DNA of 64,000 nucleotides from Candidatus Heimdallarchaeota archaeon (GTDB lineage: Archaea; Asgardarchaeota; Heimdallarchaeia; Hodarchaeales; Hodarchaeaceae): positions 180,369 to 244,368 of the forward strand of contig RDOB01000004.1 of assembly GCA_011364965.1 (NCBI GenBank), in the 5' to 3' direction. Shown here piece by piece: positions 1-64,000 of the stretch. Numbering within the stretch: the first letter of the stretch is position 1; each line of letters opens with the position of its first letter. The translations under genes and the position numbers were made by a program. The notes beneath the pieces were generated by a model, which was given only the letters and a program-made list of their open reading frames with translations, was not told the DNA's origin and did no database searches.

Positions 1-1
1 T

Positions 2-373
2 GATATTATCAACCTTAAAAGAGAATATCCAAGCGCGGAAATTTTGATACATCCTGAAGCTAAACCTGAAGTACAAAAATTAGCTGATCAAATTTGCTCA
101 ACAAGTGGTATGATGAGAGCTGTTAAGGCTTCCAAGTCCAATGAATTTATAATTGCTACAGAAATAGGCTTAGTTGACCGTTTGAAGAAGGAATACCCCA
201 ATAAAAAATTCATTTGTGCAAGAAATGATGCAATATGTATCCAACAGAAAAAAATCACTATTTACAATCTCTATTTATCCTTGCTTAATCTTCAGTATAA
301 AATCAGTATTCCAGAAAAAATCGCGCAACGTTCAAGGATAGCTATTGAAAAAATGCTTGATCTTTCAATCTAA
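2..373 (+). CDS. nadA: Quinolinate synthase NadA, C-terminal part (truncated by window start)
   Basis: Frame is open from base 2 (DIINLKREYPSAEILIHPEAKPEVQKLAD...); HPE, STSGM, ATEIG motifs and a late CxxxK segment typical of NadA; followed by nadC. Confidence 0.88.
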   Translation, partial: DIINLKREYPSAEILIHPEAKPEVQKLADQICSTSGMMRAVKASKSNEFIIATEIGLVDRLKKEYPNKKFICARNDAICIQQKKITIYNLYLSLLNLQYKISIPEKIAQRSRIAIEKMLDLSI

Positions 374-382
374 GGTAAAAAG

Positions 383-1267
383 TTGGTCTGTATGAAAAAT
401 ATTCCCAATATAATCCTTGAGAAGAAACTACTTGAATATCTCGAGGAGGATATGCCATTTGGTGATGTAACTGGGCAGTTCATCCCAAATACTCAAGTAA
501 TTGCTTTTTTGAAGGCGAAAGAATCAGGGATTGTCTGTGGGTTACCATATGTAAAAATATTAATGGAAACACTTGGAATCTCTGTTAAAACTCTAGTTGA
601 AGATGGATCGCGAATTGAGCCTGGTGATATATTATTAGAAATTCAGGGAAATAGTGTAGATATTATTGTAGTAGAGAGAACTGTTTTAAATTTCTTAATG
701 CGCCTCTCAGGTATTGCTTCACAAACTCGATCTCTTGTTGAAAGAGTAAAAGATGCAGGATTGAGAATTCGGATAGCTGGAACAAGAAAAACAACTCCAG
801 GTTTCAGATTCTTTGAAAAATATGCTATAGAAATGGGAGGAGGGGATCCTCATAGATGGGATCTATCAGATATGGTTCTAATAAAAGAAAATCACATAAA
901 AACGATAGGAGAAGACGGTTTGAATGATTTTCTGAAAAATTTACATAAGCGTGTCTCATTTTCCAAAAAAATAGAAATAGAGGTGGAAAATTTGTCTCAA
1001 CTCAAAAAAATTCTGCCTTATAATCCCGATATTATAATGCTGGATGATTTTTCAATTGAGGACATACACAAAGCAGTCGAGTTAATTGAGAAAGTAAATC
1101 TAAAACAAAAAATATTACTAGAGGTCAGTGGAGGAATTACACCTGAAAACATTCAAAACTATTTTATCGAAGGGATTAATATCCTTTCTCTAGGTTTTCT
1201 TACTCATTCCGTCAAATCTTTAGACTTTTCATTAAAAATAAATGAAATTTTAAATACTAAAGGGTGA
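383..1267 (+). CDS. nadC: Nicotinate-nucleotide pyrophosphorylase (carboxylating) NadC
   Basis: EDMPFGDVT, NFLMRLSGIAS, AGTRKTTPGFR, KENHI, EVSGGI motifs. Confidence 0.95.
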   Translation: MVCMKNIPNIILEKKLLEYLEEDMPFGDVTGQFIPNTQVIAFLKAKESGIVCGLPYVKILMETLGISVKTLVEDGSRIEPGDILLEIQGNSVDIIVVERTVLNFLMRLSGIASQTRSLVERVKDAGLRIRIAGTRKTTPGFRFFEKYAIEMGGGDPHRWDLSDMVLIKENHIKTIGEDGLNDFLKNLHKRVSFSKKIEIEVENLSQLKKILPYNPDIIMLDDFSIEDIHKAVELIEKVNLKQKILLEVSGGITPENIQNYFIEGINILSLGFLTHSVKSLDFSLKINEILNTKG

Positions 1268-1274
1268 ATTAGAA

Positions 1275-1484
1275 ATGTTCAGCACAATTTTACGAGGATT
1301 ATCAGTAGCTTTTCTTTCTTCTATTGTAATATCATTAATGTTGGTCTTTTTTACACCAGTATTGCCATTTAACATACTGACTGGGGATTTAGCAATCCCG
1401 TTTTTCTTTATAATTGTGATTATTTCATTTATTGTTTATTTAATATTACCATTGGAAACAGATTTCTCTTCTCAAGATCTTTAA
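1275..1484 (+). CDS. Small two-helix membrane protein
   Basis: 69 aa, two hydrophobic segments, tightly packed between nadC and the next gene. Confidence 0.5.
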   Translation: MFSTILRGLSVAFLSSIVISLMLVFFTPVLPFNILTGDLAIPFFFIIVIISFIVYLILPLETDFSSQDL

Positions 1485-1487
1485 AAT

Positions 1488-2237
1488 TTGATTGAGGGTA
1501 AAGAAATGAACACTAAAGATGGATATAGTTCAAAAAGAGCAGAAATTGACTCGAAATTGATTTCTCCTAATTCTTGTATATATGGAGAAGCTAAAGTTGG
1601 CTATAATGCAATTATCGACCCATTTGTAATAATAGGTTACCCTATTCGGGCTAAAATTAAGGAAATTTTACAGAACGAAAGCAAAGAGCTGGATTTGCAT
1701 GATTATTATGATCAAAAATCATCTGGGGCAATTATAGGAAAACATAATCATATTCGCTCATTTACAACAATTTATGAGATGTCCACTTTGGAGGATGAAG
1801 TAGAAACAGGAAATAATGTACTTATTAGAGAAAAATGTCATATAGGAGCTGGGAGTATTATTGGTAGTGGTTCAATCTTAGATAGCGGAGTAATAATTGG
1901 TAAAAAAGCTCGTATTCAATCAAATAATTTCATACCCCCTAAAATTTCAATTGGAGATGATGTTTTTTTGGGGCCCAATGTTGTGTTCGCAAACGATCGA
2001 TATCCAGTAAGTACGAAATTAATCGAAACCAAAGTAGAAAATAATGTTAGAATAGGAATTGGTTCGATTTTATTACCAGGAATAACTATAAAACAGGGAG
2101 CGGTTATAGCTGCAGGTTCTCTTGTCACAAAAGATGTTCAAGAATTTAGCGTTGTTAAGGGTTCTCCTGCTACGGTGATAATGACACGAGAAGAATATGA
2201 TGAAAAGAAAAAGAGCTATGAAGACTCGGAATATTAA
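1488..2237 (+). CDS. Hexapeptide-repeat (left-handed beta-helix) acyltransferase
   Basis: Repeated [IV]-G-x-x-x-x units (IGAGSIIGSGSILDSGVIIGKKARI, NNVRIGIGSILLPGITIKQGAVIAAGSLVTKDV). Confidence 0.85.
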   Translation: MIEGKEMNTKDGYSSKRAEIDSKLISPNSCIYGEAKVGYNAIIDPFVIIGYPIRAKIKEILQNESKELDLHDYYDQKSSGAIIGKHNHIRSFTTIYEMSTLEDEVETGNNVLIREKCHIGAGSIIGSGSILDSGVIIGKKARIQSNNFIPPKISIGDDVFLGPNVVFANDRYPVSTKLIETKVENNVRIGIGSILLPGITIKQGAVIAAGSLVTKDVQEFSVVKGSPATVIMTREEYDEKKKSYEDSEY

Positions 2238-2239
2238 GA

Positions 2240-2539
2240 TTAACGTAATGAGCATTCACATGGACTTTTTTGGCATTTAGGACAAATAGATGGATATTTC
2301 TCCCAAGCAACTTTCTCTAAGTCTATTCCAAATAAATTACACACCGAGCATAACCAAGCAAATACATCAGCCACTTCTTCTTCTAATACATTCATATTGT
2401 TTTTCAAATAAGCTTCGAATAATTCTCCCATTTCAGTTTGAAGCCAAATTAAAGTTTTTTCTTGCCCTCTAATTCGGTCTCTTTCCCCATAAAGCTGATT
2501 CATTAGAATTTGAAACTCAGAAATTGAATGTTTTGACAT
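2240..2539 (-). CDS. MazG-like nucleotide pyrophosphohydrolase with C-terminal Cys cluster
   Basis: WLQTEMGELFEAYLKN...LEEEVADVFAW MazG ExxE/ExxD pattern; CPKCQKSPCEC tail. Confidence 0.8.
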   Translation of the reverse strand: MSKHSISEFQILMNQLYGERDRIRGQEKTLIWLQTEMGELFEAYLKNNMNVLEEEVADVFAWLCSVCNLFGIDLEKVAWEKYPSICPKCQKSPCECSLR

Positions 2540-2550
2540 AACAGCACATC

Positions 2551-3567
2551 TTAGGTTAGTTGAATCTTAGAATGATCTCCAACGTCCAGATCAGACAATC
2601 CACCAGTCATTTCTACATTTTCCCCTATTAATGAGTCATGAAGGTTAACATTTTTGAGTCTACAATGAGCTCCAATTATTGAAGATGAAATAATAGATCG
2701 GGTGATCACAGTTTCTGTTCCAATACTCACATTCGGGCCAATTATAGAATTAAAGATCATACAATCAGATTGGATAGATACTGGAGGGATAATAACGCTA
2801 TCATCGTACTGAATTTTTATCGTTTCTTTATCGTTCTTACTTAGTACATAATCATGGGCAGCAAGTAATGCTTCTTTTTTACCACAATCATACCATTCTC
2901 CAGAAGGAATGATACCTAGCTTATCCCCTTTATCTAGCATGATCTGCAATGCATCAGTTAGTTGTAGCTCCCCACCGCTTCCAGATGTATTTCTTGATAC
3001 TAATTCATCTAGGGCAGCTCTTAATTTTGAAGGATCGCGTATAATATAAACCCCTGTAATTGCAAGATCAGACTTTGGAGCACTTGGTTTCTCTTCTACT
3101 TCTATGATTGTTTCACCATCTTCTGCAGTATTAACAACACCATAGGATTGAGGATTTTTAACTGATTTTACAGTTAATGCTCCCACCCAATCTTTGTGTT
3201 CCTCATAAGATTTGATCATATCTGAAAATGAATTTTCATAAAGGCTATCTCCCAGCGCAATTAAAATTGGCTCTCCATCTAAAAATTCCCTAGCAGTATA
3301 AATTGCGTGACCTAATCCTCGTCGTTCTTTTTGTTCCAAGAACTTGATATCACATTTACTTGAATAATGGGCTATAATATATTCTTTTAATTTCTCTTTT
3401 TCATAACCAACAATTATTACAACATCAGTAATAGTAGCTTCTAAAATGTTATCCAAAATGTGTGATAATATTGGTTTATTACCTAAGCGTAACAAAGCTT
3501 TTGGTTTAGTATGTGTATGAGGACGAAGTCGTGTTCCGATTCCAGCAGCGGGTATAATACATCGCAT
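2551..3567 (-). CDS. Sugar-phosphate nucleotidyltransferase (GlmU/RmlA-like) with C-terminal hexapeptide repeats
   Basis: IIPAAGIGTRLRPHTHTKPKALL signature; IGPNVSIGTETVITRS repeats. Confidence 0.9.
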   Translation of the reverse strand: MRCIIPAAGIGTRLRPHTHTKPKALLRLGNKPILSHILDNILEATITDVVIIVGYEKEKLKEYIIAHYSSKCDIKFLEQKERRGLGHAIYTAREFLDGEPILIALGDSLYENSFSDMIKSYEEHKDWVGALTVKSVKNPQSYGVVNTAEDGETIIEVEEKPSAPKSDLAITGVYIIRDPSKLRAALDELVSRNTSGSGGELQLTDALQIMLDKGDKLGIIPSGEWYDCGKKEALLAAHDYVLSKNDKETIKIQYDDSVIIPPVSIQSDCMIFNSIIGPNVSIGTETVITRSIISSSIIGAHCRLKNVNLHDSLIGENVEMTGGLSDLDVGDHSKIQLT

Positions 3568-3817
3568 TTAATTGTCTCCAATTTTTATCATATTCTGAAT
3601 AAATGCACTTAGCCTTTCTTCTCAATATATTGATACTTGACAATCTAAAGTAGCATATTCAGCTGTTTTCAGTACACTTATTCCTTGTATGTAATTTAGT
3701 AGTAGCTCTGCTTTTTTGTTTAGAGCTTACGTTTTAAAACAGCAGATACCTAGACTTATATTTTCTTTGAGGTTTACCTTCATTATAAATTATTACAAGC
3801 TAAGAGGATATTTGTTA

Positions 3818-4813
3818 ATGTTTCATCCAAATATTATCATTATTGCGTTATTAGCTATACTTATATCAGCAATAATTGCAGGGTTCTTGGTTCCATGGAT
3901 TATAAGCGTATCTTTACGAAGAGGAGTCACAACAACAGATGCACATAAAGTTAATACACCAATAATTACGGAACCAGGTGGTTTGGCTCCACTTTTCGCA
4001 TTTATTTTTACCATTCTAATCATTGTTTTTGGATGGGAATTTATTACTGAAGATTCACAGATCTTTGAACCCCTTTTAGCAGGTGTATTGAGCGTTGTGA
4101 TAGCAGGATTAATCGGTTTTCTAGATGATGTGTTTAAGATTCGATGGCGGGACAAAATCCTTCTCGGATTCCTCCCCGCGATTCCCTTAATGGCATTGAA
4201 AGTTGGAACTTCAACTATTAGCTTGCCTTTAATTGGAATTTTGGATCTTGGCCCTCTATATAGCTGGGTTTTGATACCATTAGTTGTAAACTTTGCATTT
4301 AACTCATTTAATATGCTTGCTGGTTTTAATGGACTAGAAGCTGGAAATGGAGTCATTTCCCTAGGAGTAATTCTCTTTGTAGCTTTATTAGTTGATAATC
4401 CCATTGTAACACTCTTTGCTGCTTCGCTACTAGGAGGTTTCCTAGTATTGTTAAGATTTAATTGGTACCCTGCGAAAACTTTAATTGGTGATACTGGAAC
4501 TTTAACTTTAGGAACTGGGATTATAGTAGCATTGATAATCGGAAATATGGATAGACTAGCAATTGGATTATATGGTATACATTTTCTGAATTTTCTACTG
4601 TTTTTACTCTATATTTATACAAAACAAAGTGCAAAATTAGCCAAAATTGATAAAGATGGAAATATTGAAGCTCCATGCCCATTTGCAGTTTATTGGTTCT
4701 TTCCTTATTACTTCAAGAATATCAATGAGCAGAAGAACGTGATTTTGATATTAGTAGTTCATACAATCATTGTAATTGGAGTTTTATTAATCTCATTGTC
4801 AGTTTTCACTTGA
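3818..4813 (+). CDS. Polyprenyl/dolichyl-phosphate GlcNAc-1-phosphotransferase (DPAGT1/MraY family)
   Basis: Multi-TM; GFLDDVFKIRWRDK, NSFNMLAGFNGLEAG, GDTGTLTLG motifs; likely start at ATG 3818 rather than the longer 3716 ORF. Confidence 0.88.
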   Translation: MFHPNIIIIALLAILISAIIAGFLVPWIISVSLRRGVTTTDAHKVNTPIITEPGGLAPLFAFIFTILIIVFGWEFITEDSQIFEPLLAGVLSVVIAGLIGFLDDVFKIRWRDKILLGFLPAIPLMALKVGTSTISLPLIGILDLGPLYSWVLIPLVVNFAFNSFNMLAGFNGLEAGNGVISLGVILFVALLVDNPIVTLFAASLLGGFLVLLRFNWYPAKTLIGDTGTLTLGTGIIVALIIGNMDRLAIGLYGIHFLNFLLFLLYIYTKQSAKLAKIDKDGNIEAPCPFAVYWFFPYYFKNINEQKNVILILVVHTIIVIGVLLISLSVFT

Positions 4814-4835
4814 GAAGTATGCTAGGAGACCTAAT

Positions 4836-6449
4836 GTGAATTGTCCGATGAATTTAAATGAATATAACGCGCTTAATAACCTAATTCAGAGCCTGATACA
4901 CGATCCTCGACCAACACGTTCTAAACTAGAATCATTAAAACGCAAAATCGCAAAAGAGTATCAATTGAATCGATTTGTTAAAAATTCAGAAATCCTTGAG
5001 TTTATTTTCGCCTCAGAAACTTTATCTGAATACGAGAAAGAATTCCTGACACAATTTCTACAAACACGAAGGGTTAGGACGATTAGTGGTATTGCTGTCG
5101 TTGCAGTGATGACCAAGCCTTCTCCGTGTCCTGGAAACTGTATTTACTGTCCTGATGTGAGAGGAGCTCCAAAATCATATACAGGAAGAGAACCCGCAGC
5201 CATGAGAGGGACTCAAAACAAGTTTTTACCAAAAAACCAAGTTGAAGCCCGGTTAAGCCAACTTGAAAGCATTGGTCATTCCTTAGATAAAGTTCATTTA
5301 GTTATTATGGGAGGAACTTTCCTTTCCACATCAGAAAAATATCAGGAGGATTTCGTAAAAGGATGTCTTGATGGAATTTCTGGTGTACCTTCTAATGATC
5401 TCCAAACTGCTCAATTAAATGTTGAAAGAAGTCCACGCAGGAATGTAGGTATTACATTTGAAACCCGACCTGACTATTGCAAACCCGCTCATGTCAGTAG
5501 AATGCTATCTTTGGGGGGAACATGGGTTGAAATTGGAGTTCAAACCTTATCTGAAAAAATTTTAGGATTTATTCAAAGACATCATACACTGGAAGATGTT
5601 GTAGAAGCAATAAGAGTTGCAAGAGATGGAGGACTAAAAGTAACGGTACATATGATGCCAAACCTATTCCAATCTCCAGATGAAGACTTAAGAATGTTTA
5701 AGCAGCTATTTTCAGACCCCAAATTTCTTCCTGATGCCCTTAAAATATATCCAACCCTAGTACTACCAAATACAAAATTATTTGAGTTATGGAAGCAGCA
5801 AGAGTACATCCCCTATGGATCGGAGGATGTAGTTAAAGTTATTGCAGATATTAAGAAAAATACACCGCCATTTGTACGTATTCAAAGAGTTCAACGCGAT
5901 ATTCCAGCTTATTTAATAATAGATGGTGTTAAATCGGGAAATCTGCGGGAGTTAGCACGGGAACAACTAAATCAGAAAGGTGAAAAATGTTCTTGTATTC
6001 GATGTCGGGAAGTGGGACATCAATCAAATTTAGGAAACCATAGCTGGAAAGAAAAAGAAAAAAAAATCCACCATATGGTATTCGAAGCCTCTCAAGGATT
6101 AGAGCACTTTATTTCTTATGAAACCGAAGATTCAGAGACGTTATTTGGTTTTCTCCGCCTACGCGAACCATCTATCTATTCATTTCGTCCAGAACTTATT
6201 AATCCGAATGCAACTGTTATCAGAGAGTTACATGTTTATGGGAAACTTGTAGAAATCGGTAAATCCCCAAAAGGCCAAGAATGGCAACATCGGGGTTTAG
6301 GTCAACAATTAATAACTTATGCAGAGGAAATTTCAATAAAAAGGGGATTCAATAAAATTGCAGTGACTTCTGGCCTTGGAGTACGAGATTACTATAGGAA
6401 AATTGGTTTTGTAAAAGAGGGAGTCTATATGACCAAAAAATTGCTCTAA
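4836..6449 (+). CDS. elp3: Elp3 family radical SAM / GNAT tRNA uridine(34) acetyltransferase
   Basis: CPGNCIYCPDVRGAPKSYTGREPAAMRG; C-terminal GNAT (GLGQQLITYAEEISIKRGFNKIAVTSGLGVRDYYRKIGF). Confidence 0.95.
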   Translation: MNCPMNLNEYNALNNLIQSLIHDPRPTRSKLESLKRKIAKEYQLNRFVKNSEILEFIFASETLSEYEKEFLTQFLQTRRVRTISGIAVVAVMTKPSPCPGNCIYCPDVRGAPKSYTGREPAAMRGTQNKFLPKNQVEARLSQLESIGHSLDKVHLVIMGGTFLSTSEKYQEDFVKGCLDGISGVPSNDLQTAQLNVERSPRRNVGITFETRPDYCKPAHVSRMLSLGGTWVEIGVQTLSEKILGFIQRHHTLEDVVEAIRVARDGGLKVTVHMMPNLFQSPDEDLRMFKQLFSDPKFLPDALKIYPTLVLPNTKLFELWKQQEYIPYGSEDVVKVIADIKKNTPPFVRIQRVQRDIPAYLIIDGVKSGNLRELAREQLNQKGEKCSCIRCREVGHQSNLGNHSWKEKEKKIHHMVFEASQGLEHFISYETEDSETLFGFLRLREPSIYSFRPELINPNATVIRELHVYGKLVEIGKSPKGQEWQHRGLGQQLITYAEEISIKRGFNKIAVTSGLGVRDYYRKIGFVKEGVYMTKKLL

Positions 6450-6473
6450 AGAAAAAGAAACTAAAGAGTGAGA

Positions 6474-7361
6474 TCATTCTAATTTAGCTAACATATCCCA
6501 CTCGAATTGAAGATCTTTTTTAAGATCCTCAATGTTTTTAGGTGTCATTTGACTGAATCTCCCTTGCTTGTCAAGATATTCTTCAATTGGTACACGATTC
6601 GTAGGATCGCAGTACTTGGAACCTTGCTTACTGAACACTAGTTTACCATTCACGATTTCATATAAGGGAAAATATCCCGTTTTTACAGCTAATTGCCCTA
6701 ATTCTTGAGTTATGGCAGGATCTGAATTCCATCCTGTTGGACAAGGAGCATCTATCAGTATAAATTTGTATCCTTCTATTTTGGCGGCTTTCTTGGACTT
6801 TGCGTAGATATCACGTGGATATCCAACCGACGCGGTTGCAATATAGGGAATATCATGTGCAGCCATGATTCTTGCCACACTCTTGCGTTTTTCGGATTTA
6901 CCTGCTGGCGTAGTCGTTGTCACTGCGCCTCGCGGAGTAGCACCACTGCGTTGGGCGCCTGTATTACTATAAAAGCCATTATCATAACAGAAATGAATGA
7001 TGTTTTCATTTCGCTCTGCAGCACCAGACCAAGTTGAAAGACCAATATCATATGTCCCACCGTCACCAGACCAGATAACAACGGTATAATCTTCTCCTCT
7101 CATTTTTTTAGCTCGAGTTATCCCTGATGCTGCACTCGCGTGAGCAGCAAATGCTATATTTAAAGTAGGGACATTATAGGTCACATTTGGATGGAGACTT
7201 TGGATAACGGATGCACAACAAGCGGGAATAACCACTATAGGTTTATCGAGTGCCGAGATTGCGCTTCTATATGCAACTGAAAGTCCACAACCTGCGCAAG
7301 CAAAATTACCTCGTAGAAGAACATCAGGACGATCCATCATATCAGTTATTTTAATACTCAT
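6474..7361 (-). CDS. porB: 2-oxoacid (pyruvate):ferredoxin oxidoreductase, beta subunit
   Basis: FACAGCGLSVAYRSA, WSGDGGTYDIGL TPP-binding motif, CYDNGFYSNTGAQRSGATP. Confidence 0.92.
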   Translation of the reverse strand: MSIKITDMMDRPDVLLRGNFACAGCGLSVAYRSAISALDKPIVVIPACCASVIQSLHPNVTYNVPTLNIAFAAHASAASGITRAKKMRGEDYTVVIWSGDGGTYDIGLSTWSGAAERNENIIHFCYDNGFYSNTGAQRSGATPRGAVTTTTPAGKSEKRKSVARIMAAHDIPYIATASVGYPRDIYAKSKKAAKIEGYKFILIDAPCPTGWNSDPAITQELGQLAVKTGYFPLYEIVNGKLVFSKQGSKYCDPTNRVPIEEYLDKQGRFSQMTPKNIEDLKKDLQFEWDMLAKLE

Positions 7362-7373
7362 TTTCTCATCTCC

Positions 7374-8522
7374 TTACATTATCTTCTCCACTTCATCCGC
7401 AATGTCAACATATGTAACATCCATGCCGCCCAATCCCATGATTTTTTGATGCAAGTCGATTTCCATTTTATTAGCAAATAGTTCTGACTGTACTTCGATT
7501 GCAATTTGACCAGCATTTCCAAAGGAAACTGCGCGATCTATAATTAAAACCTTGGGTATTTTTTTCAGACAAGCAATCAACTCTTTCTTAGGAAACGGAC
7601 GAAATATACGTGGTCTGATAGTAATTGCACGAATCCCTCGTTCAGCCAACACAGCAAGGGAGTTTTCTGCCTCTTCTCCTAAAGTGCCCAGTGCGATAAT
7701 TCCTACATCAGAGTCATCGAGATTTCCTGTTACCTCAATCATGTCCCCGCTTAATCTTCCGAATTTATTGGCAAACTCACGAAGAATTTGAGGGATAATC
7801 ACCCGAGCATTGTTGAATCCATCAATTAATGACATTCGCTGTTCCCAGATCCCTTTGGAATCCGTTAAAGATCCATGAGCAAAGGGATTATCGCTATCTA
7901 ACATTGCTAAAGGTTTAAAAGGAGGAAGAAAATCATCCACCTGCTCTTGGGTTGGAATATTAACTTGAGCTGATGTATGACTCAGGATGAAACCATCGAG
8001 ACACACCATCACTGGCATCCAGATTTTATGATGCTCAGCAATTTTAAACGCACAAAGTGTCAAGTCCAGTACTTCTTGATTATTCTTCGCATATAACTGA
8101 ATCCAGCCAGCATCTCTAAATGACATACTATCTTGATGGTCTGGCCAAATGTTCCAAGGATTCAGAGATCGATTCACCACAGGCATGACAATAGGGATTC
8201 GAGTTAAACCTGCCCACCAAACTAACTCCCCCATATACAATAATCCATGTGAGCTTGTTGCTGTGAAGGTCCTCACACCGGCGAGAGAAGCCCCAATAGC
8301 AGCGCCCATTGCGCTGTGTTCGCTTTCAACATTAATATATTCACAATCAAGTTCTCCTGAAGCAACCATTCCAGAAAGAGTTTCTACTATTTTTGTTTGA
8401 GGAGTAATAGGATATGCAGCGATAACTTGGGGTTTAGCTAACCTAACTGCATTAGCTACAGCTTCATTCCCTGTTAATAATGTTACATTGGTATCTTCTA
8501 AGGTTTGTACCATTTTTTTCAC
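7374..8522 (-). CDS. porA: 2-oxoacid (pyruvate):ferredoxin oxidoreductase, alpha subunit
   Basis: GNEAVANAVRLAKPQVIAAYPITPQTKIVE, NVESEHSAMGAAIGASLAGVRTFTATSSHGL. Confidence 0.93.
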   Translation of the reverse strand: MKKMVQTLEDTNVTLLTGNEAVANAVRLAKPQVIAAYPITPQTKIVETLSGMVASGELDCEYINVESEHSAMGAAIGASLAGVRTFTATSSHGLLYMGELVWWAGLTRIPIVMPVVNRSLNPWNIWPDHQDSMSFRDAGWIQLYAKNNQEVLDLTLCAFKIAEHHKIWMPVMVCLDGFILSHTSAQVNIPTQEQVDDFLPPFKPLAMLDSDNPFAHGSLTDSKGIWEQRMSLIDGFNNARVIIPQILREFANKFGRLSGDMIEVTGNLDDSDVGIIALGTLGEEAENSLAVLAERGIRAITIRPRIFRPFPKKELIACLKKIPKVLIIDRAVSFGNAGQIAIEVQSELFANKMEIDLHQKIMGLGGMDVTYVDIADEVEKIM

Positions 8523-8798
8523 CTACTCAGGTTTCATCTCCAAAGCACCTTTAGGACAGACATGTACACACATACCACACCCTTTACAATAAACATAGTC
8601 CACATAAGGGAATTCTCCCTTTGAATCGACACGAATTGTACCTTCTGGGCATGCTACCCAACATTGATAACACTTTATACAATTTTCTTCAATAAAAACA
8701 GGTTTACTTGTTCTCCACGTCCCAGTATTTCCCGCTGATCCTATAGTTGGCCTTCCCAAAGGAAGAACGGGATCTTTCAATTCATGTTCTTCAGTCAA
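8523..8798 (-). CDS. porD: 2-oxoacid:ferredoxin oxidoreductase, delta (2[4Fe-4S] ferredoxin) subunit
   Basis: CIKCYQCWVACPEG and CKGCGMCVHVCPKGA. Confidence 0.92.
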   Translation of the reverse strand: MTEEHELKDPVLPLGRPTIGSAGNTGTWRTSKPVFIEENCIKCYQCWVACPEGTIRVDSKGEFPYVDYVYCKGCGMCVHVCPKGALEMKPE

Positions 8799-8810
8799 TT
8801 GAATTTCACC

Positions 8811-9398
8811 TTAATTTTTAATAAACTCAAACTTGTCATAAGCGAGTTTGATTGAACGTATATTTGCTTCTGTTAAAGCTCCTTTACCAAATTGATGCTC
8901 AACAGCTTTTATTAAAGAGTCAATCGATACAAGGTCTCCAGATGCCTTTATCCATGCACCAAGCATGGTTGTACTGACCATTACAGTTCCAGACTTAATA
9001 AGACCGCATTCTGTGGCTATTTCAACTGCATCTACCTTCCCAATCTTTAGTTTGGATTTCTCTTTTAGGAAGGAGGGAAGATCCTGAGAATTAATAATCA
9101 CTAACGTCCCAGGTTTGATTTCATCGAAAGGAATGGTATCAACTAAAGATGGTTCTAGTACGATCCAACTATGAGTGTTACCTGGAATTACAGGAGCATG
9201 GGTCTTTACATGCTCATCAGAAATTCTTACATCTGCAAAGATCGGAGCACCTTTTCGTTCAGCACCATACTTTGGAATAGCTTGAACAAATTTTCCCGAA
9301 AGATGACCAGCTGAAGCGAGAAGCTTTGCAGCCGTTACTCCTCCCTGTCCACCTCGACTTAATATTCTAACTTCTGTCAATGTCATACGTTCACGCAC
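8811..9398 (-). CDS. porC: 2-oxoacid:ferredoxin oxidoreductase, gamma subunit
   Basis: SRGGQGGVTAAKLLASA, YGAERKGAPIFADVRISD. Confidence 0.92.
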   Translation of the reverse strand: MRERMTLTEVRILSRGGQGGVTAAKLLASAGHLSGKFVQAIPKYGAERKGAPIFADVRISDEHVKTHAPVIPGNTHSWIVLEPSLVDTIPFDEIKPGTLVIINSQDLPSFLKEKSKLKIGKVDAVEIATECGLIKSGTVMVSTTMLGAWIKASGDLVSIDSLIKAVEHQFGKGALTEANIRSIKLAYDKFEFIKN

Positions 9399-9643
9399 AC
9401 ATGACTATTATAGCAATTAAAAAGAGAGAACTATCCTCTTAGGTAAGTTCCTCCAATTATAAAGACAGTATCTGCTAATAGAATCATCGCAAGTTTCACC
9501 TCAAAAGTTATTTGTTCCAAACGAAAAGAAAATGATTATCGGATAGGTGGGTTATAGAACGCGATAATAATAAAATCTCGAAAAGATTTCCTATTCACTG
9601 GATCTACAGTCCAAATTTCACTTGATTAGTGAACTAAAATTAA

Positions 9644-9719
9644 GGGCCGATAGCTCAGCTTGGTAGTTAGCGCCTGCTTGGCATGCAGGAGGTCGAGGGT
9701 TCAAATCCCCCTCGGTCCA
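9644..9719 (+). tRNA. tRNA-Ala (anticodon GGC)
   Basis: Cloverleaf: acceptor GGGCCGA/TCGGTCC, anticodon arm CCTGC-TTGGCAT-GCAGG, T-arm GAGGG-TTCAAAT-CCCCC-like; G3:U70 Ala identity pair present; CCA not encoded. Confidence 0.96.
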
Positions 9720-9958
9720 CTTTTATTTTCCTGTTTATTTAGTGTAGAAGACTTAATTGAATAATAGCTGTTCACAGGGTCTTTATATTTAAAAATTATC
9801 TTTTGAATTAAAAGAAAACTTCTATTTAAATTCAACTAGAAGATTGTTAACTCTCCAAACCCACATTAATACATATTCCTTTCCGATATGAAGTCTTTTT
9901 AATGGGACTTAGGATAATAGCTTTTTTGAAGAAAAGCAATCAGAGAAGGATCAAAATT

Positions 9959-10729
9959 ATGTCTCAAACATATTGCGCTAATTGTGGTAAACAAATAAGT
10001 CGAACAGCTAGATTTTGTAGATTTTGTGGCACACCTGCAAGGAAACCAGAGAGTCCTACTCGAAGTCCTTCTTCAAGTACCATTGAATATGCATCTCCCG
10101 AACCTGCAAGAGCCCCAACTCCAACAGTTATAGAACCAGCGGAAAAAATACCTCAAGACATTATTGATACGTTATACGCGAGGAAAAGGAAAGATGAGAT
10201 TAAAATTGAGCTTTCAGAACTTCTCAATGAAGTTGAGGAATTAGGGAAGAAAGTAGAAATTGGCTTACTTACATCTGATGAATCCAAACGTATGACTGAG
10301 GAATTGCAAGGGAAAATAACCATTATTAATGAAGAAAAGAAAGCTTTGCAGGCAAAACCACTCGAGCTAGAAATTCTCAACGAAGACGAGAAGAAATGGT
10401 TACAGCGTTTAGAAAAAATTGAGGAGAAAAAACGAGCCCAAGCTGTTTCAGATGAAGTATATACTTCCCTTAGAGATGAATATGCATCAGAACTCGCTTC
10501 AGTTCAACAGAAGAAAGCTATTGAAGAAAGAAAAGCCAGAAGATGGTTTGTTGACTTACAAAGAGAAACTAGGGAACTTAATATTCAACTCGAAAAACTA
10601 AAAGTAAAAGCTGATGTTGAAAAATTAAGCTCTGAAAAATTAACTCAGGAACTCAAAGATACAGAACTGGAATTGAAAAAGAAAACTGCAGCTGCTGAAA
10701 TTCTATCAGAGGTATTAAGGTCACTTTAG
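9959..10729 (+). CDS. N-terminal zinc-ribbon protein with long coiled coil
   Basis: YCANCGKQISRTARFCRFCG zinc ribbon, Pro/Ser linker, then charged heptad-rich helix; ATG at 9959 preferred over 9902. Confidence 0.7.
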   Translation: MSQTYCANCGKQISRTARFCRFCGTPARKPESPTRSPSSSTIEYASPEPARAPTPTVIEPAEKIPQDIIDTLYARKRKDEIKIELSELLNEVEELGKKVEIGLLTSDESKRMTEELQGKITIINEEKKALQAKPLELEILNEDEKKWLQRLEKIEEKKRAQAVSDEVYTSLRDEYASELASVQQKKAIEERKARRWFVDLQRETRELNIQLEKLKVKADVEKLSSEKLTQELKDTELELKKKTAAAEILSEVLRSL

Positions 10730-11988
10730 GCTAACAAAGCGAGAACTTTAGCCTTAATTGAGGCAAATTCTTGAGTCGAGGCTTGTATTTCGTCTTCTAA
10801 CTCTGGTATTCGTGATTTTAGCTTGGGAAGCAAATTTTCTTTTTCATTAAACTCTCGAAGAACCGCGTGAGCCTCTATATACTGGGGAACTCCCTTTAAT
10901 TCTTCCTCGATTAGATTAAGGTTGATTTCTAGATTCCGAATCTTAGCAAACTTTCCTAACACTCTTTTTTCGGTGATAAATGAACGTAAAGAGCTTGAAT
11001 CTTCAAATTCAAACCATGATTTATTACTTAAAAGTTCCAGTCCATGTGTTTGTATTATAAAGACAATTCTTTTCCATAAATCTTCATCAAAACCTTCATA
11101 CCTTGTTGGATCTACTATCATTCCTAATAGTTTATCTCGATCATCAATTGAACGATTTTCTTTACGTTCTATCATACGGATATATCGATCCAAGGAGGTT
11201 GTAATAATTTTTAGAAAGAGAGAGAGCTCGGAATCAGACAATAATTTTTCTTTCTCTGAGAGTATTTGAGGAAAGTTGTGTTTCTCTCGTATTTCCTCGA
11301 TCTGGGTATTAATTGAAGGAAGTTTCTCGTCCAATTCTGCTAGTCTAGCGGAAACAGCTTCTTTTTGAGATTGTATTGTGTCTAAATCAGAAGTAAGAGC
11401 AGAATTTCTTGATTTTGTTTCAATAAGTGAGCTTAAAAGGCGAATCAATGATTGAAGAAACTTTTTACCATCTGAACTCTCTTGAACGAAAATTTTTTCC
11501 TTTTGAATTGTGTTCTGGAGCAATCGATCGATATCATCTTCATTTAATACTGATAGAAATTCCTTCTTCAAATTCTGTAACAGTTTTTCATCTTTTTGCG
11601 TTTTAACAGACGGATTTGGACTTTTCTTGAATTCTAGTTCAATTTTTTTAGCATTATAATCAATTACTTCGAGTTCTTTGCGATAACCTCGTCTTGATCG
11701 AGTTTTAAGCTGGGTTACTGTTTGAAATTGAGATAAATTTTCGAAAACATCAATGCAAACTAAACCGTAACGAAAAATATCTGCAGTGGAAGTGGGGAGA
11801 ATCTCACCTGTAACTTTTGCTTCTTCTACGACTTCCTCAGCGGCTTTGATCAGGGAAATGGTCTTTTCACTTAAACGAAATCCCTTTCGACTTGAATTTA
11901 TATTGAACGAGTCTTCGGGGAAAAATTTTGTACATGCATTTTGGAGTCTTTGTTTTGAGAAGCTTTTAGCATCGAATCGAGTTGCCAT
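10726..11988 (-). CDS. Coiled-coil protein of unknown function
   Basis: 420 aa Lys/Glu/Leu-rich open frame; convergent with, and overlapping by 4 nt, the zinc-ribbon coiled-coil gene. Confidence 0.65.
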   Translation of the reverse strand: MATRFDAKSFSKQRLQNACTKFFPEDSFNINSSRKGFRLSEKTISLIKAAEEVVEEAKVTGEILPTSTADIFRYGLVCIDVFENLSQFQTVTQLKTRSRRGYRKELEVIDYNAKKIELEFKKSPNPSVKTQKDEKLLQNLKKEFLSVLNEDDIDRLLQNTIQKEKIFVQESSDGKKFLQSLIRLLSSLIETKSRNSALTSDLDTIQSQKEAVSARLAELDEKLPSINTQIEEIREKHNFPQILSEKEKLLSDSELSLFLKIITTSLDRYIRMIERKENRSIDDRDKLLGMIVDPTRYEGFDEDLWKRIVFIIQTHGLELLSNKSWFEFEDSSSLRSFITEKRVLGKFAKIRNLEINLNLIEEELKGVPQYIEAHAVLREFNEKENLLPKLKSRIPELEDEIQASTQEFASIKAKVLALLA

Positions 11989-12045
11989 TTTCTAAATTCC
12001 TCTCTTAATGGAGTAAGGTTTACTCAAAAAGGCGATCCTAGAATC

Positions 12046-12711
12046 TCAATCCGAGACTGGAGTCAATAATTCCCAATCACTCATTTTTAGGTTTAAGATC
12101 ATATCTTCCCCATCAGGACATTCAATACGCAAAACTAATTGCTTTTTACTCTGCAAAACAACCTCTGGATGCAAACAACCTTCACGAAGTTTATCTAATA
12201 AGAACCGGACATACGAGTCAGATATTGCAGTCAAAGAACCATCCTGTAGGTTTTCTGCTACAGAACCAGGGAAAATCTGTACGGTCCGCCCACTTCTTTG
12301 GGTTCGTACTAGTCCCACTTTTTCTAGACGATTTAAATGATATCTAACAGTATCATGATGAACTGGAGGATCAATTCCTTGCGCAATCTGACTCTGAAAC
12401 GCACCTGGATTATTCAGAATGTAATTGAAAATTTTCTTCGCCGTATCTGGGCGGAGTACTGTAAAAATGCGCTCTGCTTCTGCGGATCTAAGTCCGGCAG
12501 GATAATAAATTCGCTTACCAGCGAATTTTAAAGATTTAATAAGATGATCCTCTTCTAAGCGTTTCAAATGCCAGTTCAATGTACCTTGGGGTAACTCTAA
12601 ATATTTCGCAAGATCAAAGAAATAAGACCCCGGATTTTCAGCAAGGATTGAGTAAATCTTCCGACGTAAGGGGTGTATTAGGAGGCTAATTTCTTTATCT
12701 TCAGTAATCAT
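12046..12711 (-). CDS. Tandem winged-helix (ArsR/MarR-like) transcriptional regulator
   Basis: Two wHTH units: LPQGTLNWHLKRLEEDHLIKS and PPVHHDTVRYHLNRLEKVGLVRT. Confidence 0.88.
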   Translation of the reverse strand: MITEDKEISLLIHPLRRKIYSILAENPGSYFFDLAKYLELPQGTLNWHLKRLEEDHLIKSLKFAGKRIYYPAGLRSAEAERIFTVLRPDTAKKIFNYILNNPGAFQSQIAQGIDPPVHHDTVRYHLNRLEKVGLVRTQRSGRTVQIFPGSVAENLQDGSLTAISDSYVRFLLDKLREGCLHPEVVLQSKKQLVLRIECPDGEDMILNLKMSDWELLTPVSD

Positions 12712-12864
12712 ATCAATCTAAACCATCCAACAATGGATACTAAAGAAATTTGTTTGGGTTAAAAAGAATGATGATAAGTATCGACTCAAATATCTTTCGG
12801 AGAGGAAATTTTTATGTTTTTTTCCAGAGAAAAAATATTAATTCAGCATTTTATGCTTAAAACT

Positions 12865-13089
12865 CTATTTAAAGAAATGTAATAACAAGAAACTGAACTG
12901 TAACAATCCTAACGCAACTAGGATAATGGATATCCAATATATTCGGTGGGTTATTCCATGAAAATCTAATTTATGAGATATTTGAACTTTATCAGCTTCT
13001 AAATAGGAATTAATAAAATTGAAATAAATAATATTTACAAATAAGCTAGAGTAATCTATTAGGATAAGTATTAGAATTATCATGCCCAT
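12865..13089 (-). CDS. Putative small membrane protein
   Basis: 74 aa with two hydrophobic segments; no other support. Confidence 0.35.
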   Translation of the reverse strand: MGMIILILILIDYSSLFVNIIYFNFINSYLEADKVQISHKLDFHGITHRIYWISIILVALGLLQFSFLLLHFFK

Positions 13090-13777
13090 TCCTAACTCGG
13101 ACGGATTAATAATTCCAAGGAATATAGTAATTAGACCCAGTTTTTTCCAGTATCTAATAATTGCTAGTATCTAGTTTGAAGAGAACGCAATTTTAATTCT
13201 TCTTAAACTGATATACGAAAAATACGAAACAACCCATAAAATATACTACAAAAGATCATATTTCGGAAAATTGAGGTCACTGGATCAATTAATGAGAGGG
13301 ACCCATATTCTCCTACCAATGAAAAGGGGAACGAAAAATAATATGTAAGCCCTTCTATTGGTATCTATTGCTTTAGAACAGGATTCAAAGTATTTATCCA
13401 GTGAAAATGAACCAAAAAATTCGTTGGCATTTCTCCACTCATGTTACGTCAAATTTATTGACCAAAATGTTGAAAACTAACGAAAACATATATTGCTAAA
13501 TATAATGGAACAATTAGCTTTAGATTAAATTATTTTTATCAGTAAAGCTGTCTGCTAGATAAGGGAGGGGTATAAATTAATTAATCATCCTTCAGCGTCA
13601 ACGAGAAATTCTTAGTTAAAGTTACTTATTTAAGTTACTAATTTACTTTTAAAAGACATTCCTGGACAAAAACGTTGCTATAGAGATTAAAATAAGAAGA
13701 GGGAGTGTTGAGAGGAATATGCCTCTCTAAGCCATTCTCTATAGAAGAAATGAATCAAAGACTTCGGAAGGAGAGCA

Positions 13778-14197
13778 TTAGGCAGTAAGAGTAGTAATAT
13801 CTACTTTACTTACACCTTTGATCTCTGCTAGCTCATCTTTCAGCTGATCTTGGGAGATAGTTAAATCACTTGAATCCAAGTACCCTTCATATGTACAACT
13901 GTCTTGGGTGAAACACAATCCAGTGCTATAAAGAGTTTTAATTTTGCTCCGCATAAATACCACACCTAATTCTTGGAGAAAATCAGGTGATAATTCGCCA
14001 ATTTCAATAGCTACTTTAACTACTTCGGGGCTTTTTGTTGGGATTATTCGAATAATTTTCGTAGATGGAGCAAGAATCATAACAGCTGAACTTTCTTCTA
14101 CATCCTTGGGACGTAATGTCTCAAGGAAATCGGCTGGAAGGGAAATTGGTTTTGACTCTTGAAGTTGAATCATTTTTGCGATTGTAACAGCAGACAT
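13778..14197 (-). CDS. Conserved-looking protein of unknown function, possibly ACT-like
   Basis: 139 aa, alternating beta/alpha pattern; ACT-like suggestion is inference only. Confidence 0.55.
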   Translation of the reverse strand: MSAVTIAKMIQLQESKPISLPADFLETLRPKDVEESSAVMILAPSTKIIRIIPTKSPEVVKVAIEIGELSPDFLQELGVVFMRSKIKTLYSTGLCFTQDSCTYEGYLDSSDLTISQDQLKDELAEIKGVSKVDITTLTA

Positions 14198-14760
14198 ATT
14201 ATCATTTATCCTCCGCTAAGAGCGTTTTCCTAATTTATTGAGGTAATTCTGAAAGTTTAAAACGTTGTTTTAACAAACGTTGATTACAAACAAATTGGTT
14301 GTATTCGCATTTATTAAGGTTTTTATTTTTTGTCATTCTCGGATTTTTACGAGGGCATTTATGCCCGAAAAAGGGATTGAACCTTTGCCTCGAGATATGA
14401 AAAATGAATCGTAGCTTATCGAGTTTCAGGCGATTTCATCGATGTTAGAGGCAAGTTCCCTCAGATGTATTTTTTGCGTCTAAGTGCCTCTATTCCCTTA
14501 TTATTACCTTTACAATTCTTCTAAATGCCCGTTATTATCTAGTTTAAGCTTGCACTTATTACTCCTTTTTCTGTTTATTAGATTTTAATATGATTTTTCC
14601 CTATTTATGGGTACAAGTACCGTTTAATGGAGTTACAGAAACCTTTAATCAATTAATATGGTAATTTCTTAGAAATCATTGAGTCAGCTGAAAGGTAATG
14701 CTTATTAGGAATTTTTCCTCCTGTCTGATCTGACATTAGTATTTTGAGTGGATTTGAATC

Positions 14761-15387
14761 ATGGTGCTTGATAGAGACATTCGGTTGACTATTCTCGGAA
14801 ATACAGGTGTGGGCAAAACGAGTTTGATCAAACGAATGAAAGGAGACGACCCCACTGTTACGGAGAAGTCTATGGAGATTAATGTAGAGAAGAAAAAAAT
14901 TTCCTTACTCTCAGCCGTAAAACATTCGAAATTAAGCCTCGAACGATATAGGAAATATAACGTCATTGCTGTTGATACGCCAGGTGATTTCAAATTGCGT
15001 AGGAAATGGCGTGAAGCTATGCGTAAATACAAAACTGATGGAATGCTATTTATGCTGGATCCTAGCCAGCCTATTGAGACTCAACGTGTGGCAATGGAAG
15101 ATAGTTTCAATTATTTTCTTGATAGCTTAAGTTTAGACCCTGATAAAGCAGATAAAAAAGCTCGTCAGAAGAAAACTCTTTTTTTCTTTGTGGTGAATAA
15201 GATGGATACAATAGATTACAATTTGGAGCAAGCTAACAGGTTCCTCAGTAATTTTTCCATGGTGATTGATGACTATAAGATGACGTTTCCTTTTGCTGCT
15301 TTTGAACAAGCTTTCATCAGTGTTCTTGAATCGCCCTATGAGGAAATTAATGAAATATTTGAAAAATGCAAAGAAGCTCTCTACTAG
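14761..15387 (+). CDS. Atypical small Ras-superfamily-like GTPase
   Basis: G1 GNTGVGKTSL, G3 AVDTPGDF, G4 FVVNKMD. Confidence 0.88.
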   Translation: MVLDRDIRLTILGNTGVGKTSLIKRMKGDDPTVTEKSMEINVEKKKISLLSAVKHSKLSLERYRKYNVIAVDTPGDFKLRRKWREAMRKYKTDGMLFMLDPSQPIETQRVAMEDSFNYFLDSLSLDPDKADKKARQKKTLFFFVVNKMDTIDYNLEQANRFLSNFSMVIDDYKMTFPFAAFEQAFISVLESPYEEINEIFEKCKEALY

Positions 15388-15407
15388 AACAAGAGTAGTG
15401 GAGTAGA

Positions 15408-16226
15408 ATGAGTAGATTACATCAAGTGATTGTTGGCAATACCCTAGAAAAAGGACTTGATATTCTTGCAACTACATTAAGTAAAAATCAAATTCGTGAC
15501 ATTACTCCTTTTCTTCCCAAATTCAGGCCACTAAATTTTAATGGATTTTATGTAACTAAGTATCAATACCTACCTGGTAAAATTATGATACAATTTACAT
15601 TTGATTCTGAAACTGATCATTTTGGTAGAGATACTCTTCGCACCCATACGTTAATTATAGATGAAAATTATTATAACGAAAAAACAGCTCTTTTCTTCGT
15701 CTCACCATTAATACACGATCGACTAGATCCTTATAATGAGGTTTTGCTGACTGAGAATGATTTTGAAGAACTCTCTTCTTCTCCTGTTTCTTCCAAGCTC
15801 TTAGAGCAGTGTCTGTGTAGGAAATTCATTGCTCTAATCAGTCCATCTGAAATAAATCAGAAAGATGTAATCTTAATATTCGCAACTTTAGATCGTGCTA
15901 TCCCTCCTCCTTTCAATCGATTGTTTTCATTTCAAACAATGGTTTCATTAGATATAAAGAATATACCTAAAAAGCGATCTATTATTTATTCAGCTGGTGA
16001 ATTTCCAAATACTATTAATATCGATGATATCAAATTTAAGGAGTCAGAATTTAGTATAATTAAGGCTATTTCTACTTCTATTGACAATTTAATAGATTTA
16101 AGAGAGCAACAAAAGAAACTATTTTCAGAAAAACTGGAGAAACGTTTGAAAATGAAAATCCAGTGGCGGTTTGGAGTAAAACTTTACTCTGATGTCAAAG
16201 AAAATCTCTCTGATTATTTTTACTGA
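15408..16226 (+). CDS. Unknown protein, possible GTPase-associated (GAP1-N-like) partner
   Basis: Starts 20 nt after the GTPase stop on the same strand; HFGRDTLRTHTLIIDENYY resembles the GR...THxL core of GAP1-N-type domains (weak, by eye). Confidence 0.5.
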   Translation: MSRLHQVIVGNTLEKGLDILATTLSKNQIRDITPFLPKFRPLNFNGFYVTKYQYLPGKIMIQFTFDSETDHFGRDTLRTHTLIIDENYYNEKTALFFVSPLIHDRLDPYNEVLLTENDFEELSSSPVSSKLLEQCLCRKFIALISPSEINQKDVILIFATLDRAIPPPFNRLFSFQTMVSLDIKNIPKKRSIIYSAGEFPNTINIDDIKFKESEFSIIKAISTSIDNLIDLREQQKKLFSEKLEKRLKMKIQWRFGVKLYSDVKENLSDYFY

Positions 16227-16423
16227 TTCATTTCCTTTAATATGTCCTTAATCAGCAGGATTACATCGGAATCTCCATCATTTAGGAGGGCTTTTTCTAA
16301 AAATTCTCTACTTCCTTCAAAATTATATTTCGCAATAAATTTGGCTGCAAACATCCGCTCGAATTTATCTGGATCGTTACGTAATTTATCAATCATTGAA
16401 AGCAGTAACTCTGATTCGGTCAA
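16220..16423 (-). CDS. Small HEAT-repeat-like helical protein
   Basis: FERMFAAKFIAKYNFEGSREFLEKALLNDGDSDVILLIKDIL; convergent overlap of 7 nt with previous CDS. Confidence 0.5.
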   Translation of the reverse strand: MTESELLLSMIDKLRNDPDKFERMFAAKFIAKYNFEGSREFLEKALLNDGDSDVILLIKDILKEMNQ

Positions 16424-16551
16424 TCTTCTCAGTATATCAATTTTAAAATCCCTTTAATAGCTTGTTTTTTTCGAAACCAAATAGAGATCTGATTGGAATC
16501 TCTGGTCATATATAATATTATACTGATCGTAAGATCCTTCTGATAGATGTA

Positions 16552-17268
16552 TTGAAAATGAATTCTCCCATTATATCTCCCCTGAGTGAGGATCAAATAA
16601 ATGCCATCCTGAATAAATTAGAAAAGGCAACTCAGCAACTTATGGATCCTGTAGTTACCAATATTTCAAAAGAAAGAAAAGATCCATTTCGAATCTTAAT
16701 TGCAACCATTCTTAGTCTCAGAACTAAGGATGAAGCGACCTATAAGGCGAGTATAGAGCTTTTTGAACATGCTGATACTCCTCAGAAGATATTGGCGCTT
16801 CCTCAAAAGAAACTAGAAGAGATTATCTATCCAGTTGGATTTTATAAGAGAAAAAGTGAGACAATTAGAAACATTTGTCAGCGATTGATAGATGAGTTTG
16901 ATGGAATAGTACCTGATTCCCTCAATGAATTATTAAGCTTTAAAGGAGTCGGAAGAAAAACAGCAAACCTTGTTATAACGATGGGGTATGGTAAACCTGG
17001 AATTTGTGTTGATGTACATGTAATGAGAATTACACAAAGAATCGGAATTGTCCCAATAAAGGGTATAAAGGATAACAAAGCTGTATTCCGAGATGCTGAT
17101 AACGTAGAAATGATATTAAGAGAAATTTTACCTAAAAAATGGTGGATTCCTATTAATGACATTCTTGTACGCTGGGGTCAAAACATTTGCTCTCCTATTA
17201 GTCCCAAATGTAGTCAGTGTGTGATTAATGATTCATGTAATCAGGTGAGCGTTGTTAAACACCGCTAA
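16552..17268 (+). CDS. nth: Endonuclease III (HhH-GPD, 4Fe-4S)
   Basis: LLSFKGVGRKTANLVI HhH, VDVHVMRITQRIG, C-x6-C-x2-C-x5-C (CSPISPKCSQCVINDSC). Confidence 0.95.
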   Translation: MKMNSPIISPLSEDQINAILNKLEKATQQLMDPVVTNISKERKDPFRILIATILSLRTKDEATYKASIELFEHADTPQKILALPQKKLEEIIYPVGFYKRKSETIRNICQRLIDEFDGIVPDSLNELLSFKGVGRKTANLVITMGYGKPGICVDVHVMRITQRIGIVPIKGIKDNKAVFRDADNVEMILREILPKKWWIPINDILVRWGQNICSPISPKCSQCVINDSCNQVSVVKHR

Positions 17269-17293
17269 ATCATATATTACGAAATAAATTTTA

Positions 17294-18442
17294 TTAATAT
17301 TGCATTTTGGATTGTCTTATGGTCTTAAAGGAGCCTGATACATATTTTTCTGTTTCTTGTCCCCCTCGGAAGGTGTTGGTATTGAATCCACAAGTTTTCG
17401 CTAGCGAATATGAAATAAATTCCACAGGGATTGTAAACACTAATGGCGAGAGCACCTGAGTTGAAGGGAGAGGGAGGGGTATTGAGTTTGTGATTTCCTC
17501 TTTAGATAATTCTTCATTCATCAGGATAAGAGTTTTTGTTTCAATTAACTCTCTTAGAACTGGTTCGATTTCTAAACTTCGAGATAAAGATACTGAATCA
17601 GGAGCAATGAATATTACAGAGGATTTCTTATTTGTAATAAAGTACTTTGTGTGACAGTATTCTTCTATATCCGCATAATATCCATCTATAGTAAATTCGA
17701 ACATTTTATAGGCTCCAAATAAACTAGTAGGCCTATTTGCACCTGAGGACACAAATATAACGCGATCAGCAGCCTTTACCATTTCTTTTCCTGCATTAAG
17801 AAAATTTTCTTTTTGTGCTATAACTTTAGGAATGATTTCAAAGGCTTTTGTAATATCTTCCATCAGTACGTCAGTATTAGGGGAAATGTGAGCCATAAGA
17901 ATGCTTAAAGCAGCAATATTGCCTAAATATGTTTTCGTTTGAGCAACATCATGATGATAACCGGTATAGTTTTTTGCATCTTCAGTTTCATATGAGGAAA
18001 TTTGCAGGGCTTCAATAGGAGAAGTTGAGAGAAAAACTGCTTTATCTGATTCTTGTGCAACTTTTCCCTTTGGATTATCAGTAAAGCTAATTGTTTTTAG
18101 TCCCTGCTTTTTGGCATACCGAAGAGCCTCCAGAACACGCAAAGTTCCCCCAGATACTGAAATTCCAAGGAGTGCAGCGTTTTTTTGATTGGATTGGGTA
18201 TAATTTACATATTCAAATGGAGCATAATGAGAAATTTGAAGTTTGGGACATACTTCGTTTCCTAGAATTGAACCATACCAAGCTGCACAATAGCTGTCAC
18301 CTGAACCTGTCAGAATTAAGTGTTCTATATCTTCTTCTTGTAAGAAATTAGCTAATGCTTCAATTTGAGGGTTCGCTAAAATCCTTCTCAGCACATCTGG
18401 CTGTTCTAGCATCTCTGACATCATATAGTCGTCTAAAGTCAC
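17294..18442 (-). CDS. SIS-domain sugar isomerase-like protein
   Basis: LTGSGDSYCAAWYGSILG, LGISVSGGTLRVLEAL SIS motifs; GlmS isomerase-domain like. Confidence 0.82.
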   Translation of the reverse strand: MTLDDYMMSEMLEQPDVLRRILANPQIEALANFLQEEDIEHLILTGSGDSYCAAWYGSILGNEVCPKLQISHYAPFEYVNYTQSNQKNAALLGISVSGGTLRVLEALRYAKKQGLKTISFTDNPKGKVAQESDKAVFLSTSPIEALQISSYETEDAKNYTGYHHDVAQTKTYLGNIAALSILMAHISPNTDVLMEDITKAFEIIPKVIAQKENFLNAGKEMVKAADRVIFVSSGANRPTSLFGAYKMFEFTIDGYYADIEEYCHTKYFITNKKSSVIFIAPDSVSLSRSLEIEPVLRELIETKTLILMNEELSKEEITNSIPLPLPSTQVLSPLVFTIPVEFISYSLAKTCGFNTNTFRGGQETEKYVSGSFKTIRQSKMQY

Positions 18443-18918
18443 ATAAATCGCCTTTTTGATGAATCTAACTGCCCTAATTGTGGTATTCGATATCTTTAAG
18501 CAAATTTGTAGTCGTCAAATCTTTGTTGTCGATAACCTAAGCTGTACATTTTTTTCAAAAAATTTTATGTAATAGAGGATTTATGAGTAGCGCTGGTCTT
18601 ATGTCTGCTGGTCACTTTTTTCTCTCCTCTACTGTTCTTCCAATACTGTTTATCCTCTCCACTGATGTGTAATAGTTTTTTTAAATTACTCTTCCTTATA
18701 GTTCTGAATAGAGTAGTTCGGGATTGTGGCCAACTCAAATTTTCCAAAGAGTATTATCTTGGAGTTTATTAAATGAAGCAAGTTCCAACAAGGATTAAAT
18801 GCCATTGAAGAATATTTACCGAAGGTTAACCAATCTCAATGCGATTTGAACATGGGATACATCCACAAAAGCCACTAGAATAGAACTAACTATAGTATCA
18901 CACAATGGTGATCAAATA

Positions 18919-20400
18919 ATGAAAATCTCATTTGTCGATGGAACAAGAGGAATGTTTAACAAAATAGTTGTGGTGATTCCTGAGACCGATCGCGATATAA
19001 TCGAAAGAAAAATCCAGAGTTTCGTGCCCCCTACGTGGATTCATTCGATCGGTTTTCAAATTGTGAATGTTACCTATCTATTTGATCCAGAAGGATACGG
19101 GACAAATCAAGCGGAACTCTTTAACGAGAGAATTAATGACATCTATTATTATCGTTTTATTGGTGGATTAGTTAGTTTTGATTATCAGAAGCTTGAAAGA
19201 GACTATGGTACTGGTTCGATCTATCCATTAGGTGAAAATGAACTTCCCTATAATTTTGGTACCTATTTCAACTGGATTTCTCAAGATTGGGCTTTTATGT
19301 TAATGGATGGAAAATTCGTTTTATATAGTACAAGCATACCAATCGAAAAAAGATTGATCACTAGACAACAATTGGAAGAAGGATTAATTAAACAAATTCA
19401 AGCTATAAAACCAGTATTTGGAGGAGATCCTTATCCCTTATCTTATGATATTAGAGTGACTTTCAAGCATATAGAACGTTACGATGAAGAGAATTACTTC
19501 TTATCTCATACTGCCTACACGGATATCCGTCCGATTGTTAATCAATATGAAAGGTGTTTTTTTCCAGATCCTACACGTGGGGAAGAATTCCCTCCTCCTA
19601 TAAAAAAATGGGAAATAGGACTTACACAAAATGAGAAAAAGCGTTTTTTACGAAGATCGATACAGAGGATCCCAACCAAAGATAAAGAATTAAGTATTTT
19701 ACCACCATTCAAGTTTAAAGAATTAGAAAAATTTTTAGAGAAGGAGTCGACTTTATTTCGGAAAATTCATGATGAATTCCTTAATTCAGGTGGGAATCTC
19801 TCATTGGATATAACAGAATTTTCAGAGCATTTTGGGAGTGAAAAAAAGCTCACTGATTCAATAGTGGAGAAATTGTGTAACACTGGTTTTTATGAACTCT
19901 CTGGCAGTCCTGATACCATTTCGAGTCAAGAAAAAAAACGAGTCCAAGTTCATTCAAGATTTCGGGCCAATTTTTGGCTTTTTTCAGTTCTCACAGAGAT
20001 AGAAGCCAAGGCACTTCTCGAACTGGGGGCTTTACTGAAAACCCCATTCAATAAAAGTATTAGAAATCTAGAGATTTCTGATCTGCATCTTAGAAGATTA
20101 ACTATTCAATCTGAACCGATAACGTCTCTCCCTGAGTCAATTGGGGATTTCGAGTATCTCGAGCGATTGAAAATTCAAAGCTGTTTGCTTAAGACCATTC
20201 CAGACACCATCGGAAACCTGAAAAATCTCACTTTGCTTGATCTTGATTACAATGAATTAACCTCCCTTCCTGAGACCCTTGGAAACCTAGAGAACCTTCA
20301 AGAATTATGGGTCCGTCAAAATATGCTAAAATCTCTACCTGCGTCCCTGAATAATTTAAAAAAGCTCCAAACGCTCTCTACGGATTTTAATCTCTTCTAG
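18919..20400 (+). CDS. Leucine-rich repeat protein with large uncharacterised N-terminal region
   Basis: C-terminal LRRs: LESIG/LENLQELWVRQNMLKSLPASLNNLKKLQTL; N-terminal ~370 aa unrecognised. Confidence 0.82.
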   Translation: MKISFVDGTRGMFNKIVVVIPETDRDIIERKIQSFVPPTWIHSIGFQIVNVTYLFDPEGYGTNQAELFNERINDIYYYRFIGGLVSFDYQKLERDYGTGSIYPLGENELPYNFGTYFNWISQDWAFMLMDGKFVLYSTSIPIEKRLITRQQLEEGLIKQIQAIKPVFGGDPYPLSYDIRVTFKHIERYDEENYFLSHTAYTDIRPIVNQYERCFFPDPTRGEEFPPPIKKWEIGLTQNEKKRFLRRSIQRIPTKDKELSILPPFKFKELEKFLEKESTLFRKIHDEFLNSGGNLSLDITEFSEHFGSEKKLTDSIVEKLCNTGFYELSGSPDTISSQEKKRVQVHSRFRANFWLFSVLTEIEAKALLELGALLKTPFNKSIRNLEISDLHLRRLTIQSEPITSLPESIGDFEYLERLKIQSCLLKTIPDTIGNLKNLTLLDLDYNELTSLPETLGNLENLQELWVRQNMLKSLPASLNNLKKLQTLSTDFNLF

Positions 20401-20973
20401 AACCATCGTATTCGTGAATTAAGTTTAAGAGAGATCTAGTGTGTGATGTTCAGATAGCTCTCACTAATCGCACAAGGGCTAACCGTGTGGAAATTAGCGT
20501 GTCCTCTCGTTAGATAGCTTTAAGGAGTTGTGAAAAATGTGTTGACTTGAGTTACTGAATATACAAAAAAAACAGGATGGGATGAATCCGATCCAAAATT
20601 TTATTTTATTGCTAAAAAAATAAGCGAAGAAATAATGGTTTCCATTAGAAATCAAATGTTGATTGAGGAACAATCTTTCTCTCAAATAATAAACAAGAAG
20701 TTAAAGATCTCAATAGAAAATATCAATATCAGTCATCGTACACATCTAAAAATATATCGGATTTTTCGTAATCTTTTACAATATTCTCCAGTTGAATTAA
20801 AACAGTGGATAGATTCTAACCTGCAAAACTAGGTTATTTTTTGTCACAATAGATTACTTGAATAAAATTTTAACACCTTTTTACTACTTTAATTCTTATT
20901 TCCCTCCTTTTTCAAAATTACCTATTTGATTACGTCGTCAAATGTTGACGACAAAATACAGATTTTTACTCCA

Positions 20974-23900
20974 TTAATATAACAGATCTGTAAATTCTCT
21001 AGGCAAGGATACTGGACTCTTTTTAATTTCTTTGGCTTCAAGGAGAATATTTCTTGCCAATTCTTCTCCAAATCCAGGTATTTTTTGTAAGTCACTTTCT
21101 TTTAGAGACACAAGATTAGAAATATCACGAATGCCATACTTAAGTAAAATACGCGCTCTTTTTCTTCCAATACCTCTTATATGAGTTAAACTGATCGCAT
21201 CGGATTTAATTCCATATTCAACTCTCTCACTTAAGACCGAGGCTGTTTTGGAATACAATTTAAATTTATTATTTGTCCTTGATTGAAGTTCGGAAATCTC
21301 TGACATAGCAGAAATAAGCCAAGTTGCTGTTTCTACTATTCGTCGAATATCACCTGAACCAATTTTATATCTAGTAACAATTTTTTCTAACGGAAGTTCT
21401 TTGATCCAATCCCAGAGGAATAGAACGGTCCGGAAATCACGTAATCGAAACTCATATTCTATATCTAAATTATTAGGAACATCCCGAATCAGTTTTTTCG
21501 ACAGTTTTTGGAATCGTTTCTCCGTATTTGTCCAATCACTCTTTCTAAAGTTAATTGAAACCATATCTGGAGTTCCAGCAATCAAATCTAATAATCCAAC
21601 AGGATAGATTTTGGGTTTCGAAAGGGAGACCCCCTTTTCTAGTCCCTCTAAAATTGCTGCTGCTGTCTCTGGATCTAAATACAGCTGACTTACCCGTTTA
21701 CCATAGCTTGTTGCAATTAATCTTTCATTTGCATCTAGTGGGTGGATCATACCCCAACCAATAAATAGATCGAGAACCTCTCGTATTTTGTTTTCTAAGA
21801 AAATTGCTTCGAATTGGTACCCATAAAATGTCTTATCAAAGAATTCAAGTAATTCATATACTGTAGAGACTACCTCGGAAGAAATCAAACCAAGGATGCA
21901 TCGTCTCAACGCAGGTTTTGCAGCTAGCTTGGAATACACAGCTTCAGGTTCATTATTAATATAACGCTCCATTAGCCAGCTAACAGCGTTTTGTTGTTTC
22001 GCTAAAAGAATAGATTCTCCTTGTTTGTCAAATTGTGGTCTTCCTGCTCTTCCCACCATCTGTTTGTACTCTAAAGTCTTTATCGGATGGGATCCCTCTT
22101 CCACAGAGTACCGATAAACACTAGGAATGACTACGCGTTTTGCGGGGAGGTTAACTCCTGCAGAATTATGAACTATGATGCCATTAGCAACGAACATATG
22201 GTCATTAGCAGGATCATCAGGAAGAACTAAATCATAAACAGTCGTTAATTGGTTCAGTGGTTTTATAAATCTTATATTATCCCAAAAGATATCCCCATCA
22301 AAATCACTATCTCTCCATCCCTTTTTCACATTGTAATATAATTTTTTCCTACATATGGGACACTCTATTAATGAAAAAACATCATCATATGTCTTATTAC
22401 CATTTTTTATGAGCTCTTCATAAATCCATAGACCAATGGAGTTTAAACTCCAAAACCATTCATTCTTGCTAATCTTCCCTATTTTTCTTTTTTTGATCAA
22501 CTCATAATGATGATTCAGTCTTCTCTCATCTTTCTTCGGTTCAAACTGGAGGAGCTCTTTAATTTTTCTTGAACCTAACTCACCTCTCTCTCCGAGAAGT
22601 GTAATAACTGCTAATTTTTTTTGACCCCAATCTTTTTGTGATTCCGTACGGCCAGTAAACAAATCCTTATAGAGTTTAAACTGGCAATTTGAACATGAAA
22701 GATAGTAAATATTAGATTTAATTTGAGTAACTAAGCTTGTTAACCCTGTTTGTTTTCTTTCTAAATTAAACCCAATCGATTCATAAAAACGTAAAATGGA
22801 TTTTTTCTGAGAGATTAGTAATTCATAATAGCTTTTAGTTTTATATATCTTATGATTAAACTCAATCACAGATTTCTTTCGTTTACGTAGTCTACATACA
22901 ATTCCAAAAACTAAAAGTAACTTTTGAGTTTGCTTAACTAATCTTTTAGATGTATTTGAAAATCCTATTACTCTATCCTGATTGATATAACCATCAGAAT
23001 CGAATAACCCTTTTAAGAGACATGAAATATTCTTGCTTTCCATCTCCAGTAATTCTTTAGAGATAAATTTGCGATCCCCCTTTTCGACCCCGCACCGAAC
23101 TAATAATTCCCTAAACCACTTATTTTTACCTAGAATTAACTCTGAGATCCCATATACATTTTTCCTTTTTCTGGTTGCAATATTTAATATTCTGCATATT
23201 TTTTCACATTGTACTAAGATCTCCTCATCATTATTTACAATAGAGGGAGAACCTTTGTAAGTGAGACTTGAATCAATCTTGGTTTCTCCTCCTGAATACC
23301 CATCACCTAGCATAAGGCCAATAAAATATGAAAGATCACCGTTAATTTTCAGATTCTTAATAGGTAGCTCATTTTCTCTAATAAAATCCTTTAAAAAGCA
23401 TTGTTTTTCTCGTCTATTTTTTATTATCCCAATAGTAGCAATTTTGTCCTGTTTGTTTATTGTATAAGCAGGTAAAACGAGTTTCTCTTGCCCTCTTTTT
23501 ATCAATATTCTATGGTTTGAAGTTACCGTAATTTTGTAACCAGATACTGTAGAAAATTCAATTAAATGATTTGTATTGCCATTGTTAATGATTTCTTGAA
23601 GTTTAAGAGGATTTAACTTATTTCCTGTCAACACATAAACTGTTTGATTCAAAGAAAGGTCTTCAACGGAAGTTTCAGACAAACCATGCCATATTTTCGT
23701 GTTTTTTGCAACACAAAGCGTAGGGGTAGCACATAGAACTTTTATTGCCCCTTTTTTAAATGCAAGCTCTACCAATTCCCTTTGTTCAGAATTTAAACCC
23801 GCGTGATGGAAAGTAACACCGTTCTTGATCGTTTCTGATAATTTTCTAGTGAGGGGATCTGTTAGATTAGTGGAAATCGATTTTGAAAGTTCATTTAGAT

Positions 23901-24744
23901 ATTGCTGATCTTGCGATTCTAATCTTGGTTTTACCCCTTTCCCAATTTTTTCCGCTGTAGATACCGCAAGTCGTCGAGAGGGAGTAAAGATCAACGTCTG
24001 TTCATCAGAATATACCGAATCTAGCGCAATATTCACAAGGGGATCATTATGGTGATATTGAACTGGCAGAGTGGAAAAATCATCAAAAATAATCTCATTT
24101 TTGAAATATACTCCCTCTTTGAGGGGAACTGGTCGCCATTCACTTTTTACTAGCTCTGCTCCCAACCAATCTGCTATTTCTATTGCATTCCCAATTGTTG
24201 CACTTAATGCAACAATTTGTGCTTTGGAATTCTCTATTAATAATCGTGCTAACAATGTTTCCAGTGTTGGCCCACGATGCTGATCATTTAACAAATGACA
24301 TTCATCGATGATCACTAAGGTCACAGATTCTGCAATCCAGCTCGCTTGATGTCTAAGAAGAGCATCCATTTTTTCATTGGTTGAAACTATAATGTCAAAG
24401 CGAGGTAGATATTCATCTGTTGAATCAAAGTCACCAGAAGTAATTGTTGTTCGAACTCCAAGCTGTTTGAAGCGTTGAAATTCTTTATACTTTTCACTGG
24501 CTAATGCACGTAACGGGCAAAGATAAATTACTTTTCCATCATTCTCAGTAATGTGTTTTAACGCGGATAATTCTGCTAAAAGAGTTTTCCCTGCAGCAGT
24601 AGGGATAGAAATTACTAAATTTTTACCAGCTAATAACCCTTTCTCTATTGCTTGTTCTTGAGGAGGATAGAGTTCAATTATTTTGTCATTCTCTATAATT
24701 AACCTTTTAACTTCATTTTTAAGCGGTAAAGACTGGATTAACAT
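20974..24744 (-). CDS. Hel308/Ski2-like DNA helicase precursor interrupted by an intein
   Basis: PTAAGKTLLAEL Walker A, DECHLL, SATIGN, QMVGRAGRPQFD; C-terminal HhH (IRGIGRKRARILLKYGI); host motif V split as CATPTL/SAGVNLPA. Confidence 0.95.
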   Translation of the reverse strand: MLIQSLPLKNEVKRLIIENDKIIELYPPQEQAIEKGLLAGKNLVISIPTAAGKTLLAELSALKHITENDGKVIYLCPLRALASEKYKEFQRFKQLGVRTTITSGDFDSTDEYLPRFDIIVSTNEKMDALLRHQASWIAESVTLVIIDECHLLNDQHRGPTLETLLARLLIENSKAQIVALSATIGNAIEIADWLGAELVKSEWRPVPLKEGVYFKNEIIFDDFSTLPVQYHHNDPLVNIALDSVYSDEQTLIFTPSRRLAVSTAEKIGKGVKPRLESQDQQYLNELSKSISTNLTDPLTRKLSETIKNGVTFHHAGLNSEQRELVELAFKKGAIKVLCATPTLCVAKNTKIWHGLSETSVEDLSLNQTVYVLTGNKLNPLKLQEIINNGNTNHLIEFSTVSGYKITVTSNHRILIKRGQEKLVLPAYTINKQDKIATIGIIKNRREKQCFLKDFIRENELPIKNLKINGDLSYFIGLMLGDGYSGGETKIDSSLTYKGSPSIVNNDEEILVQCEKICRILNIATRKRKNVYGISELILGKNKWFRELLVRCGVEKGDRKFISKELLEMESKNISCLLKGLFDSDGYINQDRVIGFSNTSKRLVKQTQKLLLVFGIVCRLRKRKKSVIEFNHKIYKTKSYYELLISQKKSILRFYESIGFNLERKQTGLTSLVTQIKSNIYYLSCSNCQFKLYKDLFTGRTESQKDWGQKKLAVITLLGERGELGSRKIKELLQFEPKKDERRLNHHYELIKKRKIGKISKNEWFWSLNSIGLWIYEELIKNGNKTYDDVFSLIECPICRKKLYYNVKKGWRDSDFDGDIFWDNIRFIKPLNQLTTVYDLVLPDDPANDHMFVANGIIVHNSAGVNLPAKRVVIPSVYRYSVEEGSHPIKTLEYKQMVGRAGRPQFDKQGESILLAKQQNAVSWLMERYINNEPEAVYSKLAAKPALRRCILGLISSEVVSTVYELLEFFDKTFYGYQFEAIFLENKIREVLDLFIGWGMIHPLDANERLIATSYGKRVSQLYLDPETAAAILEGLEKGVSLSKPKIYPVGLLDLIAGTPDMVSINFRKSDWTNTEKRFQKLSKKLIRDVPNNLDIEYEFRLRDFRTVLFLWDWIKELPLEKIVTRYKIGSGDIRRIVETATWLISAMSEISELQSRTNNKFKLYSKTASVLSERVEYGIKSDAISLTHIRGIGRKRARILLKYGIRDISNLVSLKESDLQKIPGFGEELARNILLEAKEIKKSPVSLPREFTDLLY
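22165..23715 (-). mobile_element. Intein with LAGLIDADG homing endonuclease inside Hel308
   Basis: 517 codons from Cys1 (CVAKNTKIW) to terminal HN before +1 Ser; block B TVTSNHRIL; LAGLIDADG-type motifs YFIGLMLGDGY and LLKGLFDSDGY; block F TTVYDLVLPDDPANDHMFVANGIIVHN. Confidence 0.97.
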
Positions 24745-24762
24745 TTCAGAATGCTCTGTTTC

Positions 24763-26856
24763 TCATGGACGTTTAACGTGGCCAGTTGTGGGTTCAAATA
24801 ATACTCCTCGCCGGGTCATTTCATCAATAGCCTTCACGACTTGAGCTTTATCAAGTCCCTCTTCGACTGCTTTATCAACAATATCCTTGATTGCAACAGG
24901 TTCATCATCAGCTTGTTCCAGAATTCTATCAATTACCGCGTCTATCTGGTCTAATTTTCGTCTGGACCGTGCACTTATTCCAGAGGAAACCATATCGATA
25001 TCTAATTTTCCAGTTTCCGTATCTTTAGCCAATTTCTCCAATGTTGCATTCATCAAGTTGACAGCACCAGATGCATCTTCGAATGTTACCTCATCACTCA
25101 AACGCATTTTTGCACGTGCCTCAGATAGACGAACTAATGACTCAAGCTGGCGGGGGGTTATTGCGATTGGATCAGGCCCTTTCTCATCAACCTTCCCACT
25201 AACCTGCCGCAATTCTTTGTAGTATTCTAGTAAACGATCCCTAGCTTCGTCTGATAGGCGAGGATGAACCTCGCGTCGAGCGTAAGCTATGTATTTGCGT
25301 AATAATTCCTGTTCAATTGGAGGTTCTACTGGCAATGTTTGAGATTGATGGATATTCAGGATATGTGAAGCCTTCTCGTGGTCTTCTTGAGGGTGAGGTT
25401 TATCTTCAAGAACAAATAATAAATCAAACCTTGAAAGTAATGTTGGTGGAAGATTAAGGTTATCTGCAGGATCCTTATAAGGGTTCCACCTTCCCCGTCT
25501 TGGATTTGCTGCAGCAAGGATTGAAGTTCGGGCATTCAATGTTGCTACGATACCAGCTTTAGCTATTGAAATCGTGTGTTGTTCCATCGCTTCATGGATC
25601 GCTACTCGGTCATCTGCCCGCATTTTATCAAATTCATCGACCATGGCAATACCCTGATCTGCTAACACAAGAGCACCTGCTTCTAGAGTTATCTCTCCAG
25701 TATCTTGATCGCGAATGACAGCTGCGGTTAATCCAGCAGCTGTAGAGCCTTTACCTGTCGTGTAGATCGCCCGTGGTGCCAATCTCTGCACAAATTTCAA
25801 GATCTGACTTTTTCCCACCCCAGGATCTCCGATCAACAGGATATTAGATTCCCCCCGCAGTTTCATTCCATCTGGTGTCTCTTTTGCTGTTCCTCCAAAG
25901 AGTAAGGTAGCAATTGCTTCTTTCACTAAATCGTGGCCGTAAATTGAGGGAGCTAATGACTCGCGGATCTTCTGGATGATCAGGGGGGATTTTGATAAAT
26001 CGATGATCTTCTGTTCATCTTCTTCGGAAATTTCAATATCTATATATTCTGCTTTTTCTTTATCAATAGAATTACCTTGGAAAAATTTATTATAGGTTGC
26101 TAATGTCCCTCTTTTTAATAACCGGGTTGCTCTAGCTTTTAAGGTTCCGACAATTTCAATTCTGTCTCCCGGTCGAGCTCGATCAACAAGATCATCTAAA
26201 ATATGAATCATGATACTCTGGGGTAATTGGCCTGGTGGCAGTTCTTCTGGTTTTTCCTGTATCGTGATTTTTTGCCAATCAATAAATGTGCATTTCTCCA
26301 ACTGAACGAGTAGTGATCCTTTTCTCTGACACTGCTCATTTCTACATTGATATGGGGGTGAATATATTCCCTCTGGAAAGTCCACCATTTGGTTCCCCTC
26401 TCCACACACCGCACACTTGAATACTCCCCTAATCATTAAGGGTTTAGCTTCAGTAACACCTATAACTATGCCTTCAAAGCATGCGAGAAGCCCTAGATGT
26501 TCGGTTTTTAACGCTCGTAGAAGTACTTTGTCAGTTAAATCATGAATTCGTATATGAAATAGGTTAACCTTTTCTAAATATGTAGGACTTATCTGGGAGA
26601 TCATTGAACGAAGTACTTCTTCTCCGATAGTTATGGATTCTTCAGGATTTAAGCGAATTTCCTCAGCTAAAGCAGGATCATGTCTTAAGATGTCATTATA
26701 AGAGATATGAAGACTTCTTGATCCCTGCTGTTCCATTGACCTGATTTTATCCATATATATTAATTGTCCGTCTTCATCCTCACATTCTTCTATAAATGAT
26801 TGAAATCGCCCCAATATATCCATGGTTAATCCTTTCTTATCTTTTAATATATACAT
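24763..26856 (-). CDS. mcm: MCM replicative helicase
   Basis: LLIGDPGVGKSQILKFV, MVDEFDKM, ARTSILAAANPRRGRW arginine-finger region LLSRFDLLFVL. Confidence 0.97.
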   Translation of the reverse strand: MYILKDKKGLTMDILGRFQSFIEECEDEDGQLIYMDKIRSMEQQGSRSLHISYNDILRHDPALAEEIRLNPEESITIGEEVLRSMISQISPTYLEKVNLFHIRIHDLTDKVLLRALKTEHLGLLACFEGIVIGVTEAKPLMIRGVFKCAVCGEGNQMVDFPEGIYSPPYQCRNEQCQRKGSLLVQLEKCTFIDWQKITIQEKPEELPPGQLPQSIMIHILDDLVDRARPGDRIEIVGTLKARATRLLKRGTLATYNKFFQGNSIDKEKAEYIDIEISEEDEQKIIDLSKSPLIIQKIRESLAPSIYGHDLVKEAIATLLFGGTAKETPDGMKLRGESNILLIGDPGVGKSQILKFVQRLAPRAIYTTGKGSTAAGLTAAVIRDQDTGEITLEAGALVLADQGIAMVDEFDKMRADDRVAIHEAMEQHTISIAKAGIVATLNARTSILAAANPRRGRWNPYKDPADNLNLPPTLLSRFDLLFVLEDKPHPQEDHEKASHILNIHQSQTLPVEPPIEQELLRKYIAYARREVHPRLSDEARDRLLEYYKELRQVSGKVDEKGPDPIAITPRQLESLVRLSEARAKMRLSDEVTFEDASGAVNLMNATLEKLAKDTETGKLDIDMVSSGISARSRRKLDQIDAVIDRILEQADDEPVAIKDIVDKAVEEGLDKAQVVKAIDEMTRRGVLFEPTTGHVKRP

Positions 26857-27391
26857 TCTTCCAACATTGAACCCAATTCGCTATTTTTTGAAAAAGAATC
26901 CTTTCAGACGCAGTTAGATCGGTTCGCTTCTTACTCAAGAGATTCTTATTATCTGCCATCTTAACCAATTTCGAGAGTCTTTCTTTGGTTAGCTGATAAA
27001 ATTTTGCTCTTTGACGTTTTAACTCTAGTTCGCTATAACTAGATTCGATTTGTAATTCTGAAAGTAAGTATTCTTTCGCTAAAAGGTGCAAATATGGATG
27101 GATTTGTTGCAAATCCCCGGATCGAATCTCATTCCGAACTGCATTTGTCAGACTTTGTAAAGAAAGAGGATACTCTTCTGTAAAATCTTCGATTATATCT
27201 TTTTCAGCTAGATAAATGGCGATGAAATGTGGTATGCTAATTCTGCTACCACGAGGAGTTAAGGGGATTTTTATCCCTTCAAACGAGAATCCAGAGAATT
27301 CTTGAATGAATTTAACTGAGATTGGCTCATGTGACATCTGAAATGCTAATCTTGTCATCTCCTCATCAAGCTCTGTTTCGTAACCATCCAT
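26837..27391 (-). CDS. gins23: GINS complex subunit, Gins23-like
   Basis: N-terminal B-domain-like GIKIPLTPRGSRISIPHFIAIYLAEKDII, then helical A-domain; overlaps mcm by 20 nt, an association known in other archaea. Confidence 0.75.
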   Translation of the reverse strand: MDGYETELDEEMTRLAFQMSHEPISVKFIQEFSGFSFEGIKIPLTPRGSRISIPHFIAIYLAEKDIIEDFTEEYPLSLQSLTNAVRNEIRSGDLQQIHPYLHLLAKEYLLSELQIESSYSELELKRQRAKFYQLTKERLSKLVKMADNKNLLSKKRTDLTASERILFQKIANWVQCWKNVYIKR

Positions 27392-27804
27392 TTTGGCATT
27401 TCCTCATTTGGAAGTTTGATTTAGAACCCTTACTGTCTAATATATGTCCATTCATTGGTCTGTTTAACGAACCCACTTAATACCTAACAATATTTTCAAT
27501 CTTACAAGTGCTTTATTGTACTTTTCTATACCTAGAATAGGTTGAAAGGTCCCTGTATCGTCTTATTTCAGGATGTACTAGAAATCTTAGAATATAAGAA
27601 CTCCCCTCAGTATAAATAAAAGAAAATTCTTCTTATTCCAGAGTTCAGGGAAATTTTGAACATAGAAATAAGAAAAAAGCTCTTGTACTATAATGAGAAG
27701 ATTTTCTATAGGGGATAGAAGATTTAAATATACTCCAGTACGAAAAAATTTTGTCTTTTCCGATTTATAATTATTTTGAATGAGAGGAAAATAGGAAATA
27801 TGAT

Positions 27805-29025
27805 CTATTCTTTCTCAAACCTTTTTGAAATAAAAACTTCAATCCGCTCTATCAAAACTGCTGCTGGAACGTCATGAATGGTTAATCTCGCACGTACGCC
27901 CTTTCGACCTTTAACTCCTTTTGTAACTTTTCCTAAAATCCCTATTGTTTCTAAGGTTGCCAGATAGTTACGAAATGCAGCTTCTCCATTTGGTCGGACA
28001 TTCCATTCTTCACATATAATTCTATAATTTTTAAAAGAATGCTCAATTGTCGTTGCGGTGATACCTTTATGATGTAATCTTCTTGCAATACTTAATGCTG
28101 CAAAAAGCTCATGAGTGTTTAGCTCTTCTAAAATATCAGCCCTCATTTCGGGAAATACATCATTTTTCGCTCTGCGAATAAGCTCTGGTGTTAATTCATC
28201 CATTCTTCTTTGATCTGCTGCTCGTCCTGCCCGATAGAGTGTTTCTATCCCATGACGAAGGTTTTTTGTTTGATCAGATATCTCTGCAACCATATCAATA
28301 ATATCTTCTGAGATGGCTGAACTCTTAAATGCTAAACTAGAACGATAATTGAATATCTCACGTGTTTCATCATAAGAATAAGGATGAAATTGTAGAACAT
28401 CAGCTATTCTCTGGGATACCATTGAGGAAAGAGTTACTTTCCATTCGGTTGGTCGACTAATCATAATCAAGGATATCCTGTGTTCAGACCCGAATTCTTC
28501 AGGGAGATGAATAAATCCCCGAATGTCCTTCTGGGGTAACACACTTACTTCATCCAAAATTAATATCAAATAGGCCTGTTCAGAATTCAATCTACGAATT
28601 AATATGTCTGTAGATTCCTCATCACTGAAACCTCGACTCGCTACTCCAAACTGATCCCGTAAAAAACTTCGTAATATTGAGGTTTTAGTTCTAGCAGTCC
28701 AGCAATTCTTATAATCAGTATATAACTTAATATGATATTTCATAGCCATGGATTGAAGATGTTCTACAGTATATCTAGCTGTGACTGTTTTACCTACTCC
28801 TGCAGGACCAGTAAGGGCAATATTAGTAGAAAAACCTTCAGTTCCTCCTTTCTCTGATAAAAATAGAGGGCGAAAATTTTGAGATATTCTTCTAATTACA
28901 TCCTCTCTATATTTTAAATTTTCGGGAATATAGAATTGATTGAGAGTTCTTTCTCCTCCATGTTTGAAAACGGAGGATGAAAATAGGGCATCTTGAATAA
29001 TATCCTCAGAATTCCTTTCACTCAT
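27805..29025 (-). CDS. orc1/cdc6: Orc1/Cdc6 origin-recognition AAA+ protein
   Basis: LTGPAGVGKTVTARY, LILILDEVSVL, YSYDETREIFNYR, C-terminal winged helix. Confidence 0.92.
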   Translation of the reverse strand: MSERNSEDIIQDALFSSSVFKHGGERTLNQFYIPENLKYREDVIRRISQNFRPLFLSEKGGTEGFSTNIALTGPAGVGKTVTARYTVEHLQSMAMKYHIKLYTDYKNCWTARTKTSILRSFLRDQFGVASRGFSDEESTDILIRRLNSEQAYLILILDEVSVLPQKDIRGFIHLPEEFGSEHRISLIMISRPTEWKVTLSSMVSQRIADVLQFHPYSYDETREIFNYRSSLAFKSSAISEDIIDMVAEISDQTKNLRHGIETLYRAGRAADQRRMDELTPELIRRAKNDVFPEMRADILEELNTHELFAALSIARRLHHKGITATTIEHSFKNYRIICEEWNVRPNGEAAFRNYLATLETIGILGKVTKGVKGRKGVRARLTIHDVPAAVLIERIEVFISKRFEKE

Positions 29026-29170
29026 GCTTTATTATCCCTCAAGGTGAGAGAGTTTAGCTCTAGGGAGCTAACACAATTTAACCGATAAGTTAAACACGAA
29101 AATATATTTACTAACTACTTCTAGGGTTACTTTTAAAGTCGTTAGTTAGGTCAAATAAATTAATTAATAA

Positions 29171-30361
29171 TTAATCACTATAGAATTGCTTGCAATTAGC
29201 CCAAACTCCTGTATCCCGTAATTCTTCTTTTAATATTTGTAAGTATTGTCTATTTGCTTCCTCCACTAGGGTATGCTGATCAATTTTTTTAGGATCAATA
29301 GGTTGATCTTTTATTTTCGCACTCACTCTAGTATTAAATTTGTCTTTACAGTATTTAATCCATTCTAAGGGAGCATCGTCAGGTAAATCAAAACCAGCGA
29401 CTCCAGCTAATGATGCTAACCAAACACGTGCAACTGAATCTGGATTATAACCCCCCCCACCAAGCATTAATAATTTACCCCTTGCAGAGCAGTTATTCGT
29501 GAGTTCCTTAATTCTTTGGCCAAGATAGTTATATAATTCAGTCGATAAAGCAAGATTCCCAAGAAGATCACGAAAATGACCATCAGCCCCACATTGCCAA
29601 ACAACAAACTGAGGATCAAATTCCTTCCATAAACAGGGTACGATTTCTTCAAATATCTCAATATAGAGTTTATCCCATGTTCCTGGAAATAGAGGAATAT
29701 TAACACTATAGCCTATCCCTTCACCTTCTCCAATCTCGTTGGAGAATCCTGTACCTGGAAAAATAAACTGAGGAGATTCATGAATCGAAATTCCAAGAAC
29801 TCCTCTTTCTCTATAAAACGCATCTAATACTCCATCTCCTGCATGCACATCAGTGTCTATATAGAGGATTCTTTCAATATTATATTCTTGTTGAAGATAT
29901 TTTATCCCAATCACAACATCATTATAGTAACAAAAACCAGCAGCACGTTCTGGAAACGCATGATGAAGTCCAGCCATCATTGAAAAAGCATGATCAACAT
30001 CTCCATCTAAAATTCGTTTTGCTCCTTCTAATGTTCCACCTACAATCAGTTGAGACGATTCATGCATTCTGGGGAAAACGGGGCAGTCTCCTCCTCCTAA
30101 TCCTAATCTCGGACGAGAACCATCTCCAATTATAGACAATGCTTTCATTGCTTCAAGGTATAAGGGAGTATGAAAGCGCAAAATATCAGAATCAGATGCG
30201 GGAGAAGGAATAAACTCTTGAAGATTTGGGAAATCTAAGCTTTTTAGCAGCTTGTAGGGGATTAGTAATCTTCGTGGGTTCATTGGATGCTCATCCCCTA
30301 AATTATATTCTGCGTATTCATCGCTCCAAATAATTCCAGTTTTCACCATTTCTTTTACCAC
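29171..30361 (-). CDS. Histone deacetylase / AcuC superfamily protein
   Basis: GLHHAFPERAAGFCYYNDVVIGI, YIDTDVHAGDGV, QCGADGH, LMLGGGGYNPDSVARVW. Confidence 0.93.
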   Translation of the reverse strand: MVKEMVKTGIIWSDEYAEYNLGDEHPMNPRRLLIPYKLLKSLDFPNLQEFIPSPASDSDILRFHTPLYLEAMKALSIIGDGSRPRLGLGGGDCPVFPRMHESSQLIVGGTLEGAKRILDGDVDHAFSMMAGLHHAFPERAAGFCYYNDVVIGIKYLQQEYNIERILYIDTDVHAGDGVLDAFYRERGVLGISIHESPQFIFPGTGFSNEIGEGEGIGYSVNIPLFPGTWDKLYIEIFEEIVPCLWKEFDPQFVVWQCGADGHFRDLLGNLALSTELYNYLGQRIKELTNNCSARGKLLMLGGGGYNPDSVARVWLASLAGVAGFDLPDDAPLEWIKYCKDKFNTRVSAKIKDQPIDPKKIDQHTLVEEANRQYLQILKEELRDTGVWANCKQFYSD

Positions 30362-30560
30362 TTTAAGATTTAGAAAGCCCGGAGATGTCTTAAGATTCTG
30401 CGAATTCTCTCAATACGGTCCCCGTTAACAGCTTAATATCTGTTCTATTTCGAGAATCAGGAATTAACAAATAATGAGTTAATCTTTTAAATCGCTACAA
30501 TCATAAATATAATTCGAGAATATTCAATACTAGCAATAAAATTAAGGGAATTTCATAATC

Positions 30561-31145
30561 ATGTCGAAAAAGAATGCAAAAATTAGTGTTTTAGGCTTAG
30601 ATAGAGCAGGCAAAACCACTATGTTACAAAGGTTAAAAACTGGCAGATGGATACCTGACACGACTCCTACTATTGGGATGAATGCAGAAACTATTCAGAT
30701 TGGTGATGTGACTTTCTCTGCTTGGGATCTTGGGGGACAACTTCAATTTAGAAGAGCTCTATGGGAGATGTATACTAAAAATTCAGCAGGATTGATCTAT
30801 GTTGTTGATGTGAGCGATGCCAGTCGTTACCCAGAGGCTAGGAATAATTTATGGCGCATGTTACGAATGAATCATCTTAAGGATATACCTCTTGCGATTT
30901 TTGCTAATAAAGTGGATTTAGTTGATTGTACAGAAGAAGATTTAGCTAATTTTATGGGTATTAACAAAAAAATGAGTCGAGTTCTTAATATCTTTAAAAC
31001 AAGTGCTAAAACTGGTGAAGGAATTCGTAAGGGAATATATTGGTTAGCTGACGCGATCGAGGAAGGAAAACAAACGAAGATGGACATGTACCAGACCAAA
31101 TTACTATTTGGTAGGACCTCGACTATTATAGGTCTAGAAATCTAG
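30561..31145 (+). CDS. Arf/Sar-like small GTPase
   Basis: VLGLDRAGKTTMLQRL, PTIGMNAE, WDLGGQ, ANKVDL, SAKTGEGI. Confidence 0.94.
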   Translation: MSKKNAKISVLGLDRAGKTTMLQRLKTGRWIPDTTPTIGMNAETIQIGDVTFSAWDLGGQLQFRRALWEMYTKNSAGLIYVVDVSDASRYPEARNNLWRMLRMNHLKDIPLAIFANKVDLVDCTEEDLANFMGINKKMSRVLNIFKTSAKTGEGIRKGIYWLADAIEEGKQTKMDMYQTKLLFGRTSTIIGLEI

Positions 31146-31901
31146 CTATATCCCAACTTTTATTCTTGTAATGTTGATCGCATGTTCGATCAACTCTTTG
31201 TCTTCTTTATAGAAGTGTTCTTCATCTTTTCGGAGCCATTTTTCAGCTTGGATCGCAAAAGACGCGTTCTTTACTAAATATGCTTTTAATAGTAATTTAG
31301 TTCCTTGAAAAATGAAGCTTTCAGTAATAGATTTAGGAAGCATCCCTGCTAATTCTGCCATCAAATGCGAAGCCTCAAAAACATCATTCCCTAAAAATCT
31401 ACATAAAATCGCGCAGGAATAATTCAATGAAGCGTTAATTAGGAAATTCATCTCTAAATGTTTCTCGCCTGCAGCAAGATAATCTTTGCAGGCATTCTGG
31501 TACTGCTCAGTTATCTCTTTCATGGTCTCTTTTGGAGGATGTGGTTCCTTGGGGACAGCTTCAAGAAACGCAGATCCAAAATCAGAGTTCCGTAGCTCTT
31601 CAAGAATTTCAGAGGTTATATTTTCTTTGTATAAATAAGAATTATCACTGAATGGGGATTTGAGGGGACTCTCAGGAATGGGAGGGCGTACTAATAGATT
31701 TTCAGGAAAGGCAGGGGGCGGAGATGGAAGAACTGGTGGCAAATTTGAATTTTTTTCTGTATTAGTTTCTCCTGTACGAGGAGGGGAAGAGGAGGAGAAA
31801 AAATTAGGTCTACGAAGATCAGATTTTGATATATCGTCAAGAGAGGGAGGAACTGGGAGATTAGAAATTTCCTCTTTCTTTTTCTGTTTTGTTGGGGGCA
31901 T
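31146..31901 (-). CDS. Protein with Pro/Ser-rich N-terminus and helical C-terminal domain, unknown function
   Basis: PPSLDDISK...PPVLPSPPPAFPEN low-complexity region then ~130 aa helical region; stop abuts stop of the Arf-like gene. Confidence 0.6.
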   Translation of the reverse strand: MPPTKQKKKEEISNLPVPPSLDDISKSDLRRPNFFSSSSPPRTGETNTEKNSNLPPVLPSPPPAFPENLLVRPPIPESPLKSPFSDNSYLYKENITSEILEELRNSDFGSAFLEAVPKEPHPPKETMKEITEQYQNACKDYLAAGEKHLEMNFLINASLNYSCAILCRFLGNDVFEASHLMAELAGMLPKSITESFIFQGTKLLLKAYLVKNASFAIQAEKWLRKDEEHFYKEDKELIEHAINITRIKVGI

Positions 31902-32034
31902 CTTTATCTATCCCTCTAAAAAGAGAAAATGATCCAGCACAGTCAACTAGAATTCATACTCAATGGAGTTTAAAAAGACTTTCAAGTTGATCAATTTTAT
32001 CCCTTATTCTAAAAGGGGATTGATGATGAGCTAG

Positions 32035-32610
32035 ATGGAAGTCGAAATAAAGATCCCTCTCAAAGAGTATTTTCTGACGTACTCAGATGCGGTTTTTTAT
32101 TTTACAGAAACCCTCGGTTCTCCATCAGAAGATCTGTATCAAAAAGATACATATTTTCAAAGCCCTATACATAATTTTTGGCAAACAGATGAAGCTTTTA
32201 GGTTAAGAGAAACCCAAGTTAGCTCAGGGTCAGAAAAAATTGAAATGACTTATAAAGGAGCAAAAATAGGGCAATCAATGAAGATAAGAGAAGAAACCAC
32301 TGTTTTAATCTCAAATGCCAAGGATTTGAAAACAATTCTGCACAAACTTGGTTTTACTTCCCATATTGTGGTTGAGAAGCAGCGGATAAACTGGGTAAGA
32401 GATAATTTCACTCTATCGTTAGATCAAGTGAAGGATCTAGGTATCTTTTTAGAATTAGAAGCCACTATTCCAAAAGAAGAAATAGATGAAAGAATAACAG
32501 ATATCTTTCAGAAAAAAGTTCAAGAAATATTACCTTCATGGAATGGTAATGAAGACCGAAAGTCATATTTAGAACTGTTGATTACCAAAGAAGAGATTGA
32601 TGAAGGATAG
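32035..32610 (+). CDS. CYTH-domain protein (class IV adenylate cyclase / thiamine-triphosphatase-like)
   Basis: MEVEIKIPL ExExK motif, QKDTYFQSP, RLRETQ, LDQVKDLGIFLELE. Confidence 0.9.
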   Translation: MEVEIKIPLKEYFLTYSDAVFYFTETLGSPSEDLYQKDTYFQSPIHNFWQTDEAFRLRETQVSSGSEKIEMTYKGAKIGQSMKIREETTVLISNAKDLKTILHKLGFTSHIVVEKQRINWVRDNFTLSLDQVKDLGIFLELEATIPKEEIDERITDIFQKKVQEILPSWNGNEDRKSYLELLITKEEIDEG

Positions 32611-33532
32611 AACCCAATTGGTCAACGGATCTATGAATAAAGCATTTGTTGAAAGATGGGAGAAAATATACGGAGTTGAGCAGACAAAATTAATTATTAA
32701 GAGATTAAAAGGATCCGATCCAAAGATAATAACGCCTAATAAGTTGAAAATTAGCTTAATTGAGCTAAAAAATAGATTAATGCCAAGAGGATTTAAGTTC
32801 AAAGCTCTTCCGCAATGGAATTCTTTGATTGTAAGATATGAGCCCTTTAGCATTGTCTCGAGTCTGGAATATTTATCAGGATTATTCAGTATTCAAGCTC
32901 TAACTAGTCTGATTCCGCCACTGGTATTAGCTCCCAAGAGTAATTCTGTCGTTGGGGATCTCTCTGCGGCCCCAGGAATAAAAACTTGTTTACTTGCTCA
33001 AGAAATGGAGAACACAGGGATCTTGATAGCTATAGAGAAATCGAAACACCGACTGTCTGCTTTGAAATCTAATATTACTCGAATGGGGGTACTAAACTCC
33101 ATAATTCTGCATTATGACTCAACCAGATTAAGTAAATTGTCACTAAAATTTGATCACATCTTACTTGATGCCCCTTGTTCTGGAACTGGATTAAAACTAA
33201 GTAAAGATAAACGAATGTCTCCTAAAACAATTAAGGATATAGGAAAACATACTAGGATTCAAAATACATTACTAGAGAACGCATGGATGACCTTAAAAGA
33301 TGAAGGTACCCTTGTATACTCAGTATGTAGCTTAGAGCCAGAGGAGGGAGAAATTCAGGTCGATAAATTCCTAGATCAACATCCAGAAGCTAAAATTCTT
33401 GCTTTACCCATCGAGGAAGGAGAATCTAGAGAAGGATTAGCTGATATTAAACCTGATCTTAGGAATACTCGCAGGTTTTTTCCACAACCAGGTTATGATG
33501 GGTTTTTCCTTGCTTTATTACAGAAGGGCTGA
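32597..33532 (+). CDS. NOL1/NOP2/Sun (NSUN) family RNA m5C methyltransferase
   Basis: LSAAPGIKTCLLAQEM, LLDAPCSGTGL, VYSVCSLEPEEGE. Confidence 0.93.
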   Translation: MMKDRTQLVNGSMNKAFVERWEKIYGVEQTKLIIKRLKGSDPKIITPNKLKISLIELKNRLMPRGFKFKALPQWNSLIVRYEPFSIVSSLEYLSGLFSIQALTSLIPPLVLAPKSNSVVGDLSAAPGIKTCLLAQEMENTGILIAIEKSKHRLSALKSNITRMGVLNSIILHYDSTRLSKLSLKFDHILLDAPCSGTGLKLSKDKRMSPKTIKDIGKHTRIQNTLLENAWMTLKDEGTLVYSVCSLEPEEGEIQVDKFLDQHPEAKILALPIEEGESREGLADIKPDLRNTRRFFPQPGYDGFFLALLQKG

Positions 33533-33535
33533 CCT

Positions 33536-34084
33536 TTGAGGATAGGATTACTTACTAAATTAGAGATTGAGGAGGTAACAAATACTATAAACAAAGTAGC
33601 AGGACTAGAAATAATGGAAAATCTTTTAAGAACAGGAATTTTAGTTAAATTATCCAAACAAAGGCAGGGGGTTTTTTTGCTTGATTCAGGGAAACAGGAA
33701 ATCTGGGAACATCTTAACTCTTTTTTAGAAAAAGGTGAGGGAGAAGCAGTTCATGTGGGATTGAAACTAGGATTCATCATTTCTGGGAAATTTCGGATTG
33801 GAATAGAATCATTGGCTTTTCTAGCTCCATTAATAAGCAGAAAACTGATTTTAGATGAAAATCAAACGCAAAAATATATTTATGGAAGAAATCTCATTCC
33901 ATCAAGTGAAAATCTAAGGAGCCAAGTTATAAAACTGCATCAAGAATATCCAGTAGTTATGGTATTCTCACAAGAAGGCATTCCTATCGGATACGCAAGA
34001 ATAATCTGGAAAAATAGAGTGTTCGTTATTCAGAATCTGGTGGATATCGGAATTTTTCTCCGCTCAGAAAAAAGTGCATTTTAA
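33536..34084 (+). CDS. PUA-domain RNA-binding protein, TTG start
   Basis: Starts 3 nt after the NSUN stop; C-terminal IPIGYARIIWKNRVFVIQNLVDIGIFLR resembles PUA. Confidence 0.6.
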   Translation: MRIGLLTKLEIEEVTNTINKVAGLEIMENLLRTGILVKLSKQRQGVFLLDSGKQEIWEHLNSFLEKGEGEAVHVGLKLGFIISGKFRIGIESLAFLAPLISRKLILDENQTQKYIYGRNLIPSSENLRSQVIKLHQEYPVVMVFSQEGIPIGYARIIWKNRVFVIQNLVDIGIFLRSEKSAF

Positions 34085-34119
34085 TGCCAGAAAAAGATTA
34101 AAAATTGTAATAGAAATTA

Positions 34120-34493
34120 GGGCATTGCTCCAGAGAGTAATCCAGCTTCTGTTCGCAGTTTAAGGGTTACCCCAGTGACTGTTTCTGACATCAATCTAAG
34201 CGCTGTCTCCATTGTCTAATAAAAGACAATATTCTAGCTTGCATTCACTGAGGATGCTCGTTTCATCGTTCCCTTGTTCGTCCTCTGATGATTAACTCAT
34301 CAACTGTTACCAGTGATTTCACATCGTCATTGCCATATAAACAAGGACGTTTCGTTTCTGTAGCAGGGCCCAACCTCTCGATTGACAACAAGATAAATCG
34401 ATGACGATTTAATTTGTTGTTCAGCTTTAATGAATGGCCGGAATTTCCTCAGGTTCTATAAAGAACCCGTAGTCAGACTTCTGGGACAAGCCC
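34120..34493 (-). ncRNA. rnpB: RNase P RNA
   Basis: Minus strand: CR-I GAGGAAATTCCGG, CR-III-like TGCTACAGAAACGAAAC and ATGCAAGCTAGAATA, CR-IV/V AACAGAAGCTGGATTAC; P4 AAU[U]CCGG pairs with CUGGAUU; P1 GGGCTTGTCCCAGA pairs with TCTGGAGCAATGCCC. Confidence 0.92.
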
Positions 34494-34514
34494 ATGTTTT
34501 TTAGGTTGCTGGAA

Positions 34515-34522
34515 TATTTAAA
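34515..34522 (-). promoter_or_regulatory. Archaeal TATA box for RNase P RNA
   Basis: TTTAAATA preceded by A-rich GAAAAAG, centred about 25 nt upstream of the predicted 5' end. Confidence 0.6.
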
Positions 34523-34992
34523 CTTTTTCAGAAGCTATGATTTCTGAAAAGCAATCCTTTGAATAGTCAATCAATACAGAATAACTTGTTCTAAACTTTC
34601 CATTGCGTGTCGATTATCACTCTTATTTCAGTCTTATTTGAATAGATGATGATCTTTTCTACAACAGGAAATGAATAGTTTATTCAAAAGTTCGGAACAG
34701 TCCCCAACCTAACTTTATATTGGTAGGACTCATGTTTTGTGGTGTAATTAGCTTAATTGTTATCATTCTCATTATTGATAAAAAACAATGAAGCAATTTT
34801 CCTGAACCAAACTTTAAAGCATCTCATTATGCTTGTTATATTTATAGAAACCTAATTCTGGAGAAAAACTTGTACTATCAATAATTGGTATAATATTAAG
34901 GTTGGATTAGTTATGAATAAGTTGTCTTAAGGTTTTTAATCAAAACTGTTTTCCTCGTATTTGCGTTAAATCGTGTGGAGTCTCTTGTAAAA

Positions 34993-36831
34993 ATGCGAAT
35001 AGTTGTCTTGAATAAGGATAAATGCAAACCTAAAAAGTGTGTCAAAGAATGCAGAGGATCATGTCCTGTGGTGCGCTCAGGTACGGAAATGTTTGAATTT
35101 GAAACCTCTGAGTCCCAACCAATTATCCATGAAAATTTTTGTACGGGTTGTGGTATTTGTCCTAGGATATGTCGATTTCATGCTTTAACTATCATCAATA
35201 CTCCAGAAAGATTGGATCAGGAGTTGACTCATAGCTTTGGGAGGAATAGTTTTCATTTATTCCGTTTACCATTGGTTAAACCAGGCAGTGTAAATGGATT
35301 TGTAGGACAAAACGGCATTGGAAAATCCACCGCTCTTAAAATCCTTTCAGGAGATTTAATCCCGAACTTTGGCGATCATGATGTTCCAGCTTCTTGGAAT
35401 CGTGTTCGAGAATATTATAAAGGCACTGAACTGCAAAATTACTTTCAAAAAATGATGGATGAAGATATTAAATGTGTTAGAAAGCCTCAATATATAGACA
35501 ACATTCCAAGGCTTGTTAAAGGATCAGTGCAGGAAGTTATAACCAAATTTGATGAACGCGGAGTAGCCACTGACCTAAAGGAGGAGCTTGCTCTTACAAA
35601 AATTTGGACACGAAATATCGATGTTTTATCAGGAGGGGAGTTACAAAAAGTAGCTATCGGGGTAGCAATGGCTAGAGAAGCAGATATTTATCTTTTTGAC
35701 GAACCTTCATCTTTCCTAGATATCAACGAGCGTTTACGAACAGGAAAAGCCATTAGGCAACTAATAGAGAATAAAAAAACTGTAATTGTTGTAGAACATG
35801 ATCTTGCGGTTCTTGATTACCTTTCTGATTATGTAACTATGTTTTATGGAGATCCGGGATCGTATGGAATAGTTTCACAAATCTATTCTGAGAAAGAAGG
35901 AATAAATGTGTTCCTAGATGGTTATATTCCTTCTGAAAATATGCGATTCCGAGATTATTCCATTTCTATAGAAAAATCAGCAGCTCGTGAAAAAAGAATT
36001 TCCTCTGACCCCATTCTAGAGTACAATGAATTAACAAAAGTATTTCAGGAAGGGGATTTTTCTCTGAGTGTTCGAAGCGGAGTAATTCATCAGAATGAAA
36101 TCATAGGCATTCTGGGGCCAAATGGTATAGGGAAAACAACCTTTATTAAAATGTTAGCAGGATTGGAACTTCCAACCAAAGGTACCGTTACTCATATAGA
36201 AAAAACTTCGAAAGATGAGACTGAAGAGGTCAAGGAGGAAACTAAAAAGCAGCTAAAAATCGCATATAAACCTCAATATATAGCAATTGATTCTGATTTA
36301 ACAGTGGAAAATTATTTATTGAAGGAAGGAGGAGCGATTACAGCTATTCCTCAATTTAGAAGCGAAATTGTCCGTCCTTTCGGCATTGAAGGATTATTCG
36401 ATCAACCTGTTAATAGATTAAGCGGAGGTGAACTTCAGAAAGTGGCAATAGTTGTAACTTTGGCCAAAGAGGCGGATTTATACTTATTTGATGAACCTTC
36501 AGCTTTCTTATCGATAGAAGACAGACTTAATGCAGCCAAATCCATTAGAAAAACTATTCAAAACAGAAATGCGGCTGCATTTGTTGTTGAACATGATATT
36601 GTAACTCAAGACTATGCAAGTGATCGAATTATAGTCTTTTTGGGAGATCCAGGTAAATTTGGAAGAGCTTATGCCCCCTCTGCCGTACGTACTGGAATGA
36701 ATCGATTCCTTGGAAATATAAAAATCACTTTTCGTCGAGATCCCCGATCTGGTAGACCTCGTGTTAATAAATTAGACTCGAAACTTGATCGTCAACAAAA
36801 AAGTCAGGGCGAATATTACTATGAGAAATAA
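34993..36831 (+). CDS. abce1: ABCE1/Rli1 ribosome recycling ATPase
   Basis: N-terminal [Fe-S] domain CKPKKCVKECRGSCPVV, CTGCGICPRICRF; two ABC ATPase domains (GQNGIGKST, GPNGIGKTT, LSGGELQKVAI x2). Confidence 0.97.
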   Translation: MRIVVLNKDKCKPKKCVKECRGSCPVVRSGTEMFEFETSESQPIIHENFCTGCGICPRICRFHALTIINTPERLDQELTHSFGRNSFHLFRLPLVKPGSVNGFVGQNGIGKSTALKILSGDLIPNFGDHDVPASWNRVREYYKGTELQNYFQKMMDEDIKCVRKPQYIDNIPRLVKGSVQEVITKFDERGVATDLKEELALTKIWTRNIDVLSGGELQKVAIGVAMAREADIYLFDEPSSFLDINERLRTGKAIRQLIENKKTVIVVEHDLAVLDYLSDYVTMFYGDPGSYGIVSQIYSEKEGINVFLDGYIPSENMRFRDYSISIEKSAAREKRISSDPILEYNELTKVFQEGDFSLSVRSGVIHQNEIIGILGPNGIGKTTFIKMLAGLELPTKGTVTHIEKTSKDETEEVKEETKKQLKIAYKPQYIAIDSDLTVENYLLKEGGAITAIPQFRSEIVRPFGIEGLFDQPVNRLSGGELQKVAIVVTLAKEADLYLFDEPSAFLSIEDRLNAAKSIRKTIQNRNAAAFVVEHDIVTQDYASDRIIVFLGDPGKFGRAYAPSAVRTGMNRFLGNIKITFRRDPRSGRPRVNKLDSKLDRQQKSQGEYYYEK

Positions 36832-37396
36832 GCCCCGTACAAAACCAAAAGTTATAATTTTCCATGCAAACCAATGTGATCGAAGAAAATGCACAGGGAT
36901 AAAACTGTATCATTTCTTTACCCAAGGAAGATTCAAGACTATAAAGTCTCTTCGATTAGTTAAAAATTTTTCTCAAGTTCCCCGTTACTCTTTAATATTA
37001 AACCCTCTTTCCTCAACAATCCTTTCCTATATGGATTTGCCAATTTATAATCAATCAGGTTTAACTGTATTAGATTGTTCGTGGAATCAAGCTGAAACGA
37101 TTTTTGCTAAATCATTTCCCAACATGAGACGATTACCAACCCTAGTGGCCGCTAATCCAGTAAATTATGGAAAAATCGGTAAATTATCCACTATAGAAGC
37201 ACTTTCTGCTTCATTTTGGATTATGAGAGAGAATGATATTGCAAGAGAGATATTGGAGGTATTTAGCTGGGGTGTACAATTTTTTGCCCTTAATATGGAA
37301 TTATTAGAGGAGTATTCAGCTTCTAATACCAGCGATGAAATCTTGATGAGGGAATCTGAATATTTTAATAGAGAAGCAGAAGTCAGATTTGACTAA
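36821..37396 (+). CDS. tsr3: Tsr3-type rRNA aminocarboxypropyltransferase
   Basis: HANQCDRRKCTGIKL, LDCSWNQAE, RRLPTLVAANPVNYGK, LSTIEALSASFWI. Confidence 0.92.
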   Translation: MRNKPRTKPKVIIFHANQCDRRKCTGIKLYHFFTQGRFKTIKSLRLVKNFSQVPRYSLILNPLSSTILSYMDLPIYNQSGLTVLDCSWNQAETIFAKSFPNMRRLPTLVAANPVNYGKIGKLSTIEALSASFWIMRENDIAREILEVFSWGVQFFALNMELLEEYSASNTSDEILMRESEYFNREAEVRFD

Positions 37397-37479
37397 AGAA
37401 ACTATTAAGTTCAATATTCTATTCCCCTCCTGTTAGCCTAATACCTCGAGATAAAGTACATGATTGGAGTAATTTCCTG

Positions 37480-37947
37480 ATGACTGAAGATAAGCTGTTG
37501 AAAGTGACATTACTTGGTGTAAAACAGTCAGTTAAAGGAAATAAGTTTATTTTCATGGGAGAAACCGAAGAATGTCCTTCCTGCCGATTACAAGGAGCTT
37601 GTTTAAAATTAGAAAAAAATCGAGTTTATGAAGTAGCTAGTGTTCGGGATACAATACACTCCTGTGCTGTGTTTGAAGAGGGAGTTAGAACGGTGGAAAT
37701 TTTTGAACCGATGTATATAATCTCCACGGGAGCAAAACTAGCTGTTGAAAGTGCAATATTTACATTTACTCCACGAGAATGTGATTTGATGGATTGTCCT
37801 CATTTTAACCATCATTGTCTTCCACCTTATCTGAAAGAGGGAGAAAAATTCAAAATTATTCAAGTTTTTGATACACAGGTCGAGTGCCAACAGGGATACA
37901 AATTAAAACTAGTAGAAGCTGAACGTACGAACAATAATAATATATAA
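37480..37947 (+). CDS. UPF0179 family protein
   Basis: CPSCRLQGACLKLEKNRVYEV, CDLMDCPHFNHHCLPP cysteine pattern. Confidence 0.82.
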   Translation: MTEDKLLKVTLLGVKQSVKGNKFIFMGETEECPSCRLQGACLKLEKNRVYEVASVRDTIHSCAVFEEGVRTVEIFEPMYIISTGAKLAVESAIFTFTPRECDLMDCPHFNHHCLPPYLKEGEKFKIIQVFDTQVECQQGYKLKLVEAERTNNNNI

Positions 37948-37965
37948 ACTCTTTGAGGGAATAAT

Positions 37966-38703
37966 ATGCCGATAACAGAAAATGATTGGATTAAGATAAA
38001 TTATACAGGCCGATTAAAAGAGAATAATAAAGTGTTTGATACAACATATGAAGAAGTGGCCCGTGCTGAACAGATTTATGATGAAAAACGAGTATATTCT
38101 CCATTGCTTTGTCGTGCAGGAGATGAAAAATTCCTCATCCCAGGTTTAGCTAAAAAACTTGTGGGGATGGAACTGGAAACACCTCAAACCTTTAACATCC
38201 CAACCTTAGAAGCATATGGAGTAAGGGATAGTCGAAAGATAGAAATGGTTCCCACTAAAAGATTACGTAAGGCAAATATCGATCCACGAATAGGAATGCG
38301 AGTACAAATTTCAGGACGAAGTGGGACCATTATTCAAGTTGGTGGAGGTAGATCCCGAGTTGATTTCAATCACCCCCTCGCAGGGAAAGATCTTATCTTC
38401 GAAGTCACTATTCAAGAGCAAATAGAAGATGTAGCAACAATTCGAAAAGAAATCATATCTAGGAGACTCCCTGGAGTGAACATGGAAGAAGTGAAAATAG
38501 ATGTGTCTGAGGATGAGCAAAAGATCTCTATATTGTTGCCAAACTATTTAATATTCATGGAAGGTCTTGCAATCGCAAAATATTCATTAGCTACAGAACT
38601 GCGTGATCTACTAGATTATAAAATCGTAGAATATATTGATCGTTTTGATTACACAGAAAAGGAAGAACCAGAAAAGAAAGAGATCGCAGAAGAGGAAGAG
38701 TAG
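37966..38703 (+). CDS. FKBP-type peptidyl-prolyl cis-trans isomerase (SlyD-like)
   Basis: WIKINYTGRLKENNKVFDTT, FLIPGLAKKLVGME, DFNHPLAGKDLIFEVTI. Confidence 0.92.
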   Translation: MPITENDWIKINYTGRLKENNKVFDTTYEEVARAEQIYDEKRVYSPLLCRAGDEKFLIPGLAKKLVGMELETPQTFNIPTLEAYGVRDSRKIEMVPTKRLRKANIDPRIGMRVQISGRSGTIIQVGGGRSRVDFNHPLAGKDLIFEVTIQEQIEDVATIRKEIISRRLPGVNMEEVKIDVSEDEQKISILLPNYLIFMEGLAIAKYSLATELRDLLDYKIVEYIDRFDYTEKEEPEKKEIAEEEE

Positions 38704-38801
38704 GTTAATTAATTTCCTTTTTTTCGTTTAATAATATCAAAATAGGAGAGTTTTGAGTCCTTTTTTGGACTCGAACATTATAGTTGTGAATATTGTGCAG
38801 T

Positions 38802-39005
38802 TCAAGTAACTTTGATTTTAGGTTCGTATTTCTTAGTCCACTTGAATTTTCGGGGATCACGTTTGAAATCAATTAAGGAACGTTTGCATTTACGACTACA
38901 AAGCCTAATTACTTGACCATTTTTCCGTACAAAGGAAAAACCAGTCCCTGGTTCAATATCATGGGCACAGAACGCACATTGGAATATTCTTACCATTGGA
39001 TTCAC
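38802..39005 (-). CDS. rpl24e: Ribosomal protein L24e
   Basis: CAFCAHDIEPGTGFSFVRKNGQVIRLCSRKCKR. Confidence 0.95.
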   Translation of the reverse strand: MNPMVRIFQCAFCAHDIEPGTGFSFVRKNGQVIRLCSRKCKRSLIDFKRDPRKFKWTKKYEPKIKVT

Positions 39006-39015
39006 CTTTTTATTA

Positions 39016-39231
39016 TTATGGACGCTTCAAGTTTCGAGCTTCTCGCTCTGTTTCTCGGAGCATTAGGACATCACCTTGTCTTATTGGCCCCTTTACATTA
39101 CGAACAATAATTCGTCCTCTATCTCTGCCTTCTAGGACTCGAACTCGAACCTGTGTGATTTCTCCTGTGACACCAGTTCGACCGATGATTTGTAATACTT
39201 CCGATGGTATGGAGATATCTTCCTCACTCAT
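39016..39231 (-). CDS. rps28e: Ribosomal protein S28e
   Basis: [42 protein letters not shown]...E.EAR. Confidence 0.97.
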
Positions 39232-39250
39232 TTAACAATCACCGAAGTCT

Positions 39251-39628
39251 TCAAATTCCCGCCAACTCTTTTATTCGAGTTGCTAAATTATCTATTTTAG
39301 CTTTTGCTTCGCCTTCCTTGACTATTGAGCAGCTAGCAGTCTTTACACCAAGATTACAGGCTTTTCCGAGTGAATCCTTGCTTTCCACAAATAGGTAAGG
39401 TATTTTTTTGTCCTTACACAGAAGGGGTAAATGAGCAACAATTTCTGGAGGATCCACGTCCATTGCAATGAATACTAATCGTGCATCTCCACGTTCGATA
39501 CTTTTTGTAGTCTCATTTGTACCTTTACGAATATTTTCAGGATCTGTACTTACAGTTTCCAGCACAGTTAAGGCATCATTTTCTAGGCCATCAGGTTGAT
39601 CATAATTTACAAAAAATGGTTTACTCAT
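39251..39628 (-). CDS. rpl7ae: Ribosomal protein L7Ae
   Basis: RKGTNETTKSIERGDARLVFIAMDVDPPEIVAHLPLLCKDKKIPYLFV. Confidence 0.97.
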   Translation of the reverse strand: MSKPFFVNYDQPDGLENDALTVLETVSTDPENIRKGTNETTKSIERGDARLVFIAMDVDPPEIVAHLPLLCKDKKIPYLFVESKDSLGKACNLGVKTASCSIVKEGEAKAKIDNLATRIKELAGI

Positions 39629-39770
39629 ATGATTGCGACCTCCAGGGTCTTATTTCGAATTGAATAGTCATACCCAATCCTTGGTCGGGCATTTTAAACG
39701 CTCTACTCGTAATAATAAAAAGGTTCGTTAAGACCTATCAGAAAAAGAATGTGTTTTTTCAATTATATTT

Positions 39771-40910
39771 TCATTTCTTCTCTCGCTGAAGGTATTCCTT
39801 TGGATTAATGCCATAATAATGCAAAATTTCAGCCGTTTTTCCTGTAATCACAAGCGGTGCGTGTTTCAATTCATTAATTGACTGACAACCTGTTAAAAAA
39901 CATGTTAATCGAATTTGATATTCAATTTCCTTGATCAGCGCGATTACGGCATCTGTAGAATGAGATTGAGTAGCAAAAAGGAATGGGATTGCCATCCCAG
40001 CTGCATCAGCTCCAAGAGCAATTAATTTTGCGACATCCAATCCATTTCTTACTCCTCCTGACCCAATTATTACACCTTCAAAATTTTTTGTCGATAAAAT
40101 AGTACTAATTGCTGTGGGAATTCCCCAATCCCAGAAGATTTCTCCAGCTTTCTTTAGTAGAGGAGTGTTGGCACGAATTGATTCTACTCCAGCCCATGAA
40201 GTTCCACCAACACCTTGAATATCTATCGCAGAGAATCCCATCTCTTTGATTGATTTTATATCTTTGAGGCTAAATCCTGATCCGACTTCTTTGGCAATAA
40301 CAGGAACTTTGCTACTTTTAATTATTCTTGTGGTTTTAGCTATCAATTCTTTAAGATCAGTATCGCCTTCAGGTTGGATAGCTTCTTGTAATGGATTGAA
40401 ATGGATAGCAACTGCTGTTGCTGAAATCATATCTGCAATTTCATTAAACTCATCCCCTGATAATCCAAGTGCTATCTGTCCCGCTCCAATATTTCCTATG
40501 ATCAGAGAATCAGGTGCTTGTTCTCTGACAATCTTAAATGTCTCTCTGAGATCTTTATCTTCTAAAGCTGCCCGTTGACTTCCTACACCCATTCCGATAC
40601 CTAATTTATTAGCTGCTTTAGATAAAAAATGATTTAATTTGTAAGCAAAATCATGCCCTCCAGTCATCCCAGATATTACCAAAGGTATATTTAGTTTCTT
40701 GCCAAATATTTCAGTAGATATATCAATTTCGTTTAAAGAAAGCTGAGTTGTAGCTCGATGGATAAAAGAAATGTCATCTAAGCCAGTTGTTACTGTTTGA
40801 GCTTGAACATCGTGTTCTAAACATATCTGAAGATGAGCTAATTTTCTATCTGAAGTGATAGATTCTTTTTCGTCCGCTTGATCTTTCGATTTTGTATATT
40901 GAATTTCCAT
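39771..40910 (-). CDS. fni: Type 2 isopentenyl-diphosphate delta-isomerase
   Basis: RKLAHLQICL, ISGMTGG, GVGSQRAAL, IDIQGVGGTSWAGVE, GSGGVRNGLDVAKLIALGADAAGMA. Confidence 0.96.
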   Translation of the reverse strand: MEIQYTKSKDQADEKESITSDRKLAHLQICLEHDVQAQTVTTGLDDISFIHRATTQLSLNEIDISTEIFGKKLNIPLVISGMTGGHDFAYKLNHFLSKAANKLGIGMGVGSQRAALEDKDLRETFKIVREQAPDSLIIGNIGAGQIALGLSGDEFNEIADMISATAVAIHFNPLQEAIQPEGDTDLKELIAKTTRIIKSSKVPVIAKEVGSGFSLKDIKSIKEMGFSAIDIQGVGGTSWAGVESIRANTPLLKKAGEIFWDWGIPTAISTILSTKNFEGVIIGSGGVRNGLDVAKLIALGADAAGMAIPFLFATQSHSTDAVIALIKEIEYQIRLTCFLTGCQSINELKHAPLVITGKTAEILHYYGINPKEYLQREKK

Positions 40911-40942
40911 TCACCATTCGCTCGCTATTCACATATTTTTCT

Positions 40943-41530
40943 TCACTCTGATTTTTTTCTTTCATTCCAACGTTTAAAACTAGTATTAGGGATATTCAAG
41001 CAATCTAATACTTTACCTGTGATGAAATTGTACAAATCCTGAAGTGATTGAGGATTATGATAAAATCCGGGAGCTAGGGGGAGAATAGTTGCACCATAGG
41101 TGGCTAATTTTGCTAGGTTGTGAAGGCATGCAGGGCTTACTGGGGTTTCACGGAATGCTACAATCAGAGATTTACGCATTTTTAGCATATTATCTGCAGC
41201 ACGAGAGATTAAATCTCCTGTATACCCATTTGCAATGTTACTCACGGATTTCACTGTAGCAGGAATGACTATCATACCATCAACAAGGAATGAACTACTT
41301 GATATTGATGCACTCATATTTTTATTATCATAGAGATAGTTTACGAGACTCTCAAGGTCTGAGAGCTTTAGTTCTGTTTCATCAGCTAACACATAATTTG
41401 CCCACTCACTTGTAATAACATGAACTTCTATTCCATTTGCTTTAAGAGCTTTAATAACCTCTATACCGTAGATAATCCCAGAAGCTCCAGTCAAGCCTAC
41501 AATAATTCTTTTAGACTCCAAATCACACAC
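40943..41530 (-). CDS. ubiX: UbiX-like flavin prenyltransferase
   Basis: GLTGASGIIYG, VIPATVKSVSNIANGYTGDLISRAADNMLKMRKSLIVAFRETP. Confidence 0.95.
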   Translation of the reverse strand: MCDLESKRIIVGLTGASGIIYGIEVIKALKANGIEVHVITSEWANYVLADETELKLSDLESLVNYLYDNKNMSASISSSSFLVDGMIVIPATVKSVSNIANGYTGDLISRAADNMLKMRKSLIVAFRETPVSPACLHNLAKLATYGATILPLAPGFYHNPQSLQDLYNFITGKVLDCLNIPNTSFKRWNERKKSE

Positions 41531-41641
41531 TCACCAGATGAGAATGGAATATCTGTTTCAAATTCTGAAAGTTTGAGGGGTAATTAATAATTGTGTCCTA
41601 CTTTGAGGAAATAATAAAATTATTATTATTTTATTTCAATC

Positions 41642-41812
41642 TTACTCCTTTTCTAGCTTAATCCCTTCTTGTGTAATTCCAATGTCAATAAGCATTATAC
41701 CATGATCTTTCCATTCTTGAATAACCATTTCAGAAGCTCTTTTACTAAAAGCTACTCCAATACTACATCACCCCCTTCGACACCTGAAAATTTTGCAACA
41801 GCTCCATTTCAT
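41642..41812 (-). pseudogene. Frameshifted short CDS remnant within the mevalonate block
   Basis: Minus strand reads NGAVAKFSGVEGGDVVLE* then, shifted, GVAFSKRASEMVIQEWKDHGIMLIDIGITQEGIKLEKE*; no intact ORF. Confidence 0.45.
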
Positions 41813-41979
41813 TAGTATCTTCTCCTATTTGAAAGCTCGTTTGAATTTATTATGTTCTATGTAAATCAACCCTTAATTAAGCTCCTCGTTGAGAAAAGCA
41901 AAAATAAAATATTAGAAAAAAAGAAGTTTTTATGGTCTCAGGAACGGAGAATAGAGAAAGAAAGGGGAGAAAGAATGAT

Positions 41980-42393
41980 TTATTGGACTTGAACTGTTGC
42001 ATTATTCGCATCGATTGAAAGTTTCATACCAGTAGAAATTTGGGAAATATCAATCTGATCTACACAAGGAATCTCCCCGATAATACATCCAACTGCAACA
42101 ATGGCTTCGCAATCTTTAAGAATAAGCCCCTTCGGACCCTTACCAGTTTTAGCCATTTGATAGAGAACATAGGATCCAACAGTAGATCCTTTACCTGAGG
42201 GAAAGACCAAAATTTTGTCCACGATGCTTTGGCCTTCTAATTCATGGCCTTTTTCAACTACAATACCATTTTCTGGATCAACACCACCGTAAAAAGAAAT
42301 ACTTTGAGTGGTAACCAAAGCTTCTCCTTCAGTTTTACCTTTGTAGATTCTTCTACCTGTTAATTTCATTATTCCATAGCCTCCTCTAAACAT
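41980..42393 (-). CDS. Aconitase X small (swivel) subunit; putative mevalonate-5-phosphate dehydratase small subunit
   Basis: GVDPENGIVVEKGHELEGQSI, FPSGKGSTVGSYVLYQ; adjacent to AcnX large subunit. Confidence 0.93.
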   Translation of the reverse strand: MFRGGYGIMKLTGRRIYKGKTEGEALVTTQSISFYGGVDPENGIVVEKGHELEGQSIVDKILVFPSGKGSTVGSYVLYQMAKTGKGPKGLILKDCEAIVAVGCIIGEIPCVDQIDISQISTGMKLSIDANNATVQVQ

Positions 42394-43565
42394 TTATCCA
42401 TCGACATTAGCTTCACAGAAAATTTATTCCGACCCGATCCATAATAACACATCTTAGCTGAATCGGATGCTAATCCATGGAAACGACCCTTTATAGGAGC
42501 GACAACACAGCAGGTATCAGCAGCAATTTTCGCACCAGAGTCCTCAATCATCTTTGTGAACCCCATACGATCTGCAATCTGTTTTGTTGGACGAGCAGTT
42601 GTAATCCAAACTTCTTTCTTGGGATTGATTTTCTTCCCTTCAAGTTTCTTGGCAATATATTCTAATTCAGATAATGAAGCATGGGGACAGCCAAGACTGA
42701 TGAAATCTATTTCAGTGTCATCATCTAACTCGCTGAAGGCTTTTTTCATATCAGCATCAGTAACATCTATGCTTTCATCAGGAATTTTCTTGACTCTATC
42801 AGGAGTAATTCCTTCCATGTGGAAAAGTGCCACACCGCCATATGTAGCATAAGAGGCACAGAACGATTTAAGCTCTTCAACAGTTGCTTTAGGAATACCA
42901 GTAATGTAGGTTATTTTATCACCTAAACGGTCCCCTAAAACCTTTCCCAAAGCACCGAACTGGTAAGTACCTTTAACCTGTGTTTTAACATTAATACGAA
43001 TTTCGGGTTGACGATTCTCCTCAAGATGAAATCCGTATTCGGGGGTTTTACCAACAAGAGCAGCACTCAGAGCACTAGGTCCGCCTTCACGATTCGTACG
43101 CGCACCTAAAACAGAGTTAGCGTAACAAACTGCACTACTTTCCGACCAAGCAATGTGTTGACCATAATGAGGCAGATTTCCATATAAATAGGGGGTACAG
43201 GAACATGTAGTAATAATTCCCATCCTTCCAAAGGCATCAACAACTCGCTGTTGATTCCTAGCAAACTCTTCATTAATAGCAAGTTTTCTCCATTCTTCTA
43301 GATCCATTCCTGCGGGATTCAGGGTGGTAAAAACTCGCACTCTGCCATCGTTGGCCATATCTGCTAGCCAATCAAGGCCTGGTTCATTTAAATTAGCATA
43401 GCTGACACCTGCTACTTGAACAGATGTTATTTCAATTAAACGCTTTGCGCCGTAAATTTCACCTAAAGTTATCAAAATTTCCATTGCTTTTCTAGTAGCT
43501 TCTCCATATTTCCCTTCAGCCATTTCTTGTTCTTCAGTAGTAAGTTCCATTTTCTTTAACCTCAT
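42369..43565 (-). CDS. Aconitase X catalytic subunit; putative mevalonate-5-phosphate dehydratase large subunit
   Basis: MELTTEEQEMAEGKYGEATRKAMEIL, CSCTPYLYGNLP, SSAVCYANSVLGARTNREGGPSAL. Confidence 0.93.
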   Translation of the reverse strand: MRLKKMELTTEEQEMAEGKYGEATRKAMEILITLGEIYGAKRLIEITSVQVAGVSYANLNEPGLDWLADMANDGRVRVFTTLNPAGMDLEEWRKLAINEEFARNQQRVVDAFGRMGIITTCSCTPYLYGNLPHYGQHIAWSESSAVCYANSVLGARTNREGGPSALSAALVGKTPEYGFHLEENRQPEIRINVKTQVKGTYQFGALGKVLGDRLGDKITYITGIPKATVEELKSFCASYATYGGVALFHMEGITPDRVKKIPDESIDVTDADMKKAFSELDDDTEIDFISLGCPHASLSELEYIAKKLEGKKINPKKEVWITTARPTKQIADRMGFTKMIEDSGAKIAADTCCVVAPIKGRFHGLASDSAKMCYYGSGRNKFSVKLMSMDKCLEEAME

Positions 43566-44872
43566 TATTCAATATAATCTCTCAAATCCACCTTGGGAAA
43601 TTCTGCTTTAGCAAATCCCTTACCCTTGGTAACTAGGGGAGCTGTAAAATCGAATCCCACTTTATTAGTGATCTTTGTTCCAGGTTCAGCGCTTGGATCA
43701 AGGCTTGACCCAGGTTCTTTCCCTATATCTACAAGACCACTTTCAGCTTGGAATCGTGTCGCCATAGACCATTCTACTTCAAGCGGGTCATAAATATTAA
43801 TGTCTTTATCTACTACAAAGACATGTTTACAACTACGATGCCCCTGAAACGCGGCGTGAATCGCTTTCTTTCCATCATCCTCATTTTGTTTATCAATTTT
43901 TACAATAGCATGTAACCAAGATGATCCCCCAGGGTTCACGTTGACATCCAGGCATTTCACACCTGCTTCATTCACCGCTTTGTAAATTGTAGGTTCACGA
44001 GGCATTCCCATTAGGACTTTATGCTCTAAAGCGCCGGGTAAGAGGGCCTGCCAAATCGGGTTTTTGCGATGAGTGATTCTCCTAACCTCAAAGACAGGTT
44101 CTTCGCGAACTATATCATAGGTTTCAGTCAGATCTATGAATGGCCCTTCATTTGAGCGATCATTCATAAATACTCTTCCTTCAAGTACAAACTCGCATCC
44201 TGCAGGAATAATTAGATCAAGAGTAGTCGCTTTTGTAACTTCCATTGGAGAAAGAGCATTAGCTATTTCCAATTCATTTATCCCTGTTTTCACCGAGGTT
44301 GCTGCGGCGACCAATACATTAGGAGTATTCCCAACACAATAAGCTGCATCTACTTCCCCATTTTTCTCAAGGAATTTATAAAAGTCCCGTCCTTTGATTA
44401 TACGGGTACTCATTCGATTCGCAGAGAATTGCATCGCACGATGAAAGTCAAGATTCTGCCCAAATTCTGAATCTTTGGTTACCACAACTGCAGAAGAGAT
44501 ATATCGTCCGCCATCACTTTCATTATGTTTTAAAATGGGCAATTTGTCAAGATTGACGCCATTCATGACGACCTCCTGACAGGGAGCGTTGGTTATTACC
44601 TCTGGTGGGCTTCGTTTATCAATTGCTTCCGTAAGTCTCGGAATCAACTGGGATGTTGTAATTCCGAAATAATCTGCGATACTAGTTTTTGTACAAAAAA
44701 CATTCCCAGCCACACGAAAATTAGGATATCCTTTGACATTTTCAAATAGTAGAGGGGTAGGTTCTGCTGTTTTTAGGACAGCAGCTGCTTCAATATCTAT
44801 ACTAACTTCTTTTTTAATTTTCGTGATGGAACTATTTTTATCAAGTTTTTCTATATACTCTCTAAAATGCAT
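43565..44872 (-). CDS. UbiD-family decarboxylase; putative anhydromevalonate phosphate decarboxylase
   Basis: GRYISSAVVVTKD, RMSTRIIKGRDFYKF, EGRVFMNDRSNEGPFIDLTETYD. Confidence 0.93.
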   Translation of the reverse strand: MHFREYIEKLDKNSSITKIKKEVSIDIEAAAVLKTAEPTPLLFENVKGYPNFRVAGNVFCTKTSIADYFGITTSQLIPRLTEAIDKRSPPEVITNAPCQEVVMNGVNLDKLPILKHNESDGGRYISSAVVVTKDSEFGQNLDFHRAMQFSANRMSTRIIKGRDFYKFLEKNGEVDAAYCVGNTPNVLVAAATSVKTGINELEIANALSPMEVTKATTLDLIIPAGCEFVLEGRVFMNDRSNEGPFIDLTETYDIVREEPVFEVRRITHRKNPIWQALLPGALEHKVLMGMPREPTIYKAVNEAGVKCLDVNVNPGGSSWLHAIVKIDKQNEDDGKKAIHAAFQGHRSCKHVFVVDKDINIYDPLEVEWSMATRFQAESGLVDIGKEPGSSLDPSAEPGTKITNKVGFDFTAPLVTKGKGFAKAEFPKVDLRDYIE

Positions 44873-44907
44873 TTTTTATCACCAAATAATGTTTTATTTC
44901 ATAAAAT

Positions 44908-45846
44908 TCAGACTCCAATTTTTGTTTTCCATGCAGGGAATCCTGCATTTGTAAGTGATTTGTAGACTTTATCTTGAAGTTCAGCTCCAGGGGTTAAGCA
45001 GTTAATATTTCCCCCACGACCGGTACCAGTTACTTTAGCCCCGAGAGCACCCGCTTTTCTAGCAATCTTAACCATTTTATCTAACTTCTCATTGGAAACG
45101 GTTATTTGCTGAAGTAAACCATGATTTTTATTCATTAATTGACCAACTCGTTCTAAATCCATTTCATCAAGAGCTTGTCGAGCTTCCTTCATAACATCTT
45201 GATACTCTTTTATTATCTTATCAAACCAATCAGGATTTTCTTCTTTCTTTTTCCGAACATCAGCTACGACCACACTCGTATTAGCTGTCATACCTGAGCT
45301 TGCAATTACCATCTCCACTGGTTTTGCAACTTTGATTGTTTCCATGGTGTTTGACCCACCTTCTAGATTTTTCACAAAATATACTAGTCCTCCGAAGGTG
45401 GATGCCGTATTATCGATTCCACTTGGCGTACCATGATATCCTTTCTCTCCCTCATATGCAGCTTCGTTTATTTTGTGATCATCCCATCCTAGATTTAATT
45501 CATCGTTTATAGCACGAGCTAAGGCAACACAACTGGCTGCAGAGGCCCCAACACCACTTGCACAAGTTAAATTTCCTCCAAGAGTGATATCGAGATGCTT
45601 TCGTTCCAAATCTACGCCCATATAATCTATTATATTTTTTATTGATATTTTTTGTTCATCAAATTTTTTCTCTTTATAACCAGGCACTTCTGGCCTGTCA
45701 TCTATGAGGTTGTACCCTCGTCCTTCAGTTATCTTTACCTCTGCATCAGTAGAATCCCCAATTGCAGAAGCAAGAGCGGGTAAACCATACACAACGAAAT
45801 GTTCACCAAAAAGGATCGTTTTACCGAATCCAGAACCTTTTCCCAT
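44908..45846 (-). CDS. mvk: Mevalonate kinase (GHMP family)
   Basis: KTILFGEHFVVYGLPALA, GGNLTCASGVGASAASCVALARA, AKVTGTGRGGNINCL. Confidence 0.95.
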   Translation of the reverse strand: MGKGSGFGKTILFGEHFVVYGLPALASAIGDSTDAEVKITEGRGYNLIDDRPEVPGYKEKKFDEQKISIKNIIDYMGVDLERKHLDITLGGNLTCASGVGASAASCVALARAINDELNLGWDDHKINEAAYEGEKGYHGTPSGIDNTASTFGGLVYFVKNLEGGSNTMETIKVAKPVEMVIASSGMTANTSVVVADVRKKKEENPDWFDKIIKEYQDVMKEARQALDEMDLERVGQLMNKNHGLLQQITVSNEKLDKMVKIARKAGALGAKVTGTGRGGNINCLTPGAELQDKVYKSLTNAGFPAWKTKIGV

Positions 45847-46104
45847 TATTAAGTTCTCCTATATTAAAAACTAAATCTCTAATGAGATCTATAATTACTT
45901 TTAGTGTTATTTTATCACTAATCTAAAAATCTTCTACTGTAATTATTATCTTCAAATTGCCACTATGGATTGAAGTTGACACTTAAAGCTATTTTTTTTT
46001 CTTGATAGAGAGTAGGGTTGGTTTATTCATCTCAAGAATTGGAAGTTGTCCATTATATGGTGGGAAAGAAAAATTGAAATAGCTGTTCTTGATAGCTTCC
46101 TATC

Positions 46105-47298
46105 ATGAGGACTCTGACAGATGTACAGTTGGAGGGAAAAGTCTGCTTAACTCGTGTTGATCTAAACTGTCCCCTTGATGAGAATTTGAATCTTTTAGAT
46201 ATAACTCGAATAAAAGCTCATGCAGAGACTATCAAATTCATCTCTGACAGAAAGGGGAAGGTTGTAGTTATTGCACACCAAGGACGTCCAGGAAGCTCGG
46301 ATTTTAGTAGTTTAAAGCTCCACGCGGAAAGCTTGGGAAAAATTCTTGGTGCCAAATATACTGTGGTTTTTATTGCCAAAACTCATGGTCCCGAAGTGGA
46401 AAATAGAATTAGAAAAATGAAATTGGGGGAGATACTGGTACTAGAAAATGTGAGAATGGTTGAAAATGAAACTAAAGAGAAACCTGCAACTGAACACGCA
46501 CAAGACATTTATATTCAGAGTCTTGCTAAAGTGGGAGATATCTTCGTGAATGATGCCTTTTCAGCTGCACATCGTTCACATGCAAGTTTAGTGGGCTTCA
46601 CTCCTTTAATGCCCTCAGTTGCAGGATTAATAATGGCCAAGGAAGTCCAAAGTCTCCAACGTGTAGTTGAAAACCCTGAAAAACCCTGTGTATTTATTCT
46701 TGGAGGAATTAAACCTGAAGATTCATTTAAAGTAGCTGAACATGTACTTACAAATGATATAGCTGATTATATATTAACAGGAGGTGCTGTGTCTCAAATA
46801 CTACTTGTTGCAACAGGAAAATCTCTTGGGACTCCCTCAATGGACTTTCTAAAGAAAAAGAATTTATTAAAATTCATTGATATCGCTAAATCGCAAATGG
46901 ATCGTTTTGGTGGTAAAATTAAATTTCAATCTGATTTTGCCATTAATGATGGGGGCCGTAGGATTGTAACTTTGAAAGATCTCCCTCTGAACTTTCCAAT
47001 TTTGGACATAGGGAACAAAACTATAGAAGAATTCAAAGAAATCATTAAAAAATCTTCTACCTGTGTTTTAAACGGACCTATGGGAAAATTTGAAGACGAA
47101 GGATTTGATGTTGGTACTGTAGAAGTATTTAAAGCAATGGAAGAATCAAAAGGATTTTCATTGGCTGGTGGGGGGCATAGTGTATCAGTTCTTGACAAAT
47201 ATCAAATTAATCTTTCCTATGTAAGTACTGCGGGTGGTGCAATGATTCAATTTCTTATGGGGAAGCCTTTACCCGCAATTATGGCCCTAAATTCCTAA
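46105..47298 (+). CDS. pgk: Phosphoglycerate kinase
   Basis: TRVDLNCPLD, VVIAHQGRPG, FVNDAFSAAHRSHASLVGF, VLNGPMGKFE, SLAGGGHSV. Confidence 0.96.
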   Translation: MRTLTDVQLEGKVCLTRVDLNCPLDENLNLLDITRIKAHAETIKFISDRKGKVVVIAHQGRPGSSDFSSLKLHAESLGKILGAKYTVVFIAKTHGPEVENRIRKMKLGEILVLENVRMVENETKEKPATEHAQDIYIQSLAKVGDIFVNDAFSAAHRSHASLVGFTPLMPSVAGLIMAKEVQSLQRVVENPEKPCVFILGGIKPEDSFKVAEHVLTNDIADYILTGGAVSQILLVATGKSLGTPSMDFLKKKNLLKFIDIAKSQMDRFGGKIKFQSDFAINDGGRRIVTLKDLPLNFPILDIGNKTIEEFKEIIKKSSTCVLNGPMGKFEDEGFDVGTVEVFKAMEESKGFSLAGGGHSVSVLDKYQINLSYVSTAGGAMIQFLMGKPLPAIMALNS

Positions 47299-47433
47299 TA
47301 TATTGAGGAATATTTGAAAGTATGTCAATATTTCATTGGTCCAATAAAAAAATTTGATATCCAAATAAGCGAATAAATAAAAGAATCATAAGAGAAGTAA
47401 GCTACATGACTAGTTTATCAAGAGGAATGACCC

Positions 47434-47961
47434 TTGGATCCAAAAGAAATCGAACAACTGAGAGCAGATTTAGATCTGCTTACCAAAACTGCCCATGTTC
47501 TCGCTTCCAAATTGGAGAAAGTATCTCAGAAGGTTGATGAAATCCTTGCAACAACAGTGGGGGCAGAAGCAGCCCCTTCAGCAGTTAAAACTCCGCCAAC
47601 ACAACCCTCAGCTCCGGTAGCCCCCACACAAGCAGCTACTGTTAAAACCTCAGCTCCAACACCTAAAATAACAACGAGTTCTGCAGATTTTGCTGGTGAT
47701 TCGTCTTCTAAAGCGGGACGCCTTCTTGATGCGTTTCTTGGTCAAGCTCAAACCATGACGAAGGGAAAGGATATCGCAGCTGCTCTTTCGAGATTAAGAG
47801 ATCAGGTTATGCAAACGCCTGGCATGGCTTTTCATCCCGCATTTCACGAGATGGGTAGATACGCTACCCAGATGAAGAGTATTAATCAAATATCAGCAGA
47901 AGAAAAAGAAGCCCTCTTTGAAAAAATCTATGATTGGAAAGCCCGTCTTACAACTACCTAA
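47434..47961 (+). CDS. Unknown protein: N-terminal coiled coil, Ala/Pro/Thr linker, helical C-terminal domain
   Basis: TTG start (in-frame TGA just upstream); LASKLEKVSQKVDEIL coiled coil then PSAPVAPTQAATVKTSAPTP linker. Confidence 0.65.
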   Translation: MDPKEIEQLRADLDLLTKTAHVLASKLEKVSQKVDEILATTVGAEAAPSAVKTPPTQPSAPVAPTQAATVKTSAPTPKITTSSADFAGDSSSKAGRLLDAFLGQAQTMTKGKDIAAALSRLRDQVMQTPGMAFHPAFHEMGRYATQMKSINQISAEEKEALFEKIYDWKARLTTT

Positions 47962-48005
47962 TTTTTAGATTCTTTATTTGATTAATATAATAATTTTACT
48001 TAACA

Positions 48006-48518
48006 TCAACCCGATCTAACATGATTTCCGCATTTATTACAAAAAAATGCATTAGTAGGAAGACTAGCTCCACAAGAAGGACACTTTTTTCTGGAATCCA
48101 TAAAATTGGTCTCATTAACAAAGAACTTTTCTTTCTCTCGTTCATTAAAGGAAGTTAGAGGAGAAGAGGTTTTGAAAGGGGAAAAGGAGGAATTAGAGGA
48201 TTTAGAAGGGCCAAAATCAAAATTATTTGCATATTGACTTTTGTTTTGTTGAACCTCTAATTTGGAAGAGAGATCATTTAATTGAGCGTTAATCTTGCTA
48301 ATAGAATCAATGAGAGGACAAACGCTTGAATCAAATCCACCACCCAACCCCAATATTTCAGATTCAGGGCTAATTAACTTAAATCCAATTTTTAATCCCT
48401 CAGTACTCTCTGATATGGCAATCCCTTGTTCCAATAATCCACGAATGATTTCTTTAGCCGAATATCCGCGACCTTTGATGATAACTTGCCCCCGAATCTG
48501 ATCCAATGGATTATTCAT
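48006..48518 (-). CDS. Protein with C-terminal zinc ribbon, unknown function
   Basis: KKCPSCGASLPTNAFFCNKCG at C-terminus, Ser-rich linker. Confidence 0.65.
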   Translation of the reverse strand: MNNPLDQIRGQVIIKGRGYSAKEIIRGLLEQGIAISESTEGLKIGFKLISPESEILGLGGGFDSSVCPLIDSISKINAQLNDLSSKLEVQQNKSQYANNFDFGPSKSSNSSFSPFKTSSPLTSFNEREKEKFFVNETNFMDSRKKCPSCGASLPTNAFFCNKCGNHVRSG

Positions 48519-48828
48519 GCTAAAGAGTCCTCAGCTAATTATGCGCAGAAGGGAATTATAAGCAAAATAACATTGACGTAATACATCTTAAGAAATCCCT
48601 CTTCAATCTCAACTCTCCGTTCTTTTTGATTGAAGTGGGGCTTTTAATAACCACTTTTTTCGTGTTTCTTGCAAATTCTCTCGTTTCATCCGAATTTCAT
48701 ATTTAATATTGATAAAATTGATGTCTGAAACAGATTACTATAATACTAAAAAAAAAGCACATAATTTTTTTACTTTTATCCAAGAAACCCTCCCCAATGT
48801 ATCTATCAAAATAATCTTGATAGATCAA

Positions 48829-49476
48829 TTATGGTGGGGGTGGAGGAAAGGTGGGGCGCATATAGGCCACCAGTGTTAGTATAATTAGCCATCCAACCCA
48901 TAAAATAAGGGTTTTAAATAGTTTTCTTTCTTTTAAAAGGGTTTATGGCAGTTTAAGATGCCAGATACCACACCAGTTGGCTAATCATAAGAAAATTAAC
49001 CAGTATTCAACTAATAAGTCCATCATAGAGATGTAAGGCATGGGTGTATCCAAGTTCAAGGATGGAAAAAGGAGTAGAACTATGATTACAAGGGTAAAAG
49101 TAGGAAGAAAACTTCCCAAATAAGGCAAAATTGAGCGCTGCTTGTGAGCGATTTTGATTTTCTGATGTGCTTTTATTGTGATATAAAGCCAGATTAATGG
49201 TCATATATTAAGATAGGAAAATAGAGGAGGTAAAGAGACAACTCATTAACTAAAAAGGGAATAGAATAAAGGAAAATATGTTAAAAATAACCAAAATTCC
49301 CAATTAACTAATATAGTTGAAATTTGATGCTCTAATTCCTTTGGTATTCTGATGCTTTTAAAAAGATAGGATGTATAACAAAGCAGATGGACTCCTATCC
49401 CGCTTAACAGGATAATTACCCATTTTAGTCCGAGTTTGATCCTCTTCCCAACAGGTCTTTCATTCTGCAATTTCAT
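48829..49476 (-). pseudogene. Decayed integral membrane protein gene
   Basis: Membrane-protein-like peptides in different minus-strand frames: MKLQNERPVGKRIKLGLKWVIILLSGIGVHLLC..., VNELSLYLLYFPILIYDH, HQKIKIAHKQRSILPYLGSFLPTFTLVIIVLLLFPSLN, LILWVGWLIILTLVAYMRPTFPPPPP*. Confidence 0.5.
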
Positions 49477-49546
49477 CGCCTCCAGCGTTAATTCCCAAAA
49501 GATTTTTGATACTAGTTGGTAGAGAGAGTATCAGAATATTTTAAAT

Positions 49547-49593
49547 ATACCATCTACAATACCATCACAATATATATTACAATACCATCTACA
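49547..49593. repeat. Four imperfect ~12-nt tandem units (consensus ATACCATCTACA)
   Basis: ATACCATCTACA / ATACCATCACA / ATATATATTACA / ATACCATCTACA. Confidence 0.7.
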
Positions 49594-49816
49594 AATAAGC
49601 CATATCAACCTTTAAATCAACCTTTTTAGTTTTCACACCAACTTTGAAGTCTAACCAACGAAATAGCTGCCCTTGACTTCCTATTGCTATAAAATAGAAT
49701 TTATTTTTTGGATGGCCTGTGAAAACAAAAGCATAAGCTTTTATAAATGTGAAAAGTAAGGATGATATTAGTGACTTAAACTACTCATAGGTCATACCCT
49801 GAGGTGAAAAATCAAA

Positions 49817-50059
49817 ATGCCGGCAGCTTTTGTATTAGTAAACGCTGAGATTGGATCAGAAGATGAAGTATTAGAAGATTTGAAGGGCACTAAAGGTGTC
49901 GTTGGCGCTTGGATTGTATATGGTGTTTATGACATTGTAGCTAAGATCGAAGCCGATACAATGGATGAACTCAAGGAGATCATCACCACAAATATTCGTG
50001 GGCTTGAAAATGTTCGCTCAACCTTGACTATGATCGTTGTTGAAGGAGCTACAGAGTAA
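49817..50059 (+). CDS. Stand-alone Lrp/AsnC ligand-binding (RAM) domain protein
   Basis: AFVLVNAEIGSEDEVLEDLKGTKGVVGAWIVYGVYDIVAKIEADTMDELKEIIT. Confidence 0.92.
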   Translation: MPAAFVLVNAEIGSEDEVLEDLKGTKGVVGAWIVYGVYDIVAKIEADTMDELKEIITTNIRGLENVRSTLTMIVVEGATE

Positions 50060-50233
50060 TATTCTTGGTTTATTTCTTCTAGCTGGATTCTACAGAGAGT
50101 TCTGACTCTATTAGGCCCAGACTTTATTTCTCCCTTTTTTCGTTTAACATATCAGGCTAACTTATTCCAGGTCCCAAATCTATAAATTCTATGGAGAAAA
50201 AAAGGATCTAATTCAATAATTAGAGGATTTTTT

Positions 50234-50938
50234 ATGAAACAAATAGTTGAAGGAATCTATTGGTTTCTAGGCCAAGGAATGGATAGCAACGTATATCTTA
50301 TTGAGTCTGATGGAGAGAGATTACTCATTGATTCAGGACTTTGTAGTATCGTTAATTTTGGGTATGGAGCCAATACTAGCAGTTTGGATGAGCTTGAGAG
50401 AATTATTACAGAAAAGATACTCAAACAGGTTTATCTAACACACGGACATATAGATCATGTTGGGGGAGTAATGGCTTTGCAATCAAAACATAATTTAGAG
50501 ATAACAACATTCGATAGTGAGGCAAATCAGTTAGAAAGAGGAAATTCTTCCTATATAGAACCTTTTACTCGCTCAAAATGCCAACCTATTCTAGTCAAAA
50601 CCCGAGTAAATCATGGAGATACAGTCAATGTAGGGAGGTATAACTTTCAGATTCTACATACTCCTGGTCATACCGAAGGATCCACCTCACTCTGGGAACC
50701 TGACGCACATATATTAGTAAGCGGAGATACAGTATTTCCTGAAGGTTCTTTTGGGAGAACTGACTTACCATCTGGAAATAGTAAACAATTATTAACTTCT
50801 TTGAAAAACCTCTCTAAACTTGAGGTCCATATCTTATTACCTGGACATATGCCACCAGTTATATCAGATTCGGGTTTTCCTATTACCTCAGTCAATAAAT
50901 CCTATCAGAACGCTAGGATCATGTTGTCTTATTATTGA
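50234..50938 (+). CDS. Metallo-beta-lactamase fold hydrolase
   Basis: THGHIDHVGG, LHTPGHTEGS, SGDTVF, LLPGHMPP. Confidence 0.94.
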   Translation: MKQIVEGIYWFLGQGMDSNVYLIESDGERLLIDSGLCSIVNFGYGANTSSLDELERIITEKILKQVYLTHGHIDHVGGVMALQSKHNLEITTFDSEANQLERGNSSYIEPFTRSKCQPILVKTRVNHGDTVNVGRYNFQILHTPGHTEGSTSLWEPDAHILVSGDTVFPEGSFGRTDLPSGNSKQLLTSLKNLSKLEVHILLPGHMPPVISDSGFPITSVNKSYQNARIMLSYY

Positions 50939-51430
50939 AATAACTTCATCACAGGTTTCATTTAATCGACAATCATTATTCTGAACCTCAAAAATCATAT
51001 TTTCTGGGAAAAACTCGATAGCATCGTAATACAGGATATTCATGATTTCTGCTTCAATATTTTCTTCAATTTTGTTTGTATTATAATTCCGTGCTTCTAA
51101 TCGCTTGCGCAAGTTAGGTATATGAGTACGCAAGATGATAATCAGCGATATATGTTTTGAAAGGGGAATTAAAGGCCCAACTAAACAGTTTCTGCTACTT
51201 AATTTTAATAAACCTTCTAGGTGAGGAATCAAGAGTTCCTCATCAATTATTACCGAGTCTCTAGTGATATCATAACCATAATAGAATCCTTGTTCTAATA
51301 CTTCAGTATTTATTTCCAGATAGTGCATTTTCAAGCGTTTTACGAGCTCTTTAGCCACTGTGGTTTTTCCAGTTCCGGGAATACCTGTAATATAAAGTGT
51401 AAAATCTGAAGTATTTTGCATAGGTTTCAC
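50888..51430 (-). CDS. Fap7/AK6 (hCINAP)-like adenylate kinase / ribosome biogenesis NTPase
   Basis: ITGIPGTGKTTVAKEL; short P-loop NMP kinase length; LRTHIPNLRKRLEARNYNTNKIEENIEAEI. Confidence 0.88.
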   Translation of the reverse strand: MKPMQNTSDFTLYITGIPGTGKTTVAKELVKRLKMHYLEINTEVLEQGFYYGYDITRDSVIIDEELLIPHLEGLLKLSSRNCLVGPLIPLSKHISLIIILRTHIPNLRKRLEARNYNTNKIEENIEAEIMNILYYDAIEFFPENMIFEVQNNDCRLNETCDEVISIIRQHDPSVLIGFID

Positions 51431-51518
51431 TAGTGACGAGTTAAATGATGATTTGAATTTCTAAGTCTTTAAAACTTTCTTTCCAATAGAAGCATTTGAA
51501 AGCATTTAAACAAGTAAT

Positions 51519-54014
51519 TTGGTCAGGGTTTTTATCGTGGGTGCAACGATTTCTATAATAGCAGAGAAACCATCTATTGCAAGATCAATAGTCCGTGCGT
51601 TCTCTATTACATTTAAATTAAAGTTCAAAGGCCACAAATCGAAATCTAGATTCAATTATGTCTATGAATCTGAAATTGACACACAAAAAATTGCTTTCAC
51701 TATTGAGAAAGACAAATATCGGTTGGGTAAGAGTGATGTTATTATCATTTCAAGTGTTACTGGTCATGTTCTTAATTTTGATTATCCCCCACCCTTTGAT
51801 AAAGAAACGAATTGGCAAAATTCTGATCCTTTGGATCTGATTGAGCTAGATCCAATTGAAGTGCCTATTCAGGAAAACATGATAGAACATATTCAGGATA
51901 TTGGCTATAAAACTGATGTAATCATCGTAGCTACGGATTGGGATGGGCATGGGGAAGCAATCGGACGCCAAATTGTAGAATTAATGACAAAAGTGAACAA
52001 GAAGATTCGTCATGGACGTATGCATTTCACTAGTACTAGCCCGAATGCTTTAAAGAACGCATTTGAGACTCAAACCAAGCTAAATTGGGATTGGATTAAA
52101 CAGGTTGATTCCTTAAGAAAACAGGATCTTCGAATGGGATCATCTCTTACTCGTTTTCTAACTGTTGGGATTCAGGATAAAGGAATTAGAAACCGAATTA
52201 TTTCTTATGGGCCTTGTCAAACTAGTGTTTTATGGTTAATTGCCAATCGTTATCAAGAAAATCAGGCTTTTCATCCCTCTAAATTCTGGAAAATGTCTAT
52301 TAAGTTGAATATATCTGATAATCCATTATTCTTGTACTGGAAAGGAAATCCTTCTGAAGATGAAGAAATTGTTGATTCTCTTATCAAAAAGATTGAAGAT
52401 AATCCTAAAGGAATAATTAGTGACTATAATGAGGAAAATGGATTTATTAAGAGGCCTATTCCTCTTGATACAGATACCCTTGAATCAGAATGTTCTCAGA
52501 TTTTTAGAATAAGTCCCAAATTAGTAGCTGATATTGCAGAGAAATTGTATAATAATGGATTTATCACATACCCTAGAACTGAGAGCTCTTATTATCTTGA
52601 GAAAGATTTAACAAAATTAACTGAAAAATTTCTTAATCATGAGGTATTTGGAAAGGTTGCTGAAGAATGTATTACATTAGGTGGGGTTAAAGATCCTTCT
52701 AAAGGGAGGTTTTCTAAAGACCATGAACCTATTAAGCCTGTAAAGGCGATTTCTCTTAGTGACGTTGAAAAAACCTTTTTCAAAACACCAAGAATTATCA
52801 CTAATGCTTGGAATATATATTCTTATATTGTTTGGCGATTTTTGGCAACAGTACACGTAAATGCGTCAATTGTGAACCAATATATTATGCTTAACGTAGT
52901 CTCGGAAGAATTCAATTCTGAAGGGAGGAAGATTATCGATCTAGGATTTTTTAAATTCTACCCATATAGAGAACTCAAGGTTGAAAGTATTCCTTACTTA
53001 AAGAAAGGTACTGAGCTGGTAGTTGAAGTCTTTAAGCATCATGGATATACCATCCCGCCTCCTCTTCTCTCTGAATCCGATCTAATTCGTGTGATGGCTG
53101 ACCTCAATCTCGGTACTGATGCTACGCGATCCACTCATATAGATACTGTTCAAAAGAGGAACTACACCTCAATTCAAGGTCCGAAACGAGTACTTGTACC
53201 CACAGCTTTGGGTTCAGCTTTATTTGAAGTATTAACCCAAAATGCAGAAGATCTTATTCTCCCTGAAATACGGGGAAAAGTAGAGGCCTGGACACAACAG
53301 ATTAGAGATCACGAGAAAACTCCTGAAGATGTCGACAAACTGGTTATTGAGTTAACTACGCGGGGACTTCAAAAACTAAAGAGTAATAGGGATGAGGTTT
53401 TCGACACACTTGTATCAAGCATTAAATCCATGACTGGAGTTGGAAATTATTACGGAAGATGTCCAGATTGTGAAGGAGAATTAGAATTACATCAAGGAAA
53501 AGAGGATTCAAGATTTCTAAAATGCACTAATCCATTATGTGATGCCAGCTTTCCACTTCCTAAGCGTGGCGCACTTTCTGTACTAGATCAGGAGTACCAT
53601 TGCCGAATATGCGCAAGCTCAACTCTCTTGGTTCAATCAAAAAGAGTTTATTGGTTTCTTTGTCCAGTGTGTTGGACACGAGAAGGAACAAAAGAAACAC
53701 CTTGGTTTTGTAGTGATTGCAATAGATCTGAATGCCCATTATCTGGATCTTGGAAACCCAGTACTTCCATTTGTAATCTTGGTGAATGTCCAGATTGTAA
53801 AGGGCCATTAACTCTTAATTATGAAGAAGAAAATACCCAAATCTTCTGTCAAAGTTGTAAACGAACTTGGAGAAGCCCTAATATTCGCCAAGGAGGATCA
53901 ATTACTCCTTCTATTGAGTGTTCAACCTGTGGCCGAAAAACATTGTCCGTTATCAAGCGAGGAAAAAAACCTTATCGACTTTGCGTATTTTGTTCTGTTT
54001 TTTTCTTTGATTAA
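51519..54014 (+). CDS. Type IA DNA topoisomerase with multiple C-terminal zinc ribbons
   Basis: IIAEKPSIARSI TOPRIM start, active-site region GFITYPRTES, DLNLGTDATRSTHIDTVQKRNY, at least five C-terminal Cys clusters; start could be GTG 51537. Confidence 0.92.
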   Translation: MVRVFIVGATISIIAEKPSIARSIVRAFSITFKLKFKGHKSKSRFNYVYESEIDTQKIAFTIEKDKYRLGKSDVIIISSVTGHVLNFDYPPPFDKETNWQNSDPLDLIELDPIEVPIQENMIEHIQDIGYKTDVIIVATDWDGHGEAIGRQIVELMTKVNKKIRHGRMHFTSTSPNALKNAFETQTKLNWDWIKQVDSLRKQDLRMGSSLTRFLTVGIQDKGIRNRIISYGPCQTSVLWLIANRYQENQAFHPSKFWKMSIKLNISDNPLFLYWKGNPSEDEEIVDSLIKKIEDNPKGIISDYNEENGFIKRPIPLDTDTLESECSQIFRISPKLVADIAEKLYNNGFITYPRTESSYYLEKDLTKLTEKFLNHEVFGKVAEECITLGGVKDPSKGRFSKDHEPIKPVKAISLSDVEKTFFKTPRIITNAWNIYSYIVWRFLATVHVNASIVNQYIMLNVVSEEFNSEGRKIIDLGFFKFYPYRELKVESIPYLKKGTELVVEVFKHHGYTIPPPLLSESDLIRVMADLNLGTDATRSTHIDTVQKRNYTSIQGPKRVLVPTALGSALFEVLTQNAEDLILPEIRGKVEAWTQQIRDHEKTPEDVDKLVIELTTRGLQKLKSNRDEVFDTLVSSIKSMTGVGNYYGRCPDCEGELELHQGKEDSRFLKCTNPLCDASFPLPKRGALSVLDQEYHCRICASSTLLVQSKRVYWFLCPVCWTREGTKETPWFCSDCNRSECPLSGSWKPSTSICNLGECPDCKGPLTLNYEEENTQIFCQSCKRTWRSPNIRQGGSITPSIECSTCGRKTLSVIKRGKKPYRLCVFCSVFFFD

Positions 54015-54176
54015 TCCAAAAAAATAGAGTTATGTATAAGAGAGGGTGGTACTTATGATTCTCAAGCTTTTTTAATGCGAATAGTCAACTTAATACCCAA
54101 AATTCATATAAGTTATTACGAATAGTATAAAACGTTAAGATTAGCTTATGCTAACTATTGTGTTCTCATTGTCTTT

Positions 54177-56510
54177 TTGGTTATTTACTCGGTGAAAAAA
54201 GTGAGTGTGCAGAATAAACTAGGTAAAGACCCTGCTCCAAGTGCAGTACGCTACCTAGTATTAACTAGTGGCTTTACATCTTTATTAATGGCCATATCCT
54301 TCATTCCTGTTGTTCTTGGGACAAGTACCTTAAGTACAGAAGAATTAGATTTCTATCAAAATGCTATTCCTGCATTCTTCTTAATTTCTCTCTTCACTTT
54401 TGTTGAATGGTTTTTTTTAAGACGATCTCGCAAAATAACAGGTCCATATGGCTTTGCGATAGTTCTTGAAATTTTGAAGACCCTTTTATTTAACTTTGGA
54501 TCCATTCAATATACTGAAAGTGTCCCAAACGCTTCTTCATCATCATTCTTCTTGTTGCAGATCACTTCTTATGCTATTTTATTCTCGTTAGTATTAACTA
54601 AGGTTGCGAGAACCCAAATTGATCAAATTGCTCGACATGATTTAAGCAGGCAAGCATTAAACTTGCTTCCAACCTTTCTTGTCTTAGCTCTATTTTTAGG
54701 AACGTATGTTACAGAAATTACTGGATTAGGAATACCTCGACAAAGAAATACTTTTCCTGAAGAATATGAGCAGAAGGATATTAACTGGGATATGTTCAAC
54801 ACTCCTACTTGGGATGCAACTTATTTATTAGAAAATCTTCTTGATCAATTTACAGCAGGTCTTAGTGCACCTGATATACCCCTCTTTTATGTCACAAGTG
54901 GTCAAAATCCGAATCCGTTTGCTTACTGGAGGTTAGGAAGTTTAGAATTATATAAATACACTGGAAAAGCCCCTTATTCTACTGATTGGGATCCTACTGA
55001 TTCAACAAAGAGAGTTCTTACTCCTTACCAAACTGGTACTCCTTATTCTGAACCTTTACCAGAAGATTTACGAACAGCTCAATTTAATGTTCGTGTACCC
55101 TTAAACTATGAAGATTCGATTGCTGAAATCACTATTCATCCGAATTTTCCGAATTATTTGCCAGTAACTTGGAACGGGATGTACGGTTCCTATGTTGATA
55201 CAGATTCTTTTGCACTTAAAAGCGATGAAATGTCAACTGCACCATTCAGTGGTACAAACATCGCTACAACGACAAAAGAAACGAGAGAGGTTTTTCCAAA
55301 TGCTTTCGCATCTGATCTTCTGGGAGTGGATGCCAATATTCGGGTAAGTCAGACATCAAATACTTCTGGAACCTTACAATACACTGTTGATTATCAATTC
55401 CCTCAATATTCTGCAGCTGCAACTTTCTCATTAAATCGAACAGACAATGATTACCGGCAATGTGTGGATTCAGCAACTTGGTCTGCAATCAAGTCCATTT
55501 ACCTTCAATTACCAAATAAAACTGGTCAGCTTCCAAATCCATGTACGGTCTGGGGAGTGACTGGGATTGCGAATGATAATAATGATTACAGCGTTTGGGC
55601 TCCTTCTGTTTATGGAAATGCAACAGCCTGGAATGATCCCTCTCAAGATGTATTTGGTCAAGCTTTTGCCAACATGATGCAATTTCAAACACTGGGAGTA
55701 GAATTTGACCAAGAAATGTGGCTAGGGCAACAAGTTGGAGTTATGGATCATCCAGCAGAATATGAAGATTATAATGAATGGTTCTTCAGGCGAGGTGAGG
55801 GAACCTTGAAAGGTGTGTCTCTTCACTTTGCATCTTCTTACACAACAATTTGCCGTTTGCAGGGTATTCCTAGTAGAGTGGTAATTGGGTATGCAGGGGG
55901 AAATGATAGTTATTTCCCGTATAATATGATTTCATCCCGGTATTTACATGCGTGGTCGGAAGTCCTCATACCTGTTAAAGCGTATTATGATCCAGTTACT
56001 GACGATTTTGTACCTAACCATGTAGAATGGATTCCTTTTGACCCTCTTGTACCTCTTCCTGTTACTTTCATCCGAGGTGATTATGACCTTGAATCAGAGG
56101 GATTTGCACAAGCTTATCTAGAAGAACAACTCAATCCAGGATCAGTGCTGAGGCGTTGTGTTGTGAATAATAGCGCATTTGGAGAAGGCGCAACTATTAC
56201 TAATAATACTCGGATAAATGTCTCCGTCCGACTTATCTCCGTTATTCCTCCGGATCTTTGGATACCTATTCAGGGACAACAAATATCTTTTTATGTTGGA
56301 ACAGATGCTGAGAACATAACAGGAAATATATGGGAAACAGGTACATGGATTGGAAATGTTTCTACAAATTCAAGAGGAATTGCAACGCTTAATATGACAG
56401 TAAATGTCTTTCAGCTGGGGATACGTCCTGTAAAATTTTGGGCTGTTACAACGTATGCTGGACAGGTAAAATTAGCAGAATCCCTTACATATAATTTGAG
56501 TCTATTTTAA
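54177..56510 (+). CDS. Membrane-anchored transglutaminase-like protein
   Basis: N-terminal TM helices; LHFASSYTTICRLQGIPSRVVIGYAGG ... RYLHAWSEVLIP ... HVEWIPFDP transglutaminase-like Cys/His/Asp pattern; C-terminal Ig-like region. Confidence 0.88.
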   Translation: MVIYSVKKVSVQNKLGKDPAPSAVRYLVLTSGFTSLLMAISFIPVVLGTSTLSTEELDFYQNAIPAFFLISLFTFVEWFFLRRSRKITGPYGFAIVLEILKTLLFNFGSIQYTESVPNASSSSFFLLQITSYAILFSLVLTKVARTQIDQIARHDLSRQALNLLPTFLVLALFLGTYVTEITGLGIPRQRNTFPEEYEQKDINWDMFNTPTWDATYLLENLLDQFTAGLSAPDIPLFYVTSGQNPNPFAYWRLGSLELYKYTGKAPYSTDWDPTDSTKRVLTPYQTGTPYSEPLPEDLRTAQFNVRVPLNYEDSIAEITIHPNFPNYLPVTWNGMYGSYVDTDSFALKSDEMSTAPFSGTNIATTTKETREVFPNAFASDLLGVDANIRVSQTSNTSGTLQYTVDYQFPQYSAAATFSLNRTDNDYRQCVDSATWSAIKSIYLQLPNKTGQLPNPCTVWGVTGIANDNNDYSVWAPSVYGNATAWNDPSQDVFGQAFANMMQFQTLGVEFDQEMWLGQQVGVMDHPAEYEDYNEWFFRRGEGTLKGVSLHFASSYTTICRLQGIPSRVVIGYAGGNDSYFPYNMISSRYLHAWSEVLIPVKAYYDPVTDDFVPNHVEWIPFDPLVPLPVTFIRGDYDLESEGFAQAYLEEQLNPGSVLRRCVVNNSAFGEGATITNNTRINVSVRLISVIPPDLWIPIQGQQISFYVGTDAENITGNIWETGTWIGNVSTNSRGIATLNMTVNVFQLGIRPVKFWAVTTYAGQVKLAESLTYNLSLF

Positions 56511-56845
56511 GGGGAGACTCCGTCTCCCATTCAATGAAATCTTCTCTCATCTGAAATGTATAAGCTAATAAATAGCATGGTTAACCTAATTTTTCTTTCA
56601 ATTCTGCTTCAAAGGTCTTTCTCGTCCGAAATCTCACACAAAATGCCCTCTCTTAAGATAATTAACATATGACTCATCTCGTTCAAAATTTTTCCAAAAA
56701 CTCAATAAAAATTGGGTGACAGAATTGAAGTCATAGATATAAAAGGAAAATTAAAGTGACTTTTTCACCAAATACTCAATTAATACTTCGTTTAAAATGC
56801 TGTACGATAACGAATTGAGTGTAAAAATCGGAGTATGAAGAAATA

Positions 56846-57163
56846 ATGTCAAAAGATAAAATTTATGGATATGGGATTTTTATTGTAACGATTATCTTCT
56901 TGATTCTATACACAATTTATTTGCCTATTCAACAATACTTTGGTGCTGAACTAGCAGATTTAATTTCATTATTGAATCCTTTGAAAGTTACTCCAATGGA
57001 TGCAGTATTATGGCCTGTTTACCTTGCTACACTTATGATAGGTTTCATAATTGCTTGGATTGGGATAACTATGGCAACAACTCCTCCTCCAGAGCCAATT
57101 GACTTAGATGATTTAAATCTTGATGAAGAAGATCTAGATGATGACAAGGATGACGATGATTAA
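56846..57163 (+). CDS. Small membrane protein with strongly acidic C-terminal tail
   Basis: Two TM segments; PIDLDDLNLDEEDLDDDKDDDD tail. Confidence 0.6.
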   Translation: MSKDKIYGYGIFIVTIIFLILYTIYLPIQQYFGAELADLISLLNPLKVTPMDAVLWPVYLATLMIGFIIAWIGITMATTPPPEPIDLDDLNLDEEDLDDDKDDDD

Positions 57164-57210
57164 ATTGTCATGAGTAAAACTTTTACTCATTCTTCTTTTT
57201 ATTATTTTAT

Positions 57211-58230
57211 CTATAATCTAGGGTCGGGAATCCCTATTAAGTTATCAAGAAAGTTGGGATAGTAAATAGCTAAGAAGAATAATATCCCAATTATTGTTCC
57301 AGCCAAAATTATTTGTTTATCGAGAAATATTCTTTCAGCTCTTCTACTAGTTGCACTGTCGCTTGATACTAGAAATAAATATCTGAATATAATGAAAGAA
57401 AATAAAGGTAAGGCTAGTACAATAAAAACAGTCTCATATTTATGTCTCTCGACAAGGTAAATGAACACCGCGATGAGTTCAATAGCTGCAATCGTTGCTA
57501 AACTTTGATTTAATAACTCAGAGGAGTACATCTGAAAGACTTCTTTATGCAGATGTGCATTTTCACCCAAAACAGCTAAGTCGCCCTTTCTTTTAGCTAT
57601 AGATAGAAGCATTGCAGTAGTAAAACAGAGTATTATCAACCATGGAGAGACAGAAACATTTATCAGAACAGCTCCAGCGATTGCTCTCCAAACATAATTT
57701 ACTGAGATTGCAATAATATCCGCAAATACGATTTTTTTCAATAATAATGAGTAAACCTGACTAGTAACGAATAAACCTCCTAAAACAAGGAAGAAAGCGG
57801 TTTTGGAAGGAATAGTAATATTTGCAACCTCTAATATATCGCTAGTATAGTTGAGAAAATAAATTTCTGTGGTATTAATAGGAATAAGAAAAGTAAGCAA
57901 TATTACGCTAATAAACAAGAAGAAGGCTAATAATAATGCCTCAATTATAGATATTTTCCCGGAAGGCAGTGGACGTGTTTTTTTTTCTGGATGAAGTTTA
58001 TCCCTCTCTATATCTCTTAAATCGTTGATGAAATAATTCAAAGATGAAACAAGGCATAATATTATGAATGCGACAATGATTGGTAGCCAGAGATCCATCC
58101 TTAACATATTTTTCGAGAAAAACAATCCAAAAAAAACTAATACATTTTTATAATATTGATGAGGCCTCATAAGAGAAATTATAGCCTTTACGCGAGTAGT
58201 TAAAGTATAATCAAGTGATTCTGAGTCCAT
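57211..58230 (-). CDS. UbiA-family prenyltransferase
   Basis: RPHQYYKNVLVFFGLFFSK, NYFINDLRDIERDKLHPEKKTRPLPSG, similar to decaprenyl-phosphate phosphoribosyltransferase subgroup. Confidence 0.88.
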   Translation of the reverse strand: MDSESLDYTLTTRVKAIISLMRPHQYYKNVLVFFGLFFSKNMLRMDLWLPIIVAFIILCLVSSLNYFINDLRDIERDKLHPEKKTRPLPSGKISIIEALLLAFFLFISVILLTFLIPINTTEIYFLNYTSDILEVANITIPSKTAFFLVLGGLFVTSQVYSLLLKKIVFADIIAISVNYVWRAIAGAVLINVSVSPWLIILCFTTAMLLSIAKRKGDLAVLGENAHLHKEVFQMYSSELLNQSLATIAAIELIAVFIYLVERHKYETVFIVLALPLFSFIIFRYLFLVSSDSATSRRAERIFLDKQIILAGTIIGILFFLAIYYPNFLDNLIGIPDPRL

Positions 58231-58269
58231 TGAAAATCTTCATCCTTTGAAGTAATATAATTTAATGAC

Positions 58270-58650
58270 TTAGGAATTAAATTTCAACATTTCAAATAAT
58301 ACAATTCCAGGATCTAAATCGTCACCAATAGCGGCAAGAGTATTATTTAAATCCATTCTCAAAGCAACAAGATACCTGTTAGCTTTCCCTTCCTTAGCCA
58401 CTAATCCGCGATTATTTTTTAGGACCATTTCATATATTTCATCATTTGCCAGTCTTATAGGCATAGCTATGTCGGATTGAATAACAGCGAGTAAATTGGA
58501 TTTGATCAACGCATTCAGAAGGGTTTCACTACCAAGAGAGTCAATAACACATTGATCTTGCCCAAAATGAATTAAAGCGGTTAAATGAAGCTCATCTTGC
58601 ATAGCTTTCAGAGGATATGACTTTTTATGAGTCATTATTATCAAGGTCAT
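58270..58650 (-). CDS. Hypothetical protein
   Basis: 126 aa complete ORF between UbiA gene and divergent membrane protein; no family recognised. Confidence 0.45.
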   Translation of the reverse strand: MTLIIMTHKKSYPLKAMQDELHLTALIHFGQDQCVIDSLGSETLLNALIKSNLLAVIQSDIAMPIRLANDEIYEMVLKNNRGLVAKEGKANRYLVALRMDLNNTLAAIGDDLDPGIVLFEMLKFNS

Positions 58651-58739
58651 GTTATTTAAAAATCAAATAAGAAATTTTGTATATGATGACATTGGTTTAG
58701 AATTTATTTTGAAACCAATTTATTAGGATCTGATCTTGA

Positions 58740-59156
58740 TTGGATAGAATTACAGGTTTTCAGCTATTTGAGTTAATCGCTATTCCTATTACAATTTTAG
58801 CAAGTGTATTATTTATGTTCGTAATTGGAGCCAGTTTTATTGGAGATAACTTTTGGAATATAATGGGATTTCCAACCATAATAGGGACATTATTTAGCTT
58901 ATTTATCCTTGTGATATTAGTACAAAAAGGTCAGATAAAGAAATTCTCTCAGATTGAGACGATTTTCCGTCTACTAGCAATAGGGGGAGGAGGATTGCTA
59001 ATCCCTGTCATTTTCTTACAACTAAATGGAAGGCTTGATGGATTTCTATTAATTTCAATATTAGCTTTGGTATTTAGTATAATCGGAGGACTCATGGCCT
59101 TAATTAGCCTTCGATTTCTTTGGCAAATCTATTTCATTCAGCAGTCTTCAGAATAA
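58740..59156 (+). CDS. Four-helix membrane protein, TTG start
   Basis: 138 aa, four hydrophobic segments. Confidence 0.5.
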   Translation: MDRITGFQLFELIAIPITILASVLFMFVIGASFIGDNFWNIMGFPTIIGTLFSLFILVILVQKGQIKKFSQIETIFRLLAIGGGGLLIPVIFLQLNGRLDGFLLISILALVFSIIGGLMALISLRFLWQIYFIQQSSE

Positions 59157-59841
59157 TACGCGCATCGACCACAACAGCACCTTTTTCTGATGCAAACACA
59201 GGATTAAGATCAAGCTCTTCAATTTCAGTATGGTTAACAATAAATTCAGAGGTCAATAATAATAAATCTATCAATGCCTTCTTATTAATAGGAGGTTGTC
59301 CACGTATACCATCTAGAATTTTTGCAGCTTTAATCTCAGAAATCATTTCTGTAGCATCTTCACGTTCTATCGGAATTAAACGAAATACAACATCTTTCAA
59401 AACTTCAACATATATTCCTCCAAGACCAAAAGCAAGAATTGGTCCAAACATAGGGTCATAGGTAGAACCAACTAATAGTTCAACTCCTGATTCCTCTTTT
59501 TCGACAATATATCCTTCTATTTTTGCATTAGGCATTTTTCTTTTTATTGTATCTTCCATTATTTTGAATTGATTTTCAAGATCATGACTGCTACGTATTC
59601 CAGTAACTACTCCGCCAACATCAGATTTGTGGACTATATCTTCGGAGCTTACTTTGATAACTACAGGATAACCGATTTTCTCTGCTTCTGATAGAATCTC
59701 ACCTAGGTTTCTTCCAAATCCAGTCGGATTTACGGGAAATCCTTCCTGTTGTAAAATTTGTTTGGATTCTTGAACTGTTAGGACCTTCCGTTTTTTCTCG
59801 ATTGCCTTTTTGAACATTTTTTGAGTTTCAGACAAATTCAA
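59134..59841 (-). CDS. acdB: ADP-forming acyl-CoA synthetase, ATP-grasp (beta) subunit
   Basis: ESKQILQQEGFPVNPT, YPVVIKVSSEDIVHKSDVGGVVTGI, EGYIVEKEESGVELLVGSTYDPMFGPILAFGLGG, ELDLNPVFA. Confidence 0.93.
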   Translation of the reverse strand: MNLSETQKMFKKAIEKKRKVLTVQESKQILQQEGFPVNPTGFGRNLGEILSEAEKIGYPVVIKVSSEDIVHKSDVGGVVTGIRSSHDLENQFKIMEDTIKRKMPNAKIEGYIVEKEESGVELLVGSTYDPMFGPILAFGLGGIYVEVLKDVVFRLIPIEREDATEMISEIKAAKILDGIRGQPPINKKALIDLLLLTSEFIVNHTEIEELDLNPVFASEKGAVVVDARIILKTAE

Positions 59842-59934
59842 TCATTCCTAAATTACAAAAGATTGTAAAACGCGTCGAAGAGCAGATCTGTATCTTCAGA
59901 AAAAAGATCATTTATCCATCACTTAAATATTCCA

Positions 59935-60843
59935 TTATCCTCTGGAATAAGAAACAGAAGTAATTTTCTTCACGCTTTTAATCCGTTCTTGAGAATTAAT
60001 TTCACCTATTATCACAGATGCAAATTCAGTTTCTTGTTCAATTACATCTAGACTGTCTGTTACAATTGCATGAATAGCAGCTTGAGTTCCAAGACTGCGT
60101 ACTCCTGCTAATATTAATATCCAATAATTACTTCGGTTAGGATTTCGCATTAGCGCAATAATCCCATGGTTAGATAATGAATAGATTTCTTCCCCAAATT
60201 TGATTTGATTCTCTACAAAATAAATGTTAAATTTCTTTTGAAGTGTTTTATTATACTGAGCTGTAAGAATATTTGTAATATGGCCTCCAATGAGAATTAA
60301 ATTCGTTTTCATCTTATTTGGCTGTTTCTGATATGAGATATCAGTCGTAACAAAATAGGGAAGATATGATGGCTTATGAGTAGAAAGATGAGCTCCTAGA
60401 TACCAGCAGAGCTCTCCTGCTAAATAACCGTCCCTCGATACTGCATCATAACGTCCATGAGGTTCAGCACTACCTACCACAATACTACCTCTGAATTTAC
60501 CGTTATTCGTAAATTTCTCTTTAATTATATGTTGGTACATCGTATTATGCTCAGATGAAACATCTGGGGTCAATGAAACAAAAAATTGATTTGCAACTGG
60601 TTTGAAAATTTTAGCACGACCCCTTTTTATGGAACGAACTCCAGTTTGGTGAATCAATCCTGCATTTCTAAGCAAAGAAAGGTGATAATGAATTTTCTGT
60701 TCTGTTAGACCTAAGGTTTCAGCAATCTGCTTTGCATAAATAGAATCCTCGGTTGCAAGCAAATTCATTATTTTCCAACGTATTTCATGGCTTAAAATCC
60801 GAATTTCTTCCGAGGAAATACGACAAAGTGCTTCATCCTGCAT
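59935..60843 (-). CDS. ArsR-like winged-helix regulator with uncharacterised C-terminal domain
   Basis: ILSHEIRWKIMNLLATEDSIYAKQIAETLGLTEQKIHYHLSLLRNAGLI; C-terminal NLILIGGHITN ... IIALMRNPNRSNYWILILAGVRSLGTQAA. Confidence 0.85.
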   Translation of the reverse strand: MQDEALCRISSEEIRILSHEIRWKIMNLLATEDSIYAKQIAETLGLTEQKIHYHLSLLRNAGLIHQTGVRSIKRGRAKIFKPVANQFFVSLTPDVSSEHNTMYQHIIKEKFTNNGKFRGSIVVGSAEPHGRYDAVSRDGYLAGELCWYLGAHLSTHKPSYLPYFVTTDISYQKQPNKMKTNLILIGGHITNILTAQYNKTLQKKFNIYFVENQIKFGEEIYSLSNHGIIALMRNPNRSNYWILILAGVRSLGTQAAIHAIVTDSLDVIEQETEFASVIIGEINSQERIKSVKKITSVSYSRG

Positions 60844-61183
60844 TTAAGACATCACATCATTAATTTTTAACCGCTAAAGGTGCTTTTCTTTTGTATAAAC
60901 GTTTCACTACTACAAAATTAACTAGATTAGTAGAATTTAAACTTTCTGCTAAAAGGATTTTATGTATATTTCCTAAATTAAATAATCTTTATTCTTTAAA
61001 TCTACTGATAAAATTTGATTAAAATGGGAATTTCGGAGTTTAATTTGTTAGGACTGTCCTCTACTTCAAGATATCCAAAAGCTAAAAAATAAAAATAATC
61101 TAATAAGATTTTTTTTTTAATCTGTTTTACGATTCAAATATGAACACTCACCTATCAGTGAATTCAAGGTTGACGAAGAAAAA

Positions 61184-63013
61184 ATGTGTGGAATTATTGC
61201 GATTACGACTCAATCTAAGAAAAATGTTTCAAAAATGATTACAACAGGACTAAAACGTCTTGAATATCGGGGATACGACAGTGTGGGGATTGCTACTATT
61301 AATAATGGCAAAATTCACACATTGAAGGATAAGGGAACGATTGAAAAAGTAGATAATGCATTAAATCTTGAACAACTCGAGGGTACGATAGGTATTGGGC
61401 ACACCCGATGGGCTACACATGGACCCCCCAACCGAGAAAATGCACATCCACATGGGGATTGTACTGGAGAAATAACGGTAGTTCATAATGGAATAATAGA
61501 AAATTATCTGAAATTAAAACAAAAACTAAGAGAATCAGGGCATTCTTTTATTTCAGAAACAGATACAGAAGTTTTAGCACATTTAGTAGAAGAAGAGCTA
61601 AAACACCCTGAACTGGCGCCTACAGTAAAAGAGGCCTTTAGAAGAGTTATTTCTCAAATCGAGGGTTCCTATGCCATCACATTGATTCATGCAAAAGAAC
61701 CAGAAACAATATTCTTGGCACGGAAGGATAGTCCTTTAGTTATTGGAATTCAAGACGATACAAAATTCGCTGCGAGCGATATTCCTGCTTTTTTAGAATA
61801 TACGAAAAAAGTGATTGTCCTTAAAGATGGCGAAATCGCAACATTAACTCCAAAATCGGTTTATATTGAGAAAAACGGTTATAGAGTGCAACCGAAACCT
61901 TTTATTGTATCTTGGACTGCAGAAAGTGCTCAAAAAAGCGGTTATCCTCATTTTATGTTAAAAGAAATTCATGAGCAACCGATTGCATTACGAAATACTC
62001 TAACTATTAATTCAGAATCAGTTCATTCAGCTGTCACAAAAATATTAGAAGCTGAAAGAATCATCATCCTTGCCTGTGGAACAAGCTACCATGCAGGATT
62101 AACTGGTTATCACCAATTTCAACGTATATTAAATAAAAAACCTGTTTATCCGGTAATTGCGTCAGAATACGATTCTTATTCGCACCTAATTGATAATGAA
62201 ACAGCCATTATAGCAGTAAGTCAATCAGGGGAAACATTAGATGTGATGAAAGCTTTATCCCCAGCAAAAAAGGATGGCGCTTCGATAATAGCCATAACAA
62301 ATGTCGTGGATTCTTCAATTCCCCGATTAAGTAATATCCCCTTGTATACACGAGCTGGACCTGAGATTGGTGTAGCAGCAACGAAAACGCATACTGCTCA
62401 AGTAGCCCTCCTTGCACGAATAGCCCTCCAATTACAGCATGAGATAGGGACATTAGATAAAAGTGAATTCGATTCAATGCTTCAAATATTGAACGAAGAA
62501 ACACCCTCAATCACACGTAAAATTATCCAACAAAATGAATTTAAGGCGAAACGATTGGCTGAAAGAATCTCCTCCCGAAAAAGTGCTTATTTTCTTGCAC
62601 GAGGACCAAATTTGCCAATTGCACTAGAAGGGGCCTTAAAAATCAAAGAAATTTCATATATACACGCAGAAGCTTTCCCTGCTGGAGAAAGTAAGCATGG
62701 TCCGATTGCTATTGTAGAACCAAGTTTTCCGATAATTATGATAGCCCCAAACGACGCCACAGCCAAAAAATTATTAAATAATGCTGAAGAAATGAAGGCA
62801 AGAGGAGGGTATATCATTTCTGTGACTGAAAAAGATCATAGTATTATCCAAAGATCTGATAGCGCTTTCATATTGCCTACATCTCCCTTACACCTCATCA
62901 ATCCAATCTCCTACATCCTACCCCTTCAAATGTTGGCATACTATGCAGCTGTAACACGAGGAGTGGATCCGGACAAGCCGAAAAATCTAGCGAAAACGGT
63001 CACAGTAGAATAA
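61184..63013 (+). CDS. glmS: Glutamine-fructose-6-phosphate aminotransferase (isomerizing)
   Basis: MCGIIAI N-terminal Cys amidotransferase, GHTRWATHGPP, two SIS domains, C-terminal DKPKNLAKTVTVE. Confidence 0.97.
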   Translation: MCGIIAITTQSKKNVSKMITTGLKRLEYRGYDSVGIATINNGKIHTLKDKGTIEKVDNALNLEQLEGTIGIGHTRWATHGPPNRENAHPHGDCTGEITVVHNGIIENYLKLKQKLRESGHSFISETDTEVLAHLVEEELKHPELAPTVKEAFRRVISQIEGSYAITLIHAKEPETIFLARKDSPLVIGIQDDTKFAASDIPAFLEYTKKVIVLKDGEIATLTPKSVYIEKNGYRVQPKPFIVSWTAESAQKSGYPHFMLKEIHEQPIALRNTLTINSESVHSAVTKILEAERIIILACGTSYHAGLTGYHQFQRILNKKPVYPVIASEYDSYSHLIDNETAIIAVSQSGETLDVMKALSPAKKDGASIIAITNVVDSSIPRLSNIPLYTRAGPEIGVAATKTHTAQVALLARIALQLQHEIGTLDKSEFDSMLQILNEETPSITRKIIQQNEFKAKRLAERISSRKSAYFLARGPNLPIALEGALKIKEISYIHAEAFPAGESKHGPIAIVEPSFPIIMIAPNDATAKKLLNNAEEMKARGGYIISVTEKDHSIIQRSDSAFILPTSPLHLINPISYILPLQMLAYYAAVTRGVDPDKPKNLAKTVTVE

Positions 63014-63020
63014 TTAAAGA

Positions 63021-63353
63021 TTAAAGCAATAAGAGCTTTTCAACATACCTTGGAAACCTTTCTCCTTCCTCTTTTTCCTCATTCTTGCTATTCGTATTAT
63101 TCTTTTCAATTCGATAGAATTTACTTTCATTACCAACCTGAACACAAATCGCCCCTGGAAGATTTTGCCGGGGATCAAGAGTTTCTGAAAAATCGTGGAA
63201 ATGCCTTAAAATCTCATCTCGAGTTTCAGATACAGCCATAACTTTGCTACCATAAAGTAAAATCCACTTCCCCCGACAAATAGCCTTTCTTAGAAGGGCT
63301 TGCATGCTCCAGTATGATTGTTCCTCTTTAAGAAAATAATCTAATAATGTCAA
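63021..63353 (-). CDS. Hypothetical small protein
   Basis: 110 aa complete ORF, no family recognised. Confidence 0.45.
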   Translation of the reverse strand: MTLLDYFLKEEQSYWSMQALLRKAICRGKWILLYGSKVMAVSETRDEILRHFHDFSETLDPRQNLPGAICVQVGNESKFYRIEKNNTNSKNEEKEEGERFPRYVEKLLLL

Positions 63354-63601
63354 ATAATTTCTTCCTTACATCTCTTTAGATGGTTAGGATAGGAAAAAAT
63401 TCAGGTGAACATAAGATTATAGGATTAAAAACCTTCTGGTGAACATATTAGAACACGAGTATTCGTGAAATAAAGAGCGAGGGGACTTCAAAAAAAAGGA
63501 AAATCACCGAATCTTCTTATAATAATCCGCTATATTACAAAATGACCTTATAAGTAGAACCCCTGGTAAGAATAGAATTTTCAGAGTGGATAAAGACAAT
63601 T

Positions 63602-64000
63602 TTATATAGGTCCAAAAAGAATCCAATAATGTAGAGCTAAACCTAGGAATATACTCATTATCACTAAGCGAATAGCAGATCCAATGATTCTTTCGCGGAT
63701 TGTACGCTCTTTACTAGTCTCTACAAAGAATACAAGCCAAATAGAAGAAAAAATTCCGAGGAGGGAAAAGATTAAGGCAAAAGGATAATAAAGATTATCA
63801 TCAACAAAAGGATTTTTCCATTCGGGGAATTCAACAGTAGTAGTGGTATTAGTTTCGTCAGTATCAGACTCAGTGGTCGTTGTAGTATTATCAGGAACAG
63901 TAGTATCATTTTGAGAAATTAAAAAAGTAATTTTAAGGAATTCATTCTCATAGGATTCGTTATTGATATTTGTGTCCTCGATTAGTTGTGTAGAACTAGC
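63602..64000 (-). CDS. C-terminal part of surface/membrane protein with Thr/Asp-rich stalk and two TM segments (5' truncated)
   Basis: Frame open from window edge: ...NTTTTESDTDETNTTTTVEFPEWKNPFVDDNLYYPFALIFSLLGIFSSIWLVFFVETSKERTIRERIIGSAIRLVIMSIFLGLALHYWILFGPI*; missed by the ORF track (no start in window). Confidence 0.65.
   Translation of the reverse strand, partial: ASSTQLIEDTNINNESYENEFLKITFLISQNDTTVPDNTTTTTESDTDETNTTTTVEFPEWKNPFVDDNLYYPFALIFSLLGIFSSIWLVFFVETSKERTIRERIIGSAIRLVIMSIFLGLALHYWILFGPI

Follow-up and report, generated by a model that had tools for sequence, protein, structure and literature searches.

We consider it likely that the gene for the DNA-repair helicase Hel308 in the window (the whole stretch of 64,000 nucleotides analysed here, from an Asgard archaeon) carries a mobile class 1 intein at helicase motif V, in which the LAGLIDADG endonuclease is accompanied by an accessory winged helix predicted to lie between the two CxxC knuckles of a single zinc ribbon. 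The module probably helps the endonuclease to find its target, as judged from its predicted fold and from the precedent of another archaeal intein.

The Hel308 precursor and the core of its intein

The intein forms residues 344-860 of the 1256-aa Hel308 ORF, and the coordinates of the insertion are exact (Table 1). An earlier note on this DNA had described a 517-codon in-frame insertion that splits motif V and bears Cys1, a TxxH, two LAGLIDADG-type motifs, HN and Ser+1; reading of the ORF returned precisely those limits, and all of the residues and motifs were located in the translation. Pfam matches the intein to Intein_splicing (E 2e-14) and, over residues 233-315, to LAGLIDADG_3 (E 2e-17). 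A search of the same genome with the Pfam splicing profile found no other intein, the Hel308 intein being its sole match. Directly upstream of the gene, also on the minus strand, lie an MCM-like helicase gene (24763-26856) and a GINS-subunit-like gene (26837-27391); as named by eye from the translations, these and the Hel308 gene make up a replication gene cluster.

Table 1. Features of the Hel308 precursor and its intein. Positions are those of the window; residues are those of the intein.
Feature	Residues	Position	Strand	Basis
Hel308 helicase precursor ORF (extein + intein), 1256 aa		20974..24744	minus	PRK02362 and NF040935 helicase_Hel308 matches
Intein, 517 aa, in helicase motif V (CATPTL / SAGVNLPA)		22165..23715	minus	Motifs, Pfam and NCBIfam-type profile matches
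N-terminal splicing (HINT) part, Cys1	1-100	23416..23715	minus	Pfam Intein_splicing, TIGR01445; kept with the C-terminal part in the G040 mini-intein
Block B TxxH	65-68	23512..23523	minus	T and H invariant in all members spanning it
LAGLIDADG homing endonuclease domain	101-317	22765..23415	minus	LAGLIDADG_3; Foldseek to TliVMA, PI-PfuI, I-DmoI
LAGLIDADG motif 1, LSYFIGLMLGDG, presumed catalytic Asp138	128-139	23299..23334	minus	Asp138 in 19/20 aligned
LAGLIDADG motif 2, LLKGLFDSDG, presumed catalytic Asp241	233-242	22990..23019	minus	Asp in 20/20 aligned
Accessory domain, zinc-ribbon-framed winged helix (predicted)	318-474	22294..22764	minus	Conserved in 21 inteins; model m37bee06cbd9e, pLDDT 82
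First predicted zinc knuckle, CSNC	341-344	22684..22695	minus	Sequence; conservation
Predicted wHTH	358-437	22405..22644	minus	Predicted secondary structure; Foldseek to MarR/ArsR/HxlR regulators
Second predicted zinc knuckle, CPIC	452-455	22351..22362	minus	Sequence; conservation
C-terminal splicing part (DIFWD lead-in, block F, HN)	475-517	22165..22293	minus	TIGR01443; alignment with 6rpq
Ser+1 of C-extein		22162..22164	minus	Intein-less alleles there usually have Ala

With Cys1, block B TxxH, a penultimate His and terminal Asn (H516-N517), Ser+1 and a HINT domain, the intein has the full set of class 1 features. The earlier note had held that splicing-dead mutations in relatives would count against its reading of the insert; C1, TxxH, HN and Ser+1 are intact in every family member that covers those positions. 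The intein is apparently splicing-competent, and the two HINT halves, their catalytic residues being complete, would excise it after translation. Two motifs with acidic residues, together with a matching predicted fold, mark the middle part as a LAGLIDADG homing endonuclease, the sole exception among the presumed catalytic aspartates being a Gly at position 138 in one relative (D138G in L036). Once freed, the endonuclease would cut the motif V codons of hel308 alleles that lack the intein, and the intein would be copied in when the cut allele is repaired.

A predicted winged helix framed by two CxxC pairs

The extra domain comprises ~157 aa (~318-474), the interval between the end of LAGLIDADG_3 at residue 315 and the start, near residue 475, of the C-terminal splicing part. 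The earlier note had put it at about 200 aa with a CSNC and a CPIC pair; both pairs stand, and the length has to be reduced. The pairs lie 107 aa apart, flank a helix-rich segment, and occur in 21/21 inteins, that is, in all 20 that were aligned and in a divergent Aenigmatarchaeota member found afterwards. Retention of all four cysteines in 20/20 aligned sequences, at 37-54% identity to the window intein, and again in the later divergent member, indicates that the pairs are not there by chance. Of 36 other intein loci from Asgard and DPANN archaea, some of them copies of one intein, none has two CxxC pairs in the corresponding region; two additional rows of that comparison belong to the window itself. 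Family-wide conservation of both knuckles is what a zinc ribbon calls for, and the pairs probably represent one zinc ribbon interrupted by the winged helix; Pfam zinc-ribbon matches to the insert fell below threshold.

The earlier suggestion that the helix-rich segment resembles a winged helix agrees with both structure prediction and Foldseek. AlphaFold models a wHTH within the insert at pLDDT 82-87, with low confidence in the region of the recognition helix (about residues 391-410, pLDDT 58-69); the predicted elements are helices 358-377, 382-389 and 401-406, a wing of strands 407-412 and 419-424, and a final helix 426-437. When the insert alone was submitted, Foldseek returned mostly wHTH regulators of the MarR/ArsR/HxlR type, with probabilities mostly of 0.9-1.0 and weak E-values (best 0.015). 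The conserved positions RLNHHY and TEWFWSLN fall within this wHTH. The insert was also searched against profile databases, as the earlier note had proposed: no family in Pfam, NCBIfam or PHROG claims it, and neither these nor the PDB sequences gave a convincing match. That note had further allowed that the insert might turn out to be a standard part of a known intein family with no separate fold; it does belong to the regular make-up of an intein family, and it is at the same time a distinct, conserved domain with a predicted wHTH.

Among 13 relatives measured, mean identity to the window intein was 52% for the insert, 52% for the endonuclease and 39% for the N-terminal splicing part. In three close pairs, with dS partly near saturation, the insert gave omega values of 0.08, 0.15 and 0.34 and the endonuclease 0.13-0.23. 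In these pairs, purifying selection acts on the insert at a level in the range of that on the endonuclease.

Distribution and probable mobility of the intein family

Comparison with other archaeal Hel308 inteins, another of the checks proposed earlier, brought to light 20 more whose insertion point (ATPTL / C...HN / S) is identical; L041 among them is missing its N-terminal end because the contig stops there. The carriers are Asgard (Borrarchaeota, Hermodarchaeota) and DPANN (Woesearchaeota, Nanoarchaeota, Aenigmatarchaeota) archaea, so that one intein family common to both groups is now recorded. The full family occurs in 7/231 Asgard genomes, in 10/377 of the phylum of the DPANN carrier G231 and in 2/158 of the phylum of G237. 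In these same three sets the insert was not found in any non-Hel308 intein; the weak matches to it in Asgard archaea covered either brief stretches close to block F or small stand-alone proteins, including one wHTH protein. Profiles A2 and A1 found no relatives in viral contigs, and plasmids likewise held none; phages gave three distant partial matches, all outside the insert, and none to the insert alone.

In the DPANN carriers L029, L030, L035, L036, L038, L039 and L041 and genomes G231-G236 and G238, Hel308 itself is divided between two genes. A separate frame of 221-267 aa at another place in the genome encodes the RecA1 half, and the gene for the C-terminal half, which begins about 115-157 aa ahead of the intein, contains the intein. 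A split intein was considered as the cause of these short ORFs and rejected, since the break lies that far ahead of the intein and the N-terminal half is a gene of its own. Hel308 is unsplit in the Aenigmatarchaeota member (G700).

Intein presence and absence varies within three genera (g1, g19 and g48). Nine genus-mates examined at motif V have no intein there, and their +1 residue is Ala or Ser. Within one genus, the empty site of G070 reads AAGINMPA and those of the intein-bearing G071 and G072 read SAGINMPA; within another, the empty G178 and G181 have AAG and the intein-bearing G179 and G180 have SAG. Between Asgard and DPANN members, mean identity is 50% for the intein and 35% for the extein, while between the Hermodarchaeota pairs L004/L005 and L006/L007 the order is reversed (intein 53-54%, extein 67-69%). 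The intein and extein trees both place the seven Asgard rows together, with no gross phylum-level incongruence, so that it is branch lengths, identities and patchiness that carry the case for transfer. Faster change of the extein, instead of transfer, may be the source of the divergence mismatch. Taken together, the empty sites in three genera, the Ala-to-Ser difference at +1 and the divergence mismatch support mobility of the intein.

Other inteins were noted in these surroundings. Two genus-mates, G045 (L141) and G051 (L142), have a distinct LAGLIDADG intein, at motif VI of Hel308 (EYKQM / C...HN / CGRA), and an empty motif V. At 4-5 kb from the Borrarchaeum Hel308 intein, a gene that is an MCM helicase by its extein (L022, G180:C8) has an intein at a TAAVLRD site, lacking the CxxC pairs.

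Another genus, of the same class as the window genome, has inteins at the same motif V site without the insert. G040 contains a mini-intein of 154 aa (L163) and G042 an intein of 334 aa with a decayed endonuclease (L170), the splicing parts of both matching the family profile; a third, in G041 (L178), is cut by a contig end. Since G040 and G042 lack both the insert and an intact endonuclease, the insert seems unnecessary for splicing and seems to be kept or lost along with the endonuclease. This single site provides a natural series for the study of accessory-domain function, from full through decayed and mini to empty alleles.

Role and origin of the accessory domain, and known systems

In the intein, the accessory domain follows the endonuclease core and precedes the C-terminal splicing segment. 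There the wHTH would make additional contacts with DNA on the flank of the cleavage site, and would itself be joined rigidly to the endonuclease and HINT parts by the zinc ribbon. Contact with the flank of the homing site is suggested by the predicted fold and by the precedent of TliVMA, as given in the available part of PMC8966425. The earlier proposal of a zinc-stabilised DNA-recognition module draws support from the predicted wHTH, the four invariant cysteines and the absence of the insert from endonuclease-deficient relatives, with binding of zinc and of DNA both presumed. How such a module would affect targeting is not predictable, because the accessory HTH domain at the same position in TliVMA made cleavage more promiscuous, not more specific, according to the same part of that paper.

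The insert could instead serve mainly the protein fold, as a brace stabilised by zinc that holds the HINT part away from the endonuclease and helps both to stay folded without itself touching DNA. Its location at their junction would suit this role, and accessory domains at such junctions are structurally diverse, with functions called unclear in the available part of PMC8966425. We think it unlikely, however, because the predicted fold matches DNA-binding regulators, the conserved RLNHHY and TEWFWSLN lie inside the wHTH, and the splicing domains persist on their own in the mini-intein. Still more improbable is regulation in place of recognition, in which the zinc site would let zinc or redox state control whether splicing or homing takes place. 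The four invariant cysteines speak for that account, and DnaB splicing in mycobacteria is reported to be reversibly inhibited by zinc (available part of PMC7360933), but the CxxC-CxxC set resembles a zinc ribbon of the structural kind, and relatives at this site that lack the set still have their splicing residues intact. We favour a recognition module.

The origin of the domain is a separate matter from its function. Descent from a transcription factor of the TFE-alpha type, which likewise combines a wHTH with a zinc ribbon, is suggestive only, and we regard it as improbable. The A4 profile weakly matched one TFE-like protein (E 9e-4) in 1/354 genomes, and hhalign of A4 against 23 TFE-like sequences gave a single-comparison P of 5e-5 with a probability of only 39%. 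Against this, both knuckles of TFE follow the wHTH, whereas here they frame it, and Foldseek prefers MarR/ArsR/HxlR folds; TFE-alpha (PF02002) was not among the Pfam matches listed for the window protein. A wider proposal, that the zinc-framed wHTH is a new DNA-recognition fold taken from an archaeal transcription factor by one intein lineage moving among Asgard and DPANN archaea, where it sets the target range of the endonuclease, is speculative and rather doubtful. The zinc-framed module bears directly on the idea, put forward in the available part of PMC8966425, that inteins acquire DNA-binding accessory domains from transcription factors and so change or widen their targets.

An archaeal Hel308 intein of similar size is known from Methanocaldococcus jannaschii (MJ1124; InBase). 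A search of openly licensed papers for a study of Hel308 inteins, MJ1124 or 'Mja Hel' found nothing.

The best Foldseek match of the whole intein model is TliVMA (7qss/7qsu), which combines HINT and LAGLIDADG parts with an HTH accessory domain between the endonuclease and C-terminal HINT, the position and general fold predicted for the Hel308 insert. TliVMA differs in host protein and site, its sequence match covers only profile positions 18-297, outside the insert, and no zinc motif is described for it in the available part of PMC8966425. PI-TkoII/PI-PkoII (2cw7) is likewise an archaeal intein endonuclease with extra domains, one of them HTH-like (same part of PMC8966425), but its host is a DNA polymerase and its best-scoring sequence match is confined to endonuclease positions 122-273. 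No sequence match was found between the Hel308 insert and the accessory domains of TliVMA or PI-TkoII. PI-SceI, the VMA1 intein, has an accessory region with a demonstrated role in DNA recognition, again by the available part of that paper; this region is, however, inserted in the HINT domain, and the best Foldseek match of the Hel308 model is to other inteins.

Zinc-containing modules such as a zinc-framed wHTH have hardly been described in inteins. Yeast HO and WHO, intein-derived LAGLIDADG endonucleases with CxxC zinc-finger domains, have been called the sole intein-zinc finger fusions known in any organism, and HO requires zinc (PMC7282813). Their zinc finger is C-terminal, with 3-5 CxxC, and they have neither exteins nor splicing, whereas the predicted zinc motif of the Hel308 intein is internal, frames a wHTH and is accompanied by exteins. 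On the predicted structure, the Hel308 intein shares parts with both the HTH-accessory and the zinc-finger systems and differs from each of them in sequence and in layout; beside HO and WHO (PMC7282813), it would stand as a class of intein that contains zinc and is apparently able to splice.
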